64,000 nucleotides of DNA from the NCBI RefSeq assembly GCF_020736365.1, contig NZ_CP085988.1:1308001-1372000 (forward strand). The letters are read 5' to 3'. The position numbers and the translations under genes are program-made. Below are positions 1 to 64,000 of the stretch, piece by piece. Within the stretch, counting starts at the first letter, position 1. Each line of letters opens with the position of its first letter. The stretch is from Clostridium sp. M62/1 (lineage in GTDB: Bacteria; Bacillota; Clostridia; Lachnospirales; Lachnospiraceae). Below the pieces are notes generated by a model that made no database searches, was not told the DNA's origin, and saw only the letters and a list, made by a program, of their open reading frames with translations.

Positions 1-104
1 GAGGCAGCGTCAGAGCGGAGAGCGTGTACGGAGTCGGAAGTGCATTTACGGTGGAGCTTCCGGACGGCGGCAGGCAGTCGGACGGGGCAGACAGGGGAGA
101 GTAA
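1..104 (+). CDS. Sensor histidine kinase, C-terminal end (partial)
   Basis: Reading from base 3 there is an open frame to the TAA at 102-104. It contains GSVRAES followed by YGVGSAFTVELP, which is the typical end of a HATPase_c domain: the G-rich strand, then the final beta strand with F-x-V-x-L-P. A short acidic and glycine-rich tail follows. Only about 33 residues lie in the window, so the signal sensed and the partner response regulator cannot be judged. The identification rests on the pattern of the terminal ATPase motif only. Confidence 0.72.
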   Translation, partial: GSVRAESVYGVGSAFTVELPDGGRQSDGADRGE

Positions 105-160
105 AACAAAGAAGGGAGAGTAAAACAAAGAACAGAAAAATTCAAAAGACAGAAAAATAC

Positions 161-208
161 AAAGGCTGCTGCAGGAAGCATATTTAAGCTTCAGTCAGCA
201 GCCTTTTA
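161..208. terminator. Bidirectional intrinsic terminator
   Basis: GGCTGCTG (164-171) pairs with CAGCAGCC (196-203). The stem is followed by TTTT on the plus strand and by a T-rich run on the minus strand. It lies between the kinase tail and the convergent hemerythrin gene and can serve both. Confidence 0.75.
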
Positions 209-260
209 TGATATTGCAGAAAACCTGTATCTGGTGGAAGAGGTCAAGCCGTTTCAGGGG

Positions 261-683
261 CTACAGCATATCAGGGTTATCGCGCATAAATTTGTACTCT
301 GCCACAGAGCGGTCAAAGCCCTTGATGTGGTAGAGCAGCCATTCGAGAACCTCGGTCTTTACCTTCTCCTCAAACTCGGCTGTAGGGCCGTTGGAAGCTG
401 CCAGCATGTCCTTTAATTCCTGGACAGACTTTTTCAGCTCTGCGTGCTTGGCCTTGTGCTCCTCATACCCGGGGTAGCCGATGGAAAGCTGCAGCTTTTC
501 CTCAGCGCCGAAGTGGAAGTCTGTGTAGTCGGACAGATAGCCGAGCATTTTCACTGCGCCTTCCTTGTCGCTTTTATTTTCACAGCTGATAAGCAGGTCG
601 TTGATTTTGGAAATCAGCTCCCTGTGCTGGGAATCGATCATTTCGTTTTTTGTAATCAGGTCGTCTGTGAATTCTGCGTACAT
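261..683 (-). CDS. Bacteriohemerythrin (non-heme di-iron O2-binding protein)
   Basis: A 140-residue single-domain hemerythrin, the usual length for bacteriohemerythrins. The di-iron ligand set is complete: H20 (in DSQH), H57 and E61 (HFGAEE), H76 and H80 (EEHKAKH), H119 and D124 (YHIKGFD). Such proteins bind O2 reversibly at a carboxylate-bridged di-iron site in the cytoplasm. In anaerobes they are thought to act in oxygen or NO scavenging, sensing or iron storage. There is no signal peptide and no fused sensor domain, so a soluble scavenger is the simplest reading. A GGAGG-type Shine-Dalgarno lies just upstream of the start. It is a monocistronic gene ending at the shared terminator. Confidence 0.93.
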   Translation of the reverse strand: MYAEFTDDLITKNEMIDSQHRELISKINDLLISCENKSDKEGAVKMLGYLSDYTDFHFGAEEKLQLSIGYPGYEEHKAKHAELKKSVQELKDMLAASNGPTAEFEEKVKTEVLEWLLYHIKGFDRSVAEYKFMRDNPDML

Positions 684-836
684 ATAAGTTCCTCCTTATT
701 TTTTCTTGCGGCGGTATATCTGAACGGTCATGAACTGCTGCCCGGTATTCTCTGCCGCAGGTGAAAACCCTGAAAGGGATTTTCTTAACTAAGTATACCA
801 TGATTGCGGAAAGAAAAAAAGACTGAAACAGAAAAA

Positions 837-872
837 GAGCGGCCAAATGAGTCAGATCCCATTTGGCCGCTC
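837..872 (-). terminator. Rho-independent terminator of the transporter/VOC unit
   Basis: A perfect 13-bp stem (837-849 with 860-872; arms begin GAGCGGCC) with a 10-base loop. On the minus strand it is followed by TTTTTC. It closes the leftward catabolic cluster. Confidence 0.9.
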
Positions 873-900
873 CTGTCAGTTTTCAGACATCAAAGGCAGC

Positions 901-1248
901 TTATTTCTGCATAATGTGGATAGCAAATCCGCCGAACTCTCCGTCCAGATAGACATTCTTGATCGTTCCGTCTTCATTGTAGGCAGCGGTATCCATCCGG
1001 AAGGAAAAGCCCTTCTCTTTTAACTCCTCCACGGCAGCTGTCAGATCCGGTGTGCGCATGGCGATGTGGCCATTTGTGCCGAGGAAGGGAGATTTCATGC
1101 ACTCGAAGTATGGGCCGCCGAATTCTGATTTCTGTCCGTGGCGGGGCTCTAAGTTAAACATCAGGCTCAGAAGCTGCGCCAGCTTTTCAGCCTCCTCAGG
1201 ATTCGCGGTGTTGATGCCGATATGCTCCAGTTCAAATTTATTTTTCAT
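901..1248 (-). CDS. VOC/glyoxalase-fold protein
   Basis: A 115-residue small protein with the vicinal-oxygen-chelate layout: LEHIGINTAN at the N-terminus, a central G-N-GHIAMRTPDL strand, an amphipathic helix (AAVEELKEKGF) and a C-terminal strand D-EFGGFAIHI. Metal-binding candidates are the His of EHIG, the His of GHIAM and E in DGEFG, as in glyoxalase I-like members. The ATG at 1248 is preferred over the GTG at 1254 because AGAGGT is then 8 bases upstream. It is the last gene of the transporter unit, 48 bp after the permease, and is followed at once by a strong terminator. It could be an epimerase, lyase or isomerase for the imported compound; the reaction is unknown. Confidence 0.75.
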   Translation of the reverse strand: MKNKFELEHIGINTANPEEAEKLAQLLSLMFNLEPRHGQKSEFGGPYFECMKSPFLGTNGHIAMRTPDLTAAVEELKEKGFSFRMDTAAYNEDGTIKNVYLDGEFGGFAIHIMQK

Positions 1249-1296
1249 AATCACGTACCTCTTTTCTTGAACACTCTGTTTTCAGCATTCCTGCAG

Positions 1297-2577
1297 TTAC
1301 ATTGGGAATACAATCAGGGCACCGGCTGTCAGGAACAGCAGTCGGATAAAGTACTGGGGAATTGTAAACTTACAGAACTCCTTGCTGCTGTAATTTCCGA
1401 CGCCCATAACCATGGCCGGCATACCGTCGATGGGGAGGAAGTGTCCGCACCAACCGGAGATAACGATGGCACATGCAGCGGCCGTCGGATCCAGTCCCAG
1501 GCTTGTACAGGTGGCAATGGCCAGAGGAGCAAATACGTAAACGGTACCGATTGTAGAGCCTGTCAGAGTTGCCAGAACGCTGGTCAGGATACAGAATACA
1601 AAAATCATGACAAATGGATTTACGTTTGTTCCGAGCATATTTGCAACAGTGGAACCAACCAGATCGGTCAGTCCTGTGCTTCCGAGAGCGTCGGCAACAC
1701 CGATAACACCGGCTGACATAAGGATAATCGGAGCGCTGATCGCATCGCGGATCTCTTTGAAATCCATTACGCCTGTAACCAGGATGACGGCGACAGAAAG
1801 ACCGGCAATGGCATAGCCGGCGTCACCGATCGTGCTCTGGAGGAGCATGCCGATTACGGCTACTACGAATACGATATAGGTAACATTCTCTTTCCACTTC
1901 GGAAGAGAGACGGCTGCGGCCTCCTGAACCTTGGCTGCGTCCTCAGAAGCTGCGGAGATGGGATGATCCGGCAGAAACTTGTACTGGATGACGCAGTTTA
2001 ACAGGAAACCAACGGACAGGAAAAAGTTTACGACTGCAAACTTTGCAACAGAAACCTGTGCCATTACGCCTGCACTGTTTAAAACAGCGATAACAATACC
2101 GTACTGCAATGCAGTATTGAATGGGATTAACGGGTGGTTGGCTGCGAATCCGGCAGTCATAACGACCTTGGACGGGGGCAGCTTTTTGCTGTAAGGAAGC
2201 GTGGACAGAAGTCCGATAACCATAACATAGTATGCTGTAGAACCTGTACCGAACAGGCTGCAGCCCAGCATAACAATGAGAATCATGAGCAGGTAGGCTT
2301 TGAGTCCTCCCTTGTTGGCTATGTTGAACATGGTTCTCTTAAAGGCAGCGATGAAGCTGGTTTTCTGAAGCGCTGCAATGATTGCCATGAACTCGGCAAG
2401 CATTACGATAGTAGCGTTGGAAAATCCGCCGAAAGCAGCCTTAATGTCGGCGATGCCGAAGATGACAAGCAAAAGACAGGCGAGCAGCGGCGGCGCGCCG
2501 AAAGGCAGCTTGTCCATCATGATCAGGACGACCATGAACGCTGTGATTGCTAAAGCAATAATCATCTGGGTGGTCAT
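1297..2577 (-). CDS. IT-superfamily (SLC13/CitMHS-like) anion permease
   Basis: A 426-residue integral membrane protein with about 11-12 hydrophobic segments and two similar halves. The re-entrant loop motifs GTGSTAYYV, in the first half, and LTGSTIGTVYVF plus GHFLPIDGMPA, in the second, resemble the S-N/T and P-x-P loops of ion transporter superfamily carriers for di- and tricarboxylates. The ATG at 2577 is chosen because AAGGAGGG sits 6-7 bases upstream; an upstream 20-codon extension has no ribosome site. It has its own promoter (2665-2693) and lies downstream of the terminator that ends the enzyme operon. Linkage to acid-sugar enzymes suggests it imports the polyhydroxy acid substrate. 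Citrate or another dicarboxylate is an alternative. Confidence 0.82.
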   Translation of the reverse strand: MTTQMIIALAITAFMVVLIMMDKLPFGAPPLLACLLLVIFGIADIKAAFGGFSNATIVMLAEFMAIIAALQKTSFIAAFKRTMFNIANKGGLKAYLLMILIVMLGCSLFGTGSTAYYVMVIGLLSTLPYSKKLPPSKVVMTAGFAANHPLIPFNTALQYGIVIAVLNSAGVMAQVSVAKFAVVNFFLSVGFLLNCVIQYKFLPDHPISAASEDAAKVQEAAAVSLPKWKENVTYIVFVVAVIGMLLQSTIGDAGYAIAGLSVAVILVTGVMDFKEIRDAISAPIILMSAGVIGVADALGSTGLTDLVGSTVANMLGTNVNPFVMIFVFCILTSVLATLTGSTIGTVYVFAPLAIATCTSLGLDPTAAACAIVISGWCGHFLPIDGMPAMVMGVGNYSSKEFCKFTIPQYFIRLLFLTAGALIVFPM

Positions 2578-2664
2578 GTGAAGTTCCCTCCTTGTGTTTT
2601 TGCTGTATTCATACAGGTATGTAGCTGCAATTTGCACAATTCTGTATGGCTTTATCTGATGATA

Positions 2665-2693
2665 ATTATATAAGATGACCGAATTTATGACAA
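2665..2693 (-). promoter_or_regulatory. Sigma-A-type promoter of the permease gene
   Basis: On the minus strand TTGTCA (2693-2688) and TATAAT (2670-2665) are separated by exactly 17 bp. A leader of about 80 nt leads to the ATG at 2577. Confidence 0.8.
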
Positions 2694-2751
2694 GAAAATA
2701 AACAGATTAATGTGTTGCATTTAGAAACAAATATAAAAAATATATAAACTC

Positions 2752-2810
2752 AACGTAAAAAACGTTAAAAAATGAAACGATATAAATTAAAAGTCAATGA
2801 AAAGTTTCAT
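2752..2810. promoter_or_regulatory. Cluster of inverted repeats upstream of the permease promoter
   Basis: AACGT-N5-ACGTT occupies 2752-2766, TGAAAC (2773-2778) faces GTTTCA (2804-2809), and ATGAAA-AG-TTTCAT is a palindrome at 2797-2810. They lie 60-120 bp upstream of the permease -35 box, as expected for activator sites. The GTTTC/GAAAC half-site recurs at 8970-8984 next to the regulator, so both may bind the PrpR-like protein. Short open frames here (for example 2772-2969) look non-coding. The rest of 2578-3008 shows nothing else. Confidence 0.45.
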
Positions 2811-2942
2811 ATTAGAACATTCGAACGGACTGGAAAAAGACAGATTGCACGAAAAAGTAAAAAAGGAAGCAAAAAAATTGCTGTTTTTATCAGTGGGTGT
2901 GAAATGGGAGAGCTGTACTGGTTTCCGGTTTCGCCATTTGAA

Positions 2943-2992
2943 AGGAGCCGGCTCCTATTTGGACAATGACTGCCAAATAAAAGCCGGCTCCT
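2943..2992 (-). terminator. Hairpin after the pdxA2-like gene
   Basis: A 10-bp arm AGGAGCCGGC (2943-2952) pairs with 2983-2992, and an inner ATTTGG/CCAAAT stem stacks inside. It lies directly after the stop of the minus-strand enzyme operon. There is no clean U-tract, so termination may be partial. Confidence 0.6.
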
Positions 2993-3008
2993 AAAGATAT
3001 GCCCCGGT

Positions 3009-4082
3009 CTACGCCCGGCGTCCCTTTGCCATGCGGATGGCATAGTCGATGGCGTTCACAAGGCTGAGCTCGTTGCTGGTTCCCTTTCCTGCCAGGGCGA
3101 AGCCTGTGCCGTGATCCACACTGGTGCGGATGATCGGAAGACCCAGGGTAATATTGACGCCTTCCACGGCTTTCCAGGATTTCAGCTCACGGTCATAGAC
3201 AAAGCCTACGGTTTTCAGAGGGATATGTCCCTGATCGTGGTACATGCATACGACGATGTCGTACCAGCCGCCGAGAGCCTCTGAAAATACACTGTCCGGA
3301 GGGATGGGGCCCATGGCGTTGATTCCCTCAGCCTTAGCCGCCTCGATGGCGGGGCTTATCTCTTCCCTCTCTTCCGTGCCGAACAGGCCGTTCTCACCGC
3401 AGTGGGGATTCAGGCCGGCAACGGCAACCTTCGGGTTTTCGATTCCCATATCCCTGCAGGCCTTATCTGCAATCTCGATTACCTCCAGAACGCGGTCCTT
3501 CTTTACCCGGTCGCAGGCTTCCCGCAGGGAGACGTGGGTGGAAACGTGCACCACCCGCAGGTCGTGGTGGGCCAGCATCATCGTGTATTTCTTTGTATTG
3601 GTGTAGGCTGCATAGATCTCTGTGTGGCCGTCAAAATGTGTGTATCCGTCAGATTTCTCGCCGTGATAGAACTCCAGAGCCTTATTCATGGCTTCCTTGT
3701 TCAGAGCGTTCGTGCAGGTTGCGTCCACCTCTCCTGCCAGAGCCAGCTCGATGACCTTTCTGACGCACTGGAAGGCAGCGTTTCCTCCCTCGATGCTCAC
3801 CTGACCGATGGGGAATGCGCTCACATCCTGGATTAATTCCAGGTGCAGCACGTCAATGGTGCCGGACTCAAATAAGGCGTCGCTTACCTTTTCACAGCGG
3901 TGAATATTGATGTCGGGACGGCCAACGAAACGGGCCGCCTGTTCGATCATCTTGGCATCGCCGACCACGATGGGGCGGCAGCGGTCATAGACATCGGCGT
4001 GAGCCAGCGCTTTGACGGTGATCTCCGGGCCATTGCCTGCAGGATCACCCATGGTAATACCGACAATCGGCTTTTCGTTCAT
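3009..4082 (-). CDS. pdxA2: PdxA2-type 4-phospho-acid-sugar 3-dehydrogenase
   Basis: A 357-residue member of the PdxA family. The glycine-rich start GITMGDPAGNGPEI is typical. Metal-binding histidines equivalent to E. coli PdxA H166, H211 and H266 are seen as H183 (STHVS), H227 (NPHCGE) and H282 (YHDQGH). PdxA in vitamin B6 synthesis oxidises 4-phosphohydroxythreonine. The paralogue PdxA2 acts on 4-phospho-D-threonate or -erythronate and, by oxidation and decarboxylation, yields DHAP and CO2 in a NAD-dependent step. The DUF1537 kinase in the same operon strongly favours this catabolic role over B6 synthesis. It starts 19 bp after the aldolase gene with a GGAGG ribosome site and is the last gene before the 2943-2992 hairpin. 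Confidence 0.87.
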   Translation of the reverse strand: MNEKPIVGITMGDPAGNGPEITVKALAHADVYDRCRPIVVGDAKMIEQAARFVGRPDINIHRCEKVSDALFESGTIDVLHLELIQDVSAFPIGQVSIEGGNAAFQCVRKVIELALAGEVDATCTNALNKEAMNKALEFYHGEKSDGYTHFDGHTEIYAAYTNTKKYTMMLAHHDLRVVHVSTHVSLREACDRVKKDRVLEVIEIADKACRDMGIENPKVAVAGLNPHCGENGLFGTEEREEISPAIEAAKAEGINAMGPIPPDSVFSEALGGWYDIVVCMYHDQGHIPLKTVGFVYDRELKSWKAVEGVNITLGLPIIRTSVDHGTGFALAGKGTSNELSLVNAIDYAIRMAKGRRA

Positions 4083-4101
4083 GGTCGTACCTCCTCCCAG
4101 G

Positions 4102-5010
4102 TTAGTGCATGCCCTTGGCTTCGTTTTCTGCCAGAACCTTCTTCAGTGCCTTGATGCCCTCCTCAGGAACCTGGTTGAACGGCGCGCGGCACGGTCCTAC
4201 GTTGTAGCCTAACAGGCGTGTGGCAGTCTTGACAATGGTGTTCGGGTTGCCGTATTTGAAGCAGGCGCGGAAGCTCTGGATGCTCTCGTTGGCAGCCTTG
4301 GCCTCCTCAATTTTGCCCTCCATGAAGAGGTTGTAGATGGATGCCATGGTGTGCGGGTAAACATTTGCGCAGCCTGCGATTCCGCCTGTGCCGCCTGCAA
4401 GCAGGGTCCAGATAATTAACTGGTCGTTGCCGGACAGGGTACAGAACTTGCCGTTTGTTTTCTTCTTTCCTGCGTCAATGTAGCCCAGGATGTTTGTGAA
4501 GTTTCCGCTGGAATCCTTTGCTCCCACGATATTCTCGATCTGTGCCAGCCGACCTACTGTGGCGGGAGCCAGGGCGTTTCCTGTGCGGGCCGGGATGTTG
4601 TAGAGAACGATCGGCATGTCAACGGCCTCAGCCACAGCCCTGTAGTGCTCGTAGAGCTCGTCCTGGCTGGCAGCTGCAAAGCTGGGAGTGATGATGGAGA
4701 GCACGTCTGCGCCGGCAGCCTGTGCCATCTTGCTCTGCTCGATGGTCTCCTTTGTGGAGATGCAGCCTGTGCCTGCGTATACCGGGACACGGCCGTTGCA
4801 CTGCTCGATTACGGTTTCCAGTACCAGCTGCTTTTCCTTGGCGTTCAGGATGTAGCCCTCGCCGTTTGTTCCGAATGGGAAGAGAGCGTGAACGCCGCCC
4901 TCGATCATGCGGTCTACCTGGTTGCGAAGTTCAGCTACGTTGATGCTCTCATCGTCGTTCATAGGTGTGAGAATTGGCGGGATGATACCTTTGATTTCAA
5001 CTGCTTTCAT
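4102..5010 (-). CDS. DapA/NanA-family class I aldolase (DHDPS superfamily)
   Basis: A 302-residue (beta/alpha)8 aldolase of the dihydrodipicolinate synthase/N-acetylneuraminate lyase family. It shows GTNGE (47-51), the catalytic tyrosine Y137 in LYNIPARTGN, and the Schiff-base lysine K165 in GAKDSSGN. Family members cleave or form 2-keto acids through a pyruvate enamine. The operon context (acid-sugar kinase, PdxA2, sialidase-fold protein) argues for a catabolic lyase giving pyruvate plus an aldehyde rather than lysine synthesis. Candidate substrates are 2-keto-3-deoxy acids or a sialic-acid-like ulosonate. The exact substrate cannot be read from sequence. An AGGAGG site lies upstream of the ATG at 5010. 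Confidence 0.87.
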   Translation of the reverse strand: MKAVEIKGIIPPILTPMNDDESINVAELRNQVDRMIEGGVHALFPFGTNGEGYILNAKEKQLVLETVIEQCNGRVPVYAGTGCISTKETIEQSKMAQAAGADVLSIITPSFAAASQDELYEHYRAVAEAVDMPIVLYNIPARTGNALAPATVGRLAQIENIVGAKDSSGNFTNILGYIDAGKKKTNGKFCTLSGNDQLIIWTLLAGGTGGIAGCANVYPHTMASIYNLFMEGKIEEAKAANESIQSFRACFKYGNPNTIVKTATRLLGYNVGPCRAPFNQVPEEGIKALKKVLAENEAKGMH

Positions 5011-5132
5011 AAAAAAATCCTCCTGTTCATTTATTCTTATAGTCTGTATGACTGATTCTGCAGAGGCAAAACAGTTCCGGACGGCGGCAGGGAAAAGCTC
5101 TTTGGCCCCTGCTGCCGGGAAACATGGTTCCT

Positions 5133-6296
5133 CTATAAAATTTCCATATAAAGGGCCCGGGCGTCCTCAGGCGTTACGGTGCGCGGATTATTGACTAACA
5201 GGCGCTGTACCTGCATGCCTGCCTCTACAAGGCTGTCCAGATCACTCTCCGGCACGCCGAATTCCTTGAGGCTTGTGGGGATGTCGAGATGTTTTACAAT
5301 CTCCTCCAGCCGGCTGATGATCCATGCAGACTTCTCAGCGGCGGTTTTGCAGGTCTTTACCTCGTCGTGGCAGCAGCGGTCGTAGGCGATGGCGAAGCGC
5401 TCACGGCAGGCCGGCTCATTAAAGCGCATAACCGGTGCCAGCAGAATGGCGTTTGAAACGCCGTGGGCAATATGGTATTTGCCGCCCAGCGGGTAGCTTA
5501 AAGCGTGTACGGCTGTGGTGCCGCTGGCTGTGATAGCCAGACCGCCGTAGTAGGCTGCAATCTGCATGCGGTTTTTCTCTGTCATGGCCTCCGGATCGTC
5601 GCAGGCCTTCTCGATGTTGTTGAGGATCAGGTCCAGTCCCTCCAGGGCATAGAGATCGCTGAAGGGGTTGGCCTTGTTGCTGGTGAAGCACTCAATGCAG
5701 TGGGCCAGAGCGTCCACTCCTGTGGCAGCGGCGATCTTGCGCGGCAGATTCTTGATCATGCGCGCATCGAGGATCACATAGTCGGCGATCATGTTCTCAT
5801 TGACGATTCCCACCTTTAACTCCTTCTCGGGAACTGCCACAATGGCGTTCGGGGTAACCTCTGCGCCTGTGCCGGCAGTGGTTGGGATCAGGATGATCGG
5901 AACGCATTTTTTCGCGCGGCCGGGATCGTCCAAGAGCTCCTTAACACCGTACTCATCGGTAACCAGAATGCTGGCCAGCTTTGCAGCGTCCATAACGCTT
6001 CCGCCGCCGCAGGCAACGATCATGTCAGCGCCGCTTGCCTTGAACTCGTCTACCAGCTTCTGAACAGCCATGTAGCTGGGCTCTGCCGGCAGCTCATCTA
6101 ATACATAGTAGTCAGCTCCTGCTGCCTTCACTGCCTCCTCCGGCAGAGAGAACAGACCGGCTGCCTCGATTCCCTTGTCAGTGAACATTGCCACGCGCTT
6201 TACCCCGTTTAATTTGAGGATGGCGGTAATGTTGTCCATAGCGTTTTCCCCGCCGTATACGGCATGGGGCATTTTAAGATTGTAGGTGGTAAGCAT
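5133..6296 (-). CDS. Iron-containing alcohol dehydrogenase (group III), operon member
   Basis: 387 residues with the full Fe-ADH layout. An N-terminal Rossmann-like half carries GGGSVMDAAK (97-106) for NAD(P), then PTTAGTGAEVT (138-148). A helical half carries metal ligands D195 and H199 (GVDALAHCIE), H264 and H278 (KYHIAHG). Such enzymes interconvert alcohols or hydroxy acids and aldehydes or ketones. Here it could oxidise a hydroxy-acid substrate or reduce the aldehyde released by the neighbouring aldolase. It lies 122 bp upstream of the aldolase gene and 68 bp after the BNR gene, with GGAGG before the ATG. It is distinct from the second Fe-ADH in the window at 40052-41230. Confidence 0.9.
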   Translation of the reverse strand: MLTTYNLKMPHAVYGGENAMDNITAILKLNGVKRVAMFTDKGIEAAGLFSLPEEAVKAAGADYYVLDELPAEPSYMAVQKLVDEFKASGADMIVACGGGSVMDAAKLASILVTDEYGVKELLDDPGRAKKCVPIILIPTTAGTGAEVTPNAIVAVPEKELKVGIVNENMIADYVILDARMIKNLPRKIAAATGVDALAHCIECFTSNKANPFSDLYALEGLDLILNNIEKACDDPEAMTEKNRMQIAAYYGGLAITASGTTAVHALSYPLGGKYHIAHGVSNAILLAPVMRFNEPACRERFAIAYDRCCHDEVKTCKTAAEKSAWIISRLEEIVKHLDIPTSLKEFGVPESDLDSLVEAGMQVQRLLVNNPRTVTPEDARALYMEIL

Positions 6297-6364
6297 GGTT
6301 GATAACCTCCTTGTTCTGTTTGCTTCTGTTTTATCTTTATCTGTTCTGCCCTTGAAGAACCGGC

Positions 6365-7525
6365 TTAGCGGCTCTGAGCAGCAGTCGGATTGTAGAGTCC
6401 CACGCGCTCCCGCTTTTCGCCGAGAATATCCTGCTCGGTGAAGCGCACGTACTTGACTCCCTGGCGGGTGCGGGCGGCATAGGCCAGATGAATCATTCCG
6501 TCTTTTCCCTGCATGATATAGGGGTATTCGTACTGTTTGTTGTTGGTCTTGTTTTCATCGCCGATGAATCCCTCGCCGCGCTCCATCCAGCGGATGATGG
6601 GGAAGGTCAGACCGCCGTCCTCAGACAGGGCCACTGCCACCGGGCAGCGAAGTCCCGGCCATGCTGCCTTTCCAGGCTGTGGATCCGGCGTGCAGGTAGG
6701 ATTGTAGGCGATGGCGATGCGGCCGCTCTGCAGCTTGACTGCGCTGATGCTGGAGTTATTGTTCGGAAGGGGAGTCGGCTCAGGCTTACTCCAGGTTTCG
6801 CCCCAGTCGAAGGACTCGCTGCGGTGAATGCGGTAGGCCTCGCGGTTTCTCATGAAGGCAGCCAGGTGACCTGGCTCCAGCTCCACCACATTGGCATGTA
6901 CGTGGCCGTTGCTCTCCGGCATCATAACCTTTTTCCACGTTTTTCCCTGATCATCGGAGATGCGGAAGGCTGTCGGATCGCCGGACAGACCGTCTGCAGA
7001 ATCGGTGCAGATCCAGTTGGAGAAAATCCAGCGTCCGTTGGAGAGGATCTGAATGGGCTGGCGGCAGAAGGTTCCCTCCTCCGGGAATATGGTTTCATAC
7101 GGTCCCCAGGTGAGGCCTCCGTCTGTGCTCTTCTGACAGCGCACAACAGAGGTAAACTGCATATTATCCTTGCCCTCCTGGCGGTCCAGCTGGGCTGTGT
7201 ACATGGCCCACACTGCGCTGTCAGGGCCGTAGAACAGGGAGGGATTCTGTTCGCTGCGGGTCGGGTCGCTGGAGATATCCACAGGCGGAAGCCATGCCTG
7301 TCCGTCCTTGGGAAGGCGGGAACATACAATGTGAACGTCAGCGCTTCCCTCGTAGGTTCCGGCAAACCAGCAGCACAGCAGGTCGCCGTTTGGCAGTTCC
7401 ACCATGGCCGGCGCGTGAGCAGTCGGGTAGCCGCCGTTTGGAATCAGGGCCTCGATGGTGCCCATCTCTTCATTTTCATAAACGGTTCCATCCCAGGTAA
7501 GTCCCGGGAGCTTTGGATATGTCAT
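6365..7525 (-). CDS. Cytoplasmic BNR/sialidase-fold protein with four Asp-boxes
   Basis: A 386-residue six-bladed propeller-type protein. Four Asp-box motifs (S-x-D-x-G-x-T-W/F) are visible at about residues 133-140, 190-197, 238-245 and 301-308. There is no signal peptide or membrane segment, so it works inside the cell. This is unlike exported sialidases and like the predicted neuraminidase (BNR_2) family. The ATG at 7525 is preferred because GGAGGT lies 7 bases upstream; the in-frame ATG at 7540 is part of that ribosome site. It sits between an acid-sugar kinase and an Fe-ADH, suggesting a hydrolase, lyase or lactonase that acts on the imported compound before the aldolase and kinase steps. 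True sialidase activity is doubtful without evidence for the arginine triad. Confidence 0.8.
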   Translation of the reverse strand: MTYPKLPGLTWDGTVYENEEMGTIEALIPNGGYPTAHAPAMVELPNGDLLCCWFAGTYEGSADVHIVCSRLPKDGQAWLPPVDISSDPTRSEQNPSLFYGPDSAVWAMYTAQLDRQEGKDNMQFTSVVRCQKSTDGGLTWGPYETIFPEEGTFCRQPIQILSNGRWIFSNWICTDSADGLSGDPTAFRISDDQGKTWKKVMMPESNGHVHANVVELEPGHLAAFMRNREAYRIHRSESFDWGETWSKPEPTPLPNNNSSISAVKLQSGRIAIAYNPTCTPDPQPGKAAWPGLRCPVAVALSEDGGLTFPIIRWMERGEGFIGDENKTNNKQYEYPYIMQGKDGMIHLAYAARTRQGVKYVRFTEQDILGEKRERVGLYNPTAAQSR

Positions 7526-7554
7526 ATCGTGTACCTCCATTGTATTTGCAATTT

Positions 7555-8838
7555 TTATGGTTTCGATGTTTCATTCTGCCCGCCGGAACCGGAGGCAATG
7601 CGCGAGGCCAGTTCGGTCAGCAGGTCTTCTTTGCCGAAGCCGCCGGATTTTGTGATGACATGGCGCGTGCATCCATTGCAGGAAAAGCGGGCCAGCACCA
7701 CGCCCTGCTCCAGCTCGCAGAGGGGCTCCAGCTCCGTGACGCCTACACAGTTCATGCACTGTAAAAGTGTGTCTCCGCCGGTCAGCAGAAGAGTGCCCAG
7801 AAAAGGACTGGTGAACAGCTCTCCTACCAGATATCCGAGGCTTCCGGCAATACGCACGCGAAGGGTTTCCCGGTCAATGCAAAGTTTTGCCGCATAATCG
7901 GCAGTGGGCTGATTGCCTCCCGGATCATTGGTTTCAATGATGCAGCGTGGGTTTTGAGCCAGAATTTCTTCTATCTGCAAGAGCTCTTTCTGTCCATGGC
8001 TGCCGGACCAGTAGCCCGGCTCCAGCTTCTGCCTGGGAGTCAGGCGTATCCGTGCAAAGCCTGCGCGCTCCGCCCGATCAAGCTGAGCGAGGGTGATGGG
8101 ATTGACGCTGCCGCACACCACCAGAAATCTGGGATCCAGGCTTGGAAGGGGCCGGGGCTTTCCTTCAAAAATATCCAGAAGGTCCGGAAGAATGGCGCCG
8201 AAGCCTGCGCAGCCGGCAGATATGGAAAGCATGCCGGCTTCTGAAAGCCTCCGGCCGGTTGACAGCAGGTCATCTGTGCTCTCAGCGTCAAAGACAAGGA
8301 TGCCCGGCTCATCGGGAAGGGAGCTGTCCGGCGTGGGAGCCGGACAGCTCTTTGCCGGAGTACCGCACTGCTCTGCAATCAGCTCCGTCACAGAGGCATG
8401 TCTCACAGGCTCAAAGGGATCGAGCCCAAAGGGACTTTCCGTTACCGGGATGCCGTCTATGTAGTGAAAGCCCTGTCTGGTTATCCGCCCCGCCTGCGGG
8501 AAGGCAGGCAGAAATGGAAGATTCTTCCTCCCGGATGCCTGAAGGAGAGCCGTAAGCTCCGCACCGATATTCCCGCGCAGCGCCGAGTCTGTCTTTTTGT
8601 AAATGTTTCTGATACCGTAAGCCAGAGCCCTCCTGCTCAGGTGAAAGACTTTTTCATAGGCCTCAGACGCCGGAAGATGGCGGGTCTCTGTGTCGACTAC
8701 CAGCACAGCGGTATCGTGGGCAGCGAAATCCACCTCAGGGTCAACCGTTACCTGCGTGGGAATGCCTCGGGCGGCGAACTGGACGCCGGTATCGAGAGCG
8801 CCGGTGAAGTCGTCTGCAATAATGAAAAGAAGGATCAT
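7555..8838 (-). CDS. DUF1537 four-carbon acid sugar kinase (DtnK/OtnK type)
   Basis: 427 residues. The N-terminal domain starts with IADDFTGALDTG (substrate site) and has KKTDSALRGNIGAEL around 81-95. The C-terminal nucleotide-binding domain has LLLTGGDT and ends with ITKSGGFG. These are the hallmarks of the family shown to phosphorylate D-threonate, L-threonate or erythronate at O4 with ATP. Paired with PdxA2 it would give 4-phospho acid and then DHAP. It is the first gene of the minus-strand operon, with GAGAGGG 6 bases before the ATG, and it faces the PrpR-like regulator across 213 bp. The specific four-carbon acid cannot be assigned. Confidence 0.88.
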   Translation of the reverse strand: MILLFIIADDFTGALDTGVQFAARGIPTQVTVDPEVDFAAHDTAVLVVDTETRHLPASEAYEKVFHLSRRALAYGIRNIYKKTDSALRGNIGAELTALLQASGRKNLPFLPAFPQAGRITRQGFHYIDGIPVTESPFGLDPFEPVRHASVTELIAEQCGTPAKSCPAPTPDSSLPDEPGILVFDAESTDDLLSTGRRLSEAGMLSISAGCAGFGAILPDLLDIFEGKPRPLPSLDPRFLVVCGSVNPITLAQLDRAERAGFARIRLTPRQKLEPGYWSGSHGQKELLQIEEILAQNPRCIIETNDPGGNQPTADYAAKLCIDRETLRVRIAGSLGYLVGELFTSPFLGTLLLTGGDTLLQCMNCVGVTELEPLCELEQGVVLARFSCNGCTRHVITKSGGFGKEDLLTELASRIASGSGGQNETSKP

Positions 8839-8863
8839 GTGTTTGCCCTCTCTTTTTAGATTA

Positions 8864-8879
8864 TGCTACTATTATGCCG
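8864..8879 (-). promoter_or_regulatory. Possible sigma-54 (-24/-12) promoter of the kinase operon
   Basis: On the minus strand CGGCAT-N5-TAGCA keeps GG and GC exactly 10 bases apart, as in TGGCAC-N5-TTGCW, with three deviations. It lies about 26 bp from the kinase ATG. No good sigma-A -35/-10 pair was found here. It is tentative because the adjacent regulator has lost the residues needed to engage sigma-54. Confidence 0.35.
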
Positions 8880-8908
8880 TATTTGAGGAAACTTCGCATC
8901 GAAAAAAA

Positions 8909-8984
8909 GTAACAAAAGCGTTACATTTTTAAACATATTAAATTTTTTTTAGAATTACATTTGTAAAATGTTTCGTAATGAAAC
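8909..8984. promoter_or_regulatory. Three inverted repeats between regulator and kinase operon
   Basis: GTAAC-N6-GTTAC (8909-8924), TTACA-TT-TGTAA (8955-8966) and GTTTC-N5-GAAAC (8970-8984) lie in a very AT-rich stretch between the two divergent starts. The spacing suits regulator binding upstream of the kinase operon and autoregulation of the regulator gene. The last repeat resembles half-sites near the permease promoter. Confidence 0.5.
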
Positions 8985-9013
8985 TTATATTGCGTGATTT
9001 TTTTGTGGGTTTC

Positions 9014-9022
9014 TGCTATAAT
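9014..9022 (+). promoter_or_regulatory. Extended -10 promoter of the PrpR-like regulator gene
   Basis: TGCTATAAT is an extended -10 box (TG-N-TATAAT). No clear -35 at 17 bp is present. Transcription from about 9029 gives a short leader with GGAGGG at 9039-9044 before the ATG at 9052. Confidence 0.65.
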
Positions 9023-9051
9023 AGTATCAAAAATAAACGGAGGGATTTGCA

Positions 9052-10851
9052 ATGGTTGAAACACGTACCCGAATTTTAGGGATTGCCCCCTACGAGGGGA
9101 TGCATACTGCCATGGATCGGGCGGCTGCCGCGTATCCGAATGTACAGCTTGACGTTTTTACCGGGGATCTGGACGTGGGAGTTGCCATTGTACAGAGTAT
9201 GTCCCCGAATTCCTATGACTGTATTATTTCCCGCGGCGGCACGGCAGAGCTGATCCGCCAGGTGACAGATCTGCCGGTAGTGGAGATTCAGCTTTCCGTA
9301 TATGATGTGCTGAGCACCATGAAGCTGGCTGAGAATTATTCTAACCGCTATGCCATCGTCGGTTTTCCCAGCATTACGGAGCCGGCCCATACATTGTGCG
9401 ATCTGCTGGGTTACCAGCTTGATATACTGACCGTACACGGGGCAGATGAGGCTACGGAAACGCTGGAGCGGCTGAAAAAAGACGGCTACCGCATGGTAGT
9501 CTGCGACATGGTGACCCATACTATCGCAAGAAAAATGGAGCTGGACGCATTTCTGATCACCTCAGGCGTGGAGAGCCTGCATGCGGCCATTGACCAGGCC
9601 ATCAATATCAGCCTCTGGTTTGGAAGGATCCGCCAGGAGAATACGTTTCTGCGAAGCATTACCCAGGGACAGAACGGGCGGGCAGTTGTCCTCGATGCCG
9701 ACGGCGCCGTCTTTTACAGCAGCCCTACAGAGCCGCCAGACGGGCTGGCAGAGGCTCTGCGCTCCCATCTCGGGGAGGTGCCCGGGAACGGTTCTATGAA
9801 ATTTTATTATACGGATCGCAGCCAGCTCTACAGCATCACAGCTCAGACCCTCTTGATGAATACGGAGAGATACTGCCTGTTTTACTGCGTGCCCTCACGC
9901 ATTCCGCTTCACTCCCATTGGACGGGAATCCGTACCATGAATAAGGGGGAGTGTGAATATCTGTTTACAAACAGCTTTTACAGCGTCAGCGGAGCTATGG
10001 GCACTCAGGACGCGGAGATCCGGGCACTTGCCGCTGTACATCACCCTGTCATGATCCGCGGAGAGTCCGGCACCGGAAAGGAGCAGATTGCATGGTTTCT
10101 CTATCTACACAGCCCGCAGGTGAATAAACCCTTTGTGGCGGTAAACTGTGAGCAGATGAACGACAAGAGCTGGGACTTTCTCCTGGGCCATTATAATTCG
10201 CCGTTAAATGCTACCGGCAATACGATCTATTTTCAAAATTTTGAGGCAATTCCAGAACAGAGGGCATCAGAGCTCTTGGCAGCCATACAGGAAACAGGGC
10301 TTGCCAGGCGCGTGAGGCTTCTCTTTTCCTTTGACTGCCGGGACAGCGAGCCGGTTCCTGAGATGGCCCGACGCTTCATGGCCAGGCTGGGCTGCCAGAC
10401 ACTGAACCTGCCCTCCCTCAGAAGCCGTTCCGATGAGATTCCCTCCCTGGCAAGTCTGTATCTGGCGAGTATGAAGATGGAGCTGGGAAAACAGATCTCT
10501 GGCTTTGAGCCAAAGGCCATAGAGATGCTGCGCCAGTATGACTGGCCAAACAATTACACACAGTTTAAGCACATTTTGGAATCACTTGCGATGATGACAA
10601 CCTCCACCTATATCCGCAGCAGTATGGTGGCAGAGCTTCTGGCCAAGGAGCGCTCTGTACGGCGGGGGCTGGTTCAGGCGTCTTCCCTTGTGAGCACCGG
10701 GAGAACCCTTGAGGAAATCATCAGGGAGGTGGTGGAGCAGGCCGTGACGGCCAACAACGGAAACCGCGCAGCCGCTGCCCGCCAGCTGGGCATCAGTCGG
10801 ACAACCCTCTGGCGCTATCTGAGCAAGAATGGTGATCTTTCGCAGGAATAA
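9052..10851 (+). CDS. PrpR-N/AAA+/Fis-HTH transcriptional regulator with degenerate AAA+ domain
   Basis: 599 residues. The N-terminal about 180 residues are a PrpR-N (periplasmic-binding-fold) acid-sensing domain. A PAS-like stretch (about 200-290) follows, then an AAA+ domain with Walker A GESGTGKE, and a C-terminal Fis-type helix-turn-helix (AAARQLGISRTTLWRYL). Relative to sigma-54 activators the GAFTGA loop is missing: the segment reads LLGHYNSPLNATGN. The Walker B LFLDEI is YFQNFEAI, so both acidic residues are gone. It therefore probably cannot drive sigma-54 open-complex formation by ATP hydrolysis and may act as a classical activator or repressor. It is divergent from the acid-sugar operon, which it most likely controls in response to a pathway acid. 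Confidence 0.88.
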   Translation: MVETRTRILGIAPYEGMHTAMDRAAAAYPNVQLDVFTGDLDVGVAIVQSMSPNSYDCIISRGGTAELIRQVTDLPVVEIQLSVYDVLSTMKLAENYSNRYAIVGFPSITEPAHTLCDLLGYQLDILTVHGADEATETLERLKKDGYRMVVCDMVTHTIARKMELDAFLITSGVESLHAAIDQAINISLWFGRIRQENTFLRSITQGQNGRAVVLDADGAVFYSSPTEPPDGLAEALRSHLGEVPGNGSMKFYYTDRSQLYSITAQTLLMNTERYCLFYCVPSRIPLHSHWTGIRTMNKGECEYLFTNSFYSVSGAMGTQDAEIRALAAVHHPVMIRGESGTGKEQIAWFLYLHSPQVNKPFVAVNCEQMNDKSWDFLLGHYNSPLNATGNTIYFQNFEAIPEQRASELLAAIQETGLARRVRLLFSFDCRDSEPVPEMARRFMARLGCQTLNLPSLRSRSDEIPSLASLYLASMKMELGKQISGFEPKAIEMLRQYDWPNNYTQFKHILESLAMMTTSTYIRSSMVAELLAKERSVRRGLVQASSLVSTGRTLEEIIREVVEQAVTANNGNRAAAARQLGISRTTLWRYLSKNGDLSQE

Positions 10852-10927
10852 AACCGCGGACGCAAAATGAGGTATAAAAGCCTGAAAACTTTAATATGAT
10901 GTAAAAAACGTTCTCAGGGGTAGCCCT

Positions 10928-11209
10928 ATGAAGGAATATATTGAGGAACGGGCCGTAACCATTGCCAATTACATCATAGACCATAATGCGACAGTGCGAC
11001 AGACGGCGAAGAAGTTTGGGATCAGTAAGTCGACGGTACATAAGGACGTAACAGACCGCCTGGAAGGCATCAATCCGTCCTTGGCCGCCCAGGCCAGAGT
11101 GGTTTTGGACATTAATAAGGCAGAACGCCATATCCGCGGCGGACTTGCCACGAAGGAGAAGTACCAGCATCAGCTTCAGGCCTGCAGCACAGATGAGAAA
11201 CTTATGTAG
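10928..11209 (+). CDS. spoIIID: Sporulation transcription factor SpoIIID
   Basis: A 93-residue DNA-binding protein typical of SpoIIID: an N-terminal MKEYIEERA, a helix-turn-helix TVRQTAKKFGISKSTVHKDV, and a basic C-terminal helix containing RHIRGG and a K-rich end. SpoIIID acts in the mother cell during endospore formation, repressing and activating sigma-E and sigma-K genes. Its presence marks the organism as an endospore former. AGGGG lies before the ATG. It is transcribed alone and is followed by an 11-bp terminator that overlaps the next gene's ribosome site. Confidence 0.94.
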   Translation: MKEYIEERAVTIANYIIDHNATVRQTAKKFGISKSTVHKDVTDRLEGINPSLAAQARVVLDINKAERHIRGGLATKEKYQHQLQACSTDEKLM

Positions 11210-11253
11210 CTCAGGCGTCTGGCAACAGTTGAATAAATTCATTGAATAAAGAG

Positions 11254-11302
11254 AAAAGCTCCCTAATAGAATGGTAATAATCAATCGACAGGGAGCTTTT
11301 TT
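11254..11302 (+). terminator. Intrinsic terminator overlapping the next gene's Shine-Dalgarno
   Basis: AAAAGCTCCCT (11254-11264) pairs perfectly with AGGGAGCTTTT (11290-11300) and a run of six T (11297-11302) follows. The GGGAG at 11291-11295 is also the only ribosome site for the ATG at 11304. The same RNA stem would therefore both end spoIIID transcription and hide the lipoprotein's ribosome site. Confidence 0.85.
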
Positions 11303-11303
11303 C

Positions 11304-11732
11304 ATGAAACATATTCTTAGAACCAGAGGTGCCGCCATTCTCGCGGCCGGCGTCCTGATTCTCGCAGCATGCCTGCTGGGCGGCTGTACCGGAAAAGAGG
11401 AGGCGGCCAAGGTAAGAGATTTGGAGTTTACCGTGATAGGACAGAATGAAATTCCGCAGGAGCTGGCCGATATGATTGGACAGAAAAAGAATGAGGAATT
11501 CAAATTGACCTATACAGACGGTGCGGATCTTTACATAGCAGTGGGGTATGGAGAGCAGCCTACCGGCGGATACAGCATCACGGTTCCGGAATTCTACCTG
11601 ACTGAAAACTCTATTGTCATCAAAACGGAGCTGCAGGGGCCTGAGAGCACGGAACAGGCAGGAAATTCACCCTCTTTCCCCTATATTGTGATAAAAACTC
11701 CGTTTATGGAGGAACCGGTGGTTTTCCAGTAG
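11304..11732 (+). CDS. Lipoprotein with PrcB-like C-terminal domain
   Basis: A 142-residue lipoprotein. MKHILRTRG is followed by a hydrophobic stretch and lipobox LLGGC, so the mature protein is anchored to the outer face of the membrane. The C-terminal part (LYIAVGYGEQPTGGYSI to PYIVIKTP) resembles the PrcB_C domain, a small beta domain found in clostridial lipoproteins and originally next to dentilisin protease. The function is unknown; a protease-inhibitor-like or complex-assembly role is possible. The ATG at 11304 is chosen for GGGAG 8 bases upstream; the upstream in-frame ATG at 11271 lies in the terminator loop. An 9-bp hairpin follows the gene at 11768-11802. Confidence 0.78.
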   Translation: MKHILRTRGAAILAAGVLILAACLLGGCTGKEEAAKVRDLEFTVIGQNEIPQELADMIGQKKNEEFKLTYTDGADLYIAVGYGEQPTGGYSITVPEFYLTENSIVIKTELQGPESTEQAGNSPSFPYIVIKTPFMEEPVVFQ

Positions 11733-11767
11733 TTTTATTATGTATGAGAAGATAAGCGAAGGACATG

Positions 11768-11802
11768 GCTGCTGCAAAGAGCCGTCGCTTTCCTGCAGCA
11801 GC
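11768..11802 (+). terminator. Hairpin after the lipoprotein gene
   Basis: GCTGCTGCA (11768-11776) pairs with TGCAGCAGC (11794-11802). The U-rich tract is displaced by about 10 bases, so it is a weak terminator candidate. Confidence 0.5.
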
Positions 11803-11891
11803 ATAACATAAATTTTTAGATGTCTGAAAATCAGACAAAAAATGATATAGAAATTTGTGAAAGATCACAATGAAAATCAAGAAAATGGTAC

Positions 11892-11919
11892 TTGACTTTA
11901 CAGAAAGAATTGTTACACT
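11892..11919 (+). promoter_or_regulatory. Putative promoter upstream of the 14-bp repeat array
   Basis: TTGACT (11892-11897) and TACACT (11914-11919) are 16 bp apart. Transcription from here would give a leader of about 450 nt carrying the 14-bp repeats before the GTG start at 12380. Confidence 0.5.
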
Positions 11920-12124
11920 GAGGCTATCTTCCAAATCCCCCTGCTCTCAGGGCAGGGAGCAGTCCAATTCTGGCAGACGCATCCAAAAACAGCTGTGGCA
12001 GCCATCCTGCCGTGTCCCAGAGAGTAAAAATTACGAAAAGAATGAGATGTAAAGAGGATAAGGTATAAGGAGAAAAATATAGAGAGAAGTAAGATACAAA
12101 AAGAATAGGGTACCCATAAACGGG

Positions 12125-12240
12125 ACAGAGAAAAGCAAATTGTGAAAAGCAGGCAGCGAAAAGCAAACAGAGAAAACCAGACAGCGAAAAGCAAACAGCG
12201 AAAATCAGACAGAGAAAACCAGACAGCCAAAATCAGACAG
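12125..12240. repeat. Tandem array of about 8.3 copies of a 14-bp unit
   Basis: Units of the form ACAG(A/C)GAAAA(G/C/T)CA(A/G) run head to tail: 12125-12138, 12139-12152, 12153-12166, 12167-12180, 12181-12194, 12195-12208, 12209-12222, 12223-12236, then ACAG. The length is not a multiple of three and no good frame runs through, so it is a non-coding purine-rich minisatellite in the presumed leader of the next gene. The rest of 11803-12379 shows no gene. Confidence 0.88.
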
Positions 12241-12379
12241 AAGGCAGAGGGCAGCCTGTATTTCCAGGTATGGAAAAATAGAGTAAGCGGAAAAGAAGAG
12301 GAGCCATGCGGAATGAGACCGTAAATCTTTTCTCCTTACAGGCAGAGATAAAACCAGCATATTTTCAGGAGGAATAGCT

Positions 12380-13666
12380 GTGGACAGAGGCAGGCAGAGA
12401 AAAACAGAGAGAGAAATAAGAGACAGTCAGGGCAGAGGAGTACAGAGGAAAGGGAGCCGACGGGGTGTTCGGAGCAGACTCCCTTTGTCATTCCTCGCTT
12501 CTGGTATACTTTTAGCATCGTTCTGTCCTGTCTGCGTCCGCGCTGAGACACTGGATGCAGAAATTTATCAGGAAGACCGCCGGGGAGAGATACCCGGGAG
12601 AGAGCTGTTTGGGAAAGAAATATCCGATGCGGAAATGCCGGACAGAAGGATGCATCAGGAGGAAATATCTGGAAGAGATTTACCGGGACAAGATATGCCG
12701 GGAGAGGGAACGTACAGAAAGGAGGAAATGCGCAGAAAAGAGGAAACGTACAGAAAGGAGGCTGAGAAGGAAAAAGAAGAGGGCGTAACACCGCAGGAGG
12801 GGCCGTTTCCGGAAGAGATTTTAGAGTATTCTGCGCCGGAAAATTCCAGGGAAAAACTTCAGGAACCTCAGCAGCTGATAGAGAGGGGAGGAAAGACATA
12901 CAGACTCTCTTCGTGGGAGACGGTGAAGGAGGAAAAAGACAAGGACAGGCAGTATAGGGAAGCCTCCGTTGTATATGAGTTGGTTGGCGCGGAGGCAGAA
13001 ATCCCGGACGAGGCTGAGATAACGGTGGAGGGGCTCACGGAAAAAGTAAAAATGTCCCTCCTGCGCACTGAATTTTATAATGAGAGGTGGGAGCCGGATT
13101 TTGAATGTATCCTTACCTTCCACAGCTGTGAGTCAGATGTGTATGAGCTTGGAGAGACTGAAATTTACGCAGATCACAGAGCAGAAAAGCCGGCTCTCGG
13201 GCAATTTGAGGAAGAAATTCTTGGCCTTTTGGGTCTGTCAGGAGAGAGATACCGGATCCTGGAGTATCAGTGGGCCGGGGAGCCGTATGAGGATGAGACC
13301 GGGATTCTGTGCAGAAAGGCCAGGGCATCCGGAGAACGGCTGGTGCGGGACTGCCGTGCTGTGTACGGGGGAATGACTGACGTGGAGCCGCCGCCTTCCT
13401 ACAGAACAAAAGCGGTTTATGTTCTGGAGCGGAAAATGGGCCCCGGGACGGCTGACGGAGAGGAGAAAGCAGAGAGTATGGAAGGGCAGAGGGAGCCGGA
13501 TAGGGATTCTTTGGAGGATTCATTGAAAGAAAAGCTTGTGAAGGTGGTCACAGTCACAGTAGCAGTTACAGTGGGTATCGGCACCATCCTTATTTTTCTG
13601 GTGATTCTGCGTTTTGTCTGGCGGACAGGGAGGAGGATTCTGGAACAGTTTTTTGACTCCCATTAG
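12380..13666 (+). CDS. Unrecognised secreted, membrane-anchored protein with charged low-complexity region
   Basis: A 428-residue protein that I cannot assign to a family. A basic N-terminus leads to a hydrophobic signal segment (about 34-55, ending near CVRAE). Residues about 60-145 are rich in E, R, K, G and D with imperfect short repeats (PGRE, GRDLPG, RKEE). A more ordered region follows (about 160-355) with SASVVYELV-like strands and paired Cys/Tyr motifs, then a single C-terminal transmembrane helix (about 388-412) with a basic end. The topology suggests an extracytoplasmic domain anchored at its C-terminus. The GTG start has AGGAGG 6 bases upstream. It has no operon partner, and its leader carries the 14-bp repeat array. 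Confidence 0.75.
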   Translation: MDRGRQRKTEREIRDSQGRGVQRKGSRRGVRSRLPLSFLASGILLASFCPVCVRAETLDAEIYQEDRRGEIPGRELFGKEISDAEMPDRRMHQEEISGRDLPGQDMPGEGTYRKEEMRRKEETYRKEAEKEKEEGVTPQEGPFPEEILEYSAPENSREKLQEPQQLIERGGKTYRLSSWETVKEEKDKDRQYREASVVYELVGAEAEIPDEAEITVEGLTEKVKMSLLRTEFYNERWEPDFECILTFHSCESDVYELGETEIYADHRAEKPALGQFEEEILGLLGLSGERYRILEYQWAGEPYEDETGILCRKARASGERLVRDCRAVYGGMTDVEPPPSYRTKAVYVLERKMGPGTADGEEKAESMEGQREPDRDSLEDSLKEKLVKVVTVTVAVTVGIGTILIFLVILRFVWRTGRRILEQFFDSH

Positions 13667-13734
13667 TTAGCTGTACTGACTATTGTGAAATGAGAGTTAA
13701 TTGAGCGTGGGAGCTGGCTTCCCGCTGCTCTCAG

Positions 13735-13766
13735 GACGCCAGCCAGGGAGCAGCATGGCCGGCGTC
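13735..13766. terminator. Hairpin between the unknown membrane protein and feoB
   Basis: GACGCC-A-GCC pairs with GGC-C-GGCGTC. It lies between two convergent genes and lacks a U-run on both sides. It may be a bidirectional pause or terminator. Confidence 0.4.
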
Positions 13767-13799
13767 TCTCTGACTCAGTTTCAGTGTCTGCCACTGTGG

Positions 13800-14666
13800 T
13801 CAGCCAGGGAGCATGATATTAAGCAGGACGCACAGAAGGGACCCGATAAGGGTTGGGAGCAGAAAGGCAACGGCCGTCCACAGCCAGCTTCCTGTTTCCT
13901 TCCTGATGGTCAGGCAGGTAGTTGAGCAGGGCCAGTGAAAGAGGGAGAAAACTGCCATACAGAGGGCAGTTTTCACAGTCCACCCGTGGGCAGACAGAAG
14001 AGAAAAAAGCTGAGCCTGATCGGACATTTCAACCAGCTGGCCGGTCTGCAGATAGGCCATCAGGATAATGGGAATTACAATCTCGTTGGCGGGAAAGCCC
14101 AGTATAAATCCGGTCAGGATCACGCCGTCCATACCCAGAAACTGTCCAAGTGGTTCAAGAAGGCCGGAGAGCCGGGAGAGCAGGCTCAGATTTCCGACGT
14201 TAATATTGGCTAACAGCCAGATAACAAGCCCTGCAGGTGCGGCCACCATGAGAGCGCGCCCCAGAACGAAGAGAGTCCGGTCAAAGACAGAGCGGATCAG
14301 TACCTTGCCGATCTGCGGCTTTCTGTAGGGCGGAAGCTCCAGGGTGAAAGCAGAAGGAATCCCGCGAAGCAGCGTCTTGGACAGAAGAAAGGAGGACAGT
14401 AAAGTTGCGGCAATTCCCAGCAGAATCAATCCGGTCAGGAAGGCGGCCGTTATGAGAGAGCAGAGGAAGGGCGAGCCGCTTCCCGCTTCTTTAAACAGTC
14501 CGAATCCTCCCATAAAAAACAGGGAGATCAGCATAATGAGCGTAGGAAATCTCCCGTTGCAGGGAACCAGGGAGTTTGTGAGAATGGCGATCAGGCGCTC
14601 TCTGGGAGAGTCGATAATCCGGCATCCCACAACTCCGGCTGCATTGCAGCCAAAGCCCATAGCCAT
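13800..14666 (-). pseudogene. feoB: feoB 3' part, separated by a mobile element
   Basis: The C-terminal half of the ferrous iron transporter FeoB. The frame opens exactly at the element boundary with MAMGFGCNAAGV, which is the internal FeoB motif M-x-x-GFGCN that normally sits mid-protein. About six further hydrophobic segments follow, with gate-type motifs LPPYRKPQ and FPANE. The first half lies at 19706-20832. Joined at the shared CATG the two parts give 663 codons, a normal FeoB length, with no base lost. No ribosome site precedes the ATG at 14666, so this half is probably not translated while the element is in place. There are no internal stops, which suggests a recent or reversible insertion. 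Confidence 0.92.
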
Positions 14667-14690
14667 GCGTAGTCATCGCCGGCAGCGCCG
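14661..14690 (-). other. Left attachment site (att) of the element
   Basis: Host feoB sequence up to CATG (14664-14667) joins the element arm CGTAGTCATCGCC. The arm includes the recombinase stop codon (TGA in the minus-strand TGACTACG). Confidence 0.85.
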
Positions 14691-15668
14691 CTTTTGAATT
14701 TCCTCTTTACATGCTTCAAACACAGCTTCGCTCACAAGAGGCTCGTGGGTTCTTCCGGCATCCACCCACAGCTCCGCAGGGTTTGCCACCGTCAGCCTGC
14801 TTTTGAAGGAGAGTTTGCGGCTTTTTCCCTGAATCATACGGCCTAGGTAAACGGGATTGTGGAGCATTTTTAAGACGGAGTTCGCTGTCCAGATACGTTT
14901 AACTGTGTAATTGTTTTCACAGAGCCATGGATGCTTCAGGCAGCGGTAGACAGCGGGGGAGGGGATTTTTCTCTGATTTAAACTGTCTGCGATCTCAGCA
15001 GGTGTTCTGCCCTCAGCTCCCATGGAGAATATTTCTTTAACGATGGAGGCGGTCTCCGGATCGGGAATCAGCTGCACAGGAGGGCCGGGCTGCTTGATAT
15101 AGCCGTAAGGCGCAAAATTTCCTATATAGCTTCCGTCCTCCATCCTCGTCCGCAGGGAAGAGCGGATCTTTCTGGAAATATCTCTGGCATACATTTCGTT
15201 GATGATATTTCTGAAGGGAATGAGATCCATGTCGGAAACAGCTGAATCATAGCCGTCGTTGACTGCAATAAAGCGGACATTCATCGAGGGGAAAAAAAGT
15301 TCTGTGTACTGCCCGGACAAAATATAATCTCTGCCGAGCCGGGACAGATCCTTGGTCATCACAAGATTAATCTCTCCCCGCTTAATATCCCGGATCATTT
15401 CCTGAAATGCAGGCCGGTCAAAGGTGGTTCCAGACCATCCGTCGTCCGAATACTCGCGGACGATGGGAAAGCCCTTCTCCTGTGCATACCGCAGCAGAAG
15501 CCTGCGCTGGCTTCCGATACTGGAACTTTCCTTTCGTCCGTCATCGTCTTTTGAGAGCCGCAGATAGATAGCTCCCCGCAAATGACTGCCTTCACGGTTC
15601 TGAGGCTGTTGGCCTGCGGCGTTTCCTCTTTTCAAATGCCTGTCGTACGTGTCGTGCTCATACTGCAA
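14673..15668 (-). CDS. Serine recombinase (integrase) of the feoB element
   Basis: 331 residues. The resolvase-type catalytic domain starts with AIYLRLSKDD (nucleophile likely S39) and has SIGSQRRLL, SDDGWSGTTFDRPAFQEM and KDLSRLGRDY. A recombinase domain follows (NGYD-like AVNDGYDS, APYGYIK, NPVYLGRMI). It ends with KRRCRR and lacks the zinc-ribbon and coiled-coil C-terminus of most large serine integrases (usually 450-550 residues), so it is a short form. The start is TTG at 15668 with AGGTGAG 6 bases upstream; no in-frame ATG precedes the catalytic domain. The stop codon lies inside the attachment arm. It should catalyse integration into and excision from feoB. Confidence 0.92.
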   Translation of the reverse strand: MQYEHDTYDRHLKRGNAAGQQPQNREGSHLRGAIYLRLSKDDDGRKESSSIGSQRRLLLRYAQEKGFPIVREYSDDGWSGTTFDRPAFQEMIRDIKRGEINLVMTKDLSRLGRDYILSGQYTELFFPSMNVRFIAVNDGYDSAVSDMDLIPFRNIINEMYARDISRKIRSSLRTRMEDGSYIGNFAPYGYIKQPGPPVQLIPDPETASIVKEIFSMGAEGRTPAEIADSLNQRKIPSPAVYRCLKHPWLCENNYTVKRIWTANSVLKMLHNPVYLGRMIQGKSRKLSFKSRLTVANPAELWVDAGRTHEPLVSEAVFEACKEEIQKRRCRR

Positions 15669-15860
15669 CTGTGCTCACCTCGTTTGGCGGCGGCTGTTTA
15701 AGAGGCAGCCGCTATGCGTTCTATAAAATATATGAAAAACAGCCAGTCTCCTTTCCCGGATGTCTGTGAGAACAGGAGAAGTTATGAATCTGCCGGCAGC
15801 TGGAGCCCTGTATGAAAAGCTGGGGAAGAAACTGCCAAATCATAAATTTCCATAAAACGG

Positions 15861-15889
15861 TTGTGCTGGATCTTTAAAAATAGTATGAT
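15861..15889 (+). promoter_or_regulatory. Promoter of the element cargo genes
   Basis: TTGTGC (15861-15866) and TATGAT (15884-15889) are 17 bp apart. Transcription would cover the Sel1-repeat gene and the GTPase gene. The rest of 15669-15928 shows nothing else. Confidence 0.6.
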
Positions 15890-15928
15890 AGCCATAGAAA
15901 TGATTTGAGAAAATGAGGAAAGTGAAAT

Positions 15929-17431
15929 ATGGCGGTATTAATGTCAGAGCTGTGCAGCCAGGGAGCAGATTTAATCTGGAAGCAGTGCAACGAGGAGCTG
16001 TTTGCGCAGGGACTTGAATATTTAGAGAGAGCAGCAGAGGACGGGGATGCGGATGCTCTCTTCTTTCTGGGACACTGCTACAGCTGGGGAGATGCGGCGG
16101 TAGGCTTTAATGATAAAAAAGCATATGAGTGTTATCTGGCCGGTGCGGAAGCCGGAAGCGCCCGCTGTGTGCTGGGAGCGCTGCGGGCGGGGCAGTACGA
16201 TGAGCGGCTGCAGGCGCAGGCCCGGTATTCTCTGGCAGAAAGCCTTCAGATTGTGATGGAAGCGGCTGCAGGAGGGGAGCCCTATGCCGCTTATCAGCTG
16301 GCAGATGGATTTTACTATGACGATTTTTATGACATTCTTCCCAAGAGCGAGCGGGCTGCCGGAAACTGTTTCAAATGGTATGAAAAGGCGGGAGAAGGCG
16401 GAATTGTAAATGCCATGGAGAGAGCAGGAAAATGCTGCTTTTCCGGGACCTATACCCGCAAGGATGTGTCGGCGGGACTCTATTGGGCAGAGAAAGCCGC
16501 AGCAGCCGGGAGCGCCTGGGGGCTGCTGAAGATGGGGCTGTTTACCCTGGAACAGCAGGATTATGAGGCCGCGTTTGCCTATTTGTATGCAGCTGCCCGC
16601 CAGGGAGATGAGGAGGCCCTCTTCTATCTGGGGGAGATGTGTCTGAACGGGGCGGGAACCGAACAGGATACCGAGCAGGCGATTGCCTTCTTTGAGGAAG
16701 CTGCCAGGCACGATAACAGGGAAAGCTTTGTCAGGCTGGGGCAGATCTACTCAGAAGGAGAGTATGAAAATTATGAGAGAGCCTGCTACTGGTACAGCCG
16801 GGCCTATGCCGCCGGAGATCATCAGGTTGGCCTTGCTCTGGGAAGACTGTACTGTATGCCGGGAGAGTACCAGGATTTCCAGAAGGCCGAAAGGCTTTTA
16901 GCTGAGTATGCCCAGGGGGAAGAGGATGGACAGGCCTGCTGTCTGCTGGCTCATCTTTACCATGAGGGCCTGATTCCAGGCTCCGGTGCAGAAGAAGCGG
17001 CGGCGTATTTCGAGCAGGGCGCAGCCATGGGAAACGATGAATGTATTCAGATTCTCGGGCATCTCTACTTTGAGGGAGAGGAGCTTCCCCAGAACTATGC
17101 CAGGGCCTATGAACTGCTAAACAGCTCCTGGGAAAAGGGGACGCTTAGGGAGCTGTGTCAGCTTGCCTATCTGTGCCGGAATGGCTATGGATGTGAAAAA
17201 GATGAGAAGCGGGCTGCAGAGCTGTACAGGAAGACTGCAGAGACTGAGAAAAACGCGGATGCCTACTATGAGTTGGGCAGCTTATATGAAAAAGGAACAC
17301 AGATTCAGCGGGATCTGGAGCAGGCGGTCGATTACTACAGACAGGCAGCTCTTTTGGGAAATGACAGCGCCAGAAGGAGGCTTACACACTTTAAGCGCAA
17401 CATTTTTGGAAAGTGGAAGTATGTCAACTGA
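15929..17431 (+). CDS. Sel1-like repeat (TPR-type) protein, element cargo
   Basis: A 500-residue protein made almost wholly of Sel1-type helical repeats: A-x-x-x-LG-x-x-Y-x-x-G units such as ADALFFLGHCYSWGD, EEALFYLGEMCLNGAG, ESFVRLGQIYSEGE and DAYYELGSLYEKGT. There is no signal peptide or transmembrane segment, so it is a cytoplasmic scaffold for protein-protein contacts. GAGGA lies 9 bases before the ATG. It is the first gene of a two-gene unit inside the feoB element, with the GTPase starting about 100 bp later. The partner is unknown; it might modulate the ribosome-protection GTPase or the host stress response. Confidence 0.87.
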   Translation: MAVLMSELCSQGADLIWKQCNEELFAQGLEYLERAAEDGDADALFFLGHCYSWGDAAVGFNDKKAYECYLAGAEAGSARCVLGALRAGQYDERLQAQARYSLAESLQIVMEAAAGGEPYAAYQLADGFYYDDFYDILPKSERAAGNCFKWYEKAGEGGIVNAMERAGKCCFSGTYTRKDVSAGLYWAEKAAAAGSAWGLLKMGLFTLEQQDYEAAFAYLYAAARQGDEEALFYLGEMCLNGAGTEQDTEQAIAFFEEAARHDNRESFVRLGQIYSEGEYENYERACYWYSRAYAAGDHQVGLALGRLYCMPGEYQDFQKAERLLAEYAQGEEDGQACCLLAHLYHEGLIPGSGAEEAAAYFEQGAAMGNDECIQILGHLYFEGEELPQNYARAYELLNSSWEKGTLRELCQLAYLCRNGYGCEKDEKRAAELYRKTAETEKNADAYYELGSLYEKGTQIQRDLEQAVDYYRQAALLGNDSARRRLTHFKRNIFGKWKYVN

Positions 17432-17534
17432 CAGAAGGAATGGGAGTCTCTAAACGGTGCGGCAAGTCTGGAACACCGGCCAGCAGACAGATAAACGGAA
17501 AAGAAGACTGGATGAAAGCGGGAAATTGACGGAG

Positions 17535-19646
17535 ATGAAAAAGACAATAGGTATTCTGGCCCATGTGGACGGAGGAAAAACAACTTTTTCAGAACAGCTT
17601 CTGTATCATGCGGGAATTTTAAAGACGCCCGGAAGGGTAGATCAGGGAAATACGCTTTTGGACAGTGATCCGGTGGAGCGTTCCAGAGGTATTACCATAT
17701 TTACGGATCAGAGTCCCTTTGTCTTTGAAGGTAATACTTATTATCTGATGGACACACCGGGGCATGTGGATTTTTCAGCGGAGATGGAGCGGGCTGTGAT
17801 GGCCCTGGATGCAGCCATCCTTCTGGTGGCGGCCGGTTCCGGAGTGACGGCTCATACTGTGACACTCTGGCGTATCCTGGAAAAATATAAGGTACCTGCC
17901 TTTCTGTTTTTCAACAAGATGGATCTGGAGGGAGCTGACAGGGAAAAGCTGCTTTTTCAGGTGAGGGAGCGGCTGAGCACAGATGCTGTTTTGGTGGCAG
18001 AGCCGGAGACCCAGAGTCTGGAATCAGGAACGCTCCAGGAAGGAGAGACAGAAACGTCCCGCAGGCTGACAGAATTTATCTGCGAGAGAGAAGACAGGCT
18101 ATTGGAGCGGTACCTTTCGGACAGCCTGACAGGGGATGAGCTGAAAAGCGGGGCGCAGGCGCTGATCCGGGAAAGAAAGCTGTTTCTTTGCATGTTCGGG
18201 TCTGCGCTCAGAGATCAGGGAATAGTCGAATTCTTCCGCCTGTTTAACTGCATGCTGGAGGAGGGGGACGAAAAGGAAAGAGAGGAGCTGCCCTTTCGGG
18301 GACTTGTCTATAAGATTCGCCATGATGACAGACAGAACCGTCTCACCTTTATAAAAATTCTGCAGGGAAAACTGAGAGTCAGGGATGAGATACGCTTTTG
18401 CCAACAAGCGGAGTATACCGGCAGCTCTGGAAGAAACGGGGAGGAGACAAACGGAGCTGAAAAAGGCCTGGAAGAGGCAGCGGCGGAAAAAATCCATGAA
18501 ATACGGAGCTATTGTGGAAAAAAATTCAGCTCCATGAAAGAAGCGTCTGCAGGGGAACTCTGTGCAGTTACAGGCTTGTCCATCCCCCGCTGCGGTTCAC
18601 TGATCGGAACGGGCGGCAGAGAAATGGAGAAAGCTGACTTTTTTCTGGTTCCGTCTCTGGCAGCCAGGGTGATACCAGAGGAAGCACAGGCAGCCGCCTC
18701 CGCTGAGGAGTTTCAGCGTCTTACAGACGAACGTACAGAGCTGATGCAGAAAATCATCAGGTATATGCGGCTGCTGGAAGAGGAGGAGCCTCAGCTCAGC
18801 CTGTCGCTTTCTCCCCTCACTGTGTCGGTTATGGGTGAAATACAGCTTGAGATTATAAAACAGATGTTCAGAGAGCGGTGGGGAATTGACATCGCCTTTC
18901 TTCCGCCCAAGGTAATTTATAAGGAAACGATCGGGAAGCCGGTTATGGGCTACGGTCACTACGAGCCGCTCAGGCATTATGCGGAGGTGGCGTTCAGGCT
19001 CGAGCCGGGGGAAAGAGGGAGCGGAATTCAGTTTCGGAGCGAGTGCCCTTTGGACGAGCTGGCACAGAACTATCAGAATCTGATACGAACCCACGTGTTT
19101 GAGCGGGTACACAGGGGAATCCTCACAGGCGCTCCTCTGACGGATGTGACGGTTGTTCTGACAGCAGGCAGAGCTCATCAGAAACATACCGAGGGAGGCG
19201 ATTTTCGCGAGGCAGTATACCGGGCTGTCAGGCAGGGGCTTGAAAAGGCGGAAAATATCCTGCTGGAGCCCTTTTATCGTTTTGAAATTGCAGTGGAAAA
19301 CAGCCTGACAGGCCGGGTGATGGCGGATATTCAAAAGCGCTCAGGAACATTTGAACCGCCGGTGAGCCAGGGAAGTATGACAGTCATAGCCGGAAGAGGG
19401 CCGGTGTCAGAGTTTGCGGATTATCCGGCTGAGCTGGCTGCCTTCAGCCGCGGAGGGGGGAGCATTTCACTTATAAGCGACGGGTACGATGCCTGCCATG
19501 ACGCCTCGAAAGTGATAGAAGAAATTGCTTATGATAAGGGGGCAGACAAGGAAAACACATCAGCTTCAGTATTCTGCGCCCATGGGGCCGGATTTCTCGT
19601 TGCCTGGGATCTGGCGGAAAGATACATGCACTGTCTGAAAAAATAA
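17535..19646 (+). CDS. Tet(M)/EF-G-like translational GTPase, element cargo
   Basis: 703 residues from this ATG; a GTG at 17457 with GGGAG upstream is an alternative start. G motifs are complete: AHVDGGKTT (9-17), RGITI (51-55), DTPGHVDF (73-80) and NKMD (127-130). Domains II-V follow as in ribosomal protection proteins, with a family-like C-terminus ending near CHD. At the domain IV loop, where Tet(M) and Tet(O) have YSPVS, it reads HQKHTEGGDF, so tetracycline release activity is uncertain. A Lys/Glu-rich insertion (about 300-340) lengthens domain II. It could protect ribosomes from another drug or act as a translation factor. It is convergent with the feoB 5' part and ends 59 bp before the element end. 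Confidence 0.85.
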   Translation: MKKTIGILAHVDGGKTTFSEQLLYHAGILKTPGRVDQGNTLLDSDPVERSRGITIFTDQSPFVFEGNTYYLMDTPGHVDFSAEMERAVMALDAAILLVAAGSGVTAHTVTLWRILEKYKVPAFLFFNKMDLEGADREKLLFQVRERLSTDAVLVAEPETQSLESGTLQEGETETSRRLTEFICEREDRLLERYLSDSLTGDELKSGAQALIRERKLFLCMFGSALRDQGIVEFFRLFNCMLEEGDEKEREELPFRGLVYKIRHDDRQNRLTFIKILQGKLRVRDEIRFCQQAEYTGSSGRNGEETNGAEKGLEEAAAEKIHEIRSYCGKKFSSMKEASAGELCAVTGLSIPRCGSLIGTGGREMEKADFFLVPSLAARVIPEEAQAAASAEEFQRLTDERTELMQKIIRYMRLLEEEEPQLSLSLSPLTVSVMGEIQLEIIKQMFRERWGIDIAFLPPKVIYKETIGKPVMGYGHYEPLRHYAEVAFRLEPGERGSGIQFRSECPLDELAQNYQNLIRTHVFERVHRGILTGAPLTDVTVVLTAGRAHQKHTEGGDFREAVYRAVRQGLEKAENILLEPFYRFEIAVENSLTGRVMADIQKRSGTFEPPVSQGSMTVIAGRGPVSEFADYPAELAAFSRGGGSISLISDGYDACHDASKVIEEIAYDKGADKENTSASVFCAHGAGFLVAWDLAERYMHCLKK

Positions 19647-20832
19647 GAAGGAGGCCGGGAGAAGGGGCGGCAAAGGACTGGGGAACCGGGGCAGTGACTA
19701 CACACATGGTTAGGCACTGCTTTCCGCAGGCGCGGCATTTTTTAAATGCACAGTCCATATTGAACGCAGCTCTGGGCAGGTAGCCTAAATCCTCAAGAAG
19801 GGTAAACAGAGGGAAAAAAATGGCCATGGGAGGAAGCATGACGGAGACAATCCATGCCGCCGACCGGAACACTCCGAATACCAGGGCATCTGTAAACGGC
19901 TTTGGAGCTCCGGCAGCGCTCAGGGCAGAGGCCATCCATGTCTCGAGCCTGTAAAACTGCTCCCAGAGGAATGACGACGGGTAGTTTGCCCCGGTAATGG
20001 TAATCCAGAAGATGAGGAGCAGAAGCAAAATCATCACAAGGCCTCCGGTCAGACGGCCCGTTAGAAAACGGTCGATGGCTTCCTGGCGCTTTCTGTAATC
20101 AGGTTTTGTGTACCGTACAGCCTGCGCAGCCAGAGCTTCAGGAGAGAAGTCATTAATTTTACAGAGATTCTGTCCAGTGCGCTGATTTGGGGATACGGAT
20201 TCCATGGAAACTCCCCTTAACATACAGCCGTGACAGCCGCAGCACTCAGCGCAAGGCTTTTCTGTGTCTTCACGAAATGGACAATGGGAAGGCAGGCTGT
20301 CCGAATTGACATTCCCGGGTTCTGTTTCGGAGGAAACCTCAAAAATTTTTTCTTTCAGAATATTGATTTGTCTTCTGTCTCTGGCTGTACAGGGAGTAAC
20401 CGGAATGCCCAGCTCCCGTTCCAGCAGAGAGAAATCAATGACAATACCCTTTTTTTCCGCTTCATCGCAGAGGTTGATGCAGAAGAGGAAGGCGGTGCCG
20501 GCAGACAGGGGAAGTTCAGAAAGCTGCTTTAAGAGATGGAGACTTCTTTCCAGACAGGTGGCGTCTCCGATCACGATCAGCACGTCTGCCTGACCGGAAC
20601 AGATAAAATCTCTGGCAATTTCCTCCTCCTCTGAATGGGTGCGAAGGGAGTAGATTCCCGGCAGATCCGTCAGCTCACAGACGGATTCTCCCAGGGAAAA
20701 AACGCCGGTGGCGCAGGCTACTGTTTTTCCGATCCAGTTTCCCGTATGCTGCCTGAGCCCTGTAAGGCCGTTAAAAACAGTGCTCTTTCCCACATTCGGA
20801 TTTCCCACAAGGGCGGCTTTAACAGTTTTCAA
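19471..20832 (-). pseudogene. feoB: feoB 5' part (G domain and first membrane segments), truncated by the element
   Basis: FeoB is the ferrous iron permease with an N-terminal GTPase. Visible are G1 GNPNVGKS (10-17), DLPG (56-59) and NLCD (120-123). A Cys-rich linker (about 188-205; C-x9-C-x2-CC-x-C-x2-C) and hydrophobic segments lead up to GKQCLTM at residue 376. At that codon (19707) the frame runs into the mobile element and adds 77 foreign residues before a stop at 19471. The G domain should fold but the pore half is missing. The start overlaps feoA by 14 bp, so the two were one operon. Iron uptake through Feo is expected to be lost unless the element excises. Confidence 0.93.
19688..19712 (-). 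other. Right attachment site (att) of the element
   Basis: The element arm GGCAGTGACTACACA joins CATG (19705-19708) and host feoB sequence GTTAGGC. Joining the two element ends predicts an attP with TGACTAC and GTAGTCA arms around the CATG core. Joining the host ends predicts an attB with TA-x-CCATGG-x-TA symmetry. Confidence 0.85.
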
Positions 20833-21094
20833 GTGAGTCCACCTCCTTCAGGTCTTCCTGCATGTCAGGCTCCTCAGCCAGAATGAGCCGGGAGTCCTCC
20901 CGCCGCAGCGCAATGACGGCATTGCGGACAAGAAAAGCAGAGATAGCCCCATGACTGCGGCTGAGAGTGCAGGTAACAGCAGTGCCGGGGGTAAAGCCCA
21001 GATCTAAAAGACGAGCGGTAATCGATCTATCATCTGACAGCCAGCGGATGACAGCCGACTGGCCTGGTTTCAGCAAACTAAGAGGTCTAAGCAT
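20819..21094 (-). CDS. feoA: FeoA, SH3-like partner of FeoB
   Basis: 91 residues with the FeoA fold: an N-terminal PLSLLKPGQSAVIRWL, the conserved RLLDLGFTPGTAVTC (the L-x-x-LG-x-x-PG-x-x-V signature) and a C-terminal A-x-R-x-x-D-x-R-L-I-L-A. FeoA is a small cytoplasmic SH3-domain protein that binds FeoB and supports Fe(II) transport. The gene overlaps the feoB start, showing translational coupling. In this strain its partner is split by the element, so it may be idle or act only in cells where the element has excised. Confidence 0.92.
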   Translation of the reverse strand: MLRPLSLLKPGQSAVIRWLSDDRSITARLLDLGFTPGTAVTCTLSRSHGAISAFLVRNAVIALRREDSRLILAEEPDMQEDLKEVDSLENC

Positions 21095-21181
21095 ACTCTC
21101 ACATCATAAAAAGGACGTTACTATTGAATATGCCAGAGCTGGAAAAAGAGTGACAGAACAGACTTATGTGCAGAAAATCTG

Positions 21182-21901
21182 CTACAGAAATACAGGAACA
21201 TCCCCATCAATCTTCATGGAGTGCTCTGTCACAAGACAGTCCTTTGCCAGAATCTGTACACCATTCTGGCTGATACGTTTCAGCGCATCGGCAAAAGCGG
21301 GATGGGTCCCTCGGTTGGGCGTAAAAGCACAGATTCCTTTCATCTGGATGACAAAGAGTACATAGGCCTGAAATCCGCTTTTCACAGCCTTCTCAAGTTC
21401 CAGAAGGTGCTTCAGCCCGCGCTCTGTGGGGGCATCTGGAAAGCTGGCAGTTCCGTTCGTTTCAAGAGTCACTCCCTTGACTTCCATAAAACAGAAGGAA
21501 CCGTCCTTACGAAAAGAGAGATCAAACCGTGAGCCGCCGAACCGAACCTCCCGTTTGACATCGGAAACGGGGCCCAGGCCGCCCTGGCACAGCCATTCAA
21601 AGGCTGCCTGATTAGGAGCCTGTGAGTCCATGTTGATGAGAAGCGTCTCCCCGTACCTGCCGGCGCGCTCTTTATAGACGCCGATGAGGGAGTACTCTGT
21701 TTTCCTGCCCTTCTGAAGCGCATCAGGGTGGTGCTCGATCAGGACAGAGGTGCCTGGGATCAGAAGCTCCCGGCAGCGCCCTGTGTTTTTAACATGGCAG
21801 ACAGCCGTTTTGCCGGAGGATGAGGAGGGGAGGGAAACCAGGGCGGTAAAGCGGTTTGGACGTTCCAGAAAAACAGCGCTTAAGATATGGTCGTAATTCA
21901 T
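21182..21901 (-). CDS. sfsA: SfsA family nuclease-fold protein
   Basis: 239 residues with SfsA motifs: RPNRFTALV near the start, HVKNTGRCRELL, RFDLSF, FMEVKGVTLE and FPDAPTERGLKHL. The D and E-x-K of the last motifs match the PD-(D/E)XK-like active site. SfsA was named for sugar fermentation stimulation in E. coli; its molecular role is not settled, with DNA or nucleic-acid binding proposed. The ATG at 21901 has AAAGGAG 5 bases upstream; the longer frame to 21970 has no ribosome site. It lies alone between feoA and thrC. Confidence 0.93.
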   Translation of the reverse strand: MNYDHILSAVFLERPNRFTALVSLPSSSSGKTAVCHVKNTGRCRELLIPGTSVLIEHHPDALQKGRKTEYSLIGVYKERAGRYGETLLINMDSQAPNQAAFEWLCQGGLGPVSDVKREVRFGGSRFDLSFRKDGSFCFMEVKGVTLETNGTASFPDAPTERGLKHLLELEKAVKSGFQAYVLFVIQMKGICAFTPNRGTHPAFADALKRISQNGVQILAKDCLVTEHSMKIDGDVPVFL

Positions 21902-22335
21902 AAAATCTCCTTTATAAGGGCGCGCCGGGCGGCTGTCTCCTGTCTGTTTCAGAGAACAATACCCGTTCAAGCGCCTGTGCGAAATTATTCTATTTCCAGT
22001 ATGCTATTTATTTTGCACGAGAAAGGCAAAAAGGTCAACCGCAGACTGTGAAAGCTGCCCGTCTGCTGTCTGCCCGCGCCGCTGATAGCTTTTTTGGGGG
22101 GGTGCTGCTCTGCCCTTTTCAAGTTGCGCTTCCAGATAAAATATGATAAAATTTTGAACCATACAAATATTCTGATTCAGGGAAAGAGAAGATTCAGGCA
22201 TAGTATAGAAATGTGTTTGATATTTCCGGAAACCACAGAAAAAATGAAGCCGGATCATGGCGAAAGACCAGTCAGAAGCCAGAGAGGCCCAAGATAAGAA
22301 AGGGGCCGGATTAGGCAGAAAAGAGGATGAGAAGA
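21902..22335 (+). promoter_or_regulatory. sfsA-thrC intergenic region with a candidate thrC promoter
   Basis: TTGCGC (22124-22129) and TAAAAT (22147-22152) are 17 bp apart, giving a leader of about 175 nt to thrC. A T6-G7 homopolymer tract lies at 22090-22102. I see no T-box or other riboswitch and no gene. Confidence 0.45.
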
Positions 22336-23844
22336 ATGGAAATTTACTACAACAGTACCAGAGGCGGCGAGAACCATGTGACAGCTTCCCGGGCGATATT
22401 AAAGGGGCTGGCAGATGACGGAGGACTTTTTATGCCGGAGAAAATCCCTGCTCTTGACTGTTCTCTCAGGGAACTGTCAGGCATGAGCTATCAGGAAACG
22501 GCATATGAGGTGATGAAGCTCTTTTTTACGGATTTTACCGAGCAGGAGCTGAGAGACTGCATCAGCCGTGCCTACGACTCCAAATTTGACACAGAGGAGA
22601 TTGCTCCGCTTGCAAAGGCAGACGGCGCCTATTATCTGGAACTGTTTCACGGAAGTACGATTGCATTTAAGGATATGGCGCTGTCGATTCTGCCCCATCT
22701 GATGACGACGGCAGCCAGAAAAAACAGGGCAGATAAGACCATTGTAATCCTGACGGCTACTTCCGGGGATACGGGAAAGGCAGCTATGGCCGGCTTTGCG
22801 GATGTGCCGGGGACGAAGATTATCGTATTCTATCCCAAGGGCGGAGTGAGCCGGGTGCAGGAGCTTCAGATGGTGACGCAGAGGGGAGAGAATACGGCAG
22901 TGGCATCTATCGCCGGAAACTTTGACGATGCCCAGAGCGGAGTGAAAAAGATTTTTGGAGACAGGGAGTTTGCCGCTGAACTGGCAGACAGGGGCTTTGT
23001 CCTCTCCTCCGCCAACTCCATCAATATCGGACGTCTTGTGCCTCAGATCGTGTATTATGTGTATGCGTACGGAAAACTCCTGGAAAACGGTGAGATTGAG
23101 GAGGGAGAGAAAATCAACATCACAGTTCCCACCGGAAACTTCGGAAATATCCTGGCAGCCTATTTTGCCAAGAGAATGGGACTTCCGGTCAGCCGCCTGA
23201 TCTGCGCCTCCAATGACAATAAAGTGCTCTATGATTTCTTCCAAACAGGTGTTTATGACAGGCGCAGAGAGTTTATTCTCACAACCTCTCCGTCCATGGA
23301 CATTCTCATCTCAAGCAACCTGGAACGTCTCCTCTACCTGGCCTCCGACTGCGATGCAAAGGCAACGGGAGAGCTGATGAGGCAGCTTGCCGAAAACGGT
23401 TTTTATGAGATTAATACTGCCATGAAAGAAAAAATAGCCGACTTTACAGGCGGCTTTGCAGACCAGGAAGAAAATGCCGGGGAGATCCGCAAGGTATTCA
23501 GGGATACCGGCTATCTGATGGACACCCATACAGGTGTCGCCTCCTCTGTATACAGAAGATACAGGGAGGAAACCGGCGATCAGACAAAGACAGTCATTGC
23601 CTCCACGGCAAGTCCTTACAAATTTTCCAGAAGCGTGATGGAGGCCATCTGTGACTGCACAGAGGAGAGGGAAGCACTTCCTGAGGATGAATTTGAGCTG
23701 TGTGACAAAATGGCGGAAAAATCAGGAATTCCTGTTCCCATGGCTGTAAAAGAGATAAGAAATGCCGAGATCCGTCACAATCGCACGTGCAGGCCGGAGG
23801 AAATGGAGGATATGGTGAGACAGATTCTCTGGCAGGAGAGATAG
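22336..23844 (+). CDS. thrC: Threonine synthase
   Basis: 502 residues, a PLP fold II enzyme that converts O-phospho-L-homoserine to L-threonine. Visible are the N-terminal YYNSTRGGENHVTASRA typical of the long threonine synthases, LADDGGLFMPE, the PLP lysine in HGSTIAFKDMAL, and the phosphate-binding ATSGDTGKAA. The C-terminal THTGVASSVY and ASTASPYKFSRSV are also conserved. The ATG at 22336 places GAGGATGAG at ribosome-site distance; the ATG at 22327 is an alternative adding three residues. No other threonine pathway gene is adjacent. Confidence 0.95.
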   Translation: MEIYYNSTRGGENHVTASRAILKGLADDGGLFMPEKIPALDCSLRELSGMSYQETAYEVMKLFFTDFTEQELRDCISRAYDSKFDTEEIAPLAKADGAYYLELFHGSTIAFKDMALSILPHLMTTAARKNRADKTIVILTATSGDTGKAAMAGFADVPGTKIIVFYPKGGVSRVQELQMVTQRGENTAVASIAGNFDDAQSGVKKIFGDREFAAELADRGFVLSSANSINIGRLVPQIVYYVYAYGKLLENGEIEEGEKINITVPTGNFGNILAAYFAKRMGLPVSRLICASNDNKVLYDFFQTGVYDRRREFILTTSPSMDILISSNLERLLYLASDCDAKATGELMRQLAENGFYEINTAMKEKIADFTGGFADQEENAGEIRKVFRDTGYLMDTHTGVASSVYRRYREETGDQTKTVIASTASPYKFSRSVMEAICDCTEEREALPEDEFELCDKMAEKSGIPVPMAVKEIRNAEIRHNRTCRPEEMEDMVRQILWQER

Positions 23845-24153
23845 GGATTGTTATTTTGTTCACAATGCTGGAATTAAACGGTATTTCGGCAGAAGTCCTG
23901 CACATTACAGCGGGCACACAGGGAAGCAGCAGAGAGGCAGGGAAACCTGTCTGGACAGAATATACAGAAATTTTTGAAATACAGCCTGAATAGTGTACAA
24001 AAACTATAATTTTCACCTGTTCTGTCCAGACCGGATCTGGAAAAACAGAGCCGGGGAATCCGCATATTAAAATGAGGAACAGCTTTTCAAAAAACAAAAA
24101 ATGGTATATAATAAGCGCAGGTAAGTAGAGAAATGCGAAGGAGGTTCAGCGAT
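23845..24153 (+). promoter_or_regulatory. thrC-fba intergenic region with 12-bp inverted repeats around a -10 box
   Basis: GTCTGGACAGAA (23949-23960) is repeated inverted as TTCTGTCCAGAC (24020-24031). The 59 bp between hold TATAAT at 24005-24010. A second TATAAT (24107-24112) lies nearer to fba and is the more likely fba -10 box. No gene is seen. Confidence 0.5.
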
Positions 24154-25017
24154 ATGTTAGTATCAGCGAAAGAAATGCTCAATAAAGCAAGAGAGGGCAA
24201 GTACGCAGTTGGCCAGTTCAACATTAACAATCTTGAGTGGACAAAGGCAATTCTTCTGACAGCAGAAGAGTTAAAATCCCCGGTTATCCTCGGTGTATCT
24301 GAGGGTGCAGGAAAATACATGACAGGCTTCAAGACAGTTGCGGCTATGGTTGCAGCTATGGTAGAGGAGTTAAACATCACTGTTCCGGTTGCCCTGCATC
24401 TGGATCACGGCTCCTACGAGGGCGCTAAGAAGTGTATCGAGGCAGGATTTTCATCCATCATGTTCGACGGCTCCCACTATCCGATTGCCGAGAATGTGGA
24501 GAAGACAACGGAATTAGTGAAAATATGTCATGAAAAAGGCATTTCTCTTGAGGCAGAGGTCGGCTCCATCGGCGGCGAGGAAGACGGCGTTGTAGGTATG
24601 GGCGAGTGCGCAGATCCGAACGAGTGCAAGGCTGTGGCAGACCTCGGCATTGATATGCTGGCAGCAGGAATCGGAAACATTCACGGAAAGTATCCGGAAA
24701 ACTGGCCGGGATTAAGATTTGACGTTCTCGAGTCCATCAAGGAGAAGGTAGGCGATATGCCTCTCGTTCTTCACGGCGGTACGGGAATTCCGGCAGACAT
24801 GATCAAGAAAGCCATTTCTTTAGGCGTTGCAAAGATCAACGTAAATACAGAGTGCCAGTTAGCATTCGCTGATGCAACACGCAAATATATTGAAGCAGGC
24901 AAAGACCTTGAGGGCAAGGGATTCGATCCGCGCAAGCTCCTCGCTCCTGGTACAGAGGCAATCAAGGCGACAGTAAAAGAGAAGATGGAATTATTTGGTT
25001 CCGTTGGAAAGGCTTAA
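24154..25017 (+). CDS. fba: Class II fructose-bisphosphate aldolase
   Basis: 287 residues. It cleaves fructose 1,6-bisphosphate to DHAP and glyceraldehyde 3-phosphate in glycolysis using a divalent metal. Catalytic D84 and metal ligand H85 are in LHLDHG, E134 in LEAEVGSIGGEEDG, H177 in NIHGKYP and H207 in LHGGTGIP. The C-terminal NVNTECQ binds the phosphate. The ATG at 24154 has GGAGG upstream; the longer frame from 24133 includes that site. The codon choice is biased, as in highly expressed glycolytic genes. A strong terminator follows. Confidence 0.96.
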   Translation: MLVSAKEMLNKAREGKYAVGQFNINNLEWTKAILLTAEELKSPVILGVSEGAGKYMTGFKTVAAMVAAMVEELNITVPVALHLDHGSYEGAKKCIEAGFSSIMFDGSHYPIAENVEKTTELVKICHEKGISLEAEVGSIGGEEDGVVGMGECADPNECKAVADLGIDMLAAGIGNIHGKYPENWPGLRFDVLESIKEKVGDMPLVLHGGTGIPADMIKKAISLGVAKINVNTECQLAFADATRKYIEAGKDLEGKGFDPRKLLAPGTEAIKATVKEKMELFGSVGKA

Positions 25018-25036
25018 GCTGTCCCTCAGATGAGAT

Positions 25037-25104
25037 AAGCCAGCCTGCCCGGATTTCTGCGCGCAAGGAGCAGAATTTCCGGGCAGGCGGGCTTATTTTC
25101 TTTC
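25037..25104 (+). terminator. Intrinsic terminator of fba
   Basis: The outer arms AAGCC/GGCTT enclose CCTGCCCGGA/TCCGGGCAGG, with an inner TTCTGC/GCAGAA. A T-rich tract follows from 25093. Confidence 0.88.
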
Positions 25105-25237
25105 CAAGTGCCGGCGCGTCCGTTTTGGGAATGTTTGTACAGGGAACTGACATAGGGAAAAGAAAGGTGATCCCCGGGACGGCTGTCAAGGGACAGTCCT
25201 GAGGATTTGACAAATATTAAATTGGAGGAATATTCAG

Positions 25238-27355
25238 ATGAGCAGCATCACAAATGTATCCGAGATTTTCGGAAAGAATGTATTCAATGATTCCGTGATG
25301 AGAGAGCGCCTTCCGAAGAATGTCTATTTAAAGCTGAAAAAGACTATTGAAGACGGAACGGAACTGGATCCATCCATTGCGGATGTGGTTGCCCATGCCA
25401 TGAAGGAGTGGGCTATTGAGCGGGGAGCTACCCATTTTTCACACTGGTTCCAGCCGCTGACAGGCGTTACAGCTGAGAAACATGATTCCTTTATCTCTGT
25501 TCCCGGAAGCGATGGGCGGGTTATTATGGAGTTTTCAGGAAAAGAGCTGATCAAGGGAGAGCCGGACGCATCCTCTTTCCCGTCCGGCGGTCTGCGCTCT
25601 ACCTTTGAGGCAAGAGGCTACACTACCTGGGACTGTACGTCTCCCGCATTCCTGAGGGAGGACACATGGGGAGTGACACTCTACATACCCACAGCCTTCT
25701 GTTCCTACCGGGGAGAGGCTCTTGACAAGAAAACACCTCTGCTGCGCTCCATGCAGGCGATCAACGAGCAGTCTCTGAGAGTCCTGCGCCTGTTTGGAAA
25801 TACGACCTCCAAACGAGTCATCCCCTATGTAGGTCCGGAGCAGGAGTATTTTCTTGTGGATAAGGAGAAATACCTCCAGAGGAAGGATCTGATTTACGCG
25901 GGGCGCACCCTGTTTGGAGCTATGCCGCCAAAGGGACAGGAGATGGATGATCATTACTTTGGAAGTATCCGCCCCAGAGTCGGAGCCTTTATGAAAGAAG
26001 TCAATGAGGAAATGTGGAGGCTCGGCGTGACAGCCAAGACCCAGCACAATGAGGCTGCTCCGGCGCAGCACGAGCTGGCCCCAATCTACACACAGGTGAA
26101 CGTGGCCGTTGACCATAACCAGATGATGATGGAGGCACTGAAGAGGATTGCCGGCCATCACGGGCTGACCTGCCTGCTTCATGAGAAGCCGTTTGCAGGG
26201 GTGAATGGTTCAGGAAAGCACAATAACTGGTCACTGTCCACAGACGACGGAATTAATCTGTTAAATCCTGGAGATACGCCTCATGACAACATGCAGTTTC
26301 TGCTTGTGCTGGCATGTATTATGAAGGCTGTGGATGTGCATGCAGATCTGCTCAGAGAGTCTACGGCAGTGCCTGGAAATGATCACCGTCTGGGGGCGGC
26401 AGAAGCTCCGCCAGCGATTATCTCCATTTTCCTCGGAGAGCAGTTAGAGGATGTGGTAGAACAGCTCTGCAGCACCGGAGAGGCCACCCATACAAAACAG
26501 GGCGACCGCCTGAGCACCGGAGTTGCCACGCTGCCTAATTTCGTGAAGGATGCGACAGACAGAAACAGAACCTCCCCGTTTGCATTTACGGGAAACAAGT
26601 TTGAGTTCCGAATGGTGGGATCCTCTGACTCTGTTTCCTCACCGAATGTGGTTCTCAACACGATTGTGGCAGAGGCTTTTAAGGAGGCTGCCGACGAGCT
26701 GGAGAAGGCTGATGATTTTGACATGGCTCTCCACGATTTTATCAAACGCACCATGTCAGAGCACAAGAGAATCATTTTCAGCGGAAACGGCTATTCAGAA
26801 GAGTGGGTAGAAGAGGCAGAGCGCCGGGGTCTTCCTAACCTCAAGTGCGGAATCGACTCCGTGGATTCGCTGATCACAGATAAGGCTATCCGCCTGTTTG
26901 AGAGCTTTGGCGTATATACAAGAGCAGAGCTGGAGTCCAGAGCTGAGATTGAATACGAATCCTACGCAAAGACTGTGAATATTGAGGCCAAAACCATGAT
27001 CGACATGGCAGGAAAGCAGATTATTCCGGCGGTGATCCGCTATACGGCAAATCTGGCAGAATCCCTGACTGCTGTACAGACAGCCTGTCCTGAAGCGGAC
27101 ACAAGTGTGCAGAAGGAGCTTCTCCTGGAAGCATCCGATCTGCTGTCTGATATGAAAACTGCCCTTGCCAGGCTGACAGAGGAAACAGAAAAGGCTGCAA
27201 AGGTAGAAGGCAACAAGGAGAGGGCTTACGCATATCACGACATTGTAACTGCGGCGATGGAGGAGCTGCGCCGCCCTGCCGACAAGCTGGAAATGATCGT
27301 AGATAAGGAGCTTTGGCCGCTGCCAAGCTATGGAGACCTGATCTTTGAGGTATAA
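25238..27355 (+). CDS. glnN: Type III glutamine synthetase (GSIII)
   Basis: 705 residues, the length of GSIII rather than GSI (about 450). It makes glutamine from glutamate, ammonia and ATP. GSIII hallmarks are [19 protein letters not shown] near the N-terminus, [10 protein letters not shown], the metal-ligand region [29 protein letters not shown], and the late [21 protein letters not shown] long helical C-terminal extension (about 560-690) is family-typical. GGAGGA precedes the ATG. It is monocistronic, after the fba terminator and before a large hairpin. It may be nitrogen-regulated, but no clear operator was found. Confidence 0.96.
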
Positions 27356-27387
27356 GTTCAGGCCATAAATCAGAGAGGAAACTGCAC

Positions 27388-27441
27388 AGAGAGGGCCGAA
27401 GGGCATCATGAATCATTTTCTGATGCCCTTCGGCCCTCTCT
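27388..27441. terminator. 21-bp perfect hairpin between glnN and the lysozyme gene
   Basis: The arms 27388-27408 and 27421-27441 pair without mismatch (arm begins AGAGAGGGCC) around a 12-base loop. It lies between convergent genes. There is no U-tract on either side, so it may also protect 3' ends from exonucleases. Confidence 0.8.
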
Positions 27442-27483
27442 GCAATTAAAATCCCTCCTGTCCGGTTTTGAGTATCAAAGATA

Positions 27484-29649
27484 TTACCTTCCTGGTCCGC
27501 CTGTGAGGCCAGGTTCGATCGTATAGTGATCTTCAGAATCAGAGCTTCCTGAACCTGGACGTGCAGTACCGGTACCGGAGGAACTGCCCGGAGCATTGGA
27601 AGTTCCGGAGCTGCCAGGAGCGCTGCCTCCTGTGGAACTGCCCGGAGCGCCGGAATTCCCGGCGCTGCCTGAACTTTCCGAATTCCCAGGGGAAGTCTGT
27701 CCGCTGATTCCGGAAGGTCCGCTTCCAGCTTCTGAATTTCCGCTGCCGGGAGTTCCCATCCCTGAACCGGACGATGCTGTTCCTGGTTCTGCGGTTGTCA
27801 CGCCGCTCATAGAGTTGGTCTCATTCTGGCAGACGCCGTTTTGATCAAAGGTGTAGGTGACGTTGTCAATCACCCGGGAGCAGTCAGAAGCCATCACGCC
27901 CGTGGAGGGATCCAGATAATAATACTTTCCGTTTTCCCTCAGCCATCCCTTTACCATATGGCCGCTGCTGTTGAAATAGTACCAGCTGTTATCAATCTGG
28001 CGCCAACCCCGGATCATGCGGCCGGAACTCGTGCTCATATAATAACGGTTTCCAGTATTGTCATTGAGCCATCCGGTGAGCATACGGCCGTCAGTATACA
28101 GATAGTAGTACTCATTGTCGATTTTCTGCCATCCGGTCAGCATTTTCCCGTCCTGGCCCAGATAATACCAGAGTCCTTTCACCTGCTGCCATCCGGTGCG
28201 CATTTTTCCGTCTTCGCCCAGGTAGTACCAGCTTCCGTCAATCTGCTGCCAGCCCACGCGCAGCTTTCCCTCAGGACTTAAGAAATACCAGCCTCCGTCA
28301 ATCTGCTGCCATCCGGTTTTCATCTTTCCCTCATTGTCAAGGTAGTAGTAGCGCCCGTCAACCAGTCTCCACCCTACAGCCATCTTTCCGTCTGTGCCGA
28401 AGTAGTACCAGTACCTGTCTATTTCTTTCCATCCGGTAGTCATCTTTCCATCTGTTCCAATAAAATAGCGGGAGCCTCCGATGTCGGCCCATCCCCGGAG
28501 CAGTTCCCCGTTCGGATTGAAATAATACCAGGCGCCGTCTATAGTCAGCCATCCTGTGGCCATGGAACCGTCGCTTTTCATGTAATAATAGGTATCGCCG
28601 GATTTCAGCCATCCGGTCATCATGGCTCCGTCTGTTCCGAGATAGAACCATTTCCCGTCAACCTGCTGCCAGCCATAGGCCAGAGCTCCGTCATCCTTCA
28701 GGTAATACCATTTAGAGCTGGAGGAATCGCGAAACCATCCCACTGTCATTTTGCCTGAGGATTCGTCGAGATGGAAATATTTTCCTCCCAGCTGCATCCA
28801 GCCTCTTCGGGGAGTTCCATCCTCCCCCATGTAGTACCAGCCGTTTCCGTCATTGATCCAGCCCTTCTGCATTTCGTAGTCTTTATAGTAATACCAGTTT
28901 CCTCCGATATTTCTCCACTGGTTAGCAGGAATCAGGGAAGAAAAATCTTTGTAGGCAAAGTTGATGTCCACATTGCCGGAGATTCCGGAAACGCTTCCGC
29001 TGTTGGTAGCCTGCCACATGGCAGCGTTGGAATAGGAGTGGCGCACATCGTACCAGGCAACCCAGACATCGTAGTTCACGGAACTCATATCAATTTTGTT
29101 GGTAAGCCAGTAGTCATTGGCATAGACCATGGGATAATAGCCTGCAGCTCTGATCTTTTTGCAGAAAGCATTGATCACGGCGCTTAGCTCAGAAGGAGAG
29201 AGGGCGCTCATCTCCGAGGACTCCACATCAAAGACAACGGGATAGGAGATAGGATAGTCCTTAATCAGATTCAGCACGAAATCAGCCTCCTGTTCAGCCA
29301 TCTGCGTGGTTGTGGCATAGGAGTAAATATAGGCGCCGACCTTCAGCCCTGCTTCAGCGGCCTTGGATGCGTTGGACTGAAAAAAAGGATCAACGGCATT
29401 ATTGTATCTGGTTCCAAGCATGACAAACTGGATGTCGTCGGCAGCTACCGCATCCCAGTTGATGCTCTGCTGCCAGTGAGACACATCAATCCCTCTGGCT
29501 GCCACTCCGGCAATCGCAGTTCCCGAGCTGTCTGTATAGATACCGTTTACCTTTGTCCAGGCCGCAAATGCGCTCATGGCCGGGTGCAGTGAGAGCGCCC
29601 CCAGCAGGCAGGCAAGACCGACTATTTGCAGACGTTTCCTTTGTATCAT
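27484..29649 (-). CDS. Secreted GH25 lysozyme with choline-binding-type repeats
   Basis: 721 residues. A signal peptide (about 1-30) precedes a GH25 muramidase domain (about 50-250) with GIDVSHWQ (D55) and the catalytic pair in VVFDVESSE (D141, E143). About 17 GW-type cell-wall-binding repeats follow, of the form GW-x6-WYY-x4-G-x-M-x-TGW. The protein ends with a Ser/Gly/Pro-rich tail (about 620-721). The catalytic domain cuts peptidoglycan between MurNAc and GlcNAc; the repeats of this type bind choline on teichoic acids. AGGAGG lies before the ATG and an extended -10 box (TGATACAAT) is at 29698-29706. The adjacent choline kinase fusion supports choline as the ligand. Confidence 0.92.
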   Translation of the reverse strand: MIQRKRLQIVGLACLLGALSLHPAMSAFAAWTKVNGIYTDSSGTAIAGVAARGIDVSHWQQSINWDAVAADDIQFVMLGTRYNNAVDPFFQSNASKAAEAGLKVGAYIYSYATTTQMAEQEADFVLNLIKDYPISYPVVFDVESSEMSALSPSELSAVINAFCKKIRAAGYYPMVYANDYWLTNKIDMSSVNYDVWVAWYDVRHSYSNAAMWQATNSGSVSGISGNVDINFAYKDFSSLIPANQWRNIGGNWYYYKDYEMQKGWINDGNGWYYMGEDGTPRRGWMQLGGKYFHLDESSGKMTVGWFRDSSSSKWYYLKDDGALAYGWQQVDGKWFYLGTDGAMMTGWLKSGDTYYYMKSDGSMATGWLTIDGAWYYFNPNGELLRGWADIGGSRYFIGTDGKMTTGWKEIDRYWYYFGTDGKMAVGWRLVDGRYYYLDNEGKMKTGWQQIDGGWYFLSPEGKLRVGWQQIDGSWYYLGEDGKMRTGWQQVKGLWYYLGQDGKMLTGWQKIDNEYYYLYTDGRMLTGWLNDNTGNRYYMSTSSGRMIRGWRQIDNSWYYFNSSGHMVKGWLRENGKYYYLDPSTGVMASDCSRVIDNVTYTFDQNGVCQNETNSMSGVTTAEPGTASSGSGMGTPGSGNSEAGSGPSGISGQTSPGNSESSGSAGNSGAPGSSTGGSAPGSSGTSNAPGSSSGTGTARPGSGSSDSEDHYTIEPGLTGGPGR

Positions 29650-29743
29650 AAAAACTCCTCCTGTGTAATCGTGTCGATCAAAAATCCATTTTATCCCATT
29701 GTATCATAAAAACATACCGTGTGCATAGATGTGCCGAAACTGT

Positions 29744-31531
29744 TTAATCAGTAAGGGCGCCGAGCTGCTGCAGCTTTTTATAATAGAGCTTTGCATAGCG
29801 GTACATGATTAAGGTATACTCGCCGAATTCCTCACCCAGGCTGCTTTTGAAAACTGCCCACAGGCACCAGAGAAAACCTCCCAGAGCTGCACAGGCATAG
29901 ATGACAAAGCGTTCCTCTTCATCTGGGGAACGCTTCAGATAGAGCTCAATCAGATGATCCATTTCTTCCTCATTGTAATAGGAGTAAATACCGCACATGG
30001 CAATATCGATGAGAGGGTCATGCATGCCTGCATATTCCCAGTCAATGATTTTACCGGAGCCGTCCGGGAGAATCAGAAAATTGTCAGGGACGCAGTCAAT
30101 ATGAGAGAGACACTGAGGTCTGTCCATCAGTTCCAGGAGCTCCAGAAGCCGGTTCATGTGACCGCGCACTTCCGGATAATCCTCAAACAGCATTTTTTCC
30201 CGTCCGCGGCACAGGCCCTCATAAAAATCGATCCGTTCCCGCAGAGAAAAGGAGTGGGGAACCGAAAGACCGGATTCATGAAGTCTGTGAAGCTCCTTCA
30301 TAAAGAGCCTCATGTCCTCCTCACTGTGGGGATCTGCATTGCGCGCCCCCTCATAGTAATGGGCGATTTTGTATCCGGTTTTCCCATCAAAATAGACAAT
30401 GTCCTCTGTCATATGAAGAGGATTGACAGCACGGTAGACAGCCTCTTCCTGCCTTCGGTTGATGAGCTGTTCCGTCCCCGGCCCCGGAATACGGCAGATG
30501 TAATGCTTTCCCCGAAGTTCAAACAGGAAAGATTTATTTGTCATTCCTGCCTTCAGACAGCGGATATTGGTGATTTCCTCCTCCTGTATCTCGAAAACTC
30601 TGGAAACGAGAGCCAGGGCTTCATTATCAGAGTGATTCTGGTACTTGGGATCAAACTGCCGGAGCTCCTCCAGATTCTCAAATTCGTAAACCTGATTCTC
30701 CGGCTGCGGGTTGGAAAAAAGCGCAAGCTCCTGGAGATGTTCCATCAGGGCATTTTCCCAGTAAAACTGTTCGGTGCCAGGCCGGTGATAATAGTCCTCT
30801 ATAATAGGAAGAAACTCCATCGAAAACTCCCGGGAGAAGAAAGCCGGTCCGTACAGAGCATAGGAATCATGTCCTCCTACAGAAATAGAAGAAATTCGCC
30901 CCTTCTTATTGGTTTTTACGCACCATTCAGAAGTGTTTCCCTCCATATAGGAAGTGGAATACCAGGCCCCGCACTCATAGGCGTGGAACATATTGTCCCT
31001 GAGCCAGTTGTCTGAGGAGAGAATATACATGTTTCTCCCGCGAAGAACTTCTCTGGCGTGATAGATGGTGGCGAGATTATTCTTAGAAGAATACTCGGGA
31101 TTATAGAGGAGCTTTACCTGATATTTGTCAATCAGATATTCGAATTTTTCTTTCAGATATCCCACCACAATAGTGATATCGGTGATTCCGACAGAGTGAA
31201 GCTGCTTGATCTGGCGTTCGATCATCCGCTCTCCGAAAACCTCAAGAAGTCCCTTGGGCATTTCGAAGGTGAGAGGCACGAAGCGGGAGCCGAAGCCTGC
31301 AGCCATAATTAACGCTCCGTCTACCTTATAAGGAAGCAGCAGTGCCATTCCTTTTTCAGTTAATGTATATTTATTCGCCTCAGAATCTATCACAGCCAGC
31401 CCCTGCTCCAGGCAGTCGTTTATCAGCCTGTTAGCTGTTCCGAGAGAAATATCCAGCCTCTTTGCCAGCTCCCTCTGTGTAATATCGGGATGCTCCAGAA
31501 TATTTCTGCATATCAATCCATATCGATCCAT
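29744..31531 (-). CDS. Winged-helix / CTP:phosphocholine cytidylyltransferase / choline kinase fusion (LicC-LicA type)
   Basis: 595 residues in three parts. Residues about 1-65 are a MarR/LexA-like winged helix (ITQRELAKRLDISLGTANRLI). Residues about 72-300 are a nucleotidyltransferase with ALIMAAGFGSRF-x-PLT and PKGLL, as in LicC. Residues about 320-590 are a choline/ethanolamine kinase-like domain with HIDCVPDNFL (Brenner motif) and KIIDWEYAG. Together they would make CDP-choline from choline, ATP and CTP for phosphocholine decoration of surface polymers, with the N-terminus regulating or binding DNA. The ATG at 31531 is preferred; a TTG nine codons upstream is possible. The next gene downstream is a choline-binding lysozyme. 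Confidence 0.88.
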   Translation of the reverse strand: MDRYGLICRNILEHPDITQRELAKRLDISLGTANRLINDCLEQGLAVIDSEANKYTLTEKGMALLLPYKVDGALIMAAGFGSRFVPLTFEMPKGLLEVFGERMIERQIKQLHSVGITDITIVVGYLKEKFEYLIDKYQVKLLYNPEYSSKNNLATIYHAREVLRGRNMYILSSDNWLRDNMFHAYECGAWYSTSYMEGNTSEWCVKTNKKGRISSISVGGHDSYALYGPAFFSREFSMEFLPIIEDYYHRPGTEQFYWENALMEHLQELALFSNPQPENQVYEFENLEELRQFDPKYQNHSDNEALALVSRVFEIQEEEITNIRCLKAGMTNKSFLFELRGKHYICRIPGPGTEQLINRRQEEAVYRAVNPLHMTEDIVYFDGKTGYKIAHYYEGARNADPHSEEDMRLFMKELHRLHESGLSVPHSFSLRERIDFYEGLCRGREKMLFEDYPEVRGHMNRLLELLELMDRPQCLSHIDCVPDNFLILPDGSGKIIDWEYAGMHDPLIDIAMCGIYSYYNEEEMDHLIELYLKRSPDEEERFVIYACAALGGFLWCLWAVFKSSLGEEFGEYTLIMYRYAKLYYKKLQQLGALTD

Positions 31532-31835
31532 AATACCTGCTTTCTGGCTGCTGTTCAAAAAACAGCCTTATAGAATTAAATATGAACATTATAGCATGAA
31601 ATCAGCAAAAGTACAGCTCAAATCTTAAGATTGTATTGATATTAGTACAATTTTTGATTAATTTTTTTGTTCTGTAATGATTCTGTAAGAAAATGCACAG
31701 AGAAATGTTATTGTATTTTGGGTAAAGGTGTATTATGATATGAGTGTATCGGAGGTGAGGCACTTCTGAAAGGGAAATCGTACATATTTACAAAAAAGTG
31801 AATGGAAATAAATTTATTTTTTTGTTAAAAAACTA

Positions 31836-31864
31836 TTGATAATTTCCCTTATCCGAAGTATAAT
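31836..31864 (+). promoter_or_regulatory. Strong sigma-A promoter of the secreted repeat protein
   Basis: TTGATA (31836-31841) and TATAAT (31859-31864) are spaced by exactly 17 bp, with an AT-rich upstream region that could act as an UP element. The leader is about 62 nt. The remaining part of 31532-31933 has no gene. Confidence 0.88.
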
Positions 31865-31933
31865 AGCCACGTAATGCAGTTAGGAATTTCGAAAAAAATG
31901 ATTTCAAGAAGAAAAAAGGAGAGTGCATTCATT

Positions 31934-33547
31934 ATGAGAAAGCAGACTAAATTAGTTGCAGTTCTTTCTGCAGCAGCTTTACTCGCTGTAGGCGCTTCCA
32001 TGACATCTTTCGCAGGTTGGGAGAAGGATGAGGATGGTATCTGGCACTACTATGACAGCGATGATAATATGGTAGAGGACGAGTGGAGAAAGGATGGCTC
32101 CAAGTGGTTCTACCTTGACGAAGATGGAAACATGCTGACAGACTCCTGGGTAGACGATGAGTACTACGTAGGTTCTGACGGCGCTATGTTAAAGAATGCC
32201 TGGATCAAGACAACAGCTGATGAAGATGTAACAGATCCAGACGAGGACGGAGATCACTGGTACTACTTCGACAGTAAGGGTAAGAAAGTTACTGACGATG
32301 ATAAGAAGATCAACGGTAAGACTTACTACTTCAACGAAGATGGTGAGATGCTTGACGGCTGGCATGAGGAGAACGGTGACGTTTACTACTTAGGCGGCGA
32401 GGACGAAGGCTGGAGAGCAGAGAACCAGTGGTTATGGCTGGAGAAGCCAGGCGATGCTGACGAGGATAACGACGATGAGCAGATCCTTAACTGCGCAGAC
32501 GAGGACGACTGCGATGACGAGGGCTGGTACTGGTTCGGATCCAACGGCAAGATGTACAAGGATACAGGAAAGAAGAAAGTAAACGGCCGTTACTACATGT
32601 TCAACGAGCATGGCCAGATGCTTTACGAGTGGATCAACAACACACCAACAAAGGTAACCGGAACACCTTCCAACGCAGAGCTTGATGGAAATGCTACACC
32701 AGGAAGTGCAAGCATCAGCGATATGTACTACTACAACATCGTAGAGGAAGGCTGGAGAGGCGACGGCTGGTATGAGATCGACGGTTCCGAGGACGTTGGA
32801 ACAGACAGCGATACAGACTGGTACTTCTTCGACGACGGCGAGGCTAAGCATGCTGATGCAAATGCTAAAGATTATGCTACAGACGACGAGGACGGCCCGG
32901 TATACGTAGCCAAGATCAAAGTAGACAGCGCCAAGGGCAAGAAGTACTTCGCATTCAACGAGAACGGCCAGATGCAGACAGGCCTTCAGTATATCGCTGA
33001 CGACGGCGGCTTCTACTACTTCGACGAGAACGGCTATATGCAGGACGGCAAGGTTTCTGACGTAGAGTGCGACGATGATACATATGACTTCTACTTCAAC
33101 ACAAAGAACGGCAAGAACGGCCAGGGCTACACAGGAGAGAAGGACAACTACCTGTACTTCAACGGAAAGAGACTTGAGGCTGACGACGACTACAGACTGT
33201 ACTACTTAAACGGCGACATTTACCTGGTAAATGACAAGGGCAAAGTTCAGTCTACAAAGAGCGACAGCAAGAAGTACGACATCGAGAACGAGGGTATTGA
33301 GACAGAGGATGTTAATGTAACATTCACAGGCAAGAAGGTTAAATCCATCTCTGTACCAGGCGGACAGTCCTACACAGCTGATGAGTTAATTGCTCAGGCT
33401 AAGGTGATTATGCAGGCTCAGGGATACGATCCAAGCGAGGATTCTCTTGTATCCATTCCGTTCATCCAGTTATATGATGACGATCAGTATACATACACTG
33501 TAGCAGCTGACGGAAAGGTTATCGTAGGATGGCGTGGTCTTAACTAA
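31934..33547 (+). CDS. Highly expressed secreted choline-binding-type repeat protein
   Basis: 537 residues. A signal peptide (MRKQTKLVAVLSAAALLAVG, cleaved near SFA-GW) precedes GW-type cell-wall-binding repeats (WHYYDSDDNM, WFYLDEDGNML, YYFNEDGEML, YYFDENGYMQ) separated by very acidic Asp/Glu-rich inserts. No enzyme domain is visible. Codon use is strongly skewed to TAC, AAC, TTC and GAC, more than in neighbours, and it has a near-consensus promoter and a strong terminator, so it is probably abundant at the surface. The ATG at 31934 has GGAG upstream; the longer frame adds a non-signal leader. It is a paralogue of the gene at 46352-47716. It may form a surface coat or adhesin. Confidence 0.88.
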   Translation: MRKQTKLVAVLSAAALLAVGASMTSFAGWEKDEDGIWHYYDSDDNMVEDEWRKDGSKWFYLDEDGNMLTDSWVDDEYYVGSDGAMLKNAWIKTTADEDVTDPDEDGDHWYYFDSKGKKVTDDDKKINGKTYYFNEDGEMLDGWHEENGDVYYLGGEDEGWRAENQWLWLEKPGDADEDNDDEQILNCADEDDCDDEGWYWFGSNGKMYKDTGKKKVNGRYYMFNEHGQMLYEWINNTPTKVTGTPSNAELDGNATPGSASISDMYYYNIVEEGWRGDGWYEIDGSEDVGTDSDTDWYFFDDGEAKHADANAKDYATDDEDGPVYVAKIKVDSAKGKKYFAFNENGQMQTGLQYIADDGGFYYFDENGYMQDGKVSDVECDDDTYDFYFNTKNGKNGQGYTGEKDNYLYFNGKRLEADDDYRLYYLNGDIYLVNDKGKVQSTKSDSKKYDIENEGIETEDVNVTFTGKKVKSISVPGGQSYTADELIAQAKVIMQAQGYDPSEDSLVSIPFIQLYDDDQYTYTVAADGKVIVGWRGLN

Positions 33548-33581
33548 TAATCAATAATCTCCGTTCAGATTATTTGACTTT

Positions 33582-33634
33582 GGGGAGGTTTCTCTTCCAG
33601 CGGATTACACCGCGGGAGGGGAACCTCCTTTTTT
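33582..33634 (+). terminator. Intrinsic terminator of the secreted repeat protein
   Basis: GGAGGTT pairs with AACCTCC, with inner GCGG/CCGC pairing, followed by TTTTTT. Confidence 0.9.
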
Positions 33635-33801
33635 GGCCCTTTATCAGAAGAACTTATCATCCAGCTGTCCTATACTTCTCTGCCCATGTATGCCATTGAA
33701 AATAGATCTTCGAAATCATCTCTCACCAAAATTTGTTCTGCTTTTAACAGCTTTTTGCTTGTCAATTTGTACAATTTATTAACAAATCATCTTCTTTCAC
33801 A

Positions 33802-33830
33802 TTGTGTATTTTTTACAAAATTATTATAAT
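33802..33830 (+). promoter_or_regulatory. Promoter of the left small HTH gene
   Basis: TTGTGT (33802-33807) and TATAAT (33825-33830) are 17 bp apart. This promoter lies just outside the duplicated segment, so the right copy does not share it. Confidence 0.7.
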
Positions 33831-33838
33831 TAAAAATA

Positions 33839-34208
33839 ATATCCAAATTTCGGTTATATAAGGCCTGTTTCATTCGTTATTTAATTGATAGGGAAAGGGT
33901 GAAAAAGATGATAACATATGATAAGCTGTGGAAGACTATGAAGGAAAAGCAGATGACTCAGTATCGTTTAATTCGATACTATGGCTTCAGTGCCGGCCAG
34001 ATTGGACGTCTGAAAAAGAACATGTATGTGTCGACCCATACGCTGGAAGTTCTCTGCCAAATCCTGAACTGCAGAATCGAGGATATCGTAGAGTATATTC
34101 CGGATGAAGAGTAGTAGGAGATAACCCGCAGACCTGGACAGAAAAACCGCTAGCTGGCCGAAATAACTAAAACATCTATCGCCCTTCGGAGGCTATTTGG
34201 CTCTTTCT
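33839..34208 (+). repeat. Left arm of an imperfect inverted duplication (about 370 bp)
   Basis: The stretch from ATATCCAAAT through the HTH gene to about GGCTCTTTCTG is repeated, inverted, at 34797-35163. Similarity is highest over the leader and gene and weaker after the stop codon. Confidence 0.8.
33908..34114 (+). CDS. Small Cro/CI-type HTH protein, left copy
   Basis: 68 residues. It begins MITYDKLWKTMKEK, with a helix-turn-helix around QYRLIRYYGFSAGQIGRLKKN and a recognition part LEVLCQILNCRIEDIVEYI, typical of HTH_26/XRE mini-regulators. GGGAAAGGG precedes the ATG at 33908. The protein is nearly identical to the right copy but stops at DEE, eight or nine residues earlier, through a TAG where the other copy has CAG. 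No target gene is obvious. Confidence 0.85.
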   Translation: MITYDKLWKTMKEKQMTQYRLIRYYGFSAGQIGRLKKNMYVSTHTLEVLCQILNCRIEDIVEYIPDEE

Positions 34209-34796
34209 GTCTCACAAAACTGAATATGGAAGCAGCAATGCCGTCTTCAGAGTGACTGGGGACGGCATCTTTGCGTATGACGGAACGTACTGCAATTCAT
34301 GTGAAACCACTCTCTGTGGGCAGTGATAAAGGGCTGTGCAGCCAGGCCAGTCTAAAAGGGCTGACTGAAGCGATTATAACTCTCTGAGGCCTTAAAGGGC
34401 AGATACCTGGAGAGAGTTCTATTTGCCATTTTAGCGAATTTAATATGGATAACCTGAGCTTTTCCTCAAAGACGCGGAAAGGCCGTTCTAATACCCCTTT
34501 AAATCGTTTAAAAGGCATATAGTTTTTTGAATTGAATTAAAAAAACGGGATTCAAATGAGACACAGTGTCTGAACGTGTATCAGGCTTCCGGAAAAAGGA
34601 AAGAGATTGTGGCAGCTAACGAGTTTTTCCATACGTTTTGCCAGTCCCGGGATTTATCAAAAAAGAAAGTGGCATATATTGCAGGAGGAAGAATTCGAAC
34701 AAAGCAGGAGGAAGTTTCTTCTGTGAATATGAAAAAATACCGCCTCCAGACAGGCTGAAAGCGGTATTACTGTCTTATATCCTTTTTTGCGGCAGA
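34209..34796. other. Spacer between the inverted HTH copies
   Basis: It holds hairpins at 34236-34270 (ATGCCGTC/GACGGCAT) and 34736-34768 (AATACCGC/GCGGTATT), and a 13-bp palindrome AGACACAGTGTCT at 34559-34571. A 60-codon open frame at 34576-34758 has no ribosome site and no recognisable product. I see no transposase. Confidence 0.5.
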
Positions 34797-35163
34797 AGAG
34801 CCGTATGACCTTCGTAAGACGATAGTATTTGAGTTATTTTGACCGGCTAGTGCTTTTTTACTCTGGCCTGCAAATTATCGGCTGCTGCTCCTCGTCAGGA
34901 ATATACTCTACAATATCCTCGATTCTGCAGTTCAAGATTTGGCAGAGGACTTCCAGCGTATGGGTAGACACATACATGTTCTTTTTCAGACGTCCAATTT
35001 GGCTGGCGCTGAAGCCGTAGTATCTGATTAAACGGTACTGGCTCATCTGCTTTTCCTTCATAGTTTCCCACAACTTATCATATGTTATCATTTTTCTCAC
35101 CCTTTCCCTATCCATTAAATAACGAATCGAACATGTTGTATATAACCAATATTTGGATAATAT
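34797..35163 (-). repeat. Right arm of the inverted duplication
   Basis: The inverted counterpart of 33839-34208, carrying the second HTH gene and its leader. The arms diverge by scattered substitutions, so the duplication is not very recent. Confidence 0.8.
34858..35091 (-). CDS. Small Cro/CI-type HTH protein, right copy
   Basis: 77 residues, with the same fold and sequence as the left copy except for a few substitutions (K to E at position 9, T to S in MSQYR, G to S in SASQ) and a longer end (EEQQPIICRPE). GGGAAAGGGTGAG precedes the ATG at 35091; an upstream in-frame ATG at 35115 overlaps that site. It faces the left copy, with the two 3' ends pointing at each other. The retained identity suggests both copies are functional and under the same selection. 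Confidence 0.85.
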   Translation of the reverse strand: MITYDKLWETMKEKQMSQYRLIRYYGFSASQIGRLKKNMYVSTHTLEVLCQILNCRIEDIVEYIPDEEQQPIICRPE

Positions 35164-35409
35164 ATCTATATAGGGATATTCAACATAATCTTAAATTGTT
35201 CAGAGAGAATTGAAGAAAATTTACAATTAAAAGCAGTTATTGATGTATAGGATTAGGGATATCAATATTCTGATACAATATTTGGGTTAATGTTTAGCTG
35301 AAATTATTGTAATAACTTTCATGGGTACGATATGAAAGGTATTCAGGAAACTTTCATTTGAACGTAATAGTATACAAAAATACTCAGGATAGTAACAATG
35401 AAAATGCAT

Positions 35410-35489
35410 TATAATAGCAAAGCAGATTTTTCAAAAACCAAAAGCGCTGGCAGAAGAAATAATTAAATTTCTCTGCCAACGCTTTTTTT
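35410..35489 (+). ncRNA. Candidate small RNA with promoter -10 and terminator
   Basis: TATAAT at 35410-35415 is followed 26 bases later by an intrinsic terminator (AGCG-N2-GGCAGA, pairing with TCTGCC-N2-CGCT, then seven T) ending at 35489. No open frame lies between and no gene upstream needs this terminator. A short transcript of about 65-70 nt is possible. The rest of 35164-35409 has only AT-rich DNA. Confidence 0.4.
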
Positions 35490-35668
35490 ATTAACTAACA
35501 GTCTGCTGGAAGCAGCCGCTGTGATATTAGTCGATCCAGCTTGGAGCATCTTTAGCTGTATACTATGTGGCAGTTTCTGTAGGTTCACCATTACCGGCAT
35601 ATTCCGAGCACTTTCGTTTATATTAATAAAATATTAAATAATTCTGCTGTGTTCCGGCTGTGCTTTTC

Positions 35669-35697
35669 TTGCGCCGGAAAGATATAAGTGATATACT
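35669..35697 (+). promoter_or_regulatory. Promoter of the polymerase/dehydratase unit
   Basis: TTGCGC (35669-35674) and TATACT (35692-35697) are 17 bp apart. A leader of about 200 nt follows, with a GCAGC/GCTGC hairpin near 35845-35865. No gene is seen in 35490-35903. Confidence 0.75.
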
Positions 35698-35903
35698 AAA
35701 ACAGTGTATGCCTAAAACATGAACTGCTGATAAAAATGCGGATCATATGTTTACAGCCTTTAAAGTGAAGCTTCAGATACAGGGCTGAAATGGGGCAGTA
35801 CAGATAAGAGCTGACACAGCAGAAGTGAAGTGTGCCGTCGGGGCAGCATTTTGGCTGCAGATGGAGACAAAAAATAAATTTACAGAAAGAATATGGAGAG
35901 CTT

Positions 35904-37547
35904 ATGAGCAGCAATGTAATTAAAAATGTTTCGGCAGAGAAGCGGCCCTACAGAGGCATTGAAGTTCTGGCAGGAATTTATACACTGGTGATACTGTGTA
36001 TTTTCCCCTTTGTAGTACATGACAGGTATTTTGATATTCTTCCTACGAAGTACCGCTTTTATTCGACTGCAACGTCGGCAGTCCTGGTGTTTACAGTCAT
36101 TTATCTGATTGCCAGCGGCGCGGTGGTTCGGGCTGTGCGCTCATTTGGTGACGGAAGCTGGCGCAGGCATCTGAATTTTGTGGACTGGGCGGCAATCGCC
36201 TTTGCAGTTTTGATTACAATTTCCACCATCCAGTCAGACTTTCGGTTTGAGTCCTTCTGGGGAAACGAGGGGCGCTATACAGGCCTGTTCACCCTTTCGC
36301 TGTACGTGTTTTCGTATTTTTTTATCAGCCGTTTCCTGAGATGGAAGCAGTGGTACCTGGATCTGTTCCTGGCAGGGGGGATTCTTGCCTGTCTGTGGGG
36401 AATTACAGATTATTTCAGAATGGATATTTTCCATTTTAAGGAAAGGATTGCATCTAATGCAGACTCCTTCACCTCCTCTTTTGGAAATATCAATACGTAC
36501 ACCATCTATGTGGCCATGGTGATTGCGGTGGCGGTGATTCTGTTTTTAATGAGTGAATCAGTCCTGCGCTCCATTTTTTATTATATCTGCTTTATAATAG
36601 GGATGTTTGCCATTATCATGGGAGAGAGCGACAATGCCTATCTCTCTCTGGGTGCTCTGTTCGCCCTGGCGCCTCTCTATGCATTCAGAAAATCTCAGGC
36701 AGTCAGAAGATATGCAGTGCTGATTGCCACAATTCTGACCGTTGCCAGATGTATCGAATGGATCAACGTGAAATACGCAGATACGGTGATTGGGATTAAC
36801 AGCCTATTTTCTTTTATTTCAGGTTATGATAAGATTATGGCTGTGATTGCCGCAGCCTGGACTGTAGCTGCGGTGCTGTACCTCTTAAAGCTGGTGATAA
36901 AGAAGAACCCCCCGGGACTGCTTCTGGCCCTCAGAATTGTCTGGGGAGCTGTGCTGGCAGGAGCGGTGCTTCTTATCTGCTATATGTTCTATGACGCAAA
37001 CATAGCAGGACATCAGGAAAAATATCAGTCTATTGCAAAGTACCTGGTATTTAATGATAACTGGGGGACTAACCGTGGATTTGCCTGGAGGATTTCGTGG
37101 GAGAATTTCCTGAGTTTCCCCCTGCATCACAAGATTTTTGGGTTTGGACCGGACACATTTGGGATTATCACTACATTTAATAACTTTCAGGAAATGAGCG
37201 AAAATTATCGTGTAGTGTTTGACAATGCCCACAATGAGTACCTTCAGTTCCTTTTGACGATCGGAATTGCAGGACTTGCCGCGTACCTTGCATTTTTGAT
37301 TTCAGCCTTTGTGAAAATGACCCGCCAGGCGAAAGGGAATCCTCTGGTACTTGCACCGATGTTTGCATTTGTTTGCTACAGTGTGCAGGCCGTGGTAAAC
37401 CTGAACGTACCCATCACTGCGCCCTTTATGTGGCAGTTTTTGGCTATGGGACTGGCTGTCTGCTATCAGTCGGGAAGCGCGGGGAAGGAAGCAGAAGTTC
37501 AGGCGGACTGGGCCGTTGATGAAACTGAGAAAAGGGATGAAAAATAG
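35904..37547 (+). CDS. O-antigen ligase/polymerase-type (Wzy/WaaL) membrane protein
   Basis: 547 residues with about 12 hydrophobic segments and a large extracytoplasmic loop (about 375-460) that contains GFGPDTFG and FDNAHNEYLQFLLTIG. The last is the H-N-x-x-L/Y-Q motif of the Wzy_C (O-antigen ligase) family. Such proteins polymerise or transfer undecaprenyl-linked glycans outside the membrane. The ATG at 35904 has GGAGAG upstream; the longer frame begins in the leader. It lies 62 bp before the CapD-like gene in one unit. The exact role (polymerase or ligase) cannot be told apart from sequence. Confidence 0.85.
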   Translation: MSSNVIKNVSAEKRPYRGIEVLAGIYTLVILCIFPFVVHDRYFDILPTKYRFYSTATSAVLVFTVIYLIASGAVVRAVRSFGDGSWRRHLNFVDWAAIAFAVLITISTIQSDFRFESFWGNEGRYTGLFTLSLYVFSYFFISRFLRWKQWYLDLFLAGGILACLWGITDYFRMDIFHFKERIASNADSFTSSFGNINTYTIYVAMVIAVAVILFLMSESVLRSIFYYICFIIGMFAIIMGESDNAYLSLGALFALAPLYAFRKSQAVRRYAVLIATILTVARCIEWINVKYADTVIGINSLFSFISGYDKIMAVIAAAWTVAAVLYLLKLVIKKNPPGLLLALRIVWGAVLAGAVLLICYMFYDANIAGHQEKYQSIAKYLVFNDNWGTNRGFAWRISWENFLSFPLHHKIFGFGPDTFGIITTFNNFQEMSENYRVVFDNAHNEYLQFLLTIGIAGLAAYLAFLISAFVKMTRQAKGNPLVLAPMFAFVCYSVQAVVNLNVPITAPFMWQFLAMGLAVCYQSGSAGKEAEVQADWAVDETEKRDEK

Positions 37548-37609
37548 AGGAGGGGCATATTTAGAAGAGAGCCGCCCTCACAATCTGAAAAAAGGAAGTT
37601 GTAGTTGCC

Positions 37610-39466
37610 ATGTTTGATAAGTATATGCCAAAAAACAAAAGAGTCAGAATGATTATTTTAATGCTGGCTGATATTGTATCAATCCAGATTTGCTCCTTTC
37701 TGGCGCTTCTGATACGGTTTGATCTGAATATCGCAAAGATTCCGCCTGAGTACAGTGCCAATGTGCTGCGCTACTGGCCTATCCACACACTCCTGACTGT
37801 TGCGCTCTTTTTCCTGGCGCATCTGTATTCGACCATGTGGAGTGTGGCTGGAATCAGGGAGGTAATAAGAATTGTCCTTTCCTGCGGTCTCTCGACAGTT
37901 CTGCAGATAGCAGGTATGACGCTTCTGCAGTTTTTTATGCCGAGAAGCTACTATATTATCAGCTTTGTTGCTCTCTGCATCGCCGTTACAGGCATTCGGT
38001 TATCCTACCGGATTAAGCACTCCCTGTTTCCGTCGGGCAACAGAGGCGGAAGCAGGATTATGATTGTGGGAGCGGGAACCTCCGGCTCTGTGATTCTCAA
38101 GGAGATGATGACAAGCAGGCACACAAACGGAACAGTTGTCTGCTTTGCGGACGACGACATCAATAAAAAAGGCAAGTATCTGAATGGAGTTCCCATTGCG
38201 GGAGGCCGGGAGGAGATACCGGAGCTGGCAAAGCAGTACCGGGTGGATGAGATCTATGTGGCAATTCCGTCAGCCCCGGCCAAGGAACGAAAAAAGATTT
38301 TAGAGATCTGCCGAGAAACGGACTGCAAAATCAAGATGCTTCCCGGAATCTATCAGCTTCTCAACGGCGAGGTCAGTGTGGCCAAGCTCAGGGAGGTTCA
38401 GATCGAGGATCTGCTGGGAAGGGATCCGATCCGCGTGAATCTGGATGAGATTATGGGATATGTGCAGGATAAGGTAATCCTTGTCACAGGCGGGGGCGGT
38501 TCCATCGGAAGCGAGCTGTGCCGTCAGATTGCCAGCCACAGGCCAAAGCAGCTCATTGTCTTTGACGTCTATGAGAATAATGCATACGATCTGCAGCAGG
38601 AGCTGGAGAGAAGTTTCCCGGAACTCAATCTGACTGTGCTGATCGGCTCCGTGAGAAACACACACCGGATTGAGAGCGTGTTTGAACAGTACAGGCCGGA
38701 TATCGTCTACCATGCGGCCGCCCATAAGCATGTCCCCCTCATGGAAAACAGCCCCAACGAGGCGATCAAGAATAATGTCTTCGGTACATACAAGACAGCC
38801 AGGGCTGCCGGAAAGTACGGAGCAAAGCGCTTTGTCCTGATTTCCACAGACAAGGCGGTCAACCCGACCAACATCATGGGGGCCTCCAAGCGGATGTGCG
38901 AGATGGTTATTCAGATGATGGATCACAGGTACAGGACCGAGTTTGTGGCAGTGCGCTTTGGAAATGTGCTGGGCAGCAACGGCTCCGTCATTCCCCTGTT
39001 TAAAAAGCAGATTGCAGAGGGAGGCCCTGTCACCGTCACACATCCCGATATTATCCGCTATTTTATGACGATACCGGAGGCTGTGTCGCTGGTGCTTCAG
39101 GCAGGAGCCTATGCAAAGGGCGGAGAGATTTTTGTCCTGAACATGGGAGAGCCTGTAAAAATCCTGGATTTGGCCAAGAATTTAATCCGGCTGTCGGGAT
39201 ATGTGCCGGGAGAGGATATTGCCATTGAATTTACCGGGCTCAGGCCGGGAGAGAAACTCTATGAGGAGATGCTTATGGATGAGGAGGGCATGCAGGATAC
39301 CCCCAATAAGCTGATCCACATTGGAAAGCCCATTGAGTTTGATGAGGACGAGTTCCAGAAGCAGCTGGATGAGCTGTATGAGATTGCAAACAGGGATTCG
39401 GAGAATATCAAGGAGGCCGTCCAGCGGATCGTTCCCACGTATGTGATCAAAAGGGATGAGAAGTAG
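37610..39466 (+). CDS. Membrane nucleotide-sugar 4,6-dehydratase (CapD/PglF/WbpM type)
   Basis: 618 residues. Four membrane helices (about 11-135) precede a CoA-binding-like Rossmann domain (IMIVGAGTSGS, 150-160). A short-chain dehydrogenase domain follows with TGGGGSIG (293-300) and STDKAVNPTNIMGASKR, where M423-x3-K427 replaces the usual YxxxK as in this subfamily. It converts UDP-GlcNAc-type sugars to the 4-keto-6-deoxy form, the first step to bacillosamine, FucNAc or QuiNAc. GGAAG lies near the ATG. A terminator follows, so this promoter covers only two genes. Confidence 0.92.
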   Translation: MFDKYMPKNKRVRMIILMLADIVSIQICSFLALLIRFDLNIAKIPPEYSANVLRYWPIHTLLTVALFFLAHLYSTMWSVAGIREVIRIVLSCGLSTVLQIAGMTLLQFFMPRSYYIISFVALCIAVTGIRLSYRIKHSLFPSGNRGGSRIMIVGAGTSGSVILKEMMTSRHTNGTVVCFADDDINKKGKYLNGVPIAGGREEIPELAKQYRVDEIYVAIPSAPAKERKKILEICRETDCKIKMLPGIYQLLNGEVSVAKLREVQIEDLLGRDPIRVNLDEIMGYVQDKVILVTGGGGSIGSELCRQIASHRPKQLIVFDVYENNAYDLQQELERSFPELNLTVLIGSVRNTHRIESVFEQYRPDIVYHAAAHKHVPLMENSPNEAIKNNVFGTYKTARAAGKYGAKRFVLISTDKAVNPTNIMGASKRMCEMVIQMMDHRYRTEFVAVRFGNVLGSNGSVIPLFKKQIAEGGPVTVTHPDIIRYFMTIPEAVSLVLQAGAYAKGGEIFVLNMGEPVKILDLAKNLIRLSGYVPGEDIAIEFTGLRPGEKLYEEMLMDEEGMQDTPNKLIHIGKPIEFDEDEFQKQLDELYEIANRDSENIKEAVQRIVPTYVIKRDEK

Positions 39467-39566
39467 GATGAGTAGTTAAGGGAAAGGACAGGCAGAAAGC
39501 GGGAATTGAGCGCTTAAGGAGTACCTGAAGCATCGGAATAAGAAAGATAAATATTCAGCAACTATA

Positions 39567-39619
39567 AAAACGGGCAGTTCAGAGGATAATCGCAGGAATT
39601 CTGAGCCGGCCCGTTTTTT
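39567..39619 (+). terminator. Intrinsic terminator after the dehydratase gene
   Basis: ACGGGC pairs with GCCCGT, with inner TTCAGA/TCTGA, and TTTTTT follows at 39614-39619. Confidence 0.87.
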
Positions 39620-39821
39620 CTGCGTTCAGGTTTGTGAGGGAGGGAGTCTATGTGAGCTGTAAGAACATCAGCCGGGAGCCGGTTCCGCGCAAAAGGGAGG
39701 ATGAATTATCTTGAAATTCTGTATATTCTTGGAAATGAATTCAAATAATAAAAATGAGAACAGATACGTCCGATTTTGTATATTATTGTAAAAAACAGTA
39801 ATTAATTTAACGAGAATTTAC

Positions 39822-39850
39822 TTGAGTATCCGGCAGTTTTGGTATATAAT
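39822..39850 (+). promoter_or_regulatory. Promoter with long leader for the second Fe-ADH
   Basis: TTGAGT (39822-39827) and TATAAT (39845-39850) are 17 bp apart. The ATG is at 40052, leaving an untranslated leader of about 195 nt with paired segments such as GCAGAC-N8-GTCTGC. The stretch 39620-39821 has no gene. Confidence 0.8.
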
Positions 39851-40051
39851 ATATTATGGTTAAAAAAATAACAAATCATGTGCCAGAAAGCGGACAGGCC
39901 GTCTGCAGAAGGGGAACGGCAGTTAATATGAAACCGTTCATTTTCTGTGAAGGCTTCTGCGCAGACAGAAGCGTGTCTGCAGTGGGGAATGAGGATGTCT
40001 GGAGACGGTCCGGCCGGAAGGGTGCATCCATTTATGAAGGAGGAATCAGAA

Positions 40052-41230
40052 ATGGCAAGATTTACGTTACCGAGAGATATTTACCATGGAAAAGGATGCC
40101 TTGAGGAGCTGAAAAACCTGAAAGGAAAACGCGCAATCCTCGTTGTGGGCGGAGGTTCCATGAAGCGTCAGGGATTTTTAGACAAGGCGGTTGAGTACTT
40201 AAAGGAAGCCGGGATGGAGGTGCGCGTCTTTGAAGGCGTGGAGCCGGATCCGTCGGTAGAGACGGTTATGAAGGGTGCGCAGGTCATGAGAGAGTTTGAG
40301 CCGGACTGGATTGTCTCCATGGGCGGCGGTTCACCCATTGATGCAGCGAAAGCTATGTGGGCTTTCTATGAGTATCCGGAGGTGACGTTTGAGGAGCTGT
40401 GCACACCCTTTAATTTTCCGGAGCTGAGGACAAAGGCGAAATTTGCAGCGATTCCCTCCACTTCCGGCACAGCCACAGAGGTTACCGCCTTCTCCGTTAT
40501 CACAGATTACGAAAAGGGAATCAAGTATCCTCTTGCAGACTTTAATATCACGCCGGATGTTGCCATTGTCGATCCGGAGCTGGTGGAAGGGCTTCCTGCA
40601 AAACAGGTGGCCTATACGGGAATGGATGCCCTGACTCATGCGATCGAAGCCTATGTTTCCACACTCCACTGCACCTTTACGGATCCGCTGGCAATCAAGG
40701 CCATCCAGATCGTAAACAGTGATCTGCAGAAATCTTATGACGGCGACATGAGAAGCCGTGAGGAGATGCACTATGGCCAGTGTCTGGCAGGAATGGCTTT
40801 TTCCAATGCGCTTCTCGGAATTGTGCACTCCATGGCTCACAAGACAGGAGCTGCATTTTCCACCGGCCATATCACACACGGCCTGGCCAATGCCATGTAT
40901 CTTCCATATGTAATCTCCTACAATGCCAAGGAGCCGGAGGCGGCAGCGCGCTATGCGGAGATCGCCAATGCCATCGGCATTACAGGCACTGTGGAGGAGT
41001 GTATTGAGGGACTGAGAAAGAAAATCCGTTCCATGAATGATTATATGGGTATTCCCAATACACTGAAGGAGTTTGGAATTGAGGAGAAGGAGTTTAAAGA
41101 GAAGCTGGCCGCTATCTCTGAGAATGCGGTGGGCGATGCATGCACAGGATCCAATCCAAGAACGATTGATCCGAAGACCATGGAAAAACTGTTTACCTGT
41201 ATTTACTACGGAACAGAGGTTGACTTCTAA
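40052..41230 (+). CDS. Iron-containing alcohol dehydrogenase
   Basis: 392 residues. GGGSPIDAAKAMW binds the cofactor, PSTSGTATEVT follows, and the metal ligands are in GMDALTHAIEAYVS (D and H) and HSMAHKTGAAFSTGHITHG. It resembles clostridial butanol/ethanol dehydrogenases that regenerate NAD(P)+ by reducing aldehydes during fermentation. The ATG at 40052 is fixed by AAGGAGG 9 bases upstream; a longer frame to 39947 only covers the leader. It has its own promoter and terminator. It is similar in fold to, but clearly different from, the operon Fe-ADH at 5133-6296. Confidence 0.92.
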   Translation: MARFTLPRDIYHGKGCLEELKNLKGKRAILVVGGGSMKRQGFLDKAVEYLKEAGMEVRVFEGVEPDPSVETVMKGAQVMREFEPDWIVSMGGGSPIDAAKAMWAFYEYPEVTFEELCTPFNFPELRTKAKFAAIPSTSGTATEVTAFSVITDYEKGIKYPLADFNITPDVAIVDPELVEGLPAKQVAYTGMDALTHAIEAYVSTLHCTFTDPLAIKAIQIVNSDLQKSYDGDMRSREEMHYGQCLAGMAFSNALLGIVHSMAHKTGAAFSTGHITHGLANAMYLPYVISYNAKEPEAAARYAEIANAIGITGTVEECIEGLRKKIRSMNDYMGIPNTLKEFGIEEKEFKEKLAAISENAVGDACTGSNPRTIDPKTMEKLFTCIYYGTEVDF

Positions 41231-41267
41231 CAGCTGACATACAGCAGATTCAGAATGCAGTATGAAG

Positions 41268-41320
41268 AAAGCCTGACGGGCAGACGCTTACCTTTCGGTG
41301 AGCCTGCCTGTCAGGCTTTT
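41268..41320 (+). terminator. Intrinsic terminator of the Fe-ADH gene
   Basis: AAAGCCTGAC pairs with GTCAGGCTTT, extended by GGCAG/CTGCC with a bulge, followed by T. Confidence 0.88.
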
Positions 41321-41400
41321 GTGTTATATAACAGGAAATTTCGTTCTCTGTTATATAAAAACGTTCCGCGGGGATCGCACTGGGTTGGACAGAGAGGACG

Positions 41401-41976
41401 CTACAGACGTTTTCCCAGAATCCAGCGCCGGAGCCCTCCGTATTTCAGAGCCTCCTCTATTTTTTCGTAGCCGAGACACTGGAAATTCCGGAGACTGTAC
41501 AGATTTTCAGGGTGAACGGTTGCCATCAGGAAGCGATAGCCCATGGAGGCGGCTTTTTCCTCACCGGCCCTGAGAAGACGGCGCATCAGCCCGTTTCCGG
41601 TATAGGCTCTGCTGACCACAACTGTCTCCATGTGGGCCACAAGGGGGAGTTCCCGGGCAGACAGGTGAAGGGAAGAGCCCAGGTTATCACTGTCCAGGCC
41701 GGGAAAGCGGACGAGGAGGAAGGCTGCAATACTGCCCTGAGCGGGGATTGAGCCAGTGATATCTCTGTCGGGGGCGCTTCCTGCCGGAAGCTGGTTCTCC
41801 TCTTCCTCACAGACGGCTTTCAGGATAAATCCCTGCCGATCCATATGGTTTTCAATAAATTCCTGGTTATCCGGGCAGAACCACTCTTTTTGGGCAACAG
41901 TCTCTGCCCCCTCATTCATGAGTCGATAGATATTGGGGCTGTCTGACAGGACAGCAGGTATGATTGAAAAAGTCAT
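41401..41976 (-). CDS. GNAT-family N-acetyltransferase
   Basis: 191 residues from the ATG at 41976, which has GAGAGG upstream; a frame open to 42081 is the alternative. The acetyl-CoA-binding core is seen as VAHMETVVVSRAYTGNGLMRRLLRAGEEKA, followed by FLMATVHPENLYSLRNFQCLGYE, the usual N-x-x-S and GY pair of GNAT enzymes. The substrate is unknown. A small-molecule or protein N-acetylation role is possible. It stands alone on the minus strand between the Fe-ADH and the recombinase. The 41977-42302 gap shows no other gene. Confidence 0.83.
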   Translation of the reverse strand: MTFSIIPAVLSDSPNIYRLMNEGAETVAQKEWFCPDNQEFIENHMDRQGFILKAVCEEEENQLPAGSAPDRDITGSIPAQGSIAAFLLVRFPGLDSDNLGSSLHLSARELPLVAHMETVVVSRAYTGNGLMRRLLRAGEEKAASMGYRFLMATVHPENLYSLRNFQCLGYEKIEEALKYGGLRRWILGKRL

Positions 41977-42302
41977 GAAGGCCTCTCTTTCCGGAATCCC
42001 TCCTGGCAGGACTCCTCTCTGTTTTTTGTAATGCCGAATGCGGTTATGCAGTGCCCATATGCCTGCGTTTACCGGCTGCATAAAGGGATATTCTGCGGTA
42101 CGGGCAGTCGCTATGGGACTGTACTATCTAAAAGTTTAATACAGAATCGGAAAAAAGGAAAGTAAAATGCAGATGCAGAGAAAAGAAATTTCAGGAGGCA
42201 GGAGGCTTCTGGAAGATAAATATTACAGGTATCTGTAAAAGAACTCCTTTGCTAAGATAGTTATTGTTTATAAATGGATAATAATGGTAAAGGAGAAGGA
42301 AG

Positions 42303-43307
42303 ATGAACCGACAGACAGAAATGCAGACAGGAGAGGAATATGGAGGAGGCAGGCGGGAGATGACAGTAAAATCTCTCTGCGAAATATGGGAGGCTTCTGT
42401 CAGAAGCAGTGTAAAGCCCAGCACCTATGCCTGCTATGTGACGCTGATTGAAAAGCATATTCAGGCGGAGCTCGGAAACATGTCAGCGGGGAAGCTGACC
42501 AACCGGGTGATTCTGGAATTTGTGAGAAAGAAACAAAGGCAGGGACTTTCCGCAGGAACCGTCCGGCTGCTTCTTTTTTTGCTGAAACGCATCGTTCAGG
42601 CGGGAAAGGAGAGGGGGATATGGCCGGCAGAGGAACTCAGCTTCCGACAGCCAAGGCAGCTTTCAGGAGGGAAGAACATTATGGAATGGGAGGATTTCCA
42701 CAAGATCCTCAGCTACCTTCTGCACTCCAGAAGGAGCTTTGATCTGGGACTTCTGATTTCCCTGAGCACCGGAATACGGGTGGGGGAGCTGTGCGGTATA
42801 AAATGGGGAGATATTGACCTGAAGGCAGGGATACTGAGAGTCAGAAGAACCGTTTCCAGGATACGCAATGTGGATATAGAGGAACAGCAAAAGCCGTTTC
42901 CGGCAAAACAGAGCAGAACGATTATACAGATTGGGCCTCCGAAAACAGAAACCTCCGTGCGCGATATTCCGCTTCCTCAGTTTCTCGTGGAGAGACTGAG
43001 GGAGAGGCAGGAGGAGCGCAGATTTTCCTCCCAGGCCTATGTGCTCACAGGAAGAGCGCAGTTTATGGAGCCGAGAGGGGTACAGAGGCGGTTTAAAAAT
43101 CTCCTGAAAAAATGCGGGATTGAACCTGTCAATATTCACTCTCTCAGACATTCCTTTGCATCCAAATGGATTGAAAACGGGTTTGACAGCAAGGCTTTAT
43201 CTGAAATTCTCGGACATTCCTCTGTCAAAATAACTATGGATATCTATGTTCACAGCAGCATGAGACAGAAGAAAAGCTATATGGATCGCGTATTGGACGG
43301 ACTTTAA
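42303..43307 (+). CDS. Tyrosine recombinase (phage-integrase family)
   Basis: 334 residues. An N-terminal SAM-like core-binding domain (about 20-110) precedes the catalytic domain with all active residues: R159 (TGIRVGE), K214 (PPKTETS), H279 and R282 (HSLRHSF), H305 (LGHSS) and the nucleophile Y315 (DIYVH). GGAGAAGGAAG lies before the ATG. It sits immediately upstream of the wzz-like gene and its promoter, at the head of the polysaccharide locus. No att-like repeats or phage genes accompany it. It may catalyse local inversion or excision controlling the locus, or be a domesticated integrase. Confidence 0.93.
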   Translation: MNRQTEMQTGEEYGGGRREMTVKSLCEIWEASVRSSVKPSTYACYVTLIEKHIQAELGNMSAGKLTNRVILEFVRKKQRQGLSAGTVRLLLFLLKRIVQAGKERGIWPAEELSFRQPRQLSGGKNIMEWEDFHKILSYLLHSRRSFDLGLLISLSTGIRVGELCGIKWGDIDLKAGILRVRRTVSRIRNVDIEEQQKPFPAKQSRTIIQIGPPKTETSVRDIPLPQFLVERLRERQEERRFSSQAYVLTGRAQFMEPRGVQRRFKNLLKKCGIEPVNIHSLRHSFASKWIENGFDSKALSEILGHSSVKITMDIYVHSSMRQKKSYMDRVLDGL

Positions 43308-43369
43308 ATCTTCGCATGGTGAACTGTTACAGAGAAAAATTCTTTAAAAATATATTAAAGGATTTATAA

Positions 43370-43398
43370 TTGATAAAATATTTTCTCTGTGATAAGAT
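43370..43398 (+). promoter_or_regulatory. Promoter of the wzz-like gene
   Basis: TTGATA (43370-43375) and TAAGAT (43393-43398) are 17 bp apart, 35 bp before the ATG at 43433. GAGGAGG lies at 43420-43426. Confidence 0.8.
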
Positions 43399-43432
43399 GG
43401 ATAACATAGCATGTACAATGAGGAGGTTTACC

Positions 43433-44875
43433 ATGGATTCCTATCAGAATTATGAACAGGAAATTGATCTGAAGGATTTGATGTTCGCCGTGCTTCGCAG
43501 ATGGCGTCCTATCATCCTGATTGCGATCATTTTCGCCCTTCTTCTGGGAGGCTTTAAGGCAGTCAGAGGTTTGGGACAGATGAAGGATGCAGAGTATGTT
43601 GCATCGAAACAGCAGGAATATGACAACAGCATGGATCAGTATGAAATGTCAAAGGAACGCCTGGAAAAGGAGATTGAAAATATCAAGGCGAGTCTGGAAA
43701 GCCAGAATGATTATATGGAAAATTCTGTTCTGATGAATATTAACCCATATGATGAGTATACGACAGCCGTATCATTTTACGTGGCTACCGATTACCAGAT
43801 TATGCCTGGCATGGCCTACCAGAACCCCAACACAGCTTCCAGCATTATGGCAGCCTATATGTCCATGATCCAGAGCGGAGAGATGTACAATTATGTGTTA
43901 AAGAAAATGGAGCCGTCCCTGGAGCTTCGTTACCTGCAGGAGCTGGTGACAGTAGAGCCTGATTATGACAACAATATGTTCAATGTCCGTGTAATCAGCA
44001 GTACAGAGGAGGGGGCAGAGCAGATTATGTCCCTGATCATGGAATCTCTGAACGAATATCAGGCCGTGATAACCCAGAAAATAGGCCCTCATACACTTAA
44101 CATGATTCAGGATACAGGCGCTGCAGGTCCATCGGCAGCTCCCGGCGGTGAGATGAGTCAGACACCGGAGGTGTACACTACCGTAGATCTGGAGCTTGAG
44201 AAAAAGCAGCAGGATCAGTCTGCCAGAACACAAACTCTGAACCAGAGTCTCACAGATAAAACAAAGGAACTGAATGAGCTGAAGGAACCGGCCAATACAC
44301 TGCCCAGCACAGGGAGCGCGCTGAAATCGGCTGTGAAATATGGAGTGCTTGGCGGAGTCCTGGGCGCATTCTTAGCTGTATTTTTTATCTGCGTCTCATT
44401 TCTGATGAGCGACAAGCTGGCAAATGACAGAGAGCTTCGCCGCCGCTATGGCCTTATGGTGCTCGGTGTATTTGACAGCGGGGAGAAAAAGGGCCTGTTT
44501 GCTTTTGTAGACCGATTTATAGACCGCATGGAGGGAACGGCAGCCAGAAAAATGAGCAGCGCGCAGGCCTGCAGCGTGGTAGCTGCCAATGTGATGAACT
44601 ATGCAGGAGAGGCAAAGCAGATCCTGCTTGTCACATCCACAGATGCGGGAGTGCTTGATACAGTGAATGAAGAGCTGTCAGCTGTCCTTCCCTCCCTCAC
44701 GCTGACTTCCGGAGGAAATCTGGACAGGGAGGCAGAGGCGATAAGGAAGGCCGCGTCCTGTGATGCCGTAATCCTGGTAGAGAAGAGAAAGGAGTCCTCC
44801 TTCACGGGAATCGAGAGGGAGCTTGAGATTGTGAAGAGCCTTGACAAAAAGATTTTAGGCTGCGTTGTCCTCTAA
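43433..44875 (+). CDS. Wzz-type chain-length regulator with degenerate BY-kinase-like C-terminus
   Basis: 480 residues. A first transmembrane helix (about 25-45) follows IDLKDLMFAVLRRW. A long coiled extracytoplasmic part (about 50-300) ends with the P-rich ANTLPSTGSALKSAV segment before a second helix (about 305-330), as in Wzz/CapA proteins. The cytoplasmic tail (about 335-480) resembles the CapB tyrosine-kinase fold (QILLVTSTDAG, CDAVILVEK, KKILGCVVL). It lacks Walker A (the GKT position) and a tyrosine cluster, so it should not be a kinase. It likely sets polymer length in the membrane. The ATG at 43433 has GAGGAGG upstream; the frame from 43370 contains the promoter. Confidence 0.85.
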   Translation: MDSYQNYEQEIDLKDLMFAVLRRWRPIILIAIIFALLLGGFKAVRGLGQMKDAEYVASKQQEYDNSMDQYEMSKERLEKEIENIKASLESQNDYMENSVLMNINPYDEYTTAVSFYVATDYQIMPGMAYQNPNTASSIMAAYMSMIQSGEMYNYVLKKMEPSLELRYLQELVTVEPDYDNNMFNVRVISSTEEGAEQIMSLIMESLNEYQAVITQKIGPHTLNMIQDTGAAGPSAAPGGEMSQTPEVYTTVDLELEKKQQDQSARTQTLNQSLTDKTKELNELKEPANTLPSTGSALKSAVKYGVLGGVLGAFLAVFFICVSFLMSDKLANDRELRRRYGLMVLGVFDSGEKKGLFAFVDRFIDRMEGTAARKMSSAQACSVVAANVMNYAGEAKQILLVTSTDAGVLDTVNEELSAVLPSLTLTSGGNLDREAEAIRKAASCDAVILVEKRKESSFTGIERELEIVKSLDKKILGCVVL

Positions 44876-44976
44876 TAGACGGGCAAAATTTTCAGCAGAC
44901 TGCCAAAAGAGCAGGCGCATCCTCAGGCATCTTCAGCAGGCTGCTCGGCAAGTATCCGTCGAAAGAAGTTTTCTGT

Positions 44977-45084
44977 ATGGCACAGAGCAAAAGTCTGAGA
45001 TTAGGACAGATACAGGAAATTTTGAACGGCGGATACTTTTTTGATCAGCTTCATCAGGTGGAAGGGATGTTATTATCCCAATAA
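44977..45084 (+). CDS. Possible 35-residue small protein
   Basis: The open frame encodes 35 residues beginning MAQSKSLRLGQIQEIL and ending GMLLSQ, with protein-like amphipathic composition. The frame stays open about 35 codons further upstream without a start. No good ribosome site is present. It may be a remnant of a larger gene. The rest of 44876-45212 has nothing clear. Confidence 0.2.
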   Translation: MAQSKSLRLGQIQEILNGGYFFDQLHQVEGMLLSQ

Positions 45085-45212
45085 TGACAATATATTTTGG
45101 GAAAATCAGATTAATCAAGCGATATGTCGAAAATTGCGTCCGAATTCACTTCCATTTTAAGGGAAAATAGGCTATAACTGGATTAGCAATCGCAAAAACA
45201 GGAGGATTAGGG

Positions 45213-45365
45213 ATGGATGCGGTAACACAGACGGAAAATCTGATAAAAGAGGTGGAGAGGCTGAAAAGTGAGAATGAAACTCTTTTCAAAACAGTGCTGC
45301 AGATGAAACAGACACTGGACAGACTGATTATTAAATATATAGAGAACGGAAAGCAGGAAGCGTGA
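45213..45365 (+). CDS. 50-residue coiled-coil protein
   Basis: The frame opens at ATG 45213 with AGGAGG 7 bases upstream (45200-45205), a strong site that supports translation. The product begins MDAVTQTENLIKEVERLKSE and continues as one amphipathic helix with leucine heptads (LIKEVERL, LFKTVLQM, LDRLIIKY), then ends KQEA. There is no membrane segment. The function is unknown. It is convergent with a zinc-ribbon protein that itself has a coiled-coil end, so the two could interact. Confidence 0.6.
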   Translation: MDAVTQTENLIKEVERLKSENETLFKTVLQMKQTLDRLIIKYIENGKQEA

Positions 45366-45536
45366 GAAAAAAGAGGCGAATGGTGCAGAACAGAAATTCT
45401 GCAGGCAAACTTGGAAATTACGATACGAAGAAGAAAAATCCCGGCATCGGCTGTTAGAAGATGAGAAGAAGACTCAGACAGGCGTCTGCCGGATATTTTT
45501 TGCCTGAGAAGCGACGGCATAGGCTGCCGGTATTCG

Positions 45537-45935
45537 TCAGGTCAGCTTTTTGTTTTTCATTGTCAAATCCCAGATAGTAGCGTGCATCCAGGTGACAGTA
45601 TCATTCAGCTTTTTGTTGTCATCACGCAGGCGTTCAACCTCCTGGGTGAGTTCCCGAATCTGTACTGCCTGTTTTGCAATGACTGCGCGGCTGTTATACT
45701 GCCTCTCAGGTTCTGTGATTCTCTGGACAACGGAGCAGTTGGGCACTGCATCGCCCAGGATCTGGCTTCCGATTAATTCATCACGCATCTCATAGTCCAG
45801 ATTCATGAAATTTTGATAAGTCATGGGGAGTTTGGTCATGGAAGCGCTGCACTTAGGGCAGACTGCGTTTTTGGGAAGCTGGTAGTAGGCATAGTAGCCG
45901 CATTGCGAACAGTAGAAAACCGTTAATTCTCTCAT
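45537..45935 (-). CDS. Zinc-ribbon protein with C-terminal coiled coil
   Basis: 132 residues. The N-terminus has a Cys4 ribbon, YCSQCG followed 14 residues later by CPKCS. A middle part is (LPMTYQNFMNLDYEMRD), and a coiled coil follows (about 95-130; QIRELTQEVERLRDDNKKLN). The ATG at 45935 has AGGAGGG upstream; an extension to 45986 covers the ribosome site. I do not recognise a named family; similar short ribbons bind nucleic acid or scaffold proteins. It is monocistronic and convergent with the 50-residue coiled-coil gene. Confidence 0.75.
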   Translation of the reverse strand: MRELTVFYCSQCGYYAYYQLPKNAVCPKCSASMTKLPMTYQNFMNLDYEMRDELIGSQILGDAVPNCSVVQRITEPERQYNSRAVIAKQAVQIRELTQEVERLRDDNKKLNDTVTWMHATIWDLTMKNKKLT

Positions 45936-46297
45936 ATATCCCTCCTGATATTCCTTAGAGCACCTTTGAAAACTCTGTCCTGCCACCCGCTGCGAAGAGA
46001 TATGGCAGATAACAGGGATGAGTCAGCCTTCAGATATACTTTAGCCGTCCTATTAAAAAAACGACAGAAATAACCGAAATATGACTGAAAAATGAAAAAA
46101 ATATAAATTTTGACCCATGCTTTCTGCGGCAGGAGCTGTATCTGATTTTTTCAGGAGGTTTCCCGGGATGCGAAATCAAATATCCGTTCGGCAGCAATCT
46201 GAAAAAAGCGGCCCCGGCAAAGAGTAGGAAAGAGCAGCAGACCTTTACAGCCCGCTGCTTTCCCGCGGCGCTCTCTGCCGGGAAATGGCCGCAAAGC
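45936..46297. other. Intergenic region before the second repeat protein
   Basis: This lies upstream of the zinc-ribbon gene and downstream of the repeat-protein gene. It is AT-rich near 46050-46110 and otherwise without ribosome sites. I see no supported gene. Confidence 0.4.
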
Positions 46298-46328
46298 AGG
46301 AGAGGCGCTGCAGCGGCAGCCCTCTCCT
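46298..46328 (-). terminator. Hairpin after the second repeat protein
   Basis: AGGAGAGG-C-GCTGC pairs with GCAGC-C-CTCTCCT around a 4-base loop, directly after the minus-strand stop codon. The U-tract is poor. Confidence 0.65.
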
Positions 46329-46351
46329 GTTGAACGGATGACTTATATATT

Positions 46352-47716
46352 TTACTGGATGATTCCCTCTGTGTCAACTGTCCATACCGTATCGTTGGAA
46401 TCTTTGTAGTCTCTGAAGCCCTTTCCAAGCTCTGGCTTGGCATCAGAGGTGGAAGAGGCGGAGGATTTCTGGATCGTACCGCTGGTGTTTACCAGATAAG
46501 TCTTGTCTCCGGCCTGAACCGGCTCATAGCGGAGCTCCGGATCTGCCTTTTTCATAAGGCCTCCTGCATAGACACGGTTGTCCTTCTCACCGGTGTAACC
46601 CTGTCCCTTCTTGGAACCGCTCGGATAGAAGTACCAGATCTGGTTTTCCTCCAAATCTTCATCGTAGATCGTCTGCTTGCCTGTCTTCATGATACCGTCG
46701 TCGCCGAAGTAGTAATTGGCCTCTGTGCCGTCCTTAGTTGTGAGTTTCTGAAGTCCCGTCTGCATCTCTCCTTTTTCATTAAAGGCATAGCGCTCGGAAT
46801 TGATATTGAAGAGTTCCAGACCTTCGGTCTCAGAGTAGTAGGGTTTTCCGTCCTTAAAGTAGAAGTAGTATTCCTCGCCCTCCTCGCTGATTCCTTCCAC
46901 ACCCTCGATAACATACCATCCGGAGGCACGCTTTCCGCCCAGCTCCTTATCGTAGTATCGATAGTCAGCCAGAGGATTCGAAGCAGAACTGCCGCCTTCC
47001 TCACCGTCAGAAGAGCCGCCTGCAGTATCCGACACCTTTACCCAGCCGGTCTGCATCTGTCCGTCTTTAAAGGTATAGTAGAAGCCGTCGATTTTTCTGT
47101 CAATCTGATCTTTTACGAGTTTTCCGTCCTGATCAAAGTAGCACCAGATCCCCTCGTCGTCGGTATCCTCAGTGATCTCCTCGAGAAGCACCCAGCCTGT
47201 TCTTCTGGCTCCGTCATTCTCGGCGCCCAGATAGTAGGTTTCGCCGTCCAGTTCAAGAAGGCCTGTCTGCATGATGCCGTCGCCGTCAAAATAGTACCAG
47301 TTATTATTCACAGACATCCATTTGGAAGTTACAATCTTTCCGTTTTTGTCAAAGTAGTTCCACTCTGTATCAGCGGCAGAGTCAGGGGAATCATAGGTTT
47401 CCTCTCCCTCAGGGGATACCCATTTATTTTTAACCATCTTTCCGTCGCCGTCAACATAGTATTCATCCACCCTCTCATTGACAGTCACATCACCGTCGTC
47501 ATTGAGGTAATACCAGTCATTTCCGCGCTTCTTCCAGGTGTTGGACTCCATGTATCCGTCCTCATCGTAGAAGTGCCAGCCCCCATCTTCTTCAACCCAT
47601 CCGTTTTCAGCAGCGTAGGCTTCCATTAAAAAACTGCTTCTCATCACATTGGGTGCAGACACAGCCATCATGGCAGCAGCAGATAACACAGCGATCAGTT
47701 TGGTTGTTTTTCTCAT
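46352..47716 (-). CDS. Secreted choline-binding-type repeat protein, second copy
   Basis: 454 residues. The signal peptide starts MRKTTKLIAVLSAAAMMAVS, almost that of the gene at 31934. GW-type repeats follow (WHFYDEDGYM, WYYLNDDGDV, WYYFDGDGIMQTG, CYFDQDGKLV, YTFKDGQMQTGW), and acidic inserts and a Ser/Gly linker are also present. The late GYTGEKDN segment is shared with the first copy. No enzyme domain is seen. The codon bias is milder than in the first copy. A strong AAGGAGAG site precedes the ATG, with a promoter at 47781-47809. It lies inside the polysaccharide locus and may attach to phosphocholine-bearing polymer. Confidence 0.87.
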   Translation of the reverse strand: MRKTTKLIAVLSAAAMMAVSAPNVMRSSFLMEAYAAENGWVEEDGGWHFYDEDGYMESNTWKKRGNDWYYLNDDGDVTVNERVDEYYVDGDGKMVKNKWVSPEGEETYDSPDSAADTEWNYFDKNGKIVTSKWMSVNNNWYYFDGDGIMQTGLLELDGETYYLGAENDGARRTGWVLLEEITEDTDDEGIWCYFDQDGKLVKDQIDRKIDGFYYTFKDGQMQTGWVKVSDTAGGSSDGEEGGSSASNPLADYRYYDKELGGKRASGWYVIEGVEGISEEGEEYYFYFKDGKPYYSETEGLELFNINSERYAFNEKGEMQTGLQKLTTKDGTEANYYFGDDGIMKTGKQTIYDEDLEENQIWYFYPSGSKKGQGYTGEKDNRVYAGGLMKKADPELRYEPVQAGDKTYLVNTSGTIQKSSASSTSDAKPELGKGFRDYKDSNDTVWTVDTEGIIQ

Positions 47717-47780
47717 TTAACAATCTCTCCTTTTTCATGAATGGTGTTTTTTGAAAATCCATCGTTGCATTACGGTGCTT

Positions 47781-47809
47781 ATTATAGCGTGCCGTTTCGG
47801 GCTTTGAAA
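47781..47809 (-). promoter_or_regulatory. Promoter of the second repeat protein
   Basis: On the minus strand TTTCAA (47809-47804) and TATAAT (47786-47781) are 17 bp apart, 65 bp before the ATG. The remaining 47810-48071 is purine-rich with no supported gene. Confidence 0.6.
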
Positions 47810-48071
47810 GTGCAGGTTGCTGGAAGGAATGGAAGGTGAGGGAAGCGATAGGCGGACAGTGGAAGAGAGCGGGCAGCAGAACTGGAAAGAGTTCGCCCGG
47901 AGATAAGAAGTCTGCCGCGGAAAAAAGCCTTAAAAACTGGGTTTTCCGGGGAGAAGGCCGGAAACATAGGGGTCAGGGGCACAGGAAACGGAGGGAGAAT
48001 GTGGCAGGAAGAAAAATGAGAAGGATTCCGGGAGAGAGGTGAAAGAAGGGCCGGTCTGGTGAGGAAAAATG

Positions 48072-48110
48072 AAAAAAAGCCGTCACAGCTCTGCGGCAGA
48101 GCCATGACGG
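48072..48110 (-). terminator. Intrinsic terminator of the cytidylyltransferase/HAD/aldolase operon
   Basis: On the minus strand CCGTCA-N2-GCTCTG pairs with CAGAGC-N2-TGACGG around a short loop, followed by CTTTTTTTC. Confidence 0.9.
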
Positions 48111-48213
48111 TCCGGGCTGCAGAACGCAGCCGTTCACTGTTCAGAAGAAATTTCGCCTTATGCCAGATAAAGCGCTCTGCGCGGCGAGCACCCTCTGGAG
48201 GATACCGGCTTTG

Positions 48214-49821
48214 TTATTCGGCATACCAGGAATCTGTAACAAAGTCCACAGTCAAGCTGTCCTGGAGTTTTTTCAGAACTTCCTTTACATAGGTGTTCAG
48301 ATTCATGGATTTTTCTTTTCCGATCCGGTAGTCCATATCGGCGTTAAAATAATTTTCACCGCCCACGCTGTAGCCGTCAAAACCGGCGCAGGATACGCGG
48401 GAAACCCCTGTCTTCACGAGGACGTTCAGGAGCATGACAAAGGAGTTGTCTATGATTTCCGCATTCCTGTCGATGAGAGAGCTGTAGTTCAGGGTGTAAT
48501 CAAAGCTGCCCTTTACATTGGTCACATTGGAGGTGGCGATTACCTTTACGATAGAGCCGCCCTGCTGCTTTAGCTCTAAGAGCCGTGTTCCCAGCTGCAC
48601 GTACCGCCTGGAATTGCTCAGGAAGGCGAAATCCACGGGGATATCATCCGGGATATAGTTAACCGAGATGACAATGGGATGGTTTTCGCGGATGAACTGG
48701 TCAATGCGGCTCCTCTGAAGCTCCATATTCCGCCCAGGACCCAGGAGAAGGAGAGTTTTTCCTGCCCACTGGTCGGACAGCTTTTTTAAGTCCTCCCCGT
48801 CGCTGCACTCCATATTCTGATAGCTCAGATACAGGCTTTCAATATAATCTTTGTCGTACATGAGCTTTTTCTCAGGTTCAATCCGGTCGAGAATTACATT
48901 TAAGGATTTCAGGGACAGCGTGTGCTTGTCCATCAGGAATTTGACGTAGTTTGGATGACAGTTGTTGGAAGCCGCAATATAGAAGAAAAGACTGTAGCCC
49001 CAGGGACTTTTCTCGAAAAACGGCATAATATTGATGTCGATGGCCTCTAACATCTGGCTGGTGTCATAGGATTTTCCGTAGAGGGCGTTCATGTGCATGG
49101 AAATCAGCTCAATGGGAAGATTTCCGGCGCTCTTTCCCATGCCGTAGAGAGAGGCGTCCACGAGAACCGTGCGGTCTACCGGCTTGCTCAGCATTTCCAT
49201 GCTGTTGGCATATGCCATCTGGAAATTGTTGTGGGAGTGGTAGCCGATGGAGATCTCGGGATTTAAGTTGTGGTCGAGGATCTCAAAGTAGTGCAGAAGG
49301 CTGCTCTGGTGCAGAAGTCCGTAGGTATCCACCATGGAGAGGGCGTAGGGATTCAGCTCGTTGACCAGATCGATGAGATCGAGAAGTTCTCTGTCAGAAT
49401 AGCTGGTGATGGAGACGGCCTGCACGAATACCTGGTAGCCAAGAGCCTTCACCTGGGTGCAGAAGGCCAGGGCTTCTCTCATCACCTGCTTTTTGAAAAT
49501 TACACGGATGCCGTCGAGACAGCTCTCGCTGCAGGGAGAGAGGTGCTCGATGGAGCAGGTTCCGTAATCGATCATGCCCACCAGCATGGTGCTGCCCTTG
49601 TCCAGATGACCGAACAGGCGGTCTGCGCTGGCAGTGTCGGGCATGATTGTGCGGTTTCTGTCAAAGGGACGCCGTTCGTCCAGAAAGCCGATCTCGAGAA
49701 TGTCGACGCCTGAGCTGATCAGGCGCTCGAAGATGCTTACCATGCTGTCGTGTCCAAAGTTCCAGTCATTGACATAGCCTCCGTCGCGGAGGGTGCAGTC
49801 AAGAAGTTTTACCTGTTTCAT
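48214..49821 (-). CDS. HMGL-like (DRE-TIM) aldolase with extra C-terminal domain
   Basis: 535 residues. The first about 300 residues form a DRE-TIM metallolyase barrel: LDCTLRDGGYVNDW (R12, D13), DILEIGFLDER, and the metal ligands in GYHSHNN (H195, H197). Family enzymes catalyse aldol-type condensation or cleavage with 2-keto acids. Residues about 345-535 are a second, Rossmann-like domain (GKTLLLLGPGRN, PIVISVNYIPDDIP, DFAFLSNSRRY) that I cannot assign; it recalls MptE/GT-like folds. It is the third gene of a minus-strand unit after a KdsB-like cytidylyltransferase and a HAD phosphatase. It probably builds the carbon skeleton that is later dephosphorylated and activated with CMP. Confidence 0.82.
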   Translation of the reverse strand: MKQVKLLDCTLRDGGYVNDWNFGHDSMVSIFERLISSGVDILEIGFLDERRPFDRNRTIMPDTASADRLFGHLDKGSTMLVGMIDYGTCSIEHLSPCSESCLDGIRVIFKKQVMREALAFCTQVKALGYQVFVQAVSITSYSDRELLDLIDLVNELNPYALSMVDTYGLLHQSSLLHYFEILDHNLNPEISIGYHSHNNFQMAYANSMEMLSKPVDRTVLVDASLYGMGKSAGNLPIELISMHMNALYGKSYDTSQMLEAIDINIMPFFEKSPWGYSLFFYIAASNNCHPNYVKFLMDKHTLSLKSLNVILDRIEPEKKLMYDKDYIESLYLSYQNMECSDGEDLKKLSDQWAGKTLLLLGPGRNMELQRSRIDQFIRENHPIVISVNYIPDDIPVDFAFLSNSRRYVQLGTRLLELKQQGGSIVKVIATSNVTNVKGSFDYTLNYSSLIDRNAEIIDNSFVMLLNVLVKTGVSRVSCAGFDGYSVGGENYFNADMDYRIGKEKSMNLNTYVKEVLKKLQDSLTVDFVTDSWYAE

Positions 49822-49848
49822 GTATGTCTGTCCTTTCTTCAGATACTA

Positions 49849-50508
49849 TTATAGATGTGCCGCTCCGAGAAACTCTGCGATCTCGGACACCCGGTCTGCC
49901 GTAAACACGGGGGAGTAGCGTTCCTCCCACTCTTTTTTTGTCTTGGGGCCAAAGCCGAAGGTGACAGCCATGAAATCAGTGCCGGCTGCCTTCGCTCCGC
50001 CTGCGTCGGAGGCGGTATCCCCGATGAGAAGCGCTTCCTTCGGGGAAAGATTCAGTCCGTCGAGACATTTGTGCAGTACATCAACCTTCTGCATCTTGCT
50101 GGCAAAATCGCTGCCGCAGATGAGATCACAGCGCTCTGCGATGCCGAAATGTTCGAGGATCGTGAGGGCATAGTCCTCCCGCTTCAGAGTGGCCACCCCG
50201 ATTAAAAATCCCTGGCTCTTCAGGCGCTCGAGAAGAGGGAGAATTCCGTCGTAGGGGCGCGCCTTGAGGAGATCCACATTCTTATACTGGTCGCGGAACA
50301 CTGCCGTGGCCCGGTCAGCCTCGGCGTCATCCAGTCCGTAGTGTTCCATCAGGGAACGCTTGACCGGAGGGCCGATAAAGGTCAGAAGTGTTTCCTCGGG
50401 AAGCTCCCTGTAGCCCATGGTTTTTATGGTGTGACGGACGCTGGATAAAACCCCCTCGGAAGTGTCGAGAAGGGTACCGTCCAGGTCGAAAATAATTCCT
50501 CTGTACAT
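49849..50508 (-). CDS. HAD-superfamily phosphatase
   Basis: 219 residues from the ATG at 50508, which has GGAGG upstream; the longer frame overlaps the upstream gene and is not likely. HAD motifs are clear: FDLDGTLLDT (nucleophile and acid aspartates), VATLK (motif II), K in SKMQKVDVL (motif III) and IGDTASDAGGA (motif IV). A C1-type cap lies between. Phosphoglycolate phosphatase-like members remove phosphate from small sugar or acid phosphates. Between a cytidylyltransferase and an aldolase it would act as Kdo8P or NeuNAc-9P phosphatases do, freeing the acid before CMP transfer. It is 64 bp after the cytidylyltransferase and 27 bp before the aldolase. Confidence 0.9.
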   Translation of the reverse strand: MYRGIIFDLDGTLLDTSEGVLSSVRHTIKTMGYRELPEETLLTFIGPPVKRSLMEHYGLDDAEADRATAVFRDQYKNVDLLKARPYDGILPLLERLKSQGFLIGVATLKREDYALTILEHFGIAERCDLICGSDFASKMQKVDVLHKCLDGLNLSPKEALLIGDTASDAGGAKAAGTDFMAVTFGFGPKTKKEWEERYSPVFTADRVSEIAEFLGAAHL

Positions 50509-50572
50509 GTGGTTTAGTCCTCCGTAAAATAAAATCTGTGTGAGGGGAAGCCGCCGTTTCGGCAGCTCCCAC

Positions 50573-51355
50573 TCAGCCGGATGTGAGCATCCGGCTGACC
50601 TCGGCCAGATCCTTTCTCGTGTCCACGGACAGAGAAGGATGGCCTGTATCGACGAAAAAGACGGGAACGCCTTTTTCCATAAAGCGCAGCAGATCACATT
50701 CCTCGATGGTTTCAAGGATTCCCCTCGGCGTTTCCTCAAAAAAGCGAAGGGCTTCCCGGGTGTAGACGCCGATACTTGCAAATTTCCTGTAGGTGAAATT
50801 TAAACTCCCCTTGGGGTAGGGGATGGGAAATCTCGAGGTGTAGAGTCCCACGCCGAAATCTCCGCATACCACCTTGATGTTGGTGGTGTCCATAGCCTCT
50901 GCCGGCGAAGAGACAGGCGCCATGGCGTTTACCACAAACAGGCCGGAGCGGACGCCTGCGGCAAGCTCCTCCCTTCCGGGGAAAAGCGGCTCTGGGGACT
51001 GGATTAGCTTCAGGGCCCGGCGGACGGTGGAGTCAATGTCACTGCCGGTCAGAAGAGGTTCATCCCCTCCGATCATCACGTGGAGGCTGGCATCCGTTTT
51101 CTTTGCTGCCTCACAGAGACGGGAGGTGGGATTTTCATGATCCGGGCTGGTCATCAGGACGGGGATTCCCTCCTGGCGGCAGGCTTCCTCGATCAGCGGA
51201 CTTTCAGTGGCCACAAAAAGCTCCGTCAGCAGCCGGGAGCGGGAGGCCTGCTCAAACACCCGAAACAGCATGGGACGCCCCTCCAGCATAGCCAGAGGCT
51301 TTCCGGGAAAACGGGATGAGCCGTACCGTGCCGGGATAATGCCTGTAATTTTCAT
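50573..51355 (-). CDS. KdsB-like CMP-sugar-acid cytidylyltransferase
   Basis: 260 residues. It matches the 3-deoxy-manno-octulosonate cytidylyltransferase family: IIPARYGSSRFPGKPLA at the start (nucleotide-binding), ATES, GGDEPLLTG (metal-binding Asp), FPIPYPKGS, and the late HPSLSVDTRKDL. Such enzymes make CMP-linked ulosonic acids from CTP. A Gram-positive has no lipid A-Kdo, so the acceptor must be another acid sugar or analogue. It is the first gene of the minus-strand unit, and is divergent from the ThDP enzyme across 280 bp. AAAGGCTGG precedes the ATG. Confidence 0.88.
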   Translation of the reverse strand: MKITGIIPARYGSSRFPGKPLAMLEGRPMLFRVFEQASRSRLLTELFVATESPLIEEACRQEGIPVLMTSPDHENPTSRLCEAAKKTDASLHVMIGGDEPLLTGSDIDSTVRRALKLIQSPEPLFPGREELAAGVRSGLFVVNAMAPVSSPAEAMDTTNIKVVCGDFGVGLYTSRFPIPYPKGSLNFTYRKFASIGVYTREALRFFEETPRGILETIEECDLLRFMEKGVPVFFVDTGHPSLSVDTRKDLAEVSRMLTSG

Positions 51356-51492
51356 AAAATTTACCAGCCTTTCTCAAAATCTTATTTCATTATTATAAAA
51401 AGAATCATGGTAAAACACAAGACAAAGTGGCAAAATACCGGAAATATCGGAGAAATGTAAGAAAAAGTTTAATAGGCATTTACGGGAAAGTG

Positions 51493-51501
51493 TGATATAC
51501 T
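51493..51501 (+). promoter_or_regulatory. Extended -10 promoter for the ThDP-enzyme operon
   Basis: TGATATACT (TG-N-TATACT) at 51493-51501 gives a leader of about 130 nt. It lies in the 280-bp divergent region with the cytidylyltransferase gene. Confidence 0.6.
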
Positions 51502-51635
51502 GAGCGTGGGTTTTCAGAAACTTAATACTTTGTTAACATAACTGTAAAATATATAGCCTGTGTAAATTTCAGGAAAAGAAACGGAAAAAATTTACAAGCT
51601 GCAGGGAAATAAGAAGAGAGTGAGGAGAAGCGCGA

Positions 51636-53564
51636 ATGCGGATAAAGGTATCCAATTATATTGCAAAAAAGCTGCTGGAGGCAGGCATTACCGATGTGTT
51701 TATGATAACCGGAGGCGGCGCCATGCATCTGGATGATGCCCTGGGACACCAGGAAGGGCTGAACTGTATTTTCAATCACCACGAGCAGGCTTGTGCCATG
51801 GCGGCAGAGGCCTATGCGAGAGTGCACGGCAAGATTGCCGCCGTCTGTGTGACCACGGGGCCGGGAGGAATCAACGCCATGACAGGAGTGGCGGGAGGCT
51901 ATCTGGACTCTATTCCCATGTTTATCGTGTCAGGGCAGGTGCGCTACGACACCATGTCCAGAAGCACGGGACTGCATTTGAGAGCTATGGGGGATCAGGA
52001 GTTTGACATCACCCGCTCTGTGGCCAATATGACGAAATACACGGAAATGATCATTGATCCCATGAGAATCAGGTTCTGCATGGAGAAGGCGCTGTATCTG
52101 GCATACGCAGGACGTCCGGGCCCTGTATGGCTGGATGTGCCGTTAAATGTCCAGGCAGCCGAGGTGGAGACAGATGACCTGGTAGGCTTTGACAGAGAGG
52201 ATTATGAGGCAGGAGGAACCGGCTGGGCCTGCGAAAGCGGCGCCGAGATCCCGGAGGATACAGCCGGGAAGGGAGAGTACCGCGCTCTGCTTCCGAAAAA
52301 GGTGACGAAGGAAACAGCCAGGGAAATTGTGAGAAAGGTCAGAAGCGCCAGGAGGCCTGTGATCAATGCCGGAAACGGAATCCGGATCGCCGGCGCTCAT
52401 GAAGTATTTATGCGCGTCGTGGACGCCCTGGGAATCCCGGTTGTGACGGGAGCCGACAGCATTGACTGTATCTGGGACGAACATCCTCTCTACACGGGAA
52501 AGGGAGGAAATGTGGGAGATCGGGCAGGCAACTTTGCCATTCAGAACAGCGATCTGCTCCTCTCCCTGGGAAGCCGCCTGAGCTTCCGCCAGGTCGGATA
52601 CAGGTTTGACACCTGGGCAAGGGAGGCCTACACGATTATCAACGACATCGATGCGGAGGAGCTCAAAAAGCCTACCCTCCATGTGGACATGCCGGTCCAT
52701 GCAGACGTAAAAGATCTGCTGGAAACCATAGAGGAGGTTCTTAAGGAGGATGAGAGCCTCGCAAGGGACGCCATGGACGGAGAGATAAGGAAGGCACAGG
52801 ATGCCTGGGTGGAAAGATGCCAAAACTGGAAGAAAAAGTATCCGGTCGTATTAAAGCGCCACATGGAGGGCGGCACGGAGCATGAGGCAAACGTATATGC
52901 CTTTGCCCATGAGCTGAGCGCAAGACTTCTGGAGGATCAGATTGTGGTTGTGGGAAACGGCTCTGCCAACGTGGTCTGCGGCCATGCCAATATTATGAAG
53001 AAGGGGCAGCGGTTTATCTCCAATTCCGGGATCGCATCCATGGGCTATGGCCTTCCGGCCTCTATCGGCGCCTGCATTGCAGACCATACCCATGATATTA
53101 TCCTTGTGACGGGAGACGGAAGCATACAGATGAACCTTCAGGAGCTTCAGACGGTAATCGGAAGATGGCTTCCCATTAAAATCTTTGTGATCAACAACGG
53201 CGGCTACCACTCCATCAGACAGACGCAGAAGAATTTCTTCGGTGAGCCCCTGGTGGGAGTGGGCGTGGACAGCGGAGATCTGACCTTCCCCAGCATGGAA
53301 AAGCTGGCCTGGGCTTACGGCTTCCCCTACGTTTCCATCCGCGGAAACAGGGAGCTGGACGAAAAGCTGGAGGAGGCGCTGGCTATTGACGGGCCGGTGA
53401 TCTGCGAGGTGTTCGTGACCATGGACCAGAACTTTGAGCCCAAGTCGGCTGCCAAGAAGCTGCCGGACGGGACGCTGGTGTCCCCGCCTCTTGAGGATCT
53501 GGCACCCTTCCTTTCCGACGAGGAGATGGATGAGAATATGATTATTGAGCGGATCAAAAAATAA
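51636..53564 (+). CDS. IlvB-like thiamine-diphosphate-dependent enzyme
   Basis: 642 residues with the three-domain layout of acetolactate synthase-type enzymes: a PYR domain with the activating glutamate E50 (NHHEQACAMAAEAYAR), a middle domain (about 215-360), and a PP domain with GDGS-x-MNLQE to NNGGY for ThDP and Mg binding. The family forms or breaks C-C bonds next to a keto group, usually starting from pyruvate. No small regulatory IlvN subunit or valine pathway gene is near, so it is not housekeeping AHAS. It may add an acetyl or hydroxyethyl unit to a keto sugar (as YerE does), or make a keto-acid precursor for the KdsB-like pathway. GAGGAG precedes the ATG. Confidence 0.83.
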   Translation: MRIKVSNYIAKKLLEAGITDVFMITGGGAMHLDDALGHQEGLNCIFNHHEQACAMAAEAYARVHGKIAAVCVTTGPGGINAMTGVAGGYLDSIPMFIVSGQVRYDTMSRSTGLHLRAMGDQEFDITRSVANMTKYTEMIIDPMRIRFCMEKALYLAYAGRPGPVWLDVPLNVQAAEVETDDLVGFDREDYEAGGTGWACESGAEIPEDTAGKGEYRALLPKKVTKETAREIVRKVRSARRPVINAGNGIRIAGAHEVFMRVVDALGIPVVTGADSIDCIWDEHPLYTGKGGNVGDRAGNFAIQNSDLLLSLGSRLSFRQVGYRFDTWAREAYTIINDIDAEELKKPTLHVDMPVHADVKDLLETIEEVLKEDESLARDAMDGEIRKAQDAWVERCQNWKKKYPVVLKRHMEGGTEHEANVYAFAHELSARLLEDQIVVVGNGSANVVCGHANIMKKGQRFISNSGIASMGYGLPASIGACIADHTHDIILVTGDGSIQMNLQELQTVIGRWLPIKIFVINNGGYHSIRQTQKNFFGEPLVGVGVDSGDLTFPSMEKLAWAYGFPYVSIRGNRELDEKLEEALAIDGPVICEVFVTMDQNFEPKSAAKKLPDGTLVSPPLEDLAPFLSDEEMDENMIIERIKK

Positions 53565-53592
53565 GAGGACGTATCAGTTTGGAGGACAGTTT

Positions 53593-54537
53593 ATGAGGAT
53601 AGTTGCTACAGGGGCCACGAGCTTTGTGGGAAGCGGGGCAGTGAAGGCCCTGCTTGACCGGGGGCACGAGGTTTACGCGGTACTCAGAAAGGGCTCTGTG
53701 AAGGCAGACAGGCTGCTTACGGATGGAAAGCTGCCGGACGGTCTGGTGATTCTCGAGGAGGATCTGGGACATCTGGATCAGCTTGCCGGAAGAATTCCGG
53801 AGCCCTGCGACGTGTTTCTCCATATGGGCTGGAAGGGCGCGGGGAGTGATTCCCGTGCCGCTTTGGCCATTCAGGAGGAAAATGCCCGGGACGCCCTTAA
53901 GGCTGTGAAGGCTGCAAGGGCTCTGGGCTGCAGACGGTTTCTGTTTACCGGCTCTCAGGCAGAGTATGGAATCCATGATTCCCTGATGGGGGAGGATGCC
54001 GAGTGCAGACCTACCTCCCCGTACGGAGCCGCGAAGCTGAGGGTGTGCAGGGAGGCGCCTGCCCTCTGCCGGGAGCTTTCCATGGATTACGGACATGCAA
54101 GAATCTTCAGCACCTATGGGCCGGGAGATCACCCCTGGTCCCTTCTCTCTACCTGTGTGAAGACCTTTCTCGCAGACGGAGTGATGGAGATGGGAGACTG
54201 CACACAGATGTGGAATTTCCTGTATATCGACGATGCGGCCCGGGCTATTGCCGCGCTCTGCGAGTACAGAGGAAGCCTGATGGAGCAGGGGAGCGTGTTC
54301 AATCTGGGCGGTCCCATGGAGGAAACCAGGCCTCTCAGGGAATTTGTGGAGACAGTCCACGAGATGTGCCAGGGGAGGGGAACCTGTGTCTACGGTGTGA
54401 GAAAGCCCAACGCTGAGGGCGTGGTGAACCTGATTCCAGACATTTCAAAGATGGAGCGCGTCACTGGGTGGAAGCCGGCAGTCCGTTTCCGGGAGGGAAT
54501 GGAGGCTGTGCTTCAGAAAGCAGTCCGCTTATCTTAA
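53593..54537 (+). CDS. NAD-dependent epimerase/dehydratase (extended SDR)
   Basis: 314 residues from the ATG at 53593, with GGAGG upstream; the longer frame overlaps the previous stop. The glycine motif is GATSFVGSGAV, the catalytic YGAAK carries Tyr and Lys, and FTGSQAEYG supplies the Ser/Thr. The late WNFLYIDDAARAI and NLGGP are typical of nucleotide-sugar epimerases, reductases and dehydratases. It lies 28 bp after the ThDP gene, so the two act together. It probably modifies a nucleotide-activated sugar or reduces the keto product of the ThDP enzyme. Confidence 0.87.
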   Translation: MRIVATGATSFVGSGAVKALLDRGHEVYAVLRKGSVKADRLLTDGKLPDGLVILEEDLGHLDQLAGRIPEPCDVFLHMGWKGAGSDSRAALAIQEENARDALKAVKAARALGCRRFLFTGSQAEYGIHDSLMGEDAECRPTSPYGAAKLRVCREAPALCRELSMDYGHARIFSTYGPGDHPWSLLSTCVKTFLADGVMEMGDCTQMWNFLYIDDAARAIAALCEYRGSLMEQGSVFNLGGPMEETRPLREFVETVHEMCQGRGTCVYGVRKPNAEGVVNLIPDISKMERVTGWKPAVRFREGMEAVLQKAVRLS

Positions 54538-54645
54538 GAAAAATGTCCCTTGTAAAATAACGGGGGGAAGATTAGAATAGATAAATAATCTGATTGGATA
54601 TACCGGAGATCTGAAAAACAGGACAGGAAGAGAGAATAGTTTGCG

Positions 54646-55746
54646 ATGAAGAAGATCAGCATTTTAATTCCATGCTATAATGAAGAGGAAAATGTGGGGC
54701 CGATCAGCGAGGCCGTGGTGGAAACCGTCACCAGGGATCTGCCGGAGTATGACTACGAGCTGGTATTTATTGACAATGATTCTACGGATCAGACCAGACC
54801 GATTCTCCGGGAATTGTGCAGGAAAAACCCAAAGATCAAGGCGATTTTCAATGCAAAAAATTTTGGACAGTTCAATTCTCCCTACTACGGGCTTTTGCAG
54901 GTGACAGGCGACTGCGTGATCAGCATGGTAGCTGATTTCCAGGATCCGGTGGAGCTGATTCCAAAGTATGTGCGGGAGTGGGAAAAGGGCTATAAGATTG
55001 TAATCGGCATCAAGACGGGCAGCAAGGAAAATCCTATCATGTACAGTCTCAGGAGCTTCTATTACAGGCTGATTAAGAAGCTCTCCGATGTGGAGCAGAT
55101 TGAGCACTTTACTGGTTCCGGGCTCTATGACAGGGATTTTATCGAGGTGCTCAGAAATCTTGACGATCCCACTCCGTTTCTGCGGGGAATTGTGGCGGAG
55201 CTGGGCTATAAGAGAAAGGAAATCCCCTATATCCAGCCTCAGAGAAGAGCGGGCAAGACCCACAATAACTTTTATAAGCTATACGACGCGGCCATGCTCA
55301 GTATAACCTCCTACACAAAGGTGGGGCTCAGGCTTGCGACGATTTTCGGAAGCATCTGCGCCGGAATCAGCATAATCGTGGCCTTTGTCTATCTGGTGCT
55401 GAAGCTCCTTCACTGGAACGATTTCCCGGCAGGCATGGCTCCTATGTTGATCGGCATGTGCTTTCTGGGCTCTGTCCAGATTTTCTTTATCGGGCTTGTG
55501 GGAGAGTACATTCTTTCCATCAACGCCAGGGTGATGAAGCGTCCTCTTGTGGTGGAGGAGGAGAGAATTAACTTTGGCACAGACACCGGGACGAATCCGG
55601 CGCAGCAGGAAGAGCTTTCAAAAGAGGACGGGCAGGTTCCTGCAGCCGCAGAGCCCACAGACAGCGGTCCTCAAACAGCGGTCCTCAAACAGCAGAGCGT
55701 TCGGGCGCAGATTCTGACAGGACAGGAGATAATGCATGAAATTTAA
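54646..55746 (+). CDS. GT2 polyprenyl-phosphate glycosyltransferase (DPM1/ArnC-like)
   Basis: 366 residues. A family 2 transferase domain (about 1-230) starts ISILIPCYNEEENV, with DNDSTDQT, MVADFQDPVEL (the D-x-D-like catalytic part) and RRAGKT. Two C-terminal membrane helices (about 235-300) are typical of DPM1/GtrB/ArnC proteins that load a sugar onto undecaprenyl phosphate. A charged, Pro/Gln-rich tail contains a 14-bp tandem duplication (55663-55690). It overlaps the next gene by 11 bp, showing translational coupling. GGAAGAG precedes the ATG. Confidence 0.88.
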   Translation: MKKISILIPCYNEEENVGPISEAVVETVTRDLPEYDYELVFIDNDSTDQTRPILRELCRKNPKIKAIFNAKNFGQFNSPYYGLLQVTGDCVISMVADFQDPVELIPKYVREWEKGYKIVIGIKTGSKENPIMYSLRSFYYRLIKKLSDVEQIEHFTGSGLYDRDFIEVLRNLDDPTPFLRGIVAELGYKRKEIPYIQPQRRAGKTHNNFYKLYDAAMLSITSYTKVGLRLATIFGSICAGISIIVAFVYLVLKLLHWNDFPAGMAPMLIGMCFLGSVQIFFIGLVGEYILSINARVMKRPLVVEEERINFGTDTGTNPAQQEELSKEDGQVPAAAEPTDSGPQTAVLKQQSVRAQILTGQEIMHEI

Positions 55747-57922
55747 TGTAGATGTAGTGAGAATACGCGAAAATTCCATACAGCTGAACGGATGGGCCAT
55801 CGGAAAGACGCCGGACGCGAAGATCGCCTACGACGTGGAGGATGGAAACCACCGCCATCTGGACCATAAATATGTGGCCACCAGGCGGGACGATGTAAGC
55901 CAGATCTATTTTGGAAGCGTCCTGGATAGGGAGTTTGGATTTGACATCCAGTTTCCCTACGAGCGGGGGAAGGAGTACTACCTGGTGATCCGCGGGGAGG
56001 GGCGCAGAATCCGCGTAAAGTACAACGAGGAGCTGATCGCAAAGCGCAGCAGCGTCGCCCACAAGAAGATGCAGAAGATAAAGGATCTGATGAATATGGA
56101 AACCGTCCGGGTAGCCTTTGATTTCTGGAAGGAGAACGGACTTCGGGCGCTGATCAAAAAATCTAAGCACAAGATCCAGGGGATTGACAATGACTACGAC
56201 TATGGAGAGTGGTATGAGCTGACCAAGCCCACAGAGGAGGAGCTTTCTGAGCAGAGAGCGACCGTATTTGAGTATATGCCCAAGCTCTCCATCGTGATTC
56301 CGGCCTACAAGACGCCGGAGCGGTATCTGAAGGAGATGCTGAATTCCATTCTTGCCCAGACCTATGAAAACTGGGAGGTATGCGTGGCAGACGGAAGCCC
56401 GGCGGGAGAAGGAATCGAGAGGGTGCTCAGGCGGTACGCGGAGAAGGATCAGCGTTTTAAATATGTGATTCTGGGGGAGAATAAGGGAATCTCCGGGAAC
56501 ACCAACGCTGCCATGGACATGGCAGTGGGGGATTTCATCGTGCTGGCGGATCACGACGACACGCTCCCGCCGCATGCGCTTTTCGAGGTGGCGAAGGCCA
56601 TCAACGAGCATCCGGGGGCAGATGTGATCTATTCTGACGAGGACAAGATGGATATGGACGGCGGCGCCCTCTTCGATCCCCATTTCAAGCCTGACTTCAA
56701 TATCGATCTGTTAAGGAGCGTCAACTACATCTGCCATCTGTTTGTGGTAAGCCATGATCTGGCGGCCCGGGTGGGAGGATTCAGGCAGGAATTTGACGGC
56801 GCCCAGGACTATGATTTTATTTTCCGATGCACGGAGGGAGCCTCAGAGGTCTGTCATATCCCCAAGGTGCTGTATCACTGGCGCTGCCACCAGAATTCCA
56901 CCGCCAGCAACCCGGAGAGCAAGCTCTATGCCTTTGAGGCAGGCTCGCGGGCCATTATGGCCCACTATAAGCGGGTGGGCATTGAGGCTGAGCGTGTGGA
57001 AAAGGGAGTGGACTACGGAATCTACCACTCCATCTACAAAATCAAGGGAGAGCCTCTGGTGTCAGTGATCATTCCAAACAAGGATCACAGGCAGGATCTG
57101 GATCTGTGCATCCGTTCCATAAGCGAGAGGGCCACCTACAAAAATCTGGAGTTCATCGTGGTGGAGAATAACAGCACCGAGCCGGAAACCTTTGCCTACT
57201 ATGAAAAAATCCAGAAGGAATTCCCCAATGTCCGCGTGGTAAGATGGGAGCGGGAGTTCAACTATTCCGCTATTAATAATTTCGGTGTGACCTTTGCAAA
57301 GGGCGAGTATCTGCTCTTCTTAAACAACGACACGGAGCCTATTGAACCGAGATTTATCGAGGAGATGCTGGGTCTGTGCCAGAGGGACGATGTGGGAATC
57401 GTGGGAGCGAGACTTCTGTATCAGGATGACACCATCCAGCACGCAGGCGTGGTGGTGGGGTTCGGCGGCATTGCCGGACATACCTTTATCGGCCTTCACA
57501 AGGCTGAGAACAGCTATTTCCACCGGGCTATGAGCACGCAGGACTACAGCGCCGTGACGGCAGCCTGCATGATGAGCAAAAAGAGTATTTTCCAGCAGGT
57601 AGGGGGATTTACGGAGGAGCTTGCCGTGGCGTTTAATGACATTGACTACTGCATGAAGGTAAGGGCAGCAGGAAAGCTGGTGGTCTACAACCCTTACGCT
57701 CTTCTCTATCACTATGAGTCCAAGTCCAGAGGACTTGAGGACACGCCGGAGAAGATTGCCAGATTCAACCGGGAGATCCGGATTTTTGCCGACCGCTGGC
57801 CGGAGATTCTTGAGAAGGGAGATCCCTACTACAATCCGAACCTGACTCTCAGAAAATCCAATTTTGCCCTCAGGGATTTAAAGAAAGAGGGCATCGGAGA
57901 GCCATATAAATTAGAGGTTTAG
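55736..57922 (+). CDS. Two-domain GT2 glycosyltransferase with N-terminal accessory domain
   Basis: 728 residues. An N-terminal about 150-residue beta-rich part (NSIQLNGWAIGKTPDAKI) resembles the domain seen ahead of GT2 modules in rhamnan-type transferases. The first GT2 domain (about 180-420) has SIVIPAYKTP, LADHDDTLPP and YSDEDK, and a second (about 440-690) has SVIIPNKDH, VENNSTE and FLNNDTEP. Two catalytic centres in one chain suggest alternating sugar additions to a growing repeat unit. The start overlaps the previous gene. It is one of three adjacent transferases in the locus. Confidence 0.88.
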   Translation: MKFNVDVVRIRENSIQLNGWAIGKTPDAKIAYDVEDGNHRHLDHKYVATRRDDVSQIYFGSVLDREFGFDIQFPYERGKEYYLVIRGEGRRIRVKYNEELIAKRSSVAHKKMQKIKDLMNMETVRVAFDFWKENGLRALIKKSKHKIQGIDNDYDYGEWYELTKPTEEELSEQRATVFEYMPKLSIVIPAYKTPERYLKEMLNSILAQTYENWEVCVADGSPAGEGIERVLRRYAEKDQRFKYVILGENKGISGNTNAAMDMAVGDFIVLADHDDTLPPHALFEVAKAINEHPGADVIYSDEDKMDMDGGALFDPHFKPDFNIDLLRSVNYICHLFVVSHDLAARVGGFRQEFDGAQDYDFIFRCTEGASEVCHIPKVLYHWRCHQNSTASNPESKLYAFEAGSRAIMAHYKRVGIEAERVEKGVDYGIYHSIYKIKGEPLVSVIIPNKDHRQDLDLCIRSISERATYKNLEFIVVENNSTEPETFAYYEKIQKEFPNVRVVRWEREFNYSAINNFGVTFAKGEYLLFLNNDTEPIEPRFIEEMLGLCQRDDVGIVGARLLYQDDTIQHAGVVVGFGGIAGHTFIGLHKAENSYFHRAMSTQDYSAVTAACMMSKKSIFQQVGGFTEELAVAFNDIDYCMKVRAAGKLVVYNPYALLYHYESKSRGLEDTPEKIARFNREIRIFADRWPEILEKGDPYYNPNLTLRKSNFALRDLKKEGIGEPYKLEV

Positions 57923-57953
57923 AGGCGGTTTTGAGAGCAAAAGAGGGAAAAAC

Positions 57954-59003
57954 ATGACAGCTACGACGACGGTAATTATTCCAAACTACAACGGAATGAA
58001 ATTTTTGGAGCCCTGCTTAAAGGCCCTTCAGGCGCAGACCTATCAAAACTTTAAGATCCTCGTGGTGGACAATGGCTCCACCGACGGGAGCGCCCAGTGG
58101 CTTGAGGAGCGCGGCATCGATACAATCTTTCTAAAGGAGAACACCGGCTTTTCCGGGGCTGTGAACACCGGAATCCGGGCGGCAGATACGCCCTATGTGA
58201 TCCTTTTGAACAATGACACAGAGGCAGATGAATACTATGTGGCGGAGATGGTGCGGGCCATTGAGCGCTCACCAAAGATCTTTTCCGTCAGCAGCCGCAT
58301 GATACAGATGTACCATCCAGAGCTGATGGACGATGCGGGGGATATGTACTGCATCCTGGGCTGGGCTTATCAGAGGGGAGTGGGACAGAGCGTCAGGAAA
58401 TACAGCCATTCCCGCCGTGTCTTTTCGGCATGCGCCGGGGCGGCTATCTACAGGCGGGAGGTGTTCGAGAAAATCGGCTACTTTGATGAGATGCATTTCG
58501 CCTACCTGGAGGATCTGGATGTGGGCTACCGGGCCAGAATCTTCGGATACGACAATGTATACTGCCCGGCGGCCATTGTGCGCCATGTGGGAAGCGGAAC
58601 CAGCGGTTCCAAATATAATTCTTTCAAAGTGAAGCTGGCGGCCAGGAACAACGTATACTTAAATTATAAAAATATGCCTGCCCTGCAGCTTCTCATCAAC
58701 GCAGTTCCGATTGGTCTTGGAATTCTCATAAAGAGAGGATTTTTTAAGAAAATCGGGTTTGAAAGGGACTATATGGAAGGTCTGAGAGAAGGATTTGCCA
58801 CTGCCGGGAAGTGCAGGAAGGTAAAATTTTGCAGAGAACATCTGAAAAACTATCTTTTAATTGAGATGGAGCTGATCGCAGGCCTTTTTATCTATACATG
58901 GGAATTCGCGTCAAGAAAGCTTTCTGCGAAGGCCGGGCAGACAGCAGCCCCAATGGGGCAGGACAATGCAGCGCCGGCAGCAGGCTGCAGAGACGACGCG
59001 TAA
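57954..59003 (+). CDS. GT2 glycosyltransferase (rhamnosyltransferase-like)
   Basis: 349 residues. The nucleotide-binding motif TTVIIPNYNG, VDNGSTDGS and the D-x-D ILLNNDTEAD lead to ACAGAAIYRREVFEKIGYFDE and the catalytic YLEDLDVGYRAR. It matches WbbL-like transferases that act on dTDP-rhamnose or similar donors in the cytoplasm. A hydrophobic stretch near 240-255 may touch the membrane. It starts 31 bp after the two-domain transferase with AGAGGG upstream. The donor cannot be assigned; no rhamnose synthesis genes are in the window. Confidence 0.88.
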   Translation: MTATTTVIIPNYNGMKFLEPCLKALQAQTYQNFKILVVDNGSTDGSAQWLEERGIDTIFLKENTGFSGAVNTGIRAADTPYVILLNNDTEADEYYVAEMVRAIERSPKIFSVSSRMIQMYHPELMDDAGDMYCILGWAYQRGVGQSVRKYSHSRRVFSACAGAAIYRREVFEKIGYFDEMHFAYLEDLDVGYRARIFGYDNVYCPAAIVRHVGSGTSGSKYNSFKVKLAARNNVYLNYKNMPALQLLINAVPIGLGILIKRGFFKKIGFERDYMEGLREGFATAGKCRKVKFCREHLKNYLLIEMELIAGLFIYTWEFASRKLSAKAGQTAAPMGQDNAAPAAGCRDDA

Positions 59004-59039
59004 GTACAGTCAGTTAGAATGCAAGGGGATGATGAACCA

Positions 59040-61328
59040 ATGAATTATGATGGAGATGACGAGTTAGAGCGTATGCGCTTAAGAAGGCAGCAAAGACGCG
59101 AGGCCCGTCAGAACCGGGAGGAGACCGGGAGAGCAGGTTCCTACCGGGAGGATTTTTATACGGAGGACAGCCGCAGGAGCGCCTCAGGAAGAGAGCATGG
59201 CAGGAGCCCGCAGGCGGCGAGATATACCTCTGATGAATTTGGAGCGCAGTACGGCACTCATGAACGCAGCGGCCATGGAGCCAGAGAGCGAAGCCGCAGA
59301 GAGCAGGATTATGCAGAGCGCGGCCATCGCGCAGGAAGCCGTACCCATCGGGAGGAGAGCAGGCCTGGAACAGAGGGAAGGCGCTCCCGGGGGGAGGCCG
59401 GTTCCCGGACAGGCGGGCAGGAGCAGAGAACTTCCGGGTCCGCATCCTTTCGCTCTGGATATAACGGCCCTAAAAGCAGCGCAGGGGGCCGCAAAGGAAG
59501 AGGAGGCCGCGGAGGGCGCAGAGGCTTTGCCGGTTTGGATCGGAGAAAAAAGATCCTTGTCATTGCAGGAGGAGTGATTCTGGCCCTGATTCTTCTGGCA
59601 GCAGCAGCCCTCGCCTATGTCAACCACGCGATTTTCGGAAATATGCAGCAGCTGGACTTTGATGAAAAGAAGGTTCAAAATGTAAACCTGAGCGATGATC
59701 AGCTTGCACAGATGAAGGGGCACTGGATGGTTGCCTGTTTTGGCGTGGACTCGCGAGCGGAAAACGGAAAGATGAATGTGGGCAAGGGAAGCAATGCCGA
59801 CGTCAACATGATCTGCAGTATCGATATGGAAACAGGAGAGATCAAGCTGGTTTCCGTATTCCGTGATACATACCTGAATATCAGCGACAAAAACACCTAT
59901 AATAAGATTAACGCCGCATACGCAATCGGAGGTCCTGAGCAGGCTGTGGCGGCGCTCAACAAAAACCTGGATCTCAATATTACCCAGTATGCAACCTTCA
60001 ACTGGAAGGCTGTGGCCGACGGAATCAATATTCTGGGAGGCGTTGATATTGAGTTAAGCGAGAACGAGCGCTCCTGGATCAATGCGTACATCACAGAAAC
60101 AGTTAATGAAACAGGAATCGGTTCCCACCAGATCGAAAAGGCCGGTCTCGTCCATATGGACGGCGTTCAGGCTGTGGCTTACGGAAGAATCCGCTACGGC
60201 GATACAGACTATGCCCGTACAGAGCGGCAGAGAATTGTCCTTCAGGCAGCTTTTGACAAAGCAAAGACAGCAGATTGGGCGACAATCAACAACGTAATCC
60301 AGACGGTAATGCCTCAGCTGGCTACAAATATAGAGATGACAGATTTGATCCCTCTTGCCAGAAATCTGAGCAAATTCCATATAGGAGATACAAAGGGATT
60401 CCCGATGGCCAGAGGAGAGGCAAACATCGGAAAGAACGGTGACTGCGTCATTCCGCAGACACTGGAATCCAATGTTGTGGAACTTCATCAGTTCCTCTTT
60501 GGAACAGAAAATTACCAGCCTTCGTCCAAGGTTCAGTCTTACAGCAGCCATATTTCGGAGGTGTCCGGAATGTACAATGAGGGAAAATCCATTGACCACG
60601 TTCCGGTTGACCAGGGATTAAATGCAAGCTCCTATATCAAGGCAAGGCAGAAGCGGGCGGCTGAGAAGGCGGCCGCGGAGCAGAAGGCCAGGGAAGAGGC
60701 TGAGGCTGCCCAGAAGAAGGAAGATGAGACTACAGAATCTCTCCAGACAGAGACGCAGGCAGAGACAGCAGACTACTTCGGTGACTGGAATGAAGAGGAT
60801 TGGGACGAATTCTGGGGCGGAGGAAACTGGTATGACGACTGGGGAGATGAGGGAATCGGCAGCGATGACGGTGCCACAGGCCCAGGCGCTGAGGTGAGCG
60901 GCCCAGGGGCTGAGTCAGGAACGACAAAACCGGGAACCTCAAAACCAGGAACCTCAAAACCAGGAACCTCAAAACCAGGAACCTCAGCTCCCGGAAACAG
61001 TTCGAACAGCTCTTCCGGCAGCTCTCAGACGAGTCCTGGAGGAAGTACATCTGATAAATCTTCCCAGGATGAATCCTCTGGCGCCGCTCAGGGCAGCTCT
61101 GGCTCAGAAAACGGCTCTTCTGGAAGCAAACCCACCAGCCCGGGAAGTTCCGGTTCAGGCACATCCGGCCTGACTCCTGACTCACCGGCAGGAGGAGCAG
61201 GAACAGGAAATCAGGGCAGTTCTGATACAAACACTTCCGGCGGGCAGGCAATCTCTGATCCGCCGGAACAAGAGCAGGAGGCCGCAGGACCTGGGGGAAG
61301 CGCAGGGCCTGCCGGCCCGGCTGCCTGA
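59040..61328 (+). CDS. LCP (LytR-CpsA-Psr) family glycopolymer ligase
   Basis: 762 residues. A long Arg/Glu/Ser-rich cytoplasmic part (1-170) precedes one membrane helix (171-193), then the LCP domain (about 228-450) with VACFGVDSR, NADVNMICSIDMETG, VSVFRDTYLNI and YGRIRYGDTDYARTERQR, which bind polyprenyl-pyrophosphate. A low-complexity tail (about 540-762) has four KPGTS repeats and Ser/Gly/Pro/Asp stretches. LCP enzymes attach polysaccharides or teichoic acids to peptidoglycan. The ATG at 59040 is preferred, with AAGGGGATG upstream; one at 59019 lacks a site. The tail may span the wall. Confidence 0.9.
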   Translation: MNYDGDDELERMRLRRQQRREARQNREETGRAGSYREDFYTEDSRRSASGREHGRSPQAARYTSDEFGAQYGTHERSGHGARERSRREQDYAERGHRAGSRTHREESRPGTEGRRSRGEAGSRTGGQEQRTSGSASFRSGYNGPKSSAGGRKGRGGRGGRRGFAGLDRRKKILVIAGGVILALILLAAAALAYVNHAIFGNMQQLDFDEKKVQNVNLSDDQLAQMKGHWMVACFGVDSRAENGKMNVGKGSNADVNMICSIDMETGEIKLVSVFRDTYLNISDKNTYNKINAAYAIGGPEQAVAALNKNLDLNITQYATFNWKAVADGINILGGVDIELSENERSWINAYITETVNETGIGSHQIEKAGLVHMDGVQAVAYGRIRYGDTDYARTERQRIVLQAAFDKAKTADWATINNVIQTVMPQLATNIEMTDLIPLARNLSKFHIGDTKGFPMARGEANIGKNGDCVIPQTLESNVVELHQFLFGTENYQPSSKVQSYSSHISEVSGMYNEGKSIDHVPVDQGLNASSYIKARQKRAAEKAAAEQKAREEAEAAQKKEDETTESLQTETQAETADYFGDWNEEDWDEFWGGGNWYDDWGDEGIGSDDGATGPGAEVSGPGAESGTTKPGTSKPGTSKPGTSKPGTSAPGNSSNSSSGSSQTSPGGSTSDKSSQDESSGAAQGSSGSENGSSGSKPTSPGSSGSGTSGLTPDSPAGGAGTGNQGSSDTNTSGGQAISDPPEQEQEAAGPGGSAGPAGPAA
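60926..60985 (+). repeat. Four 15-bp tandem repeats coding KPGTS
   Basis: Units of AAAACC(A/G)GGAACCTC occupy 60926-60940, 60941-60955, 60956-60970 and 60971-60985, in frame. The copy number can change without a frameshift. Confidence 0.92.
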
Positions 61329-61373
61329 TGCCTTTGCAGAAGGGGCCAGAGCGGCAGAATCAGGTGAGATACT

Positions 61374-62792
61374 ATGATAAAAGATAATCAGAAGCGGCTG
61401 AACCGTTTTCATGTAGTTTTAGATGCATTGGTAATCATGGCATCCTACTGGCTGGCATGGTTCGTGAGCCTTGTGCTGAGTCCTGACGTAACGGCTCACA
61501 ACAGGGAAGTGATGGCATGGGTGTATATACTGGCGCTGGTGCTGATCGTTCCCGCGTATCTGATCCTCTACGCTTTCTTTCATCTGTATACGCCGAAAAG
61601 GGTACAGGGAAGAAGGCAGGAGTTTGCCAACATTGTAAAGGCCAACACCATAGGCGTGCTGGCTATTGCGCTGGTGCTGTATCTGAACGGAAAGAATGAA
61701 TATTTCATGAACTTTTCCCGTCAGATGGTGGCCTGCTTCTATCTGTTTAATATTGTCCTGGAATTTCTGGAACGCAATTTTATACGCCGCGCACTGCGGA
61801 GTATGCGCTCCAGGGGATATAATCAGAAGCACATCCTTCTTGTGGGATACAGCCGCGCAGCGGAAGGATTTATCGACCGGGTGTGTGCAAATCCAGAGTG
61901 GGGATATAATGTCAGGGGTATCCTTGATAATCACAGGGAATGGGGAACAGAGTATAAAGGGGTCCGCGTAATAGGCACCATCGATGAGCTGGATGCGATT
62001 CTGGAACTCAATTCCCTGGATGAAATTGCAATTACTCTGGGGCTTAACGAATACGGGAATCTGGAACAGATAGTGGCTTCCTGTGAGAAGTCAGGAGTGC
62101 ATACAAAATTCATTCCTGATTACAACAATATGATCCCCACGCTTCCCTATATGGAAGATCTGCAGGGACTTCCGGTCATCCACATCAGGCATGTGCCGCT
62201 GACAAGCCTTACAAACGCTACGATGAAACGGCTCATAGACATCTTCGGGGCGCTGGTGGCCATTGTGCTGTTCTCACCTGTGATGCTTGCTGCGGCGATA
62301 GCCATTAAGCTCACTTCGAAGGGGCCGGTGATTTTCAGCCAGGAACGGGTGGGGCTCCACAATAAGCCTTTCAAAATGTATAAATTCCGCTCCATGCAGG
62401 TACAGCCCCCATCCCAGGAGAAGAGCAGGTGGACGACTCCGGGAGATCCCCGTGTCACTACAGTAGGAAAGTTTATCAGGAAGACGAGCATTGACGAGAT
62501 GCCGCAGTTTTTCAATGTGCTGAAAGGCGATATGAGCCTGGTTGGGCCAAGACCGGAACGCCCCTTCTTCGTAGAGAAGTTTAAGGAAGAAATTCCGCGA
62601 TATATGGTCAAGCACCAGGTGCGTCCGGGTCTGACGGGCTGGGCCCAGGTCAACGGATACCGGGGGGATACCTCCATTGTCAAGAGAATCGAGCACGACC
62701 TGTACTATATTGAAAACTGGACTCTGGGATTTGATTTTAAAATTCTGTTCCTTACTGTATTTAAGGGATTTATTAATAAGAATGCATATTAA
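61374..62792 (+). CDS. Polyprenyl-phosphate sugar-1-phosphate transferase (WbaP/EPS type)
   Basis: 472 residues. Four membrane helices (about 15-135) precede a soluble CoA-binding-like domain (about 150-260, HILLVGYSRAAEGF). The fifth helix (KRLIDIFGALVAIVLFSPVML) and a bacterial sugar transferase domain follow, with GPVIFSQERVG, YKFRSM, DEMPQFFNVLKGDMSLVGPRPERP and RPGLTGWAQVNGYRG. It starts lipid-linked repeat-unit synthesis by moving a sugar-1-phosphate (often glucose, galactose or a HexNAc) onto undecaprenyl phosphate. It is placed between two LCP genes. Confidence 0.93.
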   Translation: MIKDNQKRLNRFHVVLDALVIMASYWLAWFVSLVLSPDVTAHNREVMAWVYILALVLIVPAYLILYAFFHLYTPKRVQGRRQEFANIVKANTIGVLAIALVLYLNGKNEYFMNFSRQMVACFYLFNIVLEFLERNFIRRALRSMRSRGYNQKHILLVGYSRAAEGFIDRVCANPEWGYNVRGILDNHREWGTEYKGVRVIGTIDELDAILELNSLDEIAITLGLNEYGNLEQIVASCEKSGVHTKFIPDYNNMIPTLPYMEDLQGLPVIHIRHVPLTSLTNATMKRLIDIFGALVAIVLFSPVMLAAAIAIKLTSKGPVIFSQERVGLHNKPFKMYKFRSMQVQPPSQEKSRWTTPGDPRVTTVGKFIRKTSIDEMPQFFNVLKGDMSLVGPRPERPFFVEKFKEEIPRYMVKHQVRPGLTGWAQVNGYRGDTSIVKRIEHDLYYIENWTLGFDFKILFLTVFKGFINKNAY

Positions 62793-62922
62793 GGCGTGAT
62801 TTTGGGCGTTATTTGGCCAAAGGAAAAGCCAGCCGCATTCCGGGACAAAGCTCCCGATAGGAGAGGCGCAGGCGCTGCTGCAGGCGGCCGCGCAGAAATG
62901 CTGTAAAGAATGAGGAAGCTAC

Positions 62923-64000
62923 ATGAGGTATGAGGATGAAATCGACCGTTCCAGACGCCGGCAGAGCCGGGGAAGGGATACGGTTAAGCGTTCGGGCAAT
63001 AAAAAACCGGCGTCAAACCGCCAGAAAGAGCTGACGCTGATTACGGATTCCTTCAAGGAGGATGCGCGGCGCAGGTCAAAAATGAATGAGAGCAGCTATG
63101 AAAGGCCGAAGAAGGCCTCATCGCGGGCAAAATCCTCCAAAAAGGAGGGGAAGGAGAAAAAGAAGGCAGCCGCCCAGTCCGGGCAGCCTTCCTTCTACCG
63201 TGCGGCGGCTAAGAAGAAGGCTCAAAAGAAGAGAAGAAAAATTGCCACTGTCATTTTGGGAATTTTCCTCTTTTTAGGGATAGCGGCCTTTGCCGGCTAT
63301 ACGTATCTGGATATTAAGTGGAAGGGACTGACCCAGAGAGCAGAAGACTGGAACCCGGATGAATTAATCAACCTGGATATTTCTGAAGAAAAACAGGAGC
63401 AGATGGAGGGGTACTGGACTATCGCAGTCTTTGGGCTCGACAGCAGAAACGGTTCCGTCGGGAAGGGAAACAACGCAGATGTAAATATGGTCTGCAACGT
63501 GGATCTGGCTACAGGCGAAATCAAGATAGTATCCGTTTACCGTGACACATATCTGAATATCAGCGATAAGAACAGCTACAATAAGATTAATTCTGCTTTT
63601 CTTCAGGGCGGGCCGACCCAGGCCGTTAAGGCTCTGAATAAAAATCTGGATTTGGAGATTGACGACTACGCAGTATTTAACTGGAAAGCTGTGGCCGAGG
63701 CGATTAACATTCTGGGCGGTGTGGATATTGAGATTTCAAAAAAAGAATTCTACTATATCAATGCCTTCATCACAGAGACGGTGAAGGCCACAGGGATTCC
63801 GTCAAAGCAGCTTAAGAGCGCGGGAATGAACCACCTGGACGGTGTGCAGGCAGTAGCTTACGGACGTCTGAGGCTTATGGATACAGATTATCAGAGAACA
63901 GAGAGGCAGAGAAAGGTAATTTCCCTGGCCTTCGAAAAGGCAAAACAGGCAGACTGGGCTACACTTAACAATGTTATACAGACGCTTCTCGTGACAGAGC
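62923..64000 (+). CDS. LCP family glycopolymer ligase, second copy (runs off the window)
   Basis: The frame opens at ATG 62923 with GAGGAAG upstream and has no stop before the window ends, giving about 359 residues. A very basic N-terminal part (about 1-105) precedes one membrane helix (about 106-128). The LCP domain follows, with AVFGLDSR, NADVNMVCNVDLATG, VSVYRDTYLNI, FNWKAVAEAINILGGVDIE and AYGRLRLMDTDYQRTERQR. It is closely similar to the first LCP protein from the membrane helix onward, so the two arose by duplication around the sugar transferase gene. It would ligate the locus polysaccharide to the wall. Confidence 0.9.
   Translation, partial: MRYEDEIDRSRRRQSRGRDTVKRSGNKKPASNRQKELTLITDSFKEDARRRSKMNESSYERPKKASSRAKSSKKEGKEKKKAAAQSGQPSFYRAAAKKKAQKKRRKIATVILGIFLFLGIAAFAGYTYLDIKWKGLTQRAEDWNPDELINLDISEEKQEQMEGYWTIAVFGLDSRNGSVGKGNNADVNMVCNVDLATGEIKIVSVYRDTYLNISDKNSYNKINSAFLQGGPTQAVKALNKNLDLEIDDYAVFNWKAVAEAINILGGVDIEISKKEFYYINAFITETVKATGIPSKQLKSAGMNHLDGVQAVAYGRLRLMDTDYQRTERQRKVISLAFEKAKQADWATLNNVIQTLLVTE

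Follow-up and report, generated by a model that had tools for sequence, protein, structure and literature searches.

What does it mean for a bacterium to carry the gene of an iron transporter in two pieces? The question is posed by feoB of Clostridium sp. M62/1, which is split by a 5,041-bp element within the window, the whole stretch of 64,000 nucleotides of contig NZ_CP085988.1 that was analysed. Read directly from the sequence, CATG stands at both ends of the element, at 14664-14667 and 19705-19708, a spacing of 5,041 bp. Downstream of its partner gene feoA (20819..21094, minus strand, PF04023), feoB runs on the minus strand through codons 1-376 at 20832-19705, with ATG as the last codon, and resumes in the same frame for 287 more codons at 14663-13803. 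The 5' part (19705..20832) carries the Pfam domain FeoB_N (6e-50); the 3' part (13800..14666, minus strand), which begins at the core ATG and comprises 288 codons and a stop, carries FeoB_C and Gate. A single coding gene is interrupted in frame, and exact joining would restore feoB. As it stands, the 5' part reads on into the element as a 453-aa frame that stops at 19471.

The two CATG cores mark the predicted N-side (attL, 19705..19708) and C-side (attR, 14664..14667) junctions. Just inside them lies an inverted repeat with the arms GTAGTCA (14669-14675, 1 bp inside CATG) and TGACTAC (19695-19701, 3 bp inside CATG; GTAGTCA on the feoB strand). The N-side CATG is kept in all five genus loci and in 11/11 loci with a long recombinase whose N side was read. 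A GTCA arm is found in all four congeneric carriers, and the encoded residues past the core are compatible with it in 42 of the 45 parsed N-part clusters. The initial annotation had described a 5.04-kb element in feoB with base-exact att cores; its coordinates, frame and inner repeat are confirmed. The truncation of the recombinase and the names of the Sel1-repeat and EF-G/TetM-like genes in the element, all described below, go beyond that annotation.

The same feoB codon is split by homologous genes in five of the eight genus genomes (the C. symbiosum group, M62/1 included), with gene order and location of the element alike in the five species. Close relatives of Rec, the element's recombinase, in other Firmicutes likewise lie within split feoB. 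In two others (G002 and G003) feoB is whole, one frame of 641 codons, and the DNA is exactly the predicted empty site, the intact allele that the initial annotation had proposed to look for. Coincidence is excluded because four of the seven other genus genomes are split at this codon and two of the seven have the empty site. The eighth genome (G001) lacks feoB and the recombinase, yet the element's Sel1 gene remains at the locus. The intact pair falls among the split species in a tree (support 91/95), whereas a thrC tree of seven genus members did not resolve its placement. When the intact FeoB of G003 was compared with solved structures to place the cut, only N-terminal GTPase structures matched.

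The gene that points to the nature of the element encodes a 331-aa serine recombinase, Rec (14673..15668, minus strand), whose stop codon falls within the inner arm. Rec has the catalytic (PF00239) and recombinase (PF07508, 1-102/102) domains of large serine recombinases and no PF13408; it ends before the zinc ribbon, leaving no room for a coiled coil. By sequence it aligns to residues 18-294 of the 545 of the SP-beta integrase, which is also its top fold match (309 columns, TM 0.44); its top PDB sequence match is the catalytic domain of TnpX. The initial claim of a site-specific serine-recombinase element with feoB as its target is supported. The zinc ribbon is absent from the Rec proteins of M62/1 and two other loci (L035 and L038) in a Pfam scan and from 33/33 short clusters in precomputed Pfam data; it is present in all five long relatives scanned, one of them (L069) scoring just below the curated cut-off. 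Thirty-eight short Rec rows (33 clusters and five genus loci) form one branch (support 100/98). The element has a site-specific recombinase of its own, and the catalytic motifs are kept in all 33 short clusters. Rec derives from the large serine recombinase family and lacks one of its defining parts.

The consequences of such a loss are suggested by a Listeria integrase. According to the available portion of PMC3783163, the enzyme without its coiled coil excises through attL x attR and does not integrate, and a mutant without the whole zinc domain binds DNA about 25-fold more weakly. The weaker binding counts against excision by a natural enzyme that lacks this domain, which may be inactive. 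An outer GCATYC repeat at a fixed C-side position was found in 13/17 long-Rec loci, 11 of these 13 being from Agathobaculum and four long-Rec loci being without it, vs 0/6 short-Rec loci; a mirror copy is on the N side in five of 11 long-Rec loci. This distribution fits the loss of a binding site for the zinc domain.

Has the element moved recently, or has it descended with its host gene? Distances of Rec correlate with those of each FeoB part (r 0.93, 15 genomes) and with FeoB over 14 short-clade pairs (Mantel r 0.87), nine of which were matched only through equal size of the longest contig; the permutation tests ignore relatedness. Nine of the 40 split N-part clusters share a longest-contig size with a short Rec, and none of the ten intact clusters nested among them does. 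Subject to the limit of the permutation tests, recent horizontal spread is rejected on the co-divergence. Among the phage and plasmid records listed (10 of 16 plasmid), identity to Rec is at most 45.4%, and all 16 plasmid records are below 60%; TndX on plasmids is 44.5% identical. Patterns of the attP junction gave one, zero and zero matches in IMG/VR, the lone match (L234) being unlike all queries, Rec included. With three genes only, descent alongside feoB and no more than distant relatives in the phage and plasmid records listed, the M62/1 element has neither the transfer or replication genes nor the horizontal spread of an integrative mobile element. The wording "minimal integrative element" in the initial annotation is not supported, Rec ending before the zinc ribbon and co-diverging with feoB, and the element is not a recent minimal insertion.

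Selection was gauged from dN/dS, which is 0.07-0.11 for Rec and 0.04-0.17 for the feoB parts, compared with 0.12 and 0.06 for a control pair of intact feoB. These values indicate purifying selection on Rec and on both feoB parts, similar to that on intact feoB; the host gene is under selection although split. That feoB is a pseudogene fixed through an old insertion, and the element a dead relic, is accordingly very improbable: the ratios resemble those of intact feoB, Rec too is under selection, and in 15/15 genomes used the matched stretches of both parts are free of stop codons. Such decay would agree with the damaged feoB of one element carrier (G327), the loss of feoB and Rec in G001 and the lack of an excised allele among the matches listed.

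The reading that we favour, with a probability of roughly 0.6, is that a gene-intervening element has here been domesticated and that some cells probably excise it and so rebuild feoB. An integrative element with a feoB-specific large serine recombinase would long ago have entered feoB at codon 376, and in the ancestral lineage of the C. symbiosum clade the recombinase would have lost its C-terminal zinc-ribbon/coiled-coil part. The shortened Rec should act on attL x attR of one DNA molecule, with a crossover inside CATG, at TG by symmetry; exact deletion of the element by Rec would rebuild feoB, and re-integration should be poor. Since then the element would have been passed on vertically together with feoB, and therefore most cells would not produce this FeoB, its synthesis being confined to those with active Rec. 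Rec presumably catalyses the excision under some regulation, with iron limitation or sporulation as candidate triggers. The genetic switch suggested in the initial annotation stands as a prediction: purifying selection on both parts favours it, and against it the top 120 proteins of each search, viewed at cluster level, included no intact allele, whether from the M62/1 cluster with its 130 sequences or from the surroundings of C. symbiosum with 315. Excision is therefore infrequent, confined to cells that are not represented among genomes, or absent altogether. The decayed feoB of the carrier G327, the additional FeoB-like frames of the genus genomes, beside which this one may be dispensable, and the want of a clear sporulation or iron promoter also count against the favoured reading.

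An ordinary family of mobile elements that happens to target feoB, the loss of this feoB tolerated through paralogs and its parts still looking whole since the insertions are recent or are shed now and then, is an unlikely explanation. The cargo of long-Rec relatives in other genera varies (ABC-transporter-like, NRPS-like and metabolic genes, named by eye), each of the eight genus genomes encodes other FeoB-like proteins in frames of 636-819 codons, and the feoB of G327 has decayed, all of which would suit such a family. It is opposed by the like divergence of Rec and FeoB across 14 lineages, the gene order and location shared by five species, the selection on a truncated Rec and phage and plasmid records none of which, among those listed, is closer than about 45%.

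Could the split protein work without excision? FeoB would then function as two chains, an N part and a C part whose translation begins at the ATG of the core and is coupled to the end of Rec, the stop codon of which precedes that ATG by 6 nt. This is improbable, even though the TGA of Rec lies 6 nt ahead of the core ATG in all five genus members and selection acts on both parts. In 20 of 21 loci the ATG of the C part is not preceded by a Shine-Dalgarno match of at least 5, and the N-part tails range from 5 to 154 residues. Rec orientation relative to feoB varies among Agathobaculum species, perhaps through inversion or reshuffling. Several elements of this genus, like those of Aristotella and G061, have Rec facing away from the C part, which would leave no coupling there.

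Besides Rec, the M62/1 element has two genes. The Sel1-repeat protein (500 aa, 15929..17431, plus strand, PF08238) is the only one besides Rec common to all five genus elements, its proteins being 47-50% identical. A sigma-A-like promoter, TTGTGC-N17-TATGAT (15861..15889, plus strand), was picked by eye, with no statistic attached, and is seen in four of the five species. The other is an EF-G/TetM-like translation GTPase (703 aa, 17535..19646, plus strand, from profile matches), missing from the elements of the four congeneric carriers; that of C. symbiosum ATCC 14940, without it, measures 2.7 kb. The protein scores 385 bits, where the ribosomal-protection family has a curated cut-off of 775 bits, and is therefore not called a resistance gene of the Tet(M) type.

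Upstream of Rec, no clear sporulation or iron promoter was found in the five species; a sigma-E-like core occurs in two of the five and a sigma-K-like one in none. The only 5-mer common to the five at -70 to -25 is a weak GCATA (15713..15717, minus strand), 49 nt ahead of where Rec begins, which might be a sigma-E/K-like -10; shuffling gave a shared 5-mer in 12/2000 cases with five species and 75/2000 with four. Genome content does not discriminate for a sporulation link. spoIVA is present in 22/27 genomes searched, 19/24 of those with a close Rec relative, vs 104/150 above cut-off family-wide; the five genomes with a close Rec relative that lack it are metagenome-assembled, of 1.7-2.1 Mb.

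No earlier account of a split-feoB element was found in the open PubMed Central literature. The inserts known so far interrupt developmental, nitrogen-fixation or competence genes and some are removed in sporulation or nitrogen fixation. If the favoured reading is true, DNA deletion can control iron uptake in C. symbiosum and its kin. A bolder form of it, less likely than not, is that Rec is a natural excision-only serine recombinase: loss of the zinc ribbon and coiled coil would have made it a one-way deletase, a single change by which a mobile element would have been domesticated and become a heritable switch that turns ferrous-iron uptake from off to on, kept in some thirty lineages, used in a cell type with no or rare descendants. 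Some 33 protein clusters whose recombinase lacks the direction-giving part would constitute a natural experiment on integrase domestication, that part having been studied with engineered deletions (PMC3783163, in the portion available).

Among known recombinases, TnpX and TndX resemble Rec in the matches given above and differ in being full length and having no tie to feoB. They reside on mobile elements. Elements of nitrogen-fixation genes, such as the fdxN element with XisF, are inserts whose removal rebuilds a gene. The likeness to the feoB element, for which PMC8987985 was drawn on in part, lies in that rebuilding, which is predicted for feoB; target and host differ, and Rec matches the XisF family model weakly (50 bits, cut-off 375), the model having 465 positions vs 331 residues in Rec. 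The closest known systems are gin/gerE, skin and SP-beta/spsM, which are compared in PMC5595907. In skin (sigK) and SP-beta (spsM) a serine recombinase deletes an insert and the gene is rebuilt, as is predicted for Rec and feoB, and the SP-beta integrase is the top fold match of Rec; these inserts are phage-derived, with full-length recombinases and developmental target genes. In gin, which interrupts the sporulation gene gerE of Bacillus cereus ATCC10987, there are three recombinases, and GirX controls the direction of GirC, whereas the feoB element, whose excision is predicted, has one truncated recombinase, no recognised directionality factor, Sel1 being the only other gene common to the five genus elements, and an iron transporter gene as target. 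The two are alike in being non-phage elements that split a gene and have a serine recombinase, a short core and exact rejoining, the last of these predicted in the case of feoB.

The window (G000:C1:1308001-1372000, G000 being the genome of Clostridium sp. M62/1) contains feoA and, on the minus strand, a feoB in which codon 376 is followed by an inserted element of 5,041 bp with CATG at each boundary; direct reading thus upholds the exact-ended split described in the initial annotation. The FeoB_N domain is in the 5' part and FeoB_C/Gate in the 3' part. The element encodes a serine recombinase of 331 aa (Rec), a divergent Sel1-repeat protein of 500 aa, and an EF-G/TetM-like GTPase of 703 aa (17535-19646). 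At E 1e-60 the GTPase gene is the sole match in G000, while each of the other seven genomes of the C. symbiosum group (hereafter the genus) has one match, located elsewhere, with frames of 903-1001 codons that are 47-50% identical to the element's protein over residues 317-700. The element's gene looks like a host gene relocated into it. Elsewhere, at G000:C1:665972-670256, three large serine recombinases lie side by side, and likewise at L092, L106, L114, L122, L142 and L144.

A short Rec, truncated and without zinc ribbon, is present in five of the eight genus genomes, G000 counted. The four other carriers, [Clostridium] symbiosum ATCC 14940 (L067) among them, have the order thrC and/or sfsA - feoA - feoB 5' part - Sel1 - Rec - feoB 3' part (no sfsA was found in G004, and the G006 piece has no thrC); their elements are 2.65-2.77 kb and have no GTPase gene. 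An intact feoB with the same flanks, which had been proposed as the thing to seek in relatives, was found in G002 and G003: a single 641-codon frame at the same place, next to feoA and thrC, with the empty site CCATGGCNATGGGC in both. Short Rec and Sel1 were not found in either genome at the thresholds used. The FeoB tree places the window species outermost in the genus and this intact pair among the split species (inner group support 91/95); the thrC tree left the branching unresolved. The position of the pair fits one clean loss of the element. No feoB ortholog was found in G001, which retains Sel1 adjoining thrC; the element was therefore probably once present there. Since Sel1 has survived without feoB and Rec, it may have a function of its own. 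At this locus (L227, G001:C22, 9399-10910) the Sel1 gene alone is left after the loss of feoB and Rec.

A Rec-alignment scan of named genomes gave 80 loci, with three genus congeners in the top 20. A feoB part lies within the fetched flank at 12 of the 20 loci with at least 46% identity to Rec and at none of the 60 below 46%, where many contigs are short. Larger pieces add feoB linkage for L071, L076, L079 and L081, and for L073 via contig number only; the feoB parts of L072 (C part only found) and L074 (both) sit on other contigs, and the L084 genome has the N part as fragments only. Among the 16 genomes of L069-L084 the C part was found in 15 and a full-length frame in none; the C-part frames are of 289-339 codons in 13 cases, 515 in G416, and 195, truncated by a contig end, in the remaining one. 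Rec relatives outside the genus include those of Dielma, Agathobaculum and Aristotella, mostly 509-595 codons long, with a zinc ribbon in all five long relatives scanned. Their cargo, named by eye from the sequence without family search, differs: ABC-transporter-like in Dielma, threonine-dehydratase-like and others in Aristotella, NRPS-like in G316 and G416. The feoB elements of the latter two (L230, L233) carry, by eye, similar large NRPS-like and regulator-like genes (14.5-15 kb). Agathobaculum species vary in the orientation of Rec relative to feoB (L170-L174, L231, L232), the element being ~10 to 35 kb.

The best 28 Rec matches of the protein search are all 307-348 aa with Resolvase and Recombinase domains only, and five further such proteins are among the best 120 listed; catalytic motifs are complete in all 33. 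Together with five genus loci, four of them near-duplicates of a cluster, they form a single branch of 38 rows (support 100/98) in a 74-row tree (33 short proteins, 26 of the 87 long proteins listed, 15 loci). The short Rec of G416 falls outside it in the best tree, on a long branch; all short forms, G416 included, are on one side in 39% of bootstrap trees. SP-beta integrase is the best match of the AlphaFold model of Rec (mean pLDDT 76.8, pTM 0.53), at TM 0.44 by query over 309 columns. Along the feoB strand the loci of the genus read TGAC...CATG...GTCA, with the symmetry centre, placed by hand, at TG within CATG. Of 45 parsed clusters, 42 encode residues right after the core that match the arm, one of the three exceptions being a misparsed intact protein. 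An outer GCATYC repeat occurs at 13 of 17 long-Rec loci (11 of the 13 from a single genus) versus none of six short-Rec loci.

Sequence comparisons indicate an old element that is under selection. Distances between Rec proteins correlate with those of each FeoB part at r 0.93 across 15 genomes (omitting L086, its N part cut by a contig end, the decayed G327, and G404-G409 and G412, whose fetched pieces lack at least one of the three genes), and at r 0.87 over 14 short-clade pairs, nine matched only by equal size of the largest contig. The dN/dS is 0.07-0.11 for Rec, 0.06 for Sel1 (sole unsaturated pair), and 0.05-0.15 and 0.04-0.17 for the FeoB N and C parts, the intact pair giving 0.12 and 0.06. 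For symbiosum/transplantifaecale dS is 1.1-1.8, and for transplantifaecale/G005 it is at or near saturation. The FeoB N-part tree was built from 105 of the 120 proteins listed, the other 15 lacking the motif, and puts 39 of the 40 split ones on one side together with nine intact ones (support only 87/66). As the split proteins are nearly all one-sided, with 8 split/intact changes versus 31 in shuffles, one gain and several losses of the element in feoB would be the simplest reading.

FeoB is expected from its family to need both parts. Given this, the selection on both, and the lack of a ribosome-binding site for the C part at 20 of the 21 loci, the parts would most likely be rejoined at the DNA level, the element being excised and feoB joined again. 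According to PMC3783163, a Listeria integrase minus its coiled coil excised at all four site pairs tested and integrated only at background, and a mutant minus the entire zinc domain bound DNA ~25-fold more weakly. By analogy, a natural Rec missing the zinc-ribbon/coiled-coil part would be expected to excise without integrating; the Listeria enzyme that excises lost the coiled coil alone, so we infer this excision-only step from a different truncation. Against excision, the cluster of the window's protein (130 sequences) and that of C. symbiosum (315) came up in two protein searches solely as split forms, with close intact forms missing from the best 120 listed in each; excision is thus rare, or confined to cells leaving no genomes, or absent. 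In G327 (L167) feoB has decayed, the N part lacking the usual start and the C part broken after ~40 codons, and the element is present with Rec full length despite this decay. Every genus genome has additional FeoB-like frames, and sporulation gene content does not discriminate as a link to a trigger.

Skin and SP-beta/spsM are of the same kind as the feoB element. Gin/gerE (PMC5595907) and the nitrogen-fixation elements (PMC8987985) are gene-splitting elements of this kind too. Searches of open-access papers turned up no publication on the feoB system, and "feoB" and "ferrous" are absent from the main text of a large recombinase survey (PMC10083194). Set beside these known systems, what is new in the feoB element is its target gene, its naturally truncated recombinase and its long vertical retention.
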